Assembly: GCA_028871175.1 (NCBI GenBank)
Contig: JAGWNU010000012.1
Location: 1 to 38,275, forward strand
Reading direction: 5' to 3'
DNA: 38,275 bases
Source of the DNA: Burkholderiaceae bacterium
GTDB taxonomy: Bacteria > Pseudomonadota > Gammaproteobacteria > Burkholderiales > Burkholderiaceae
Shown: positions 1 to 38,275 of the stretch, one piece after another
Position numbering within the stretch: the stretch's first letter is position 1
Layout: each line of letters opens with the position of its first letter
Notes under the pieces: generated by a model
The model's database searches: none
The model's input: only the letters and a program-made list of their open reading frames with translations
Told to the model about the DNA's origin: nothing
Program-made: the position numbers and the translations under genes

Positions 1-1516
1 GACCGTGGCAGGCGTGAAGAGCCCCGTGGAAGTGTCGGCCGAGATTCTGGCCACGCTGCGCCAGCGTGCGGAAGATACGTTGGGCGACGAGTTGGTCGGC
101 GCTGTGATTACGGTGCCGGCGTATTTTGACGATGCCCAGCGCCAGGCCACCAAGGACGCCGCCAAGCTGGCCGGCCTGAATGTGCTGCGCCTGCTGAACG
201 AACCCACCGCCGCAGCTATCGCCTATGGCCTGGACAATGCCGCTGAAGGTATTTATGCGGTCTACGACTTGGGCGGCGGTACGTTCGACATCTCCGTGCT
301 CAAGCTCACCAAGGGCGTGTTCGAGGTGATGTCGACGGGTGGCGACTCCGCGCTCGGCGGGGACGATTTCGACCAGCGCATCGTCTGCTGGATCGTCGAG
401 CAAGCCGGTCTGCAACCGCTGTCTGCCGAAGACACGCGCCTGCTGCTGAACAAGGCACGCGCTGCCAAGGAGTGGCTCTCCACCGCCGACAGCACCGAGA
501 TTGACGCGATGCTCTCCACCGGCGAGACCGTGCACCTCGTGCTGACTGCAGAGGCCTTTGCCGACCTGACCGCCAACCTCGTGCAGAAGACGCTGTCGCC
601 GGTGCGCCGTGCGCTGCGCGATGCGGGCGTGACGGTCGAAGAGGTCAAGGGCGTGGTGCTGGTCGGGGGTGCGACACGCATGCCGATCATCCGCCGTGCC
701 GTCGGCCAATTGTTTGGCCAGACGCCGCTCACGAACCTCGATCCCGACCAGGTGGTCGCCATTGGTGCGGCAATGCAGGCCAACCTGCTGGCCGGTAACC
801 GTGCGCCGGGCGAAGACTGGCTGCTGCTCGACGTGATCCCGCTGTCTCTGGGCGTTGAGACGATGGGCGGCCTTGTCGAGAAGATCATCCCGCGCAACAG
901 CACGATTCCTGTCGCGCGCGCGCAGGAGTTCACCACGTTCAAGGACGGCCAGACCGCCATGGCCATCCACGTGTTGCAGGGCGAACGCGAGTTGGCCGGC
1001 GATTGCCGGTCGCTCGCCCGCTTCGAGTTGCGCGGCATCCCGCCGATGGTGGCCGGCGCCGCACGCATTCGCGTGACGTATCAGGTCGACGCCGATGGCT
1101 TGCTGTCGGTCTCGGCGCGTGAAACCGTTTCCGGCGTTGAAGCGTCGATCACCGTGAAACCGTCGTACGGTCTGGGCGACGATGACATCGCGCGCATGCT
1201 GCAGGAAGGGTTCCAGTCCGCCGAAGACGACATGCGCCGGCGTGCCCTCGCCGAAGAGCGTGTGGAAGGCGAGCGCCTGCTCGAAGCACTGTCGCATGCG
1301 CTGGAAGCCGACGGTGACCTGCTCTCGGCGGAAGAGCGCAACGCCATCGACACCGAAATGGCGGCGGTGCGCTCCACCATGCAGGGTGAAGACCACCGCG
1401 CCATCAAAGACGCCGTGGACGCGCTCTCCCGCGGTACCGACGACTTCGCCGCGCGCCGCATGGATCGCAGCATTCGCAATGCGCTCGCCGGCAAACGCAT
1501 CGAGGAGCTCGGCTGA
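1..1516 (+). CDS. hscA: Fe-S assembly Hsp70 chaperone HscA (5' truncated by window)
   Basis: This is a specialised Hsp70 ATPase that, with HscB, binds the scaffold IscU and helps release its [2Fe-2S] cluster. The frame is open from base 2, so the gene starts outside the window. About 503 residues are visible against roughly 616 in Escherichia coli HscA, so about 115 N-terminal residues are missing, including the first phosphate loop. Visible Hsp70 signatures are [15 protein letters not shown], the phosphate-2 motif [10 protein letters not shown], the adenosine motif [14 protein letters not shown], then the beta-sandwich substrate domain ([14 protein letters not shown]) and a helical lid. It is called HscA rather than DnaK because fdx and iscX follow directly and the C-terminus lacks DnaK's acidic EEVKD-like tail. 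It is the first visible gene of the distal isc operon. Family and role are secure; only the start is unknown. Confidence 0.95.
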
Positions 1517-1560
1517 TCGCTGTCGCCGTGCCCATCCACCTTTCATCGAACGAGTTTTTC

Positions 1561-1899
1561 ATGCCACAAATCGTCGTCCTTCCCCACGTCGAATACTGCC
1601 CGGAAGGGGCTGTGATCGAAGCCAAGACCGGCACGAGCATCTGCGATGCGCTGCTGGATGCCGATATCGAGATCGAGCATGCCTGCGAGAAATCGTGCGC
1701 TTGCACCACCTGCCACGTGATCGTGCGTGAGGGCTTCGACTCGCTGGAAGAGGCCTCCGAGAAGGAAGAAGATCTGCTCGACAAAGCCTGGGGCCTGGAG
1801 CCGAATTCGCGCCTGTCTTGCCAGGCCAAGGTGGCCGACGAAGACCTGACGATCGAGATTCCCAAGTACACGATCAACCACGCCAAGGAAAACCACTGA
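1561..1899 (+). CDS. fdx: ISC-type [2Fe-2S] ferredoxin
   Basis: This 112-residue adrenodoxin-type ferredoxin donates electrons during Fe-S cluster assembly on IscU. The four cluster cysteines fall at C42, C48, C51 and C87, the positions known for E. coli Fdx, within EHACEKSCACTTCH and later RLSCQ. C46 is the extra conserved cysteine of ISC ferredoxins. I chose the ATG at 1561 because the protein MPQIVVLP... then matches the family length. An in-frame GTG at 1528 would add 11 residues with no family counterpart. The Shine-Dalgarno sequence is weak, so translation may be coupled to hscA, which ends 44 bases upstream. It lies between hscA and iscX, the standard isc order. Confidence 0.96.
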   Translation: MPQIVVLPHVEYCPEGAVIEAKTGTSICDALLDADIEIEHACEKSCACTTCHVIVREGFDSLEEASEKEEDLLDKAWGLEPNSRLSCQAKVADEDLTIEIPKYTINHAKENH

Positions 1900-1933
1900 C
1901 CCGGCACGGCCGTCGGTGGACAGGGAGCCCATC

Positions 1934-2128
1934 ATGAAATGGAACGATATCCAGCAAATTGCCGAAGCGCTGTACGACAAGTACCCAGACGATGATCCGA
2001 CGCGCTTGAACTTTGTCGACCTGCATAACAAGGTCGTCACGCTGGAAGGCTTTGACGACGACCACAAGCGTGGCGGCGAGAAGTTTCTCGAAGCCATCCA
2101 GCAAGCCTGGATCGACGAAGCGGAATAA
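1934..2128 (+). CDS. iscX: Fe-S assembly protein IscX
   Basis: This is a small acidic protein of 64 residues that binds IscS and iron and tunes cysteine desulfurase activity in the isc system. The family signature is clear: it begins MKWNDIQQIAEALYDKYPD, continues with DPTRLNFVDLH and ends FLEAIQQAWIDEAE. I chose the ATG at 1934 because MKW is the conserved N-terminus and CAGGGAG lies about 7 bases upstream. An in-frame upstream start at 1916 adds only MDREPI. It is the last gene of the isc operon here and is followed within 30 bases by an intrinsic terminator. Nothing is unusual about it. Confidence 0.95.
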   Translation: MKWNDIQQIAEALYDKYPDDDPTRLNFVDLHNKVVTLEGFDDDHKRGGEKFLEAIQQAWIDEAE

Positions 2129-2156
2129 ACGCGTAGCCTCCAACGCGTACGCATGA

Positions 2157-2182
2157 AAAAACCGGCCCGAGGGCCGGTTTTT
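2157..2182 (+). terminator. Intrinsic terminator after iscX (bidirectional)
   Basis: An inverted repeat AAAAACCGGCCC / GGGCCGGTTTTT with a tiny loop is followed by TTTTTC. It sits 28 bases after iscX. Because the left arm begins with a run of A, the same hairpin can also terminate the gene arriving on the minus strand (stop at 2208). Confidence 0.9.
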
Positions 2183-2207
2183 CTTTTGGGTCGAAGGCGA
2201 CGGCGGA

Positions 2208-2951
2208 TTAACCAGCCACCAGCGTACCGTTCTCGATATGGACGCGTTCGCCTGCCTGGAAGCCCGGGGCAGCCTTGTACGTGAAGCTGCGGTTCGTACC
2301 GTTGTCCATGCGCACGTTCACACGGTATTGGGTGTCGCGGCTGTAGTAGTTCTCCGCCACATGGCCGCCGTAACCGCCTGCCACCGCGCCGCCGACCGTC
2401 GCAAGCGTACGGCCATTGCCGCGGCCAATCTGGTTACCCAGCAGCCCGCCCACCACAGCGCCACCGATCATGCCCAGGCCAGTTTCCCTGCCTTGCGTGG
2501 TGATGGGGGTGACAGACGTCACATGGCCGGCATAGGGGCTGGCCGACTGACGCGGCTGGGTTTGCGCATAGCTCGGGCTCGTCGACGGTGCGCGTTCCGC
2601 GTAGTACGGCTCGCGAGCTCGCGTTGGAGCGGGCGCCACGTTCTGTGCCGGATACGGAGCCGCGTGATTTGGCTGTGTCGTTTGACCCGGTGCAGCCAGC
2701 GCCAGCGGGGCTGAAGCGCCCGGCATGGCCGCTGCCGATTGCGCGGCGACATTCGGGTCGTTGCTGCCCTGCGTTGCCTTCGAGGTCGGCAGCACGCCGG
2801 TGATGGCGGCCACAGCGGTCAGGCTGGCGATGATCACGGCCACAGCCGCCGTGGTCATCAGCGGATGCATCCGTCGTGACGACGACGGCACCTGACCCGG
2901 CGAGGTGCCACCGTATTGTTGACCTTGGTTCGGTTGGATGTTGTTCGTCAT
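2208..2951 (-). CDS. Glycine-zipper, membrane-anchored protein of unknown function
   Basis: This is a 247-residue protein. Residues 31-54 form one hydrophobic segment (MTTAAVAVIIASLTAVAAIT), preceded by a short hydrophilic Gln/Ser-rich tail, so an N-terminal membrane anchor is likely. Residues 60-150 are a low-complexity Ala/Pro/Gln/Ser linker. Residues 158-198 hold a glycine zipper (GMIGGAVVGGLLGNQIG, then VGGAVAGGYGGHVAE) typical of the Rick_17kDa_Anti / glycine-zipper 2TM surface antigen family. A C-terminal basic and aromatic part (NVRMDNGTNRSFTYK) resembles the domain that follows the zipper in SlyB-type proteins. I chose the ATG at 2951 because AGGAG lies 8 bases upstream; a longer frame exists but lacks a ribosome site. 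Unlike SlyB it has no lipobox. An envelope-integrity role is an inference from the zipper only. Confidence 0.8.
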   Translation of the reverse strand: MTNNIQPNQGQQYGGTSPGQVPSSSRRMHPLMTTAAVAVIIASLTAVAAITGVLPTSKATQGSNDPNVAAQSAAAMPGASAPLALAAPGQTTQPNHAAPYPAQNVAPAPTRAREPYYAERAPSTSPSYAQTQPRQSASPYAGHVTSVTPITTQGRETGLGMIGGAVVGGLLGNQIGRGNGRTLATVGGAVAGGYGGHVAENYYSRDTQYRVNVRMDNGTNRSFTYKAAPGFQAGERVHIENGTLVAG

Positions 2952-3173
2952 CTTCGTTCTCCTGCGGCCCGTGATTGGTTCGTTGTTCGGCCCTTCGATG
3001 ATCACAGTGTGGTCCATCGCCCAAACGGATGCCGTTTTAATTTGTAAGCATCTGTACTCCAATTTTTCTATTGAAAATCAGATACTTGGCGGTATTTGAT
3101 ACACGTTGTCAAAGCGAGGCGATGTTACAAATGGCAGGGTAGGCGCGGGATTTGCCGATGCGCGGGCAACAAA

Positions 3174-3195
3174 AAACGCCCCCGAAGGGGCGTTT
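3174..3195 (-). terminator. Intrinsic terminator of the prfB-SDR-lysS unit
   Basis: A nine-pair stem (AAACGCCCC / GGGGCGTTT on the plus strand, loop CGAA) lies 24 bases past the lysS stop. Read on the minus strand the hairpin runs into TTTTTTG, so it terminates lysS transcription. Confidence 0.9.
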
Positions 3196-3218
3196 CTTTA
3201 TAGGGGAAGCTAAGCCGA

Positions 3219-4763
3219 TCAGTCTTCCCGGCGCAGGTGCGGGAAAAGGATCACGTCGCGGATGTTCGGGCTGTCGGTGAGCAGCATCACCAGGCGGTCG
3301 ATGCCGATGCCGCAGCCGCCGGTCGGAGGCATGCCGTATTCCAATGCGCGGATGTAGTCGGCGTCATAGAACATGGCTTCTTCGTCGCCGGCGTCTTTCT
3401 GCTCGACCTGCTTGCGGAAGCGCTCGGCCTGGTCTTCCGGGTCATTCAGCTCGGAGAAGCCGTTGGCGATTTCGCGGCCGGTGATGAACAGCTCGAAGCG
3501 CTCGGTGATGCCCGGCAGCGTGTCGGAGCCGCGCGCCAGCGGCGACACTTCGACCGGGTAGTCGATGATGAACGTCGGCTCCCACAGTTGCGACTCGGCG
3601 GTTTCTTCAAACAGCACGAGCTGCAGCGTGCCAACGCCGGCGTTCAGGAATTGCGGCGCGTTCGTGTCGATCTTGAACTTCTTCAGCTCGGCGCGCAGAA
3701 AGTCGACATCGGCAAGTTGCGCGTCGGTGTATTGCGGCGCGTACTTCTGGATCGCCTGGCAGATGGTCAGGCGATGGAACGGCTTGGCCAGATCCAGCTC
3801 GCGGCCCTGGTAGGTGAGCGTGGCGGTGCCCGAGGCGTCGATCGCAGCTTGGCGGATCAACTGCTCGGTGAAGTCCATCAGCCAGCGGTAGTCCGTGTAG
3901 GCCGCGTAGAACTCCATCATCGTGAACTCGGGGTTGTGTCGCGGAGACACGCCCTCGTTACGGAAGTTGCGGTTGATCTCGTACACACGCTCGAAACCGC
4001 CCACGATCAGGCGCTTGAGGTACAGCTCCGGCGCGATGCGCAGGAACATCTGCATGTCCAGCGCATTGTGGTGCGTGATGAACGGCTTGGCTGCCGCGCC
4101 GCCCGGGATCGGATGCAGCATCGGCGTCTCGACTTCCATGAAACCGTTGCCGGCCATGAAGTTGCGCAGCGAGGCCATGGCCTTGGTGCGGGCGCGGAAC
4201 GTGTCGCGCGTTTCCTTCGAGACGATGAGATCGACGTAGCGCTGGCGATACTTCTGTTCCTGATCGGCCAGGCCGTAGTAGTCGCCCGGCAGCGGACGCA
4301 GGCTCTTCGAGAGCAGGCGCAGCTCCGTCACAGCCACAGACAGTTCGCCGGTCTTCGTCTTCATCAGCGTGCCGCGCGCAGCCACGATGTCGCCCAGGTC
4401 CCACTTCTTGAAGCTGGCGTAGACGTCTTCGCCCACTGCATCGCGGCTGATGTAGAACTGGATGCGGTCGGTGCTGTCCTGCACGGTGGCAAAGCTGGCC
4501 TTGCCCATCACGCGCTTGAGCATCATGCGGCCGGCGATGGCCACCTGCACCGGTTCGGCTTCGAACGCAGCCTGTTCCAACTCGCGGTATTTCGCTTGCA
4601 GATCACCGGCATGGTGCGTCGGGCGGAAATCATTGGGAAACGCGACGCCTTGCTGGCGGATCTCGGCAAGCTTCTCGCGGCGCTCGGCGATGATCTTGTT
4701 GTCGTCCTGCGCCGGCATGGCGGCCGCGGTGTTCGATTCGGCCGGGTTGTTCTGTTCGGTCAT
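3219..4763 (-). CDS. lysS: Lysyl-tRNA synthetase (class II)
   Basis: It charges tRNA-Lys with lysine in the cytoplasm. At 514 residues it is close to the usual ~505. The N-terminal OB-fold anticodon-binding domain includes [20 protein letters not shown]. The class II catalytic core shows motif 2 ([20 protein letters not shown]) and motif 3 ([20 protein letters not shown]) with the terminal LFPHLR. The ATG at 4763 begins [16 protein letters not shown], a variable extension common in this family. No strong Shine-Dalgarno sequence is present. It is the last gene of a minus-strand unit prfB-SDR-lysS, 24 bases after the SDR stop. E. coli also pairs prfB with lysS, but without a gene between them. 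Confidence 0.97.
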
Positions 4764-4787
4764 GATGGTGATGAGAGGAATGTCGGT

Positions 4788-5528
4788 TCAGGCGATGTTG
4801 CGCAGGTCGTCCAGCTCGGTCGCGCCAAAGTCGGGGTGGACGAGGTAGGTGGCGATGCGCGCAGCGGCGTCTTGCGGCGAGACCAGCTCGCCATGCGCGT
4901 GCAGATCGCGGAAGCGCTGCACGCCGGCAAAGTCGGCGCCACGGATGGTGCGTTGCATGTCGGTGTCGATCACGCCTGGGGCAAGCGCCACGGCGCGCAC
5001 ACTGGCGTCGCCATCGGCGTTGATGGCGCGCACGAACATGTCGAGCCCCGCCTTACCCGTGCAATACGCTGCCCAACCGGCGATCGGCCGGCGTGCTGCG
5101 CCCGACGAGACCGCCAGCACGCGGCGCTGCGCGTTCCAGTCGGCGGTGCCTCGCAGCAGGGCAGCGGTCAGCGCCATCGGGCCGGCCAGGTTCAGCTGCA
5201 GGTGCGGCAGCAGCGTATCGGCACGCAGCGTGTCGATGGTGCCGATCGGCTCGACCGCGCCGGCGTTGAGCACCAGCGTCACGTTGGCAAAGGCGGGCAG
5301 GGCGGCAAGCGTCTTGGTCATCCACGCCTCGGCGGCATGCGCGTCGGACAGGTCGACCTGGTGCCAGTCGAGTGTCACGCCGGCGGCTGCCGCCTGCGCG
5401 CGCAATTCGGCGTTGTCGCCGCGTGCCACGCAGATCAGGCGGCGACCGGGCTGCATCAGCGCCTGGGCCAGCGCGGCGCCCAGGCCGCGCGAGGCACCGG
5501 TCAGGATGAACAGGGACGTGTCGGACAT
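4788..5528 (-). CDS. Short-chain dehydrogenase/reductase (SDR), sepiapterin/benzil-reductase-like
   Basis: This 246-residue Rossmann-fold oxidoreductase should use NAD(P)H on an unknown carbonyl or alcohol substrate. The cofactor motif TGASRGLG is near residue 11, the variant NAG motif reads LVLNAG, and the catalytic Ser and Tyr-x3-Lys appear as VSSGAARR and YCTGK. The tail carries APGVIDTDMQ, as in sepiapterin reductase and YueD-like benzil reductases. It is read between prfB and lysS with gaps of 25 and 24 bases, so it is almost surely co-transcribed with these translation genes. A link to translation is not evident. The family call is secure; the substrate is unknown. Confidence 0.88.
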   Translation of the reverse strand: MSDTSLFILTGASRGLGAALAQALMQPGRRLICVARGDNAELRAQAAAAGVTLDWHQVDLSDAHAAEAWMTKTLAALPAFANVTLVLNAGAVEPIGTIDTLRADTLLPHLQLNLAGPMALTAALLRGTADWNAQRRVLAVSSGAARRPIAGWAAYCTGKAGLDMFVRAINADGDASVRAVALAPGVIDTDMQRTIRGADFAGVQRFRDLHAHGELVSPQDAAARIATYLVHPDFGATELDDLRNIA

Positions 5529-5553
5529 GGCAGTCGCTCGGATGTGGCTCGGA

Positions 5554-6658
5554 TCAGACGCCCTGCTTCAGGCTGGCTTGGATAAAGGGATCCAGGTCGC
5601 CGTCCAGCACCTTCTGCGTGTTGGAGATTTCCACGTTCGTGCGCAGATCCTTGATGCGGCTTTGGTCCAGCACGTAAGAGCGGATCTGATGGCCCCAGCC
5701 CACGTCCGTCTTGGCGGCTTCCTGTGCGTCGGCAGCGGCCTGACGCTTGCGCAGTTCGTGCTCGTACAGGCGCGACTTCAGCATCGTCATCGCTTCGGCA
5801 CGGTTGCGGTGCTGCGACCGGTCGTTCTGGCACTGCACGACGATGCCGGTCGGGATGTGCGTAATCCGCACGGCCGAGTCGGTCTTGTTGATGTGCTGAC
5901 CGCCCGCGCCCGAAGCGCGATACGTGTCGACACGCAGATCGGCCGGGTTGACCTCGATCTCGATCGAATCATCGACTTCCGGATAGACGAAGATCGACGA
6001 GAACGACGTGTGGCGCCCGCCCGCCGAGTCGAACGGCGACTTGCGCACCAGGCGGTGCACGCCGGTCTCGGTGCGCAGGAAGCCAAACGCGTATTCGCCC
6101 TCGACCTTGATCGATGCGCTCTTGATGCCGGCCACGTCGCCTTCGGACTCTTCCAGCACTTCGGTCTTGAAGCCCTTGCGCTCGCAATACTTCAGGTACT
6201 GGCGCAGCAGCATCGACGCCCAGTCGCATGCTTCGGTGCCGCCGGCGCCGGCCTGGATGTCGATGAAGCAGTTGGCAGCGTCCATCGGGCCGGAGAACAT
6301 GCGGCGAAATTCCATGTCTTCGACAATGGCGCGCATGCCCGCGGTGTCAGCCTCGATGGCTTCGATGGTGTCGTCGTCACCTTCCTCGCGGGCCAGCTCG
6401 AACAGCTCGGCGCCGCCGGTGAGGTCTTCGTCGAGCTTGGTCAGCGCCAGTACGACGGTTTCAAGCGACTTCTTTTCGCGACCCAGCTCCTGGGCGCGTT
6501 TGGGATCGTTCCAGACCTCGGGGTTCTCGAGTTCCTTGTCGACTTCAACTAGACGTTCAGATTTGACGTCGTAGTCAAAGATACCTCCGAAGGTCGTCGG
6601 CGCGCGACTTCAGGTCGGCCAACGTGTTCTGGACGGCATTGAGGCGTTCTGCTTCCAT
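5554..6658 (-). CDS. prfB: Peptide chain release factor 2 (programmed +1 frameshift)
   Basis: RF2 recognises UGA and UAA and triggers release of the finished peptide. The gene is in two frames: bases 6658-6578 encode 27 residues ending RRYL, then an in-frame TGA (6577-6575) follows CTT. Skipping the T at 6577 continues in the frame that ends at 5554. The joined protein is 367 residues, close to the 365 of E. coli. The stop-recognition SPF falls at residues 207-209 and the catalytic GGQ at 252-254 ([12 protein letters not shown]). The start MEAERLN at 6658 matches the family; a longer in-frame upstream extension has no family support. It is the first gene of the prfB-SDR-lysS unit. RF2 level controls its own frameshifting. 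Confidence 0.96.
6574..6588 (-). promoter_or_regulatory. prfB programmed +1 frameshift signal
   Basis: Read on the minus strand the signal is GGAGG-TAT-CTT-TGA-C. It combines an internal Shine-Dalgarno-like GGAGG three bases before the slippery CTT, the UGA stop, and C after the stop. This is the classical autoregulatory site: low RF2 lets the ribosome pause at UGA and slip +1. Confidence 0.95.
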
Positions 6659-6686
6659 GGTGCAAAAATCCGGTCGGAAACCGGAA

Positions 6687-6692
6687 ATTATA
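6687..6692 (-). promoter_or_regulatory. Candidate -10 element for prfB
   Basis: A consensus TATAAT lies on the minus strand 28 bases before the prfB ATG. I see no good TTGACA-like -35 at the proper distance. Transcription would start near 6680, leaving a leader of about 20 bases. Confidence 0.45.
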
Positions 6693-6828
6693 GCGGAATC
6701 AAGGGGTTTCCCGGCTGCGCTGCCGGGCAAAAGACGGGTATCGGAAGAGATTGATGCGCCTCGTCTGGCGCGCGGCGTCGCTTCGGTTAGCATGGCGCTC
6801 CATCTCCGTGGCTTTTGGCGCCGTCCCG

Positions 6829-7998
6829 ATGATCATTCGCTCGCTGCTCGATACCGACCTGTACAAATTCACGATGATGCAGGTGGTCTTGCATCACTTT
6901 CCCGGTGCGCACGTTGAATATCGGTTCAAGTGCCGGAACCCAGGCGTCGACCTGGTGCCGTTCATTGACGAGATTCGCGCGGAAATCCGCCACCTGTGCA
7001 CCCTGCGCTTTACCGATGCCGAGCTCGATTACCTGCGCGGCATGCGCTTCATCAAGAGCGATTTCGTCGATTTTCTCGGCCTGTTCCATCTCAACGAGAA
7101 GTACATCGAGGTGCGACCGGCGCCCAGCAATGATGGCCAGATCGAGATTGTCATCGCTGGGCCATGGCTTCACACGATCCTGTTTGAGGTGCCCGTACTG
7201 GCCATCGTCAACGAGGTGTACTTCAGCCGCACGCAAACGCATCCGCAGTGGGAAGAGGGCAAGCGCAGGCTGACCGAGAAGCTGCGGTCGCTGATGCGTC
7301 CGGGTCTGGAAGACTGCCGCATTGCCGATTACGGCACGCGCCGCCGTTTTTCGCACACCTGGCACGAACATGTGCTCCTGGAGGCGCGTGCGCAACTGGG
7401 CGCCCAATACGCCGGCACCAGCAATGTGTACTTCGCGATGAAGCATGGCATGACGCCGCTTGGCACCATGGCGCATGAGTATCTGCAAGCCTGTCAGGCA
7501 CTCGGCCCGCGCCTGCGCGATTCCCAGACCTTTGCCCTGGAAACCTGGGCCAAGGAGTACCGCGGCGATCTCGGCATCGCGCTCTCGGACACGTACGGCT
7601 TTGACGCCTTCCTGCGGGATTTCGACATGTTCTTCTGCAAGCTCTTCGATGGCGTGCGGCACGATTCCGGCGATCCGTTCGAATGGGGCGAGCGCATGCT
7701 CAAGCATTACGAAGATTTGCGCGTCGATCCGAAGTCGAAGGCGCTCATCTTTTCTGACAGCCTGGACATGCCCAAGGTCATCGGTTTGTATGAGCGCTTC
7801 CATGATCGCTGCAAACTGGCGTTCGGCGTGGGGACCAACCTCACCAACGATCTGGGCTACACGCCGCTGCAGATCGTCATCAAGATGGTCCGTTGCAACG
7901 GCCAGCCGGTGGCCAAGCTGTCGGATGCGCCCGAAAAGACCATGTGCGACGACCCGGCCTATCTCACGTATCTGAAGCAAGTCTTCGGCGTGCAATAG
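6829..7998 (+). CDS. pncB: Nicotinate phosphoribosyltransferase
   Basis: This enzyme converts nicotinate and PRPP to nicotinate mononucleotide, using ATP, in NAD salvage. The 389-residue protein begins [18 protein letters not shown], a near-invariant start, where the [10 protein letters not shown] stretch binds nicotinate. RRRFSH lies near residue 172 and GTMAHE at residues 212-217. The histidine in the latter (H216) corresponds to the residue transiently phosphorylated in bacterial NAPRTases. [11 protein letters not shown] and FSDSLDMPK follow, as in the family. I chose the ATG at 6829 for the conserved N-terminus; the in-frame upstream extension from 6751 has no family counterpart. The Shine-Dalgarno sequence is poor. 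It is divergent from prfB. Confidence 0.96.
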
Positions 7999-8074
7999 CC
8001 CGGGGTGCAATTGGGCTCACGCGGGCGTCGAATAAGTTTCACCGGCGCCGGACGATGGCCGCGCAGGCGGCTCG

Positions 8075-8080
8075 TATAAT
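8075..8080 (+). promoter_or_regulatory. Candidate -10 element for the LutC-like gene
   Basis: A perfect TATAAT lies 22 bases before the ATG at 8103, with a GGAG ribosome site at 8094-8097. No convincing -35 hexamer is present at 17 bases. The match suggests the gene has its own promoter rather than being read only from pncB. Confidence 0.45.
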
Positions 8081-8102
8081 CGACCGATCTTTCGGAGCCG
8101 CC

Positions 8103-8822
8103 ATGGACACACGACCGGATACCCCCGCCGACCCGCTCGATACGACCCGTGCACGCGATGCGATCTTCGCGCGCATCCGCAACGCGCAGCATCGCCCAGA
8201 GCAGCCGACGCCGGGCGAACATGACGCGGTAGCGGATTACCTGAAGCGCCATCCGGCCGGCCCGCGCCCTCCGATGCCGGACGATCTTGTCGCGCACTTC
8301 GCCGAGCAGGCATTGAAGATGGCGTCCACGCTCGATACCGTGGCCACGCTCGCGGAGGTGCCCGCTGCCGCGGCCCGGTATCTGGCGGGGTTGGGCCTCA
8401 AGCCGCAGGCTGTGGCCTGGACGACGCTGCAGCCGCTCGATTGGGCGGCGGCCGGCTTGGCCGTCGAGTTCCGGCCGCCGGTGCGCGAGCCGCATGCCGA
8501 TCAGGAACACGGTGACCTCGTCGGCATTACCGGCTGCTTCTGCGCCATTGCGGAGACAGGCTCGCTGATGCTGCTGTCCGGGCCGGACAACGTGGCGTCC
8601 ACGGCGCTGCTCCCGGAGACGCATATCGCCGTGGTGCCGCAGTCGCGCATCGTCGCCGGCCTCGAGGATGCCTACGCGCTGATGCGCGCGGAGCGAGGCG
8701 AGCTTCCCCGTGCCACCAACGTCATCAGCGGCCCGTCACGCACGGGCGATATCGAGCAGACCATCGTGCTCGGCGCGCATGGCCCATACCGTGTGCACGT
8801 GATCGTGGTGTCGGGCGCCTGA
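8103..8822 (+). CDS. LutC/YkgG-like LUD-domain protein
   Basis: A 239-residue protein with the LUD (DUF162) fold. The diagnostic stretch is GITGCFCAIAETGSLMLLSG, then DNVASTALLPETHIAVV and GPSRTGDIEQTIVLGAHGP. In other bacteria LutC is one of three proteins (LutA, LutB, LutC) that oxidise L-lactate to pyruvate with iron-sulfur clusters. Here no lutA or lutB is adjacent; the neighbours are pncB and an antiporter, so the protein may act with subunits encoded elsewhere or do something else. The ATG at 8103 has GGAG six bases upstream; the frame is open further upstream without a ribosome site. Family secure, role uncertain. Confidence 0.85.
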   Translation: MDTRPDTPADPLDTTRARDAIFARIRNAQHRPEQPTPGEHDAVADYLKRHPAGPRPPMPDDLVAHFAEQALKMASTLDTVATLAEVPAAAARYLAGLGLKPQAVAWTTLQPLDWAAAGLAVEFRPPVREPHADQEHGDLVGITGCFCAIAETGSLMLLSGPDNVASTALLPETHIAVVPQSRIVAGLEDAYALMRAERGELPRATNVISGPSRTGDIEQTIVLGAHGPYRVHVIVVSGA

Positions 8823-8834
8823 CCGGCGAGCCAT

Positions 8835-8851
8835 CGCCCGGGCCCCGGGCG
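8835..8851. repeat. GC-rich inverted repeat after the LutC-like gene
   Basis: Eight-base arms CGCCCGGG / CCCGGGCG around a single central C. It lies 13 bases after the LutC-like stop and is followed by GTTTACAC. It could be a weak terminator or a protein-binding site, but it has no T-run. Confidence 0.45.
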
Positions 8852-8922
8852 TTTACACTGGCGTCTTTATCCGTGAGGCGCGCCTGGCTTCTCAGCGCGC
8901 CGATGCTAAGGAGAACGCCTGC

Positions 8923-10332
8923 GTGAAACGGCTCTGGCCCCTTGTCTTCCTGTTTGTCTGCGGTCTCGCACGCGCCGCCGATGTGAATGGCGCTGAGCTT
9001 CCGCTGTGGTGGGGCATGCCGTTCGCGGGCATTCTGCTGTCGATTGCCATGGCGCCGCTGGTGGTGCCGAGGCTCTGGCACGATCACTACGGCAAGATTG
9101 CGGCAGCCTGGGCACTTGCACTTCTTGTGCCCTTCGGCATCGGCTTCGGCACCGAGGCGGCTGTCGCCTCCGTCGTGCACGCCGCGCTTGCTGAATACAT
9201 CCCCTTCATTGCGTTGATCGCGGCGCTGTACGTGGTGGCGGGCGGCATCTGCATTCGCGGCAACATCCATGGCACGCCCAGGCTCAACACGGGCCTGATC
9301 GCGCTGGGCACCGGCCTGGCCAGCATCATGGGGACGACGGGTGCGGCAATGCTGCTGATCCGGCCGCTGCTGCGCGCCAACGAGGCCCGGCGCCACCGGT
9401 CGCACGTGGTGGTGTTTTTCATTTTCCTGGTGGCGAATGCGGGTGGCGCGCTCACCCCGCTGGGCGATCCGCCGCTGTTCCTCGGCTTCCTGCAGGGTGT
9501 CGATTTTTTCTGGACCGCGCAGCATCTTTGGCGCCAGACGTTGACGATGTGGGTGTTGCTGCTCGTCCTCTTCTACATCCTCGACAGCTACCTCTATCAC
9601 ACGGGCAAGGAAGTCCTGCCCAACATCACCGACGCCACGCCCGATGAGGCAGGCCCGCTGCGCTTCGAAGGCAACGTCAACTTCGTGCTGCTCGCCGGCA
9701 TCCTGGGGCTCGTGCTGATGAGCGGGCTGTGGAAGCCAGGCATCGTCTTCCACGTGATGGGTACCGAGGTGCTGCTGCAGAACGTGCTGCGCGACATCGG
9801 GCTGGTGTCGATTGCATGGCTGTCGCTCTGGGCGACGCCCGCCAGTGCGCGCGAGGGCAACGAATTCAACTGGGAGCCCATCCTGGAAGTCGGCAAGCTG
9901 TTCGCCGCCATCTTCATTACCATCGGACCCGTCATCGCCATGCTCAAGGCTGGCGTCGATGGGCCATTCGCGGCGGTTGTGCGTCTGGTCAACGATGGTG
10001 CCGGGCAGCCCAACAACGCGATGTACTTTTGGGCAACGGGGCTGCTGTCTTCCTTCCTCGATAACGCGCCGACGTATCTGGTCTTCTTCAACACGGCCGG
10101 CGGTGACGCGCGGATGCTGATGAGCGAGGGCGTCGCCACATTGGCAGCCATCTCTGCCGGCGCCGTGTTCATGGGCGCCACCACCTACATCGGCAACGCT
10201 CCCAACCTGATGGTCAAGGCAATTGCTGAAAGCCGTGGCCTGCAGATGCCGAGCTTCTTCGGCTACATGCTGTGGTCGGTGGGCATCCTTGTCCCGATCT
10301 TTGTCTTGATGACGTTTGTCTTTTTCCGCTAA
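8923..10332 (+). CDS. NhaD/CitMHS-type sodium:proton antiporter
   Basis: A 469-residue inner-membrane transporter with about a dozen hydrophobic helices. It starts at GTG 8923 with AAGGAG nine bases upstream. Residues 1-19 look like a cleavable signal (LVFLFVCGLARA), followed by WGMPFAGILLSIAMAPLVVP, the usual first helix of the putative citrate transport / NhaD group. Conserved membrane loops include GTTGAAMLLIRP, ALTPLGDPPLFLGFLQGVDF and SSFLDNAPTYLVFFN; the DNAPT motif is characteristic of the ion transporter superfamily. NhaD homologues exchange sodium or lithium for protons. Some relatives are annotated as citrate carriers, so substrate assignment is tentative. The next gene begins 20 bases later, so co-transcription is likely. 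Confidence 0.82.
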   Translation: MKRLWPLVFLFVCGLARAADVNGAELPLWWGMPFAGILLSIAMAPLVVPRLWHDHYGKIAAAWALALLVPFGIGFGTEAAVASVVHAALAEYIPFIALIAALYVVAGGICIRGNIHGTPRLNTGLIALGTGLASIMGTTGAAMLLIRPLLRANEARRHRSHVVVFFIFLVANAGGALTPLGDPPLFLGFLQGVDFFWTAQHLWRQTLTMWVLLLVLFYILDSYLYHTGKEVLPNITDATPDEAGPLRFEGNVNFVLLAGILGLVLMSGLWKPGIVFHVMGTEVLLQNVLRDIGLVSIAWLSLWATPASAREGNEFNWEPILEVGKLFAAIFITIGPVIAMLKAGVDGPFAAVVRLVNDGAGQPNNAMYFWATGLLSSFLDNAPTYLVFFNTAGGDARMLMSEGVATLAAISAGAVFMGATTYIGNAPNLMVKAIAESRGLQMPSFFGYMLWSVGILVPIFVLMTFVFFR

Positions 10333-10351
10333 CTGAACGGTGTTGGAACGT

Positions 10352-11356
10352 ATGAAACCCGGAATCCTCGTGACGCGCGCGCTGTTTCCTGAGGTGCTGG
10401 AGCGCCTGCGCGAGACCTTCGATGTGATCGACAACCAGGCCGACGTGACGTATCCACCTGAAGCGCTTGCCGAGCGTCTGCAGGGGCGCGTAGGCCTGCT
10501 GGCCAATGCAGCGGATACCATCAACGCAGACTTGATCGCCCGTGTGCCGACGCTGCGCGCGGTTGCAAACATGGCGGTCGGCTACAACAACCTGGATCTG
10601 CCGGCGATGACACGCGCTGGCATTCTGGCCACGAATACACCCGATATCCTCACCGAGACGACTGCCGACTTCGGCTGGGCGTTGCTCATGGCCGCCGCGC
10701 GCCGTGTGCCGGAATCGGAACGCTGGCTGCGCGCTGGGCAGTGGAAGCGGTGGACATACGATATGTTTCTCGGCGCCGAGGTGTATGGCAGTACGTTGGG
10801 CATCCTGGGGATGGGCCGTATCGGGCAAGCCTTGGCGCGGCGCGCGAGCGGGTTCTCGATGCGCGTGATCTATCACAACCGCAGCCGGCTCGCGCCGGAA
10901 GTCGAGCAGGAGACGCGCGCAACCTACGTCAGCAAGGAAGCGCTGCTGAAGCAGTCGGACCACCTCGTGCTGGTGCTGCCGTATTCTGCGTCCAGCCACC
11001 ACGCCATTGGTGCGGCGGAGCTGGCGCAGATGAAGCCGACCGCCACATTGGTCAACCTCGCGCGCGGCGGTATCGTGGACGACGCGGCCCTGGCGCAGGC
11101 GCTGGCAGAAAAGCGTATCTTCGCAGCGGGCCTCGATGTCTATGAAGGCGAACCCCATGTGCATCCGGACTTGCTGGAAGCGGAGCATGTCGCACTGACG
11201 CCGCACATTGCGAGCGCCACGCATGGCACGCGCCTGGGCATGGCCAACCTGGCCGCCGACAACCTGATCGCTGCGCTCGGCTTTGGTCCGCATGCCGGTC
11301 AGCCGCCCAATTTGTTGAACCCAGATGCGCTGGCAGTGCGGCGCACGTCTGCCTGA
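10352..11356 (+). CDS. D-2-hydroxyacid dehydrogenase (glyoxylate/hydroxypyruvate reductase, GhrB-like)
   Basis: A 334-residue NAD(P)H enzyme of the D-isomer-specific 2-hydroxyacid dehydrogenase family, probably reducing glyoxylate or hydroxypyruvate. The dinucleotide motif GILGMGRIGQA is near residue 150. The catalytic residues are visible: R238 in NLARGGIVDD, E267 in DVYEGEP and H285 in LTPHIASAT. The substrate-binding loop NMAVGYNNLD is near residue 73. I chose the ATG at 10352 (MKPGILVTRALFP) over the GTG four codons earlier because the family starts here. It lies between the antiporter (20 bases) and rmuC (12 bases). Glyoxylate, hydroxypyruvate and 2-ketogluconate reductases cannot be told apart by motif alone. 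Confidence 0.88.
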   Translation: MKPGILVTRALFPEVLERLRETFDVIDNQADVTYPPEALAERLQGRVGLLANAADTINADLIARVPTLRAVANMAVGYNNLDLPAMTRAGILATNTPDILTETTADFGWALLMAAARRVPESERWLRAGQWKRWTYDMFLGAEVYGSTLGILGMGRIGQALARRASGFSMRVIYHNRSRLAPEVEQETRATYVSKEALLKQSDHLVLVLPYSASSHHAIGAAELAQMKPTATLVNLARGGIVDDAALAQALAEKRIFAAGLDVYEGEPHVHPDLLEAEHVALTPHIASATHGTRLGMANLAADNLIAALGFGPHAGQPPNLLNPDALAVRRTSA

Positions 11357-11368
11357 CCGGATTCTCTT

Positions 11369-12841
11369 ATGGACTGGATCGCATTATTCACGCTGCTGGG
11401 CGTGGCCCTGGTGGTCGTGCTGTGTGTGTTGATCTGGCGCGGCGTGTCGCGCGGCCAGATGAACGACCTATCACCGATGCTGGCACCGCTGCGCGACGAA
11501 CTGACTCGCGGCAATGAACGCATCGAGCGCGAGCTGCGCGCGGAAATCGCCGAGACGGCGCGCATCGGTCGCAGCGATGTCACACAACAGCTCGGCCAGT
11601 TTCAGCAGGTGCTGACCACGCAGCTCACAAGTGTCGCCACGCTGCAGAACAACCAGATCGACACGTTTGCCCAGCAGCTCACCAAGCTCACGGAGACGAA
11701 CACCCAGCAGCTCGAAGCCGTGCGGCAAAGTCTGCAGCAACAGGCGCAGCAGGCGCGCGAAGAGCAGGGCAACGCGTTGCGCCGGTTCGGCGAGGCGATG
11801 CAACAGCAGCTCGCCCAACTGGCCGAAGGCAACGAGCGCCGCCTGGCGGAAGTGCGCGCCACGCTCGAGCAGAAGCTCAAGGACATCGAAGCCAACAACG
11901 CCACCAAGCTCGACGAGATGCGTCGCACCGTCGATGAGAAGCTCCATGCCACGCTGGAGCAGCGGCTGGGCGAATCCTTCAAGCTGGTATCCGAGCGGCT
12001 CGAGCAGGTGCATCGCGGCCTGGGTGAAATGCAGGCGCTGGCGCAGGGCGTGGGCGATCTGAAGAAGGTGTTGACCAATGTGAAGACCCGCGGCACCTGG
12101 GGCGAGGTTCAGCTTGAGATGCTGCTGGAGCAGATGCTGACCCCCGAGCAATACGACAAGAACGTCGAGACCGTGCGCGGAACCGGCGCACGCGTTGAAT
12201 TCGCTATCCGCCTGCCGGGCAAGACCGATGCCGATCACGAAGCGACGGTGTGGCTGCCGATCGATGCCAAGTTTCCGAAGGAGCAATACGAACGCCTGCT
12301 GGATGCACAGGAACGTGCGGATGCCGAAGCCGCCGCAGCCGCCAGCCGTGAACTCGAAGTCGCGGTGCGCAAGGAAGCCCAGACCATCCACGAAAAATAC
12401 ATCGCGCCACCTGCCACGACCGACTTCGCGATCCTCTTCCTGCCGACCGAAGGCCTTTACGCCGAGGTCCTGCGCCGCTCCGGCCTGACGGATGAGTTGC
12501 AGCGCAAATTCCGCGTGACCATCGCAGGGCCGACCACGCTCACGGCGATCCTGAACAGCCTGCAGATGGGTTTCCGCACCTTGGCGCTGGAGAAGCGTTC
12601 CAGCGAAGTGTGGCAGGTACTCGGCGCGGTGAAGAGCGAGTTCGGCAAGTTCGGCGACGTGCTGGCTGCGACCAAGAAGACGCTGGAACGCGCCGTCAGC
12701 AATATCGAGCAGGCCGAGGTGCGCACACGTCAGATGAACCGCAAGCTCAAGGCCGTGGAAGCGTTACCGAGTGAGGCTGCCCAGAGCGTGCTGGGGCTGG
12801 AAACAGCCTTGCCGCAGGAGGATGAGACCGAGGTCGAGTAG
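11369..12841 (+). CDS. rmuC: DNA recombination protein RmuC
   Basis: A 490-residue protein with a single N-terminal membrane helix (residues 2-25, WIALFTLLGVALVVVLCVLI). A long Gln/Glu/Arg-rich coiled coil covers about residues 60-220. The C-terminal nuclease-like RmuC domain contains TRGTWGEVQLEMLLEQMLTP, VWLPIDAKFPKEQYERL and FLPTEGLYAEVLRR. In E. coli, loss of RmuC alters recombination at inverted repeats; its activity is not firmly established. The acidic and lysine residues in DAKFPKE fit a PD-(D/E)xK-like fold. The ATG at 11369 lies 12 bases after the dehydrogenase stop, so the two are probably one transcript. Confidence 0.93.
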   Translation: MDWIALFTLLGVALVVVLCVLIWRGVSRGQMNDLSPMLAPLRDELTRGNERIERELRAEIAETARIGRSDVTQQLGQFQQVLTTQLTSVATLQNNQIDTFAQQLTKLTETNTQQLEAVRQSLQQQAQQAREEQGNALRRFGEAMQQQLAQLAEGNERRLAEVRATLEQKLKDIEANNATKLDEMRRTVDEKLHATLEQRLGESFKLVSERLEQVHRGLGEMQALAQGVGDLKKVLTNVKTRGTWGEVQLEMLLEQMLTPEQYDKNVETVRGTGARVEFAIRLPGKTDADHEATVWLPIDAKFPKEQYERLLDAQERADAEAAAAASRELEVAVRKEAQTIHEKYIAPPATTDFAILFLPTEGLYAEVLRRSGLTDELQRKFRVTIAGPTTLTAILNSLQMGFRTLALEKRSSEVWQVLGAVKSEFGKFGDVLAATKKTLERAVSNIEQAEVRTRQMNRKLKAVEALPSEAAQSVLGLETALPQEDETEVE

Positions 12842-12868
12842 GCGGCCCGTTGGTATCCGTCAAAGAAA

Positions 12869-12890
12869 AGGGGCGGAAGACTCCGCCCCT
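12869..12890 (-). terminator. Intrinsic terminator for the small membrane protein gene
   Basis: A nine-pair perfect stem (AGGGGCGGA / TCCGCCCCT, loop AGAC) is flanked on its plus-strand left by AAAGAAAA. Read on the minus strand it is followed by TTTTCTTT, so it ends the transcript of the gene at 12915-13193. It may also slow the convergent rmuC transcript but has no T-run on that side. Confidence 0.8.
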
Positions 12891-12914
12891 GCTTCGTGGA
12901 TCGCCGGTGAGCTA

Positions 12915-13193
12915 TCAGGCTTCTTCCGGCACGTCACGCAGAACGATCTCGATTCCGCCGAAGCGCGCAGCGACCCAGTTGTATGCGCGGCACGCGAGCC
13001 ACAGCGCGCCAAAGCCGACCAGCGCATTCAGGATCAGGCCGCTGAGCACGACCACTGTCGGCAGTTCGCCGTAGCGGACAAAGCCGACGAAGAAGAACAA
13101 CCCTACGACCGGCAGCGAAAAACACAAATACACCAACACCAGCGCACGCGCGGTGTGGGCCGGGTGAAGATAGGCAATCTCCTTGGTCATCAT
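12915..13193 (-). CDS. Small two-helix membrane protein, unrecognised
   Basis: I do not recognise this family. The 92-residue product has two hydrophobic segments: residues ~16-38 (ALVLVYLCFSLPVVGLFFFV) and ~43-68 (LPTVVVLSGLILNALVGFGA). A short tail ends GIEIVLRDVPEEA. I start it at the paired ATGs 13193/13190; a TTG at 13205 would add MSNA. No clear Shine-Dalgarno sequence is present. It stands alone on the minus strand between convergent rmuC and the moeA end, with its own terminator, so it is a separate unit. Confidence 0.65.
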   Translation of the reverse strand: MMTKEIAYLHPAHTARALVLVYLCFSLPVVGLFFFVGFVRYGELPTVVVLSGLILNALVGFGALWLACRAYNWVAARFGGIEIVLRDVPEEA

Positions 13194-13373
13194 GGCATTA
13201 CTCAAGCTCAGGCAAATCCGAAACGATCAAACTGGCGCAAAGTGTAGCGAATCGACCGAGGCGCCGATACCCGCGCCCGGCAGGTGACGCAAAAAACCGA
13301 CAGCACGCTTCCACGATGTGTCCGCAACGCGTCCGAAGGTCGCGGCGGCCATGCCGCGCCGCCGATGCGGTCA

Positions 13374-14654
13374 CTAGATCAAGCCATCGAACAGGATCAC
13401 CTGCACGGCGTCGCCCGCGTTGACCTGGCCTTGCTCATGCGCGAGCACGACAAAGCAGTTTGCCTCGCTCATGGAGCGCAGCACCCCCGAACCCTGCTGG
13501 CCGGTCAGGCGCACTTCCAACTGGCCCTGGCTGTTCAGGGTCGCGATGGCGCGCTGGTATTCCGTGCGGCCCGGGCGCTTGCGAATGGGCGCGGCGCTCA
13601 CCGCCGGCACCAGCGGCGCACCGGCTTCGGCGGCACCCATCATGCGCAGCAGCGCGCCGCGCACGAAGTGATAGAACGTCACCATCACCGCCACCGGATT
13701 GCCCGGTAGGCCAAACAGGAAGGCGCTGCGGCCGTTCGACGTGATCCGGCCGAAGGCCATCGGACGGCCCGGGCGCATGGCAATCTTCCAGAATGTCACG
13801 TCGCCCAGCTTGGCCATCGTCTGCTTGGTGAAATCCGCCTCGCCGACGGAGACGCCGCCGGAGGTGATGATCGCGTCGGCGTTTTCCGCGGCGGTGCGGA
13901 AAGCCGCTTCCAGCGCGGCCGGGTCGTCGCGCACGACGCCCATGTCGATCAGTTCCACCCCCAGCCGCGAGAGCATGCCGTGCAGCGTGTAGCGGTTCGA
14001 GTCGTAGACGCAGCCGGCGTCGAGCGGCTCGCCGATGGAGCGCAGTTCATCGCCGGTGGAGAAGAACGCCACACGCAGCCTGCGGCGCACCGGCACTTCA
14101 GCGATGCCCAGGGAGGCGAGCAGCCCGATGTCCGCCGGGCGCAAGATGCGGCCCGCGGCAAGTGCCGCGCTGCCCTTGGCGAGGTCCTCGCCACGCAGGC
14201 GGCGGTTGTCGCCAGCGCGCACGGCATCACGCGCAAACCGGACCGTAGTGGTGTCGCCTTGTGTGAATTCCTGTGGGATGACGGTATCGCAGCCGGCGGG
14301 CATCACGGCACCGGTCATGACGCGTACGGCTTCGCCGGCGCCCGGTGCCCCGTCGAACGCGACGCCCGCGTATGCCGTCCCGACCACGCGCAGTGTCACA
14401 TCACCCTCGCCGCGTGCGAGTTCGGCGCTTGCGAAGGCGAACCCGTCCATCGCCGAGTTGTCGTGCGAGGGAACGTCGATGGACGACAGCACGTCTTCGG
14501 CCAGCACACGGTCGAGCGCACTGCGGATGGGTACGCACGCGAAGCCGCTCACCGGTTGCACAAAGTCGCGCATGATGGCCTGGGCCTGCGCGACGGGCAG
14601 TGCGTTGGGGTCGTAGTCGGACAGGCAGGAGACGACGGAGGCGAGGGTGGTCAT
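13374..14654 (-). CDS. moeA: Molybdopterin molybdenumtransferase MoeA
   Basis: MoeA inserts molybdate into adenylylated molybdopterin, the last step of molybdenum cofactor synthesis. The 426-residue protein shows the family order: VPSHDNSAMDGFAFA in the first domain, PAGCDTVIPQE, then the MPT-binding core SGGVSVGEADFTKQTM and GLPGNPVAVMVTFYHF, and a C-terminal beta domain. The length is slightly above the 411 of E. coli. It is the third gene of a minus-strand moaA-mobA-moeA run and starts 27 bases after mobA stops. The first ATG is used; no strong ribosome site is seen. Confidence 0.96.
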   Translation of the reverse strand: MTTLASVVSCLSDYDPNALPVAQAQAIMRDFVQPVSGFACVPIRSALDRVLAEDVLSSIDVPSHDNSAMDGFAFASAELARGEGDVTLRVVGTAYAGVAFDGAPGAGEAVRVMTGAVMPAGCDTVIPQEFTQGDTTTVRFARDAVRAGDNRRLRGEDLAKGSAALAAGRILRPADIGLLASLGIAEVPVRRRLRVAFFSTGDELRSIGEPLDAGCVYDSNRYTLHGMLSRLGVELIDMGVVRDDPAALEAAFRTAAENADAIITSGGVSVGEADFTKQTMAKLGDVTFWKIAMRPGRPMAFGRITSNGRSAFLFGLPGNPVAVMVTFYHFVRGALLRMMGAAEAGAPLVPAVSAAPIRKRPGRTEYQRAIATLNSQGQLEVRLTGQQGSGVLRSMSEANCFVVLAHEQGQVNAGDAVQVILFDGLI

Positions 14655-14681
14655 GTCGTGGGTGAGGGAATCGGCGGCGCG

Positions 14682-15296
14682 CTAGTGGCGCTTCGCCAAG
14701 TGCTGCAGTTCTTCCAGCGTGTTGATGTTGGCGAACGCGGCGCTGTCGTCAAACAGCACGTCGACCGAGGGGTGGCGTGCCGTCCAGGTTTCGATTTTGC
14801 GCCCGCCGCCTTGCAGGTAGGCGTTCAGGTCGTCGGCCAGGCGGACATCGATCAGACAGAATACCGGCTGCACCTGTCGGCGTGGTTGACCCTGCTCATC
14901 CACCGCCATCGTCACCGGCATGGCGATGCGCGCGTTCGCATCCTCCAAGGCGCGCGCAAGCCGGAGGGCAAGGTCGGTCGGTACGAACGGTGAATCGCAC
15001 GGGGCAGTCAGCAGGTAGTGTGTCTGGCATTGCTCCAGCCCGGCCAGGATGCCCGCCAGCGGGCCTGCGAAATCCGGCACGGAATCGATCACCACCGGCA
15101 CGCCGAACGATTCGTACGCGGCCAGATTGCGATTGGCGTTGATGAGCACGTGGTCAACCTGTGGCGAGAGGCGCATCAGCGTATGCATTGCCATCGGGGC
15201 GCCGCGAAACGTCTGCAAGCCCTTGTCGACGCCGCCCATGCGGCTGCCCCGGCCGCCGGCCAGGATCAGGCCGGTAATGTCGGATGTTGGAATCAT
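14682..15296 (-). CDS. mobA: Molybdenum cofactor guanylyltransferase MobA
   Basis: MobA joins GMP to molybdopterin to make the guanine dinucleotide form used by DMSO-reductase-family enzymes. The 204-residue protein carries the nucleotidyltransferase signature LILAGGRGSRMGGVDKGLQ at residues ~10-28, then PLAGILAGLEQ and the metal-binding TAPCDSPFVPTDL. I place the start at ATG 15296 (MIPTSDITGL). A longer open frame upstream overlaps moaA and gives a basic low-complexity extension with no family match. The gap to the moaA stop is 22 bases. Confidence 0.94.
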   Translation of the reverse strand: MIPTSDITGLILAGGRGSRMGGVDKGLQTFRGAPMAMHTLMRLSPQVDHVLINANRNLAAYESFGVPVVIDSVPDFAGPLAGILAGLEQCQTHYLLTAPCDSPFVPTDLALRLARALEDANARIAMPVTMAVDEQGQPRRQVQPVFCLIDVRLADDLNAYLQGGGRKIETWTARHPSVDVLFDDSAAFANINTLEELQHLAKRH

Positions 15297-15318
15297 GTGG
15301 AGTCGAGGAGGGTGGCCG

Positions 15319-16440
15319 TCAGCCACCGATGTAGGACATTTCGATGCGCCGTCCGACCGGCTGGGCCTGGCCGCTGGCGCGCAGTTCGGAGTAGCGGTCG
15401 GTGCGGCCCTGCCAGACGGCGCGGATCGCGTTGGAGAGTTCAAGATCGCTTGCGCCGCCGCGCAGCAGGGTACGCAGGTCAAAACCCTCGGTCGCAAAGA
15501 GGCAGAGATACAGCTTGCCTTCGGTCGACAGGCGCGCGCGCGTGCAATCGCGGCAAAATGCCTGCGTCACACTGGAGATCACGCCGATCTCGCCCGCGCC
15601 ATCAAGGTAACGCCAACGCTCAGCGGTCTCGCCGCTGTAGTTGGCTGATGCGGGCTCGAGTGCGAATTCCGCCGCCAGGCGCTGAATGACCTCCGCCGAC
15701 GGAATGACCGAGCGCATATCCCAATGGTTGGTCGTGCCGACATCCATGTACTCGATAAACCGCACGATGATGCCGGTGCCCCGGAAGTGGCGTGCCATCG
15801 GCACGATCTGGTCATCGTTGTCGCCTTTCTTGACGACCATGTTGACCTTCAGCGGGGCCAGGCCCACTTGTTGAGCGACCTCGATGCCATGCAGCACTTC
15901 GCTCACGGCAAAGTCGACATCGTTCATGCGGCGGAAAGTCGCGTCGTCGATCCCGTCCAAACTGACCGTAACGCGGGTGAGGCCCGCGTCTTTGAGCGAT
16001 TGCGCCTTGCGGGCAAGTAGTGCGCCGTTGGTTGTCAGCGTGAGGTCCAGCGGCTTACCTTCGGCCGTGGTCAGGCGTGCCAGCATCTCGACCAGGCGCT
16101 CGATGTCCTTGCGCAGGAGCGGTTCGCCGCCCGTCAGCCGGATCTTTTCGACACCGTGCTCGATGAACAGCCGCGCCATGCGTTCGATCTCTTCAAACGA
16201 CAGCAGCTCGGAATGCCGAAGGAAGCGATAGTCCTTGTCGAACACATCCTTTGGCATGCAATAGACACAGCGGAAGTTGCAGCGGTCCGTCACCGAAATG
16301 CGGAGGTCGTGCAGGCGACGGCCGTGCGTGTCGGCGAGCCAACCCTGCGCGGGGACGAGCGTGTCCGGCACGGTTGGCACCGTGGCGCGGTGGTGTTGGC
16401 CATCGCGCAGGTCGTAGAGGGGGATCACGGTTTCGGTCAT
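15319..16440 (-). CDS. moaA: GTP 3',8-cyclase MoaA (radical SAM)
   Basis: MoaA uses two 4Fe-4S clusters and S-adenosylmethionine to rearrange GTP, the first committed step of molybdopterin synthesis, together with MoaC (not in this window). The radical SAM cysteines are C54, C58 and C61 ([15 protein letters not shown]). The C-terminal GTP-binding cluster uses C296, C299 and C313 ([11 protein letters not shown] and LYLCLF). The chain ends IGG, the conserved double-glycine tail that reaches the active site. Its 373 residues include an N-terminal extension of about 30 residues compared with E. coli (329). It begins the moaA-mobA-moeA unit, 124 bases after the rne terminator. Confidence 0.97.
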
Positions 16441-16564
16441 GGCGTGGTGCGGTGCGTCAATCCACAGAGCCGGACTGTGCGGTCGATACAGCTTTGAGTG
16501 TAACGCAGCCCCCGATCCTTACGGGCAGCATGGTTTCAGCCACGCTCTCGCGCGCACAGGAAAA

Positions 16565-16584
16565 AGGGCGGCCGAAGCCGCCCT
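16565..16584 (-). terminator. Intrinsic terminator of rne
   Basis: A stem AGGGCGGC / GCCGCCCT capped by the stable loop CGAA lies 38 bases past the rne stop. Read on the minus strand it runs into TTTTTCC. It separates rne from moaA on the same strand. Confidence 0.85.
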
Positions 16585-16621
16585 CCTGAACTGCATCGGC
16601 GGCAACCCGCCCGTGTATTAC

Positions 16622-19591
16622 TTACTGCTGGTCGGCGCCACCTGACGGCCGGCCGGTTTCAACCAGGATCATCGGACCCTGCTGAATCGGCGGCAACGGC
16701 TTGCGCTCGCGCGGCACGCGCTGCGGCGTGATGGTACGGGCAGCCTCTTCCTGCGCGGCTTGCAGTTTCTGTGCGTCCGTGTGGACCCACGTCATGCCGG
16801 CCTCGTTCAGCACGCCCTGCAACGTCTCCATCGGCAGCGGCGAAGCCTTGGCAACCGCGCTGACGGGTGCCGGCACTTCGGCCAAGGCTGTCACGACCGC
16901 TTCTTGTGCCACTTCCTCGGCGGGCGCTGTGGCCAGCGCCGGCTCGGTCTGCTGCACGGTCGGCATGGCAGAAACCGGCGCCACAGCTTCGGCTGCGTGT
17001 ACCGGCTCATGGATGACCGGTGCCGGGCTTTCGACAGGCACCTGCGGGGTAGCCTGCACCGGTTCGGTCACGGAGGCAGTCATCTCGGGCTCTGCATGCA
17101 CGTCGGCGACGGCTTCGTCTGCACTTTCGATGGCTTCAGTGGCTTCGGCCTCGCCTTCCGCACGCACGCCTTCCGCACCTTCACGGTCACGGCGATAGCG
17201 GTTACGACCGCGGCGGCCACGACGACGGCGTTCTTCGCCTTCGCCATTGCCTTCTGCGCTGGGGGCAATGCCTTCCACAACCGCTGTTTCCGACGGGGCG
17301 GCCGTATCAAGCAGCGTCGGCTGCGGCACTTGCGTTGCGGCGGTTTGATCAATCAGGCCCTCTGCTGCGACTGACGCAGCTTCCTTGCCTTGCTGATCGC
17401 GCTCGCGAGCTTCGCGTGGTTCACGATTCTCGCGTGGCTCGCGGCTCTCGCGCGGCTGGCGCTCACGGCGTTGTTCCGGGTTACGCTCGCGGCGGCCTTG
17501 GCCTTCGCCGCGGGCTTCCTGGCCTTGCTGGGGCAGACGAGCCTCTGCGGTTTCGCGTGCAGCACCCTCCACCTGGGCCGGCTGGCGGTTGCGATCACGG
17601 TTGCCGCGCTGACCGTCACGTTGACCTTCGCGCTGGCCCTGTTGCTGACCTTCGCGGATTTCGTTGCGCTCACGGCCCTGGCGGTTGCCATCCCGGCCGT
17701 TCTGACCCTGACCTTGGCGCTCGCCGCGTTCACCGCGCTGGCCACGGCCACCACGATCCTGACGATTGCCTCGGCCTTGGCGGCTGCCTTCTTCAGCACG
17801 TTGCTTCGGCGTTTCGACAGGCGCTGCCACCACTGGCTCGGCCGGCTTGGCGCCAAACAGCGATTTCAGCCACGAAACAAAACCACGTTGTGCGGGTACT
17901 GGAGCGGGTGCCTGCGCAGCCGGTACGGCTTCCGTGCGGGCCGGACGCTCAGCACGCGGCACCGACACCGGCGCCGGTTGGTCCGGCGTGATGCCCTTGA
18001 CGGCGGCTTCCTGGCGCGGCTTGGCAGCTTCCTTGCGGGTGCTGTACGCGGTGTCGGCTTCCAGTTCCTTGGCGGCCTCTTCGGCCATCTTGTAGCTGGC
18101 CTTGTCGTCGTCCAGGCGCGGATCGTCGTGGCGCAGGCGCTCCAGCTTGTAGTGCGGCGTCTCCAGATGCTTGTTCGGGATCAGCAGCACGTTGACCTTG
18201 AAGCGCGTCTCGATCAGGTTGATGTCCGGGCGCTTCTCGTTGAGCAGGAACGCAGCCACTTCCACCGGCACCTGGCAGTGGATCGCGGCGGTGTTTTCCT
18301 TCATCGCCTCTTCCTGGATGATGCGCAGCACCTGCAGGGCAGACGATTCGGTATCGCGAATGTGGCCCGTGCCGTTACAGCGCGGGCAAGTGACGTGCGA
18401 GCCTTCCGACAGCGACGGACGCAGGCGCTGGCGCGACAACTCCATCAGGCCGAAACGGCTGATCTTGCCCATCTGCACGCGGGCGCGGTCGTGGCGCAGC
18501 GCGTCTTTCAGGCGGGTTTCGACGTCCTTCTGGGCCTTGCTCGACTCCATGTCGATGAAGTCGATCACGATCAGACCGCCCAAGTCACGCAGGCGGAGCT
18601 GACGAGCGATTTCATCGGCAGCCTCAAGGTTGGTGCGCGCTGCGGTTTCCTCGATATCGGCGCCCTTGGTGGCGCGCGCCGAGTTCACGTCAATGGCGAC
18701 GAGCGCCTCGGTGTGGTCGATCACGATGGCGCCACCCGAGGGCAGCATGACCATACGCGAGTACGCCGATTCAATCTGGTGTTCGATCTGGAAGCGCGAG
18801 AACAGGGGAACGTCGTCGCGGTACTTTTTCACCCGATTCATGTTGTCGGGCATCACCACGCTCATGAAAGCGCGGGCCTGATCGTAGATGTCGTCCGTAT
18901 CGATCAGGATTTCGCCGATATCCGGCTGGAAGTAATCGCGAATCGCGCGAATCACCAGGCTGGATTCGAGATAGATCAGCAGCGGAGCCTTGTTGTCGAC
19001 GGCAGCGCCATCAACGGCCTTCCACAGCTGCATCAGGTAGTTCAAGTCCCACTGCAGCTCTTCGGCCGAGCGGCCGATGCCGGCGGTGCGGGCGATGATG
19101 CTCATGCCGTCCGGCACTTCCAGTTGCGCCATCGTCTCGCGCAGTTCCTGGCGGTCTTCACCCTCGATACGCCGCGACACGCCACCGCCTCGCGGGTTGT
19201 TCGGCATCAGCACCAGGTAGCGGCCGGCCAGCGAGATGAACGTGGTCAGGGCCGCGCCCTTGTTGCCGCGCTCTTCCTTCTCAACCTGAACGATCAGTTC
19301 CTGGCCTTCGGACAGAGCGTCCTGGATGCGTGCGGTGCGCACGTCCACGCCGTTCTTGAAGTAGGCGCGGGCGACTTCCTTGAAGGGGAGAAAACCGTGC
19401 CGCTCTTCGCCGTAGTTGACGAAGCAGGCTTCCAGCGACGGTTCGATGCGGGTGATGACACCCTTGTAGATATTGCCTTTGCGCTGTTCGCGCCCGGCGG
19501 TTTCGATGTCGATGTCGATGAGTTTCTGACCATCGACAATGGCGACGCGCAGTTCTTCTTGCTGCGTCGCATTGAACAACATGCGTTTCAT
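16622..19591 (-). CDS. rne: Ribonuclease E
   Basis: RNase E is the main endoribonuclease of mRNA decay and rRNA/tRNA processing and the scaffold of the degradosome. The 989-residue protein starts [20 protein letters not shown] at ATG 19591, with GTGAGG a few bases upstream. An S1 domain lies at ~36-117. The catalytic aspartates sit near residues 300 and 343 ([19 protein letters not shown]). The zinc link CPRCNGTGH is near 400. Beyond ~500 the chain is disordered: an Arg/Gln/Gly-rich RNA-binding stretch (~600-745), a basic patch [18 protein letters not shown], a Pro/Val/Ala/Glu-rich segment and a conserved tail [12 protein letters not shown]. It lies head to head with rluC, as in E. coli, across a long non-coding region suited to autoregulation. 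Confidence 0.97.
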
Positions 19592-20025
19592 TGCAACCTC
19601 ACTCCAATGCCGTGCAAGCACGGCGCTTCATGGAGCACGCAAAGGCGGAGCGGGTGGTCAACGAATTGCCGAGGTGTCGGCCAGCAAAAAAGGCGCGACG
19701 GGGCACGGGCGAAAGAAATGAGGGCATTCCACGCGTCATCATGGATGGCAGGGCGGAGTCCGCGGACGCGGTTGGCGTCCAGTTGCGCGTCCTGTCACTC
19801 GTGCCACGGGCCCGATGCATGTGCAGGCGGGCCGGCGGCGGCGAGTCGCGTGAAGCGACCACAAAGAGCGAATTGACGGACGGCCTGTCCGGACGAAACC
19901 CGCGGCGGGCGAATCGGGCGGCATGCTGCTTGTTAGAGTTTTGCCGCCGGACCGCCATGGCAACGCGGTAACCGGATACTGAGCCGGCCGGCACCAGCTT
20001 TGGTGCGGCAAGGGCTTCTTTCACC

Positions 20026-20063
20026 AAGCGGGCGCCGTATGGAAACCATTGGCGCCCGCTTTT
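20026..20063 (+). terminator. Terminator-like hairpin without an upstream gene
   Basis: An 11-bp perfect stem (AAGCGGGCGCC / GGCGCCCGCTT) encloses a second small hairpin (ATGG-AAA-CCAT) and is followed by TTTTGAATT on the plus strand. No plus-strand gene lies upstream for more than 17 kb. Either a small RNA ends here or, read on the minus strand, this is a leader hairpin of rne. Confidence 0.5.
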
Positions 20064-20249
20064 GAATTCTGTTCTACCAGCTGCTCGTTCCACGCTGACC
20101 GACGTTGCCGATGTGATCTTTGGTCCACATCTTGCGCAGTGAGACAGCGGTGCGTGCTGCTATCGTGCCGATCAGACCGGCCACGTGATTAGCTTTGTAA
20201 CACAAGTGGGCGGGAGAGCGGCACGTTCCGGACGGAAACGGTGGCTGTG

Positions 20250-20255
20250 TACAAT
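20250..20255 (+). promoter_or_regulatory. Candidate -10 element for rluC
   Basis: TACAAT in the context GTGTACAATAGC lies 70 bases before the rluC start. The upstream TTCCGG at 20226-20231 is only a weak -35 at 18 bases spacing. Confidence 0.4.
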
Positions 20256-20325
20256 AGCTGTTGTTTCGTCCCGACCGGCTTTGCTGGCGCCTAAACGACT
20301 GTCCAGCGAGAAAATTATATTGAAA

Positions 20326-21348
20326 ATGAATGAGTTACGCCATCCATTTGATGGCCGCATTCAACAAGCGGTACGTGACGCACTCGACGGCAAATCCGTT
20401 GCCTATGTTGAGATCGGCGACGACGCCGAAGGTCAGCGCATCGACAATTTCCTGATGCGGCTCGCCAAGGGCGTGCCCAAAAGCCATCTCTACCGCATCC
20501 TGCGCGCCGGGGAGGTGCGGGTCAACAAAGGCCGCGTCGACGCGGAATACCGCCTGAAGCTGGGGGACATCGTGCGGATTCCGCCGCTGCGGATCGCCCA
20601 GCAGGTGGAGGCGCCGCGTGCGGTGCCTGCCGCGGAATTCACCATCCTCCACGAAGACGCGCACTTGTTGGTGATCGACAAGCCGGCCGGTGTTGCCGTG
20701 CATGGTGGCTCGGGCGTCGCGTTCGGAGTCATCGAACAGTTGCGCCAATCACGGCCAGAGGCCAAGTTTCTCGAGCTCGTGCATCGGCTGGATCGAGAAA
20801 CGTCGGGTGTATTGCTGCTGGCCAAGAAGCGCTCGGCGCTGGTCGCGCTGCACGAGCAGATTCGCGAGGGGCGGCTGGATAAGCGATATTTCGCGGCCGT
20901 CAAGGGCGTCTGGCCGCATCAGCGCCAGCACATCAAGGCCCCGCTGCATAAGTTCACCACCCCTGAGGGCGAACGGCGCGTGCGCGTTCAGGCGGATGGG
21001 CAGCCATCGCATACCATCTTCAACAAGCTCGGTGTGTTCGGGCCATACACGCTGCTTGAAGCCGAATTGAAAACCGGTCGCACGCACCAGATCCGCGTGC
21101 ATCTTGCCCATGCCGGGTTTCCTATCCTCGGCGACGAAAAATACGGTGATTTCGCACTGAACAAGGCGCTGTCGCGCGCAAATGCCGTTCCGCGGCTTGC
21201 GCGGATGTTCCTGCATGCGCATCGCCTGCAACTCACGCATCCGCATAGCGGTGAAACCGTCACCTTCAATGCGCCGTTGCCACGCGAATGCGCCGATTTC
21301 CTGAAAGCCCTCCACTCCGACAATTCCGATGCCGCAGCAGCGCTTTGA
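20326..21348 (+). CDS. rluC: 23S rRNA pseudouridine synthase RluC
   Basis: RluC converts uridines 955, 2504 and 2580 (E. coli numbering) of 23S rRNA to pseudouridine. The 340-residue protein has an S4 RNA-binding domain at ~36-80 (RIDNFLMRLAKGVPKSHLYR). The RluA-family catalytic motif HRLDRETSGVLLLAKK contains the nucleophile D156, and GRTHQIRVHLAHAGFPILGD follows. I chose the ATG at 20326 (MNELRHPF) since the open frame upstream covers the likely promoter. It starts a tight plus-strand cluster and overlaps the next gene by 20 bases. RluC rather than RluD is inferred from its position beside rne. Confidence 0.93.
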   Translation: MNELRHPFDGRIQQAVRDALDGKSVAYVEIGDDAEGQRIDNFLMRLAKGVPKSHLYRILRAGEVRVNKGRVDAEYRLKLGDIVRIPPLRIAQQVEAPRAVPAAEFTILHEDAHLLVIDKPAGVAVHGGSGVAFGVIEQLRQSRPEAKFLELVHRLDRETSGVLLLAKKRSALVALHEQIREGRLDKRYFAAVKGVWPHQRQHIKAPLHKFTTPEGERRVRVQADGQPSHTIFNKLGVFGPYTLLEAELKTGRTHQIRVHLAHAGFPILGDEKYGDFALNKALSRANAVPRLARMFLHAHRLQLTHPHSGETVTFNAPLPRECADFLKALHSDNSDAAAAL

Positions 21349-21988
21349 TCTGATCGTGTTCGACTGGGATGGCACGTTGATGGACTCGACGCCGGCGATT
21401 ACGCGCTCGATCCAGCTCGCGTGTCGTGACCTTGGCCTGCCTGTGCCAGACGATACGCGCGCCAGCCATGTCATCGGCCTGGGTTTGAGGGATGCACTGG
21501 AGTACGCTGTCCCGACGCTGGATCCGGCGGATTACGGCAAGCTCGCCGAGCGCTATCGCTTTCATTACCTCAGTCGCGACGCGCATCTCGTCCTGTTCCC
21601 GGGGGTGCGCGAGATGCTGGACACGTTGCGGCGCGAGAACTATCTGCTCGCGGTAGCGACGGGCAAGTCGCGCGTGGGCCTGCAGCGTGCGATGGAAGCG
21701 ACCGGCCTGACTGGCGTGTTCGACAACACCCGCTGCGCCGACGAGACGTTCTCCAAGCCGCACCCGGCCATGCTGCTCGAGCTCACGCGTGACCTCGGGA
21801 TGGACGTTGAGCGCACGTTGATGATCGGCGATACCACGCATGATCTGCAGATGGCTGCCAATGCGGGCGCCGCCGGCGTCGCCGTTGCCTATGGTGCGCA
21901 TCCCGCCGACGTGCTGCACACGCTTGCGCCGCTGTACTGCGCGCAGTCGGTGTCCGATCTGCACCGCTGGTTGGCCGACCATGCCTGA
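21329..21988 (+). CDS. HAD-family hydrolase (phosphoglycolate-phosphatase-like)
   Basis: A 219-residue haloacid-dehalogenase-type phosphatase. Motif I is FDWDGTLMDS with the nucleophile D12 and D14, motif II the threonine in VATGKS, motif III the lysine in SKPHPAML, and motif IV MIGDTTHDLQMA with two metal-binding aspartates. The cap is the small helical type seen in Gph and PgmB-like enzymes, so 2-phosphoglycolate, pyrophosphate or a sugar phosphate could be the substrate. It starts 20 bases inside the end of rluC and overlaps the Rieske gene by 8 bases, so translation is likely coupled. Confidence 0.85.
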   Translation: MPQQRFDLIVFDWDGTLMDSTPAITRSIQLACRDLGLPVPDDTRASHVIGLGLRDALEYAVPTLDPADYGKLAERYRFHYLSRDAHLVLFPGVREMLDTLRRENYLLAVATGKSRVGLQRAMEATGLTGVFDNTRCADETFSKPHPAMLLELTRDLGMDVERTLMIGDTTHDLQMAANAGAAGVAVAYGAHPADVLHTLAPLYCAQSVSDLHRWLADHA

Positions 21989-22373
21989 GGTTGGCGGGCC
22001 GGTCCGCGTTTGCGAGAGCGCCGCGCTGGAAGATGGCGGCCTGGGTGTGCGTTTTTCCGTGGAGGTACGGGGGCGTGCGATGAGTGCCTTTGTCGTGCGC
22101 TACGCAGGCGGAGTGCACGGGTATCTGAACCAGTGCGCGCACGTACCGATGGAAATGGATTGGCAGGAAGGGCAGTTTTTTGAAAGCGCAGGGCTGTACC
22201 TGATGTGCGCTACGCATGGCGCCATTTACGAACCCGATACTGGCCGATGCGTTGGCGGGCCATGTCGCGGCGCGCACCTGTCGAAGCTCGACGTTGCCGA
22301 GCGCGATGGCGCAGTCTGGTGGCAGCCCGATGCGTTGTTCCGCGCACCCAACGCCGTGCCGCCGGCGAACTGA
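21981..22373 (+). CDS. Small Rieske [2Fe-2S] protein
   Basis: A 130-residue stand-alone Rieske domain. The cluster ligands are C52 and H54 (NQCAHVPMEMD) and C76 and H79 (LMCATHGAIYEP), with 21 residues between the pairs as in Rieske ferredoxins. GRCVGGPCRGAHL follows, where dioxygenase ferredoxins have a similar glycine/proline loop. No membrane segment or signal is visible, so it should be cytoplasmic and carry electrons to an unknown partner. Its ATG overlaps the phosphatase stop by 8 bases. The partner oxygenase or reductase is not in this window. Confidence 0.88.
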   Translation: MPEVGGPVRVCESAALEDGGLGVRFSVEVRGRAMSAFVVRYAGGVHGYLNQCAHVPMEMDWQEGQFFESAGLYLMCATHGAIYEPDTGRCVGGPCRGAHLSKLDVAERDGAVWWQPDALFRAPNAVPPAN

Positions 22374-22418
22374 CGTGATCCAGATCTTCGATTTTTCCGA
22401 CTCCTCCCTATCTCGCCC

Positions 22419-23516
22419 ATGACCGATTCGAACCCGCCGAAATCGCCTGAAGAGCGCGCCGGCAAGCCTGAAGCCCTGGAAGTCACGCAGCAAGCCGATC
22501 ATCCGCTGGAAGCCGAGTTGCGTGATCCGGCCGCCGGCCGGCCGGCATCGGGGCAGGCAGCCGCATCGGCCGAGGCTGGCGGGTGGGAGCGGGCAATGCT
22601 CGAGAAGGTGCTGATGGCGAGCCTCCGGGAGCAGCGTGCCGCGCGTCGCTGGCGCATCTTCTTCCGCTTTGTGTCACTGGCCCTCGTCGCCCTGATGATC
22701 TACGTGTTTGCCAGCTTTGAAGGCGAGACGGTCAGTACCGGGCGTCACACCGCGCTGGTCTCGCTCGACGGCGAAATCGCCGCGAAGACGAACGCCAGCG
22801 CCGAGAACATCAACGCTTCCCTGCAGGCCGCGTTTGCGGATGACAACACGGTCGGCGTGATTCTCAAGATCAATTCCCCGGGCGGCTCACCGGTGCAGGC
22901 GGGCATGATCAACGACGAAATTCGTCGCCTGCGAGCCAAGCACAAGAACATCCCGCTGTACGTGGTGGTCGAGGAGATGTGTGCCTCGGGCGGTTACTAC
23001 GTGGCCGCTGCCGCGGACAAGATCTATGTCGACAAGGCGAGCATCGTCGGCTCGATCGGAGTGCTGATGGACGGCTTCGGCTTTACTGGCCTGATGGACA
23101 AGGTGGGTGTGGAGCGTCGTCTGCTCACTGCGGGGTCGAACAAGGGAATGCTCGATCCGTTTTCCCCGGTATCACCGCAGCAGAAGCAGTACGCGCAGGA
23201 AATGCTTGACCAGGTGCATCAGCAATTCATCGATGTGGTCAAGCAGGGCCGCGGCAATCGGTTGAAGGATGATCCAACGTTGTTCTCGGGGCTCTTCTGG
23301 ACGGGCGCCAAGGCCGTGGATCTGGGCTTGGCGGATGCGATCGGCAGCTCGGATTTCGTCGCGCGCAACGTGATCAAGGCGCCGGATGTGGTCGATTACA
23401 CCATCAAGGAAAATTTCGCCTCGCGCGTGGCACGCAAGCTGGGCACGGCGATGGGGGCAGGTGCGATCGAGGCGCTCGCTGCCACCGGCCAGCTCAAGCT
23501 GCTGATGAAGGAATAG
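22419..23516 (+). CDS. sppA: Signal peptide peptidase SppA-type S49 protease
   Basis: A 365-residue inner-membrane serine protease that degrades leftover signal peptides. A disordered cytoplasmic N-terminus rich in Ala/Glu/Pro (1-75) precedes one membrane helix (~80-97, IFFRFVSLALVALMIYVFAS). The S49 core follows: ILKINSPGGSPVQAG, the catalytic S190 in MCASGGYYVAAAADKI, and the likely general base K242 in GSNKGML. This is the short, single-domain form (E. coli SppA is a two-domain 618-residue protein), so it is active as an oligomer. It is the last gene of the rluC cluster, 45 bases after the Rieske gene, and ends 3 bases from a convergent gene. Confidence 0.92.
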   Translation: MTDSNPPKSPEERAGKPEALEVTQQADHPLEAELRDPAAGRPASGQAAASAEAGGWERAMLEKVLMASLREQRAARRWRIFFRFVSLALVALMIYVFASFEGETVSTGRHTALVSLDGEIAAKTNASAENINASLQAAFADDNTVGVILKINSPGGSPVQAGMINDEIRRLRAKHKNIPLYVVVEEMCASGGYYVAAAADKIYVDKASIVGSIGVLMDGFGFTGLMDKVGVERRLLTAGSNKGMLDPFSPVSPQQKQYAQEMLDQVHQQFIDVVKQGRGNRLKDDPTLFSGLFWTGAKAVDLGLADAIGSSDFVARNVIKAPDVVDYTIKENFASRVARKLGTAMGAGAIEALAATGQLKLLMKE

Positions 23517-23519
23517 CGC

Positions 23520-24251
23520 TCATCGCGCCAAGATCGAGAAGATGGCGGGCCGTTTGTGCAAGTCCAGCCGGCCTGCGCCCCAATCACTGACGGGCAGCGT
23601 GACAATCTGCTCGCTCGGCAGTGTCAGGTCCACCGCAATGGACAGCAGCGTGCCCGGCGCACAGGCGGCCTGGATGGCGTCGAGCAAAGCGCCATTGCGG
23701 TAGGGCGTCTCGATGAAGACCTGCGTTTGTCCCGCTGCGCGCGAGTGCTGCTCCAGAGCGCGCAGCTTGGTCTTGCGTTCCGCGGTGTCGACCGGCAGGT
23801 AGCCGTTGAACGCGAAGCTCTGGCCGTTCAGGCCAGAACCCATCACGGCCAACAGGATCGAACTTGGCCCCACAAGCGGCTTAACGCGCACGCCGTGTCG
23901 GTGTGCCAAGCGAACGAGGTTCGCACCCGGGTCAGCCACCGCTGGCACGCCGGCCTCTGACATCAGCCCGGCATCTTGGCCGGTAAGCACGGGTGCCAGC
24001 AGGGCTTCCAGTTCAGATTCCGGCGTCTTGACGTTCAACTCGCGAATGGTGATTTCCTGGAGCGATCGCGCAAGCGGGGTCGTCTCAGCCAGTTTCTTGA
24101 GCAGGGCGCGGGCGGTCTTGGCGTGCTCCGCAACAAAATAATCGAGCCGGGCCGCGATATGCTGGACGCCCGCCGGAATCACGTCGGGCAGCGGGTCGTC
24201 TGCGTCGCGCAGGCCCAGCGTATTCGGAATGAGGTAGAGCGTACCGGTCAT
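23520..24251 (-). CDS. SAM-dependent methyltransferase, tetrapyrrole-methylase family (RsmI paralogue)
   Basis: A 243-residue member of the family that includes RsmI, the 16S rRNA C1402 ribose methyltransferase. Visible motifs are YLIPNTLGL at the N-terminus, GLMSEAGVPAVADPGANLV, KPLVGPSSILLAVMGSGLNG, and FIETPYRN. In RsmI the first motif reads YVVATPIGN, so this is a paralogue of the type often placed beside maf in Burkholderiales, and its target is not established. It is read in the same direction as maf with 3 bases between maf's stop and its start region, so the two are one unit. Confidence 0.82.
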   Translation of the reverse strand: MTGTLYLIPNTLGLRDADDPLPDVIPAGVQHIAARLDYFVAEHAKTARALLKKLAETTPLARSLQEITIRELNVKTPESELEALLAPVLTGQDAGLMSEAGVPAVADPGANLVRLAHRHGVRVKPLVGPSSILLAVMGSGLNGQSFAFNGYLPVDTAERKTKLRALEQHSRAAGQTQVFIETPYRNGALLDAIQAACAPGTLLSIAVDLTLPSEQIVTLPVSDWGAGRLDLHKRPAIFSILAR

Positions 24252-24254
24252 GGC

Positions 24255-24851
24255 TTACGCAAACAGAGGGTAATGCACGTTACGCAGCATGCTCGTCAGC
24301 GCAATGAGTGGAAGGCCCACCAGCGCGGTCGGGTCCGACGACTCCACGCGCTCGAGCAGCGCAATGCCCAGACCCTCGGATTTCGCGCTGCCGGCCACAT
24401 CGTACGGGTGTTCCAGATGGAGATAGGCATCCAGTTCCTCGTCGGTCAGGTCGCGGAAGGTGGCGAGTGTACGAACGTCCTCGCTTTGGTGCCCCCCGGT
24501 GCGGCCGTCATACAGGCACAAGGCCGAGTGGAATGTGACGGTGCGGCCGCGCATCCAATGAAGCTGGGCCAGTGCGCGGGCGTGGTCGCCCGGTTTGCCG
24601 ACCTGCTTGCCGTCGAGTGTGGCCACTTGGTCGGAGCCGATCACCAATGCGCCTGGATGGGCCGACGCGACTTTCTCCGCCTTCTGCCGCGCCAGACGCA
24701 GCGCAGTCTGTTCAGGCGACTCGCCTGCGGCAGGCGTCTCGTCGATATCCGGTACCACGATCTCGAACGGCAGGCGCAGGCGCTCAAGCAGTTCACGCCG
24801 ATAGGGGGAGCTGGACGCGAGAATCAATGGCGGACGCGAGGCAGAAGTCAT
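24255..24851 (-). CDS. Maf/YceF-type nucleoside triphosphate pyrophosphatase
   Basis: A 198-residue Maf-family enzyme. YceF homologues hydrolyse 7-methyl-GTP and may remove modified nucleotides. The N-terminal LILASSSPYRRELLERL, the DIDETP segment, and GSDQVATLDGKQVGKPG with the catalytic D74 are all present. The Q in GSDQV and its place next to yceD-rpmF favour YceF over the dTTP/UTP-type Maf. I start it at ATG 24851 (MTSASRPPLI); a 41-residue in-frame upstream extension would run across the yceD promoter on the other strand. It is divergent from yceD. Confidence 0.9.
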   Translation of the reverse strand: MTSASRPPLILASSSPYRRELLERLRLPFEIVVPDIDETPAAGESPEQTALRLARQKAEKVASAHPGALVIGSDQVATLDGKQVGKPGDHARALAQLHWMRGRTVTFHSALCLYDGRTGGHQSEDVRTLATFRDLTDEELDAYLHLEHPYDVAGSAKSEGLGIALLERVESSDPTALVGLPLIALTSMLRNVHYPLFA

Positions 24852-24890
24852 AAGTGCTTGAAGATGCAGTGGATTTTGAGCGAAAACCTT

Positions 24891-24920
24891 TTGACGTCTG
24901 AGGTTTCTGCCCGCTATAAT
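24891..24920 (+). promoter_or_regulatory. Sigma-70 promoter of yceD-rpmF
   Basis: TTGACG at 24891-24896 and TATAAT at 24915-24920 with an 18-base spacer. This is the best promoter match in the window. Transcription should start near 24927, giving a leader of about 118 bases before yceD. Confidence 0.75.
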
Positions 24921-25044
24921 CCCGCGTTTCGCGGTTTGGCCGCGCAGTGTCGCAAACCGGGCGCCCAGGCGCAAGGTGCTGTGAGCGCTGCAAGTTGCCT
25001 TTCGGTTTCGCGCATCAACGGCTCGCGTTCAGCAGGTTCGATCA

Positions 25045-25584
25045 GTGGATTTTCGTGCATTCGATCTTTTCGCGTTCATCCGCGCTGGCGAACAGGCGAG
25101 CGGCTCTATCGGTTTGAACGATATGCCCCGTCTGCGGGCCGAACAGGCCGCCGATGCCCCGGCCGATGCCAACGTGCAATTCCGTTGGCGCATGCAGGGT
25201 TCGGTGCGCGACCAGACTTTCGTCGCGGGTCAGCCAACGCGTCAGCGCCTGTTTGTCGACCTGGAAGTGGATGGCGCGGTGTGGCTGCAGTGCCAGCGCT
25301 GCCTCAAGGGGTACGAGCAGGCATTGCCGGTGCGTACCCGTCTGGAGGTCATGCGCTCAGAGGCGGAAGCCGATGCGGCACCGCTGGATGATGACGAAGC
25401 GGATGTCATCGTCGGCTCGCGCAGCTTCGATTTGATCACGCAGATCGAAGACGAATTGCTGCTTGCGTTGCCCGTATCGCCGCGTCATGCAGTCTGTCCG
25501 GATGAGGTCTTGCCGGAAGCGGTTGAAGCCGAAAAGAAGCCATCGCCGTTCGCGGTGCTGGCCAATCTGAAAACCAAACATTAG
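25045..25584 (+). CDS. yceD: 23S rRNA accumulation protein YceD (DUF177)
   Basis: A 179-residue DUF177 protein. Members are needed for normal 23S rRNA levels and are nearly always next to rpmF. Typical features are FRWRMQGSVRD, the paired cysteines in WLQCQRCLKGYEQALP, an acidic stretch DDDEADVI, and SFDLITQIEDELLLALPVSPRH followed by a C-terminal KPSPFAVLANLK. The start is the GTG at 25045 (MDFRAFDLFAF), with AGCAGG about 8 bases upstream. It heads the yceD-rpmF transcript and keeps the gene order of E. coli. Confidence 0.92.
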   Translation: MDFRAFDLFAFIRAGEQASGSIGLNDMPRLRAEQAADAPADANVQFRWRMQGSVRDQTFVAGQPTRQRLFVDLEVDGAVWLQCQRCLKGYEQALPVRTRLEVMRSEAEADAAPLDDDEADVIVGSRSFDLITQIEDELLLALPVSPRHAVCPDEVLPEAVEAEKKPSPFAVLANLKTKH

Positions 25585-25618
25585 GCGCACGCGCATCGTG
25601 TGCTGATGGCAGTACGTT

Positions 25619-25659
25619 TCACACGCCTACCGGAATGGCTACGCTCCGGCTCCGTGTGA
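25619..25659 (+). promoter_or_regulatory. Stem-loop upstream of rpmF
   Basis: Outer arms TCACACG (25619-25625) and CGTGTGA (25653-25659) enclose an inner stem CCGGA (25630-25634) / TCCGG (25645-25649). A TAAAAT at 25665-25670 lies just downstream. It could be an mRNA structure controlling rpmF or an operator at an internal promoter; I cannot tell which. Confidence 0.45.
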
Positions 25660-25695
25660 TGTGATAAAATCGATCAAATTGCTTAGGAGTCAGTC

Positions 25696-25875
25696 ATGGC
25701 TGTTCAACAAAACAAGAAGTCGCCGTCCAAGCGCGGCATGCATCGTTCGCACGATTTTCTGACGGCGGCCCCGATCGCTGTCGAGCCGACCACCGGTGAA
25801 ACCCATCTGCGCCACCACGTGAGCCCGAACGGCTATTATCGTGGCCGCAAGGTTGTCAAGACCAAGAACGACTGA
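25696..25875 (+). CDS. rpmF: 50S ribosomal protein L32
   Basis: A 59-residue basic ribosomal protein of the large subunit. It begins [20 protein letters not shown] and ends [14 protein letters not shown], a standard bL32. It has no CxxC pairs, so it is the zinc-free form. The ribosome site TAGGAG lies 6 bases before the ATG. It follows yceD by 111 bases and is itself followed by a strong terminator before plsX. Confidence 0.97.
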
Positions 25876-25945
25876 TGCGGATTGCCAGTCCTCTGGCAAG
25901 CGTGTCGGGTTGGTCTGAACGCACAGGTTCATGATGCAAACAAAG

Positions 25946-25974
25946 AAAGCGGCAAGCCAATTTGCCGCTTTTTT
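25946..25974 (+). terminator. Intrinsic terminator after rpmF
   Basis: A ten-pair stem AAAGCGGCAA / TTGCCGCTTT with a six-base loop is followed by six T (25969-25974). It lies 70 bases after rpmF and 93 before plsX, so much yceD-rpmF transcription should end here. Confidence 0.9.
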
Positions 25975-26066
25975 GTTGAGCGGGGTCCGGTAAAGCGTGT
26001 ACCGGTTTGTGTACCATACGCGCGCCAACGGCCGGAGCCGCACATGAAACCGCAACTCAGATTCGC

Positions 26067-27140
26067 ATGACCATCAAGCTTGCCATCGACTGCATGGGTG
26101 GCGATCACGGCGTTGGCGTGACGATCCCGGCAGCGATCCAATTTCTCGCCGCGCACGCAGATGTCGAGATGCTGCTCGTGGGGCAGCCCGATGCCGTCGC
26201 GGCACAGCTCAAACGGCTTCACGCCACAGCCAACCCTCGCATCCACGTCATCGCGGCCACCGAGGTCGTGTCGATGGATGACCCGGTTGAGGTTGCATTG
26301 CGCAAGAAGAAAGACTCTTCGATGCGCGTTGCCATTAATCAGGTCAAGGAGGGCGCAGCTCAGGCGTGCGTTTCTGCCGGCAATACCGGCGCCTTGATGG
26401 CCGTGTCGCGTTACGTTCTCAAGACGCTGGACGGCATCGATCGCCCCGCCATCGCAACCGCCATCCCGAACGAAAAAGGCGCCGGCACCACGGTGCTCGA
26501 TCTTGGCGCCAACGCCGATTGCGAGCCTGAGCATCTGCTCCAGTTTGCGCAGATGGCTTCGGCGATGGTCTCGGTGGTCGAGCAGAAGCCTCGCCCGACG
26601 GTGGGTCTGCTCAATATTGGCGAAGAAGTGATCAAGGGCAATGAGGTCGTCAAGCAGGCGGGTGAGTTGCTGCGCGCCTCCGATCTCAACTTTTTCGGCA
26701 ACGTCGAAGGCAACGATATCTTCAAGGGCACGACCGACATCGTCGTCTGTGACGGCTTCGTCGGCAACGTCGCGCTCAAGAGCACGGAGGGACTCGCCAA
26801 GATGATCGGCGAGATGCTGCGCCAGGAGTTCAGCCGTTCGTGGTTCACCAAGTTGCTGGCAGTGGTGGCGCTGCCCGTTCTCGTGCGTTTTAAACGCCGT
26901 GTCGATCATCGGCGCTACAATGGCGCCGCGCTGCTTGGCCTGCGCGGTCTTGTGATCAAGAGCCACGGTTCGGCTGACGCCTACGCGTTTGAATGGGCGA
27001 TCAAGCGTGCCTATGATGCGGCGGCCAACGGCGTGATCGCCCGCATTGCGCAGGCGTTCGAATCGCACGGCGATGCAGCGGACAGCGCGCCTGCCGTTGC
27101 GCACATATCCACCTCTACCCCGGCCGCCGACGCTGCCTGA
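26067..27140 (+). CDS. plsX: Phosphate acyltransferase PlsX
   Basis: PlsX makes acyl-phosphate from acyl-ACP, the acyl donor for PlsY in phospholipid synthesis; it is peripheral to the membrane. The 357-residue protein starts [15 protein letters not shown] at ATG 26067 and contains [33 protein letters not shown] and [17 protein letters not shown], all family landmarks. After ~345 it has a short Ala/Ser/Pro tail. An in-frame upstream ATG-free extension from 26007 lacks family support. Direct repeats GTGTACC (25997-26003 and 26009-26015) lie just upstream and may mark its own control region. Confidence 0.96.
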
Positions 27141-27177
27141 GCGCGTTGCTCCCGAGTCAGATTTCACCCCACCGCAT

Positions 27178-28158
27178 ATGACACGTTACGCAAGGATCAT
27201 CGGTACGGGCAGCTATTTGCCGCCCAAGCGGGTCACCAATGACGAACTGGCGGCGCAATTGGCCGAAAAAGGCATCGAGACGAGCGATGAATGGATCGTC
27301 TCGCGCAGCGGCATTCGTGCGCGCCATTTCGCGGAACCCAACGTCGCCTGCAGCGATCTCGCCGTGAAAGCGGCCGAGCGCGCCATCGAGGCGGCTGGTA
27401 TCGACCGCAGCGAGATCGACCTGATCATGGTGGCGACGTCCACGCCGGATTTCGTCTTTCCCAGTGCGGCGTGCCTCGTGCAGCAGAAGCTCGGCATCAC
27501 CAATGGTTGCCCGGCATTTGACGTGCAGGCAGTGTGTTCCGGCTTCGTCTACGCCCTCGCAACGGCCGATAAATTCATCCGTGCCGGCGGCTATCGCAAC
27601 ATTCTGGTGATCGGTTCGGAAGTATTCTCCCGCATCATCGATTTCAACGATCGGACTACGTGCGTCCTGTTTGGTGACGGCGCCGGCGCTGTGGTCCTGC
27701 AGGCGTCGGATGAGCCCGGCATTCTGTCGACCGCGTTGCACGCCGACGGCAGTCATGCCGATATCCTGTGCGTGCCCGGAAACGTAGCCGCGGGTGCGAT
27801 CCAGGGCAGCGCTCTCCTGTACATGGACGGCCAGGCCGTGTTCAAGCTCGCCGTGACGGTGCTCGACAAGGTCGCGCGTGAAGCCCTGGCCGCTGCGAAG
27901 CTGGAGGCCTCGCAGGTGGACTGGCTGATTCCGCACCAGGCCAATATCCGCATCATGCAAGGCACGACGAAGAAGTTGGGCCTGTCGAACGAGCGGCTCA
28001 TCGTGACAGTCGACGAACACGGCAACACATCGGCCGCGTCGATTCCGCTCGCGCTCGACGCCGCGGTGCGCGACGGGCGCATCCAGCGCGGTCATCACGT
28101 GATGCTTGAAGGCGTGGGTGGTGGTTTTACCTGGGGCGCCGCATTGCTGCGCTTCTGA
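27178..28158 (+). CDS. fabH: 3-oxoacyl-ACP synthase III (FabH)
   Basis: FabH condenses acetyl-CoA with malonyl-ACP to begin fatty acid synthesis. The 326-residue protein shows the catalytic triad C120 ([11 protein letters not shown]), H253 ([11 protein letters not shown]) and N283 ([11 protein letters not shown]). GIRARHFAE near residue 46 forms part of the CoA site. I chose the ATG at 27178 ([15 protein letters not shown]), the conserved start; the frame is open upstream into plsX. The gap after plsX is 37 bases and fabD follows 31 bases after, so it lies in the fab operon. Confidence 0.97.
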
Positions 28159-28189
28159 TACACGAATCTCAGAAAACACAACACGAGCC

Positions 28190-29119
28190 ATGACATTTGC
28201 TTTCGTCTTTCCCGGCCAGGGTTCGCAGTCGGTCGGCATGCTCAATGCATTTGCCGACCATCCTGCCGTTGCGGCCACGTTGGCCGAGGCGTCCGACGCG
28301 CTCGGTCAGGATATCGGCAAGCTGATCGCCGAGGGCCCGGCGGAAGAACTGAACCTGACCACCAACACGCAGCCGGTCATGCTGACGGCCGCTGTTGCCG
28401 TCTATCGCGCATGGCTGGCCGCGGGTGGTCCTGCACCGTCCATCGTGGCGGGCCATAGCCTGGGCGAATACTCTGCACTGGTCGCGGCGGGCGCGATCGC
28501 GTTCAAGGATGCCGTGCCGCTGGTGCGTTTCCGCGCCAAGGCGATGCAGGAGGCTGTTCCGGTGGGCGAGGGCGGTATGGCAGCGATTCTCGGGCTGTCG
28601 GACGATGACGTGCGTGCGGCATGCGCTGAGGCCTCGGCAGTCGGCGTGGTTGAAGCCGTGAATTTCAATGCGCCGGCCCAAGTGGTGATCGCTGGCGCCA
28701 AGGCGGCTGTCGAAAAAGCCTGCGAGATCGCGAAGGCCAAGGGCGCCAAGCGCGCGCTGCCGCTGCCGGTGTCGGCGCCGTTCCACTCGACGCTACTCAA
28801 GCCGGCTTCGGATCGTCTGCGCGAGTACCTTGCCGGCGTTACCGTCAACACGCCGGTCATTCCGGTCATCAACAACGTGGACGTGGCAATCGTGAACGAC
28901 CCGGCTGCCATCAAGGACGCATTGGTGCGTCAGTCCGCTTCGCCGGTGCGCTGGGTTGAGACCGTGCAGAAGATGAAGGCTGACGGTATCGCCCGAGTGG
29001 TCGAATGCGGCCCCGGCAAGGTGCTGGCTGGTCTGACCAAACGTATTGATACGGACATCGTGGGCGATGCCATCTTTGACCCGGCTTCGCTGGAAGCGGT
29101 GCTCGGACAACTCAAATAA
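28190..29119 (+). CDS. fabD: Malonyl-CoA:ACP transacylase
   Basis: FabD moves malonyl from CoA to acyl carrier protein. The 309-residue protein has the nucleophile S90 in GHSLGEYSAL and the catalytic histidine H199 in PFHSTLL. The start ATG 28190 gives the invariant MTFAFVFPGQGSQ; an in-frame frame open to 28106 lies inside fabH and is not the start. It is followed by fabG after 14 bases. A weak GAG-type ribosome site is present. Confidence 0.97.
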   Translation: MTFAFVFPGQGSQSVGMLNAFADHPAVAATLAEASDALGQDIGKLIAEGPAEELNLTTNTQPVMLTAAVAVYRAWLAAGGPAPSIVAGHSLGEYSALVAAGAIAFKDAVPLVRFRAKAMQEAVPVGEGGMAAILGLSDDDVRAACAEASAVGVVEAVNFNAPAQVVIAGAKAAVEKACEIAKAKGAKRALPLPVSAPFHSTLLKPASDRLREYLAGVTVNTPVIPVINNVDVAIVNDPAAIKDALVRQSASPVRWVETVQKMKADGIARVVECGPGKVLAGLTKRIDTDIVGDAIFDPASLEAVLGQLK

Positions 29120-29133
29120 TCGGCGGGATTCGT

Positions 29134-29883
29134 ATGACCGGAGCATTGAACAATCAGGTCGCGCTGGTCACCGGCGCGTCGCGTGGCATCGGCCGCGCCA
29201 TCGCGCTGGAACTGGCGCGACAAGGCGCAATGGTGGTCGGTACGGCCACTTCGGACGCTGGTGCGCAGGCCATCACGGCCTACTTGGCCGAGGCGGGCCT
29301 GAAAGGCGTGGGCGTGGTGCTGAACGTGAATGACGCCGCGCGCTGCGAGGCTGTCATCGACGAGACCATCAAGACCCATGGCGGCTTGAACATCCTCGTG
29401 AACAACGCCGGCATTACCCAGGACAATCTGGCGATGCGCATGAAAGACGAGGAGTGGACGTCGGTGATCGACACGAACCTCTCTGCGGTGTTCCGCCTGT
29501 CTCGCGCAGTGCTGCGTCCGATGATGAAGGCACGTGGCGGCCGCATCATCAACATCACTTCCGTGGTGGCTTCGGCTGGCAACCCGGGTCAGGCAAACTA
29601 TGCTGCGGCCAAGGCGGGCGTGGAGGGCATGTCTCGCGCGTTGGCGCGCGAAATCGGCAGCCGTAACATCACGGTCAACTGCGTTGCCCCGGGCTTTATC
29701 GATACCGATATGACGAAGGTCCTGTCGGAGGAACAGCACACGGCGCTGAAGGCGCAGATCCCGTTGGGCCGTCTCGGCGCCCCTGAAGATATCGCTGGCG
29801 CCGTTGCTTTTTTGGCGTCACCGGCAGGGGGCTACATCACCGGGTCGACGTTGCACGTCAATGGCGGCATGTACATGGGATAA
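29134..29883 (+). CDS. fabG: 3-oxoacyl-ACP reductase FabG
   Basis: FabG reduces 3-oxoacyl-ACP to 3-hydroxyacyl-ACP with NADPH. In the 249-residue SDR protein the cofactor loop TGASRGIG is at 13-20, NNAG at 90-93, and the catalytic S143, Y156 and K160 are in place (ITSVVASAG, YAAAK). The C-terminal GYITGSTLHVNGGMYM is typical. It is preceded by a GCGGGA ribosome site. The next gene is acpP after 185 bases, a gap that holds an 18-bp palindrome. Confidence 0.97.
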   Translation: MTGALNNQVALVTGASRGIGRAIALELARQGAMVVGTATSDAGAQAITAYLAEAGLKGVGVVLNVNDAARCEAVIDETIKTHGGLNILVNNAGITQDNLAMRMKDEEWTSVIDTNLSAVFRLSRAVLRPMMKARGGRIINITSVVASAGNPGQANYAAAKAGVEGMSRALAREIGSRNITVNCVAPGFIDTDMTKVLSEEQHTALKAQIPLGRLGAPEDIAGAVAFLASPAGGYITGSTLHVNGGMYMG

Positions 29884-29912
29884 GAAGCCGTCCCGGCGGT
29901 GGTTGTGCGGAG

Positions 29913-29930
29913 TCTTGCGCATGCGCAAGA
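29913..29930. repeat. 18-bp perfect palindrome between fabG and acpP
   Basis: TCTTGCGCATGCGCAAGA is identical to its reverse complement over 18 bases. It lies 30 bases after fabG and about 95 before the acpP -10. It has no T-run, so it is not a usual terminator. A dimeric regulator site is possible. Confidence 0.6.
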
Positions 29931-30024
29931 AACCGTGAAATCGCCGAACTAACTGGCTTTTAGCATCATGTTGAGCGCATTTTGTGCATGGAATTCCGCG
30001 CGGTTTTTCGCCGCGCAAACCTGC

Positions 30025-30030
30025 TAGAAT
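30025..30030 (+). promoter_or_regulatory. Candidate -10 element for acpP
   Basis: TAGAAT in CTGCTAGAATGCG lies 38 bases before the acpP start. The upstream GGTTTTTC is only a weak -35. An independent promoter is expected because ACP is needed in far greater amount than its neighbours. Confidence 0.4.
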
Positions 30031-30068
30031 GCGCGCACTTTTTGTCGAATACTTCCCTGGAGGGTTAA

Positions 30069-30308
<240 letters not shown>

Positions 30309-30334
30309 GCGTCAATCGATCTCTTGACATCGCG

Positions 30335-30391
30335 GGCCACAGAAAGGGCTGTTATCCGGTTTGACCGGGTGGCGTGCTTTCTGTGGCCTTT
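30335..30391 (+). promoter_or_regulatory. Long stem-loop between acpP and fabF
   Basis: Perfect 12-base arms GGCCACAGAAAG (30335-30346) and CTTTCTGTGGCC (30377-30388) enclose a 30-base loop with an inner CCGG/CCGG stem (30356-30359, 30365-30368). TTT follows. It starts 26 bases after the acpP stop. It could be a partial terminator or a 3' stabiliser that sets acpP above fabF. Confidence 0.7.
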
Positions 30392-30421
30392 GTCGCTGAT
30401 ACAGAGTTGCAGGAAAGCATA

Positions 30422-31654
30422 GTGAGCCGTCGTCGCGTCGTCGTAACCGGCCTGGGGCTGGTTTCTCCGGTAGGAAACTCGGTCGCCGAGGGGTGGGCCA
30501 ATCTGGTCGCCGGCAAGTCCGGGATCGCCACCGTCACCAAATTCGATCATTCCAACCTGGCTGTGCACTTCGCCGGTGAAGTGAAAGGCTTCAATGTCGA
30601 GGATTACATCTCGGCCAAGGATGCCCGCCAGATGGATACGTTCATCCATTACGGCATCGCGGCCGGAGTGCAGGCGCTGAAGGACAGCGGGCTTGAAGTG
30701 ACGGAGGCCAATGCTGAGCGTGTTGGCGTGCTGGTTGGCTCGGGCATTGGCGGCTTGCCGATGATCGAAGACACCCACGCCACTTACATGGAGCGCGGTC
30801 CGCGTCGCATTTCGCCGTTTTTCGTGCCGGGCTCGATCATCAACATGATCTCGGGTCACCTGAGCATCATGCACGGGTTGAAGGGCCCCAATCTGGCGGC
30901 CGTCACGGCATGTACGACCGGCCTTCATAGCATCGGCCTGGCCGCCCGCCTGATCCAGGCGGGTGACGCAGATGCGATGGTTGCTGGTGGTGCGGAATCG
31001 ACCGTTTCGCCCCTTGGGATCGGCGGCTTTGCCGCGGCCCGTGCGCTGTCCACGCGCAACGAGGATCCGGCTACCGCATCCCGCCCGTGGGACAGGGATC
31101 GCGACGGCTTCGTGCTGGGCGAAGGTGCCGGGGTCATGGTGCTCGAGGAGTACGAATCGGCCAAGGCACGCGGCGCCCGCATCTACGCGGAGGTCGCTGG
31201 CTTCGGCATGAGCGGCGATGCATACCACATGACCGCGCCGAACATGGACGGTCCGCGCCGCTGCATGCTCAACGCGCTGCGCGATGCCGGCATCAACGCC
31301 GACCAGGTTCAGTACCTGAACGCGCACGGCACGTCGACGCCGCTGGGCGACAAGAATGAATCCGATGCCATCAAGGCCGCCTTCGGCGATCATGCGGACA
31401 AAGTTGTCGTGAATTCCACCAAATCCATGACCGGTCACTTGCTGGGTGGGGCAGGGGGGCTGGAGTCGGTGTTCACGGTGCTGGCGCTGCATAACCAGGT
31501 GTCGCCGCCGACCATCAACATCTTCAATCAAGATCCCGAGTGCGATCTCGATTACTGCGCGAACACCGCGCGGGACATGAAGATCGACGTGGCCGTGAAG
31601 AATAATTTCGGCTTCGGGGGGACCAACGGCACGCTGGTCTTCAAGCGTCCGTAG
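30422..31654 (+). CDS. fabF: 3-oxoacyl-ACP synthase II (FabF)
   Basis: FabF elongates acyl-ACP by condensation with malonyl-ACP. The 410-residue protein carries C164 ([12 protein letters not shown]), H302 ([12 protein letters not shown]) and H339 ([12 protein letters not shown]), matching the known Cys-His-His triad, and ends [15 protein letters not shown] chose the GTG at 30422 ([12 protein letters not shown]) with AGGAAAG about 7 bases upstream; the frame is open to 30374 but that part lies in the stem-loop. It ends the fab block, 50 bases before the next frame. Confidence 0.97.
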
Positions 31655-31704
31655 GTACGAGTGGGGCGTGCCAGAGACGGCCCGCTCCGCTTGTCACTCT
31701 TACC

Positions 31705-32196
31705 TTGGTCGTACACCGCATCTCATTTCCCGAGCCATATCGGCGGCTATGCATGATCGGTCGCCTCGGCATCACGAGTCTTCTCTGCGTTGCCTTGTCC
31801 TGGTCGATCGCCGCGTGGGGTGCCGCATGGTCAATTGCGGCGTGGTGTGTGGTTGGCACGTTGGTGCTCGCGGCAAGTGTTCCTCTGGTGATGAATCGGT
31901 CGCCGCTTGAGATGGAACTGATGTGGCGGACGCGTCTCAGAACGGATGGTGAATCCGGGCAGCCCATGTGGCAACTACGCTTGGCGATGCCCCAAGCGAT
32001 CCGAAACGCGCCGCTGCTATGGTCTTGGGCGGTCGGTGAGCGTGTCCTGATTCTCGGCGTCGCGCACCGCGGCTGGTGTCCGCAGATTTTTGTGCTGATC
32101 CCACCGTGGTTCGCTCCCAAGCTGTTGCGCCGTATGCGAAGTCTGCTGCGCCTGGGGCCGCCTCCAGCGACTACCCGGGTGTCCGGTGTGTCGTAG
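31705..32196 (+). CDS. Small membrane protein between fabF and rpoE, unrecognised (YgfX-like layout)
   Basis: I do not recognise this protein with certainty. The frame runs from a TTG at 31705 (163 residues) or from ATG 31753 (147 residues); neither has a good ribosome site. Two adjacent hydrophobic segments span about residues 22-38 and 44-62 (ITSLLCVALSWSIAAWGAAW and AWCVVGTLVLAASVPLVM). A hydrophilic C-terminal domain follows, with LWSWAVGERVLILGVAHRGW and CPQIFVLIPPWFAPK, and ends with an Arg/Pro tail. This layout resembles YgfX/CptA-type inner-membrane proteins, but that is a guess. It lies 60 bases before rpoE on the same strand and may be part of the stress module. Confidence 0.6.
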   Translation: MVVHRISFPEPYRRLCMIGRLGITSLLCVALSWSIAAWGAAWSIAAWCVVGTLVLAASVPLVMNRSPLEMELMWRTRLRTDGESGQPMWQLRLAMPQAIRNAPLLWSWAVGERVLILGVAHRGWCPQIFVLIPPWFAPKLLRRMRSLLRLGPPPATTRVSGVS

Positions 32197-32197
32197 G

Positions 32198-32203
32198 TAA
32201 AAT
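32198..32203 (+). promoter_or_regulatory. Candidate -10 element for rpoE
   Basis: TAAAAT in AGGTAAAATGC lies 53 bases before the rpoE start, where Burkholderiales genes often have a TAAAAT-type -10. No good -35 is visible, and I do not see a sigma-E type promoter in the usual place. Confidence 0.3.
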
Positions 32204-32256
32204 GCAACATCCATAGTCACAAAAATTCAAGGCGATACACTGCAGGTGAAGAATCC

Positions 32257-32856
32257 GTGAGCGAACGCGAAGCCGACCAGATCCTCGTCGAACGCGTCCA
32301 GCAAGGCGACAAGCGGGCGTTTGAGCTGCTGGTGGTCAAGTACCACCGGAAGATCATTCGCCTCGTCTCCCGCTTGATCCGTGATGCGGCTGAAGTCGAG
32401 GATGTGGCACAGGATGCCTTTATCAAGGCCTACCGGGCGCTGCCTCAGTTCCGGGGTGAGTCTGCGTTCTACACGTGGCTGTATCGCATCGCGGTCAACA
32501 CGGCCAAGAACTACCTCGCGACCCAGGGTCGACGCCCGGAGTCGTCCAGTGACATCGACACCGAAGAGGCTGAAACTTTTGCCGACGGTGAACAACTAAG
32601 GGATATCAATACGCCGGACTCCATGCTGCACACCAAGCAGGTGGCCGAAACGGTCAACCGCGCGATGGAAGCGCTGCCCGAAGAATTGCGTACCGCAATC
32701 ACGCTTCGGGAGATCGAGGGTCTGAGCTATGAGGAAATCGCCGAAGCGATGGAATGCCCGATCGGAACGGTCCGGTCGCGGATCTTCCGGGCGCGCGAGG
32801 CGATTGCCGAGAAGTTGCGCCCCTTGCTGGGAACGGTGGAGGGCAAACGGTGGTAG
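32257..32856 (+). CDS. rpoE: Extracytoplasmic-stress sigma factor RpoE (AlgU type)
   Basis: Sigma-E directs RNA polymerase to envelope stress promoters and is held inactive by RseA. The 199-residue protein has region 2 (EDVAQDAFIKAYRALPQFRG and FYTWLYRIAVNTAKNYL) and region 4 with the helix-turn-helix LSYEEIAEAMECPIGTVRSR. It begins at GTG 32257 (MSEREADQILVERVQQGD), typical of the family, with AGGTGAA about 7 bases upstream. It is followed by its anti-sigma gene after 107 bases. Confidence 0.96.
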   Translation: MSEREADQILVERVQQGDKRAFELLVVKYHRKIIRLVSRLIRDAAEVEDVAQDAFIKAYRALPQFRGESAFYTWLYRIAVNTAKNYLATQGRRPESSSDIDTEEAETFADGEQLRDINTPDSMLHTKQVAETVNRAMEALPEELRTAITLREIEGLSYEEIAEAMECPIGTVRSRIFRAREAIAEKLRPLLGTVEGKRW

Positions 32857-32963
32857 CCAGCCGATATGACAAGCCGGCGGCCGGAAGCGGCTGCAAACGG
32901 TGAAACCTCGGGAAGTCTTCTCTCGGATCGTTGATTGGACGTTGGAGTTTTTGGGGTCGGGAA

Positions 32964-33602
32964 ATGGGTCAGGCTCAATTGCAGACGGCAGAAGCGGAGT
33001 TCGCACTACGTATCTCTGCCTTGATGGACGGTGAAGTTGCTGCGCACGAAGTGTCGTCCGCGGTGGAACTCGCCAAGGACGGCGACGGTGCCACGCACTG
33101 GCGGGAGTACCAACTGATCGGCGACGCGCTTCGGTCAGAAGATCTCCTGAATACGCGTTCGTCTGAAGATTTCCTTGACAGGTTTTCCGCCCGTCTCGAC
33201 GCCGAACCGCACCTGCTTGTGCCGGGTGTCGCGCAACGCTCTCAATCTCGCGATCGACACCGCTTTCTGGTGAGCCCTGCGTGGGTCCGTCGGATCATGC
33301 CGTCGACCGCAGTGGCCGCCGCGGTGGCAGCAGTCAGCTGGGTCGTCGTGCCGCAACTGCATGGCCGCGCCGATGGCAGCGATGGCTCTCCTGCGCTGGT
33401 TGCCAAGGCGACGCAGGGCCCGGGCGCCGGCGCGCAGGCTCTGACCGTGGCGGCTGCCGATGACACGCCAATGATCCGTGACGCCCGTCTGGACGAATAT
33501 CTGAGTGCCCATCGCCAATCGGCGACCAACGGCATGGTGGTTCCGTATCTGCGCGCGGTGGCCAACGGGGTGGCAAACACCCAGGACTCCAATCAGGAAT
33601 AA
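32964..33602 (+). CDS. rseA: Anti-sigma-E factor RseA (MucA type)
   Basis: A 212-residue inner-membrane protein. The N-terminal cytoplasmic domain (ISALMDGEVAAHEVSSAV, then HWREYQLIGDALRSED) is the RseA fold that clamps sigma-E. One membrane helix lies at ~112-131 (PSTAVAAAVAAVSWVVVPQL). The periplasmic part contains the conserved RLDEYLSAHRQ. I chose the ATG at 32964 (MGQAQLQ) over an in-frame ATG at 32931 because the family begins near here. Its stop overlaps the rseB start as TAATG. Cleavage in the periplasm by a DegS-like protease would release sigma-E. Confidence 0.92.
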   Translation: MGQAQLQTAEAEFALRISALMDGEVAAHEVSSAVELAKDGDGATHWREYQLIGDALRSEDLLNTRSSEDFLDRFSARLDAEPHLLVPGVAQRSQSRDRHRFLVSPAWVRRIMPSTAVAAAVAAVSWVVVPQLHGRADGSDGSPALVAKATQGPGAGAQALTVAAADDTPMIRDARLDEYLSAHRQSATNGMVVPYLRAVANGVANTQDSNQE

Positions 33603-34723
33603 TGCGGGCATCCATGTCGAAGGTGTGGCACCCCGTTGCCGGGGCAGGCGCCCGCAAGCTGCAGGCCGTTCGTCGGTCCGTCTTCATTCTCCTCTGTGCT
33701 TCGGCGTTGGCCACTGCTGCGCAGCCACAGCCGGCTCCCATGCCGCGCAAGGAGGCTGCTTCGTGGCTGACGAAGATACATCGTGCTGCCCTGAAGCAAA
33801 ACTACGTGGGCACGCTGACGTATCAGCGCGGCACCGGCATCCATTCCACGCGCATTCAGCATTACGCTGATCTCTTCAACAACGAGTACGAGCGCGTGGA
33901 AGCGCTGGATGGCAAGCAGCGCGAGATGCTGCGCCAGAACGATGTCGTCCGCAATCTGATTTACGACATCAAGCTGGTCGTCACCGAAAAGCAGGAGCAC
34001 AAGGACAGCTTCCCTGCGTTGCTCGCCACGACCAATGGCGATGTGCTCGATCAGTACGACATGCGGCACCTGCCGCCCGAGCGTGTGGCTGGCATGGATT
34101 GCGAGGTCTTCCAGCTGGATCCCAAGGATGGGTTCCGCTACGCCTACCGTATCTGGGCGGAACACAACAGCGGCTTGCTGATGCGTGCGCAGACCATCGG
34201 TGAGGATGGCAAGGTGCTCGAGCAGGTCGCCTTCTCGCAAGTCGAATTGGGTGTGCCATCGGAGAAGCAGAAGATTGTTGCCGCGCTCAAAAGCTTGAGC
34301 GGCTGGAATCACTACGAAGTCGTCACGCAACCCACCAACCTTGCCGAGCAGGGCTGGACGATCGGAATACCTGTCAAGGGCTTCCAGAAGATTCGGGAAG
34401 TCCGCCGACCGCTCGGCGATATCGCGCCGGCAGGCAAGGGTGGCCACGCTTTCGAGGTGCAGCAGGTCGTGTTCAGCGATGGGCTTGCCGGGCTGTCGCT
34501 CTTCATCGAGCCGGTCTCCGAAAAACGCATGCGTCGTGAGGGCTTCATATCCCAGGGTGCTACGCATGTGATGGTGCGCCGCGTCGCCGATTTCTGGCTG
34601 ACGGTCGTGGGCGAAGTGCCGTTTGCTACCATCAAGCAGTTTGGAGCAGCGGTGGACTATAAGCCGACCGCTGCCAACGCCGTGAACGGGGCCAGCCGGC
34701 CGGCTACCAGCGCTTCCCAATAA
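33602..34723 (+). CDS. rseB: Sigma-E regulatory protein RseB (MucB type)
   Basis: A 373-residue periplasmic protein that binds the RseA periplasmic domain and protects it from cleavage until stress lipids or proteins are sensed. Residues ~24-40 (SVFILLCASALATAA) form an N-terminal signal, preceded by an unusually long basic stretch of about 23 residues. The mature part starts with ASWLTKIHRAALKQNYVGTL and has the LolA-like fold pattern seen in MucB (GMDCEVFQLDP, FRYAYRIWAEHNSGLLMR). A C-terminal domain ends with the GATHVMVRRVADFWLTVVGE motif. The ATG at 33602 overlaps the rseA stop by one base, so translation is coupled. A later start at 33614 is possible. Confidence 0.92.
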   Translation: MRASMSKVWHPVAGAGARKLQAVRRSVFILLCASALATAAQPQPAPMPRKEAASWLTKIHRAALKQNYVGTLTYQRGTGIHSTRIQHYADLFNNEYERVEALDGKQREMLRQNDVVRNLIYDIKLVVTEKQEHKDSFPALLATTNGDVLDQYDMRHLPPERVAGMDCEVFQLDPKDGFRYAYRIWAEHNSGLLMRAQTIGEDGKVLEQVAFSQVELGVPSEKQKIVAALKSLSGWNHYEVVTQPTNLAEQGWTIGIPVKGFQKIREVRRPLGDIAPAGKGGHAFEVQQVVFSDGLAGLSLFIEPVSEKRMRREGFISQGATHVMVRRVADFWLTVVGEVPFATIKQFGAAVDYKPTAANAVNGASRPATSASQ

Positions 34724-34806
34724 GCTGGCACTTGCCGCTTCGGCTGCCGTTCGGCCTCGCCTCGTCAGCGCGATTTCTCTAGTTGTTTCTATTTCGGGGA
34801 GCTTTC

Positions 34807-36321
34807 ATGCGTACCGCTCGATCCCTCCATGCCTTGCGTTTGCTGTGTGTTGCCGCCGTTGTGGCGGTGGGAGGGGCACTGGTGCCGGCCCACGCGCAGA
34901 ATCCCGTTGGTGGCGGGGCCGCGGGTACTTACGGTCTGCCCGACTTCGCCGATCTGGTGGAGAAGGTCAGTCCTGCCGTCGTCAATATTCGCACCACCGA
35001 AAAGGTGCGCATGCGGAACGGCCCGAGCGATGACGACATGGCCGAGTTCTTTCGCCGGTTCTTTGGTGTGCCCATGCCGGGCGTGCCGGGGCAGGGGCAG
35101 GGGCAGAAGCGGCGCAACGCACCACCCCAACAGGAAGAGGAGCAGAGCCGCGGCGTCGGCTCCGGATTCATCATTTCGGGCGACGGTTATATCCTGACCA
35201 ACGCACACGTGGTCGAGGGTGCCGAGACGATCTACGTTACGCTGCTCGACAAGCGTGAATTCAAGGCCAAGGTCATTGGCCTGGACAAGCGGACCGACGT
35301 CGCGCTGGTCAAAGTGGACGCGTCAGCGCTGCCAAGCCTGAAGCTCGGCGATTCTGACAGGGTTCGCGTGGGCGAGTGGGTTCTCGCCATTGGATCGCCG
35401 TTCGGGCTGGATAACACGGTCACCGCCGGCATCGTGTCTGCCAAGGGGCGGGATACCGGTGACTACCTGCCGTTCATCCAGTCCGATGTGGCGGTCAATC
35501 CGGGCAACTCTGGCGGCCCGCTGATCAACCTGCGTGGCGAGGTGATCGGGATCAACAACCAGATCTACAGCCAGAGCGGCGGTTACATGGGCATTTCGTT
35601 TTCGATCCCGATCGATGAGGCGATGCGTGTGGCTGAGCAGCTCAAGACGCAAGGCCGGGTCACGCGCGGCCGCATTGGTGTGGCGATTGACAATGTGCCG
35701 AAGGACGCCGCCGAGTCGCTCGGCCTGGGCCGTGCGCGCGGGGCATATGTGGGTAACGTCGAATCGGGCGGTCCTGCCGACAAGGCAGGCATTGAGGCGG
35801 GTGACATCGTCCTGAAGTTCAATGGCCGAGACATCGAAAAGGCAGGCGATCTGCAGCGTCAGGTTGGCGAATCCAAGCCGGGCACGCGTGCAACCGTGCA
35901 AGTCTGGCGCAAGGGTACGACGCGCGATCTGGCGGTGACCGTGGCAGAGCTGCCGTCCGATGCCAAGGTTGCGCAGCGCAGTAAGGGGCCGCAGCCAGAC
36001 AGCAGCCAGCAAGGTCCGGGCAAGCCGAATGCGCTGGGTCTGGTGGTGGCGGATCTGTCTGAAGGCGCCCAGCGCGAGTTCAAAACAAAGTCGGGTGTCG
36101 AGGTGCTGGTGGCCGAAGGGCCGGCCGCACGCGTGGGTATCCGCCCCGGCGACCTGATCCTGCGGGTAGGCGATACCGATATCGCGAGCGCCAAGCAGTT
36201 CAACGAAGTGGTCGGCCGGCTTGACAAGAATCGCATGGTGGCGGTGTTTGTCCGCAGGGGCGATGCCACCCAGGTGGTGACGATGCGCCCTAGCACGGCG
36301 CGTTCGGGTGGCGGGCAGTGA
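34807..36321 (+). CDS. mucD: Periplasmic serine protease MucD/DegP
   Basis: A 504-residue HtrA-family protease and chaperone that removes misfolded envelope proteins. A signal peptide ends after AHA at residue 30. The trypsin-like domain has the triad H134 (LTNAHVVEGAE), D164 (RTDVALVKVD) and S235 (NPGNSGGPLI). Two PDZ domains follow (~280-390 and ~410-500). A Gly/Gln-rich linker (PGVPGQGQGQKRR) lies in the LA loop. I chose the ATG at 34807 with GGGGAG upstream; an in-frame ATG at 34783 adds only MFLFRGAF. Its stop overlaps the next GTG by 4 bases. It acts downstream of the sigma-E regulon, and the rpoE-rseA-rseB-mucD order lacks mucC. Confidence 0.95.
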   Translation: MRTARSLHALRLLCVAAVVAVGGALVPAHAQNPVGGGAAGTYGLPDFADLVEKVSPAVVNIRTTEKVRMRNGPSDDDMAEFFRRFFGVPMPGVPGQGQGQKRRNAPPQQEEEQSRGVGSGFIISGDGYILTNAHVVEGAETIYVTLLDKREFKAKVIGLDKRTDVALVKVDASALPSLKLGDSDRVRVGEWVLAIGSPFGLDNTVTAGIVSAKGRDTGDYLPFIQSDVAVNPGNSGGPLINLRGEVIGINNQIYSQSGGYMGISFSIPIDEAMRVAEQLKTQGRVTRGRIGVAIDNVPKDAAESLGLGRARGAYVGNVESGGPADKAGIEAGDIVLKFNGRDIEKAGDLQRQVGESKPGTRATVQVWRKGTTRDLAVTVAELPSDAKVAQRSKGPQPDSSQQGPGKPNALGLVVADLSEGAQREFKTKSGVEVLVAEGPAARVGIRPGDLILRVGDTDIASAKQFNEVVGRLDKNRMVAVFVRRGDATQVVTMRPSTARSGGGQ

Positions 36322-36593
36322 TCGAACTGACGCTGTACGGTCGCTCTTACTGCCACCTGTGCGATGACATGAAACTCGCGCTGGAGCCACTCCGGCATGG
36401 CTTTCGTTTTGTCTTGCATGAGGTGGATGTCGACAGCGATCCTGCGCTCGAGGACCGCTTTGGCGAGCTGGTGCCGGTGCTGATGACGGGCGCGCCACAC
36501 ATGTCTGTTGATGGAGCCATTGAGTTGTGTCACTACTTCCTTGATGTGGCCGTCGTGCGGAAATGGCTTGCGGCGCAGACGCCCAGCCTTTGA
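36318..36593 (+). CDS. Glutaredoxin-like thiol-disulfide protein (DUF836)
   Basis: A 91-residue thioredoxin-fold protein with a C12-x2-C15 motif (GRSYCHLCDDM) near the N-terminus and VPVLMTGAPH as the cis-proline strand. This pattern fits the glutaredoxin-2-like/DUF836 family. The start is a GTG at 36318 that overlaps the mucD stop (GTGA), so translation is coupled. Small thioredoxin-fold genes at this position between mucD and lepA are common in the group. Substrate unknown. Confidence 0.87.
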   Translation: MIELTLYGRSYCHLCDDMKLALEPLRHGFRFVLHEVDVDSDPALEDRFGELVPVLMTGAPHMSVDGAIELCHYFLDVAVVRKWLAAQTPSL

Positions 36594-36640
36594 CGTGACA
36601 CTGCCGCAAAAAGAGGCGCAGGAAGCCCCCTGAAATCCGG

Positions 36641-36646
36641 TAAAAT
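36641..36646 (+). promoter_or_regulatory. Candidate -10 element before lepA
   Basis: TAAAAT in CCGGTAAAATCGCC lies about 165 bases before the lepA ATG, in an otherwise gene-free stretch of 215 bases (36594-36808). No -35 is obvious. Confidence 0.3.
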
Positions 36647-36808
36647 CGCCTGTTAGCGCCGATTTTTGCGTCGCATGATTTTTGTGCGTGACCTCGGCAT
36701 CGACTCCAATACCTCCCGCCGGCGCCGTCCACCGCGCGCCGGCCATGCCGGAGCCGCTTCGCGTCCCGGCAGACGCGCCCGGGATGGGCGCGCTTTTCGA
36801 CGCATTCG

Positions 36809-38275
36809 ATGGACAATATCCGCAATTTTTCGATCATCGCGCACATCGACCACGGCAAATCGACGCTCGCCGACCGCATGCTGGAGCTCACCGGCACGAT
36901 CGAGCCGCGGCGCATGCAGAGCCAGGTGCTCGATAGGATGGACCTTGAACGCGAACGCGGCATCACCATCAAGATGCAGCCGGTGCGGATGAACTGGAAC
37001 TACAGAGGTGAAACCTATGTATTGAATCTCATCGATACGCCCGGCCATGTCGACTTCGCGTATGAAGTATCCCGCGCGCTCTCTGCCGTCGAAGGCGTCA
37101 TCCTGCTGGTCGACTCGACGCAAGGCGTGGAGGCGCAGACGCTCTCGGTATTGTCGGTCGCGCGCGAGCTCGGCCTTGTGATCATTCCGGTCGTGTCCAA
37201 GATCGACGCGCCGCATGCGCGCGTCGAAGACATCCGCAGCGAGCTTGCGCTCTTGCTCGGTTGCGAGGAAGCCGACGTGCTCGGCGCCTCCGGCAAGACG
37301 GGTGAAGGCGTCGCCGAAGTGCTCGACAGGATCATCGAGCAGGTGCCGCCGCCCCGCGAGCATATGCAAGGCACGCAAGGCCTCATCTTCGACTTCGCGT
37401 ACTCGGATCATCGCGGCGTCATCGTGTATCTGCGCATCTTCGGCGGCAGCATCAAGAAGGGCGATGCGCTGCGCTTCGTCGGCGCGGGAGCCGACTTCAC
37501 CGCGCTTGAGATCGGCGTGCTCACGCCGGACGAATCCCCGCGGGAGAGCCTGACGGCCGGCGAGATCGGCTACATCGTCACGGGCATCAAACGCCCCGGC
37601 ATCGCGCGCGTCGGCGATACGATCACATCGCAGAGGCATCCCGCGCCCGGCCTTGCCGGCTATCGCGCGCCTACTCCCGTCATCTGGGCGAGCGTCTACC
37701 CCGAAAGCCAAGATGATCTGCCGCTTCTGCGCCAGTCGCTCGAGCGATTGCGTCTTTCGGATTCGTCGCTCTCGTACGAAGAAGAGTCTTCGGGCGTCAT
37801 GGGCAAAGGGTTCCGCTGCGGCTTTCTCGGGATGCTTCATATGGAGATCATCACTGAGCGTTTGCGGCGCGAATTCAATATGGATCTTGTCGTCACGATG
37901 CCCACGACCGTCTACGAAGTCACACACATGGACGGCACTATCGAGGAAGTGTATGCGCCAGCGCGTTTTCCTGATGACGGTACGGCAAAGCGCGTGCGCG
38001 AGCTCTGGACCAAGATCGAAGTCATGACGCCGCCGGAGTATCTCGGCGCCGTCTCGCAGCTTCTCCACGATCACGAGGCCAATGTCGGCGATACCGAGAC
38101 GCTGCCCGACGGCAAGATGCAGATCTTGGCGGAAATGCCCCTGCGAGAGCTTATGCGCGGCTTTTTCGACAAGCTCAAAAGTATTTCGAGCGGTTTCGCA
38201 TCCCTTTCATACAAGATTATGGGTCTGCGCGATGCGGATGTCGTGCGGCTCGATATTCTCGTTGCCGAAGAGCTT
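36809..38275 (+). CDS. lepA: Elongation factor 4 (LepA), 3' truncated; non-native body
   Basis: LepA is a ribosome-associated GTPase of the EF-G class involved in translation initiation and back-translocation. The frame is open from ATG 36809 to the window edge: 489 of about 600 codons. The P-loop AHIDHGKS is at 11-18, G3 DTPGH at 76-80, and G4 at 130-133 reads SKID where most LepA proteins have NKID. FRCGFLGMLHMEI marks domain III/IV. Synteny (after grx) is right for native lepA, and residues 1-23 fit. Beyond that the protein is unlike betaproteobacterial LepA: EPRRMQSQVLDRMD and MQPVRMNWN replace SDREMEAQVLDSMD and AQTAAL. Leucine codons change too (about 22 CTC, 13 CTT, 11 CTG, against 21 CTG of 30 in fabF). 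It is LepA; its origin is discussed in the findings. Confidence 0.9.
   Translation, partial: MDNIRNFSIIAHIDHGKSTLADRMLELTGTIEPRRMQSQVLDRMDLERERGITIKMQPVRMNWNYRGETYVLNLIDTPGHVDFAYEVSRALSAVEGVILLVDSTQGVEAQTLSVLSVARELGLVIIPVVSKIDAPHARVEDIRSELALLLGCEEADVLGASGKTGEGVAEVLDRIIEQVPPPREHMQGTQGLIFDFAYSDHRGVIVYLRIFGGSIKKGDALRFVGAGADFTALEIGVLTPDESPRESLTAGEIGYIVTGIKRPGIARVGDTITSQRHPAPGLAGYRAPTPVIWASVYPESQDDLPLLRQSLERLRLSDSSLSYEEESSGVMGKGFRCGFLGMLHMEIITERLRREFNMDLVVTMPTTVYEVTHMDGTIEEVYAPARFPDDGTAKRVRELWTKIEVMTPPEYLGAVSQLLHDHEANVGDTETLPDGKMQILAEMPLRELMRGFFDKLKSISSGFASLSYKIMGLRDADVVRLDILVAEEL

Follow-up and report, generated by a model that had tools for sequence, protein, structure and literature searches.

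Organisation of the lepA region

The window is the whole of contig C35, 38,275 nucleotides long, in a bin of 372 contigs that also holds contig C133 and is rated 90.42% complete and 0.32% contaminated. The host is presumably a betaproteobacterium, in line with the earlier note made from the sequence of the window. A small gene at 36318..36593 (forward strand) is the native upstream neighbour of lepA. It gave no match in NCBIfam at the default threshold, and its name grx (glutaredoxin) is that of the earlier note. The lepA frame at 36809-38275 (forward strand) encodes 489 amino acids and is open at the contig end. Its product scored 607.5 bits against the NCBIfam lepA model (TIGR01393; curated cut-off 533.9), a score obtained by a truncated and probably chimeric frame. 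The LepA C-terminal domain (PF06421) was not listed for this protein, the frame of which is cut at residue 489 by the contig end.

Leucine codons in 36809-38275 numbered 22 CTC, 13 CTT, 11 CTG and 6 TTG of 52, and four AGA/AGG codons were present in the frame; this recount was identical to the counts given in the earlier note. As a yardstick, the lepA on C133 has 32 CTG and 11 CTC among 52 leucine codons. A search of a plasmid collection with the window lepA returned 38 records at 60-80% identity, and the same search with 12000-36800 returned 10 records covering at most 4% of the query; neither gave the host genus, for which the earlier note has Ralstonia. A literature search of titles and abstract openings gave nothing apparently relevant to the lepA locus.

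Native and foreign parts of lepA

The DNA from 36318 to 36879 had an 80-83% match in all 15 congeneric genomes searched. The grx region leads directly into native lepA in 15/15 congeners, with overlapping matched places, and the lepA head and body lie in a single reading frame in each of them when both strands are read. In 60-base windows starting at 36760, 36790 and 36820, C35 was 93-98% identical to two congeners (L130 and L133), and identity to both was down to 55% in the window at 36880. Together with the diagnostic columns described below, this identity marks the lepA start at 36809..36832 (forward strand) as native, that is, of the congener type.

The lepA body at 36880..38275 (forward strand), cut by the contig end, was assigned to the Candidatus Kaiserbacteria type on protein identity and has a GC content of 61%. 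Residues 26-489, searched separately, had two Candidatus Kaiserbacteria records on top, L009 (VGJQ01000011.1) and L010 (JACROD010000013.1), with 86% and 84% protein identity, respectively, over 464 residues. The LepA of four congeners was 45-46% identical to that of the window. For these residues the best 80 of 206 confirmed stretches were kept as relatives, and among them the matches following L009 and L010 were at 79% and lower. The 80 are labelled Patescibacteria-type here; many of their titles read Kaiserbacteria, Paceibacterota, Parcubacteria, Taylorbacteria or Nomurabacteria, and some records are titled only 'bacterium' or 'uncultured bacterium'. In 60-base windows, the identity of C35 to L010 rose from 55% at 36760 to 85% at 36880, and that to L009 was 58% at 36760, 87% at 36820 and 73% at 36880. 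L009 and L010 have their own lepA head and different ORFs upstream, whereas the window lepA has a host-type head with grx and mucD upstream. By protein identity, the donor of the body is Kaiserbacteria-like. The earlier note had described a native head joined to a Parcubacteria-like body, and both parts of that description hold, since the congener match ends at 36879 and what follows is closest to Kaiserbacteria.

The table of diagnostic columns comprised 15/15 congeners and 41 of the best 80 (of 206) Patescibacteria-type loci, the remaining 39 having no usable row. Between 36809 and 36838, the columns listed agree better with the congeners than with the Patescibacteria-type loci. At 36841 the base, a G on both C35 and C133, agrees with 0/15 congeners, and the columns from 36844 to 36877 again favour the congeners (0.93-1.00 vs 0.39-0.61). 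At 36880, 36881, 36884, 36890, 36891, 36896, 36897 and 36899 none of the 15 congeners agrees, against 78-93% of the 41 rows; within this stretch the exceptions are columns 36886, 36888 and 36895, which favour the congeners. In the four-congener alignment, the first mismatch past the word shared with C133 lies at 36868. The best relative of the frame therefore switches abruptly at one point, and the breakpoint is placed by these columns between 36832 and 36880, so that the native lepA head would comprise about 8 to 24 codons.

Insertions in Patescibacteria-type LepA

Two of the Patescibacteria-type loci, L042:5926-8172 (Kaiserbacteria) and L046:5923-8202 (Parcubacteria group), carry an in-frame LepA insertion of roughly 155-165 amino acids between the motifs PVRMLW, which we take to be near switch I, and LIDTPGH. 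Both insertions matched PDDEXK_3 (PF13366), with E values of 5.8e-33 and 1.4e-30, and both lepA frames are uninterrupted by stops. A nuclease-fold sequence thus appears to lie within the translation factor LepA in these two loci, where misassembly is possible too. Nine further loci (L020, L023, L025, L028, L034, L036, L038, L076 and L084) have a lepA lengthened at the same place, the GITI-to-LIDTPGH stretch (both motifs counted) having 36-65 residues vs 26-32 in 69 of the best 80 (of 206). This stretch of Patescibacteria-type LepA seems to tolerate insertions.

Contig C133

A second lepA of the bin was found on contig C133, which is 5,232 bases long. From residue 5 onward its LepA is 96-97% identical to the LepA of 15 congeners, and its DNA from 665 to the end is 87-88% identical to four congener loci. 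The order of ORFs downstream of lepA is colinear with the four congeners up to the contig end; these ORFs are presumably lepB, a DUF4845-like gene, rnc and era. The true host continuation of the lepA locus is therefore present elsewhere in the assembly, and the native gene is neither missing nor away from its native neighbours, as C133 keeps the native downstream genes. LepA matches at E ≤1e-100 numbered one in each of the 15 congeners, and among the 41 genomes searched only the bin of the window had two.

To the left of the P-loop, where the congeners have grx, positions 1-664 of C133 (L129, G000:C133) contain the terminal part of a gene for an aldo/keto reductase (PF00248). This side has a GC content of 73.6% with a third-position GC of 93%, and the lepA start on C133 is also unlike the congener lepA start. 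The left end gave no match to the four congener loci and weak matches in 9/15 congeners, the best being 68% over 287 bases (G013). Of the 41 relatives searched (own genome included), G029, which belongs to the same order, matched at 70% over 552 bases. Against 398 genomes of the host phylum, presumably Pseudomonadota in view of the earlier note, the best DNA match outside the bin was 76% over 547 bases (G416), and a source for the left end was not found in 297 genomes of the order of that best hit. The plasmid collection yielded 153 records, each with less than 80% of the query covered, and five aldo/keto reductase neighbourhoods of 5-6 kb each had no lepA alongside. Judged from its sequence, C133 is itself chimeric within the same P-loop as C35, and its left end apparently derives from a third organism. 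A simple two-way swap is argued against by the absence of the aldo/keto reductase, at E 1e-3, from the best 80 (of 206) Patescibacteria-type loci, several of which have little upstream DNA.

The shared word at the P-loop

The longest exact word between the end of C35 (36300-38275) and C133 is 37 bases long and lies at the junction, in the P-loop codons, at 36831..36867 (forward strand) of the window and 678-714 of C133; the second longest has 21 bases. At the same lepA P-loop codons, 35 bases of the word are unbroken in L033 (titled 'bacterium' only), 32 in L011 (Paceibacterota) and 29 in L045 (Kaiserbacteria). These are the three of the best 80 (of 206) Patescibacteria-type loci with at least 29 unbroken bases; the other 77 have at most 20, and 39 of these have fewer than 11. 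L009 and L010, the closest Kaiserbacteria records, differ from the 37-mer at no fewer than 5 and 7 bases, respectively. In the congeners 26 bases are unbroken in 14/15 and 17 in one, and a search of 398 genomes of the host phylum found a 32-mer from within the word in none of the 397 others. The word is thus uncommon, yet very distant lineages can, to judge from these loci, have it nearly whole. The host may not have the whole word, since the G at 36841 occurs in 0/15 congeners and these hold at most 26 of its bases. The donor is assumed to have its own copy.

Origin of the two-part lepA

The two-part lepA of the window is almost certainly an assembly artefact, a metagenomic misjoin. The earlier note had proposed a misjoin at the conserved P-loop as the simplest explanation, and the finding of the host-type lepA body on C133, a contig chimeric at the same word, supports this. 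The sample would have contained three bacteria, namely the host, a Kaiserbacteria-like one and one of high GC content, whose lepA genes would have a few dozen bases of the GTP-binding P-loop in common, and the assembler would have switched genomes at this shared word. On C35, the host mucD-grx-lepA start would then continue as the Kaiserbacteria-like lepA, and on C133 the aldo/keto reductase and lepA start of the third organism would continue into the host lepA body, lepB, rnc and era. From the two-source make-up of both contigs, their exact common word and the congener gene order, we infer that the word was shared by three organisms in the sample and that the crossing occurred in the assembler, not in the cell.

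An artefact is favoured because the native grx-lepA-lepB locus is cut at one point, with each side continuing as the lepA of another organism, an arrangement that follows directly if an assembler crosses at a shared word, and because a biological event would require two unrelated donors to have delivered DNA to one and the same word without displacing the native genes downstream. The foreign lepA body being open at the contig end also counts for it. On the other side, the open frame would make a plausible LepA, and the word is not a common one, so that a coincidence among three genomes is needed. The differences of L009 and L010 from the word and the 20 bases or fewer held by 77 of the best 80 (of 206) loci also count against an artefact, as does the failure to find a source for the left end of C133, with its weak matches in 9/15 congeners.

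A real inter-phylum event, in which a Kaiserbacteria-type lepA recombined at the native locus via the P-loop and the native lepA survived as a second copy, is very improbable. An open, in-register frame and two lepA genes in the bin are what such an event would leave, and if true it would be an exchange of a translation factor from Patescibacteria to Pseudomonadota. However, the native body still stands with its native neighbours, in the four-congener order to the contig end, and was not moved away. The upstream side of C133 is also foreign, with 73.6% GC vs 61% for the foreign body of the window, so DNA from two different sources would be needed at one word, and two lepA genes at E ≤1e-100 occur in 0/15 congeners. 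The true inter-phylum replacement that the earlier note had held out as an alternative thus finds no support, given the native lepA body and native downstream neighbours on C133. More improbable still is one real large insertion of a mobile element or integrated DNA between C35 and C133 with the lepA start duplicated at its ends, for which the 37-base word could read as a target-site duplication, but on both contigs the word codes for the homologous P-loop within an in-register lepA frame, and a chance element would not carry the lepA of another organism at both ends.

With a misjoin as the preferred reading, caution is needed with this bin (90.42% completeness, 0.32% contamination), two contigs of which each seemingly mix two organisms within one universal gene. 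Searches for transfer or for breaks in codon usage could mistake the window lepA for an inter-phylum replacement, and a lepA tree using this bin could misplace it.

Chimeric contigs between genomes that cross at a shared word are a known kind in metagenome assembly. As in those, the place where two sources meet here is a short word of a highly conserved gene, close to the end of a contig, and what the host gene lacks is found on another contig. What sets the present case apart is that this other half can be seen within the same bin, on a contig that is chimeric in its turn, the partner apparently being a third organism.
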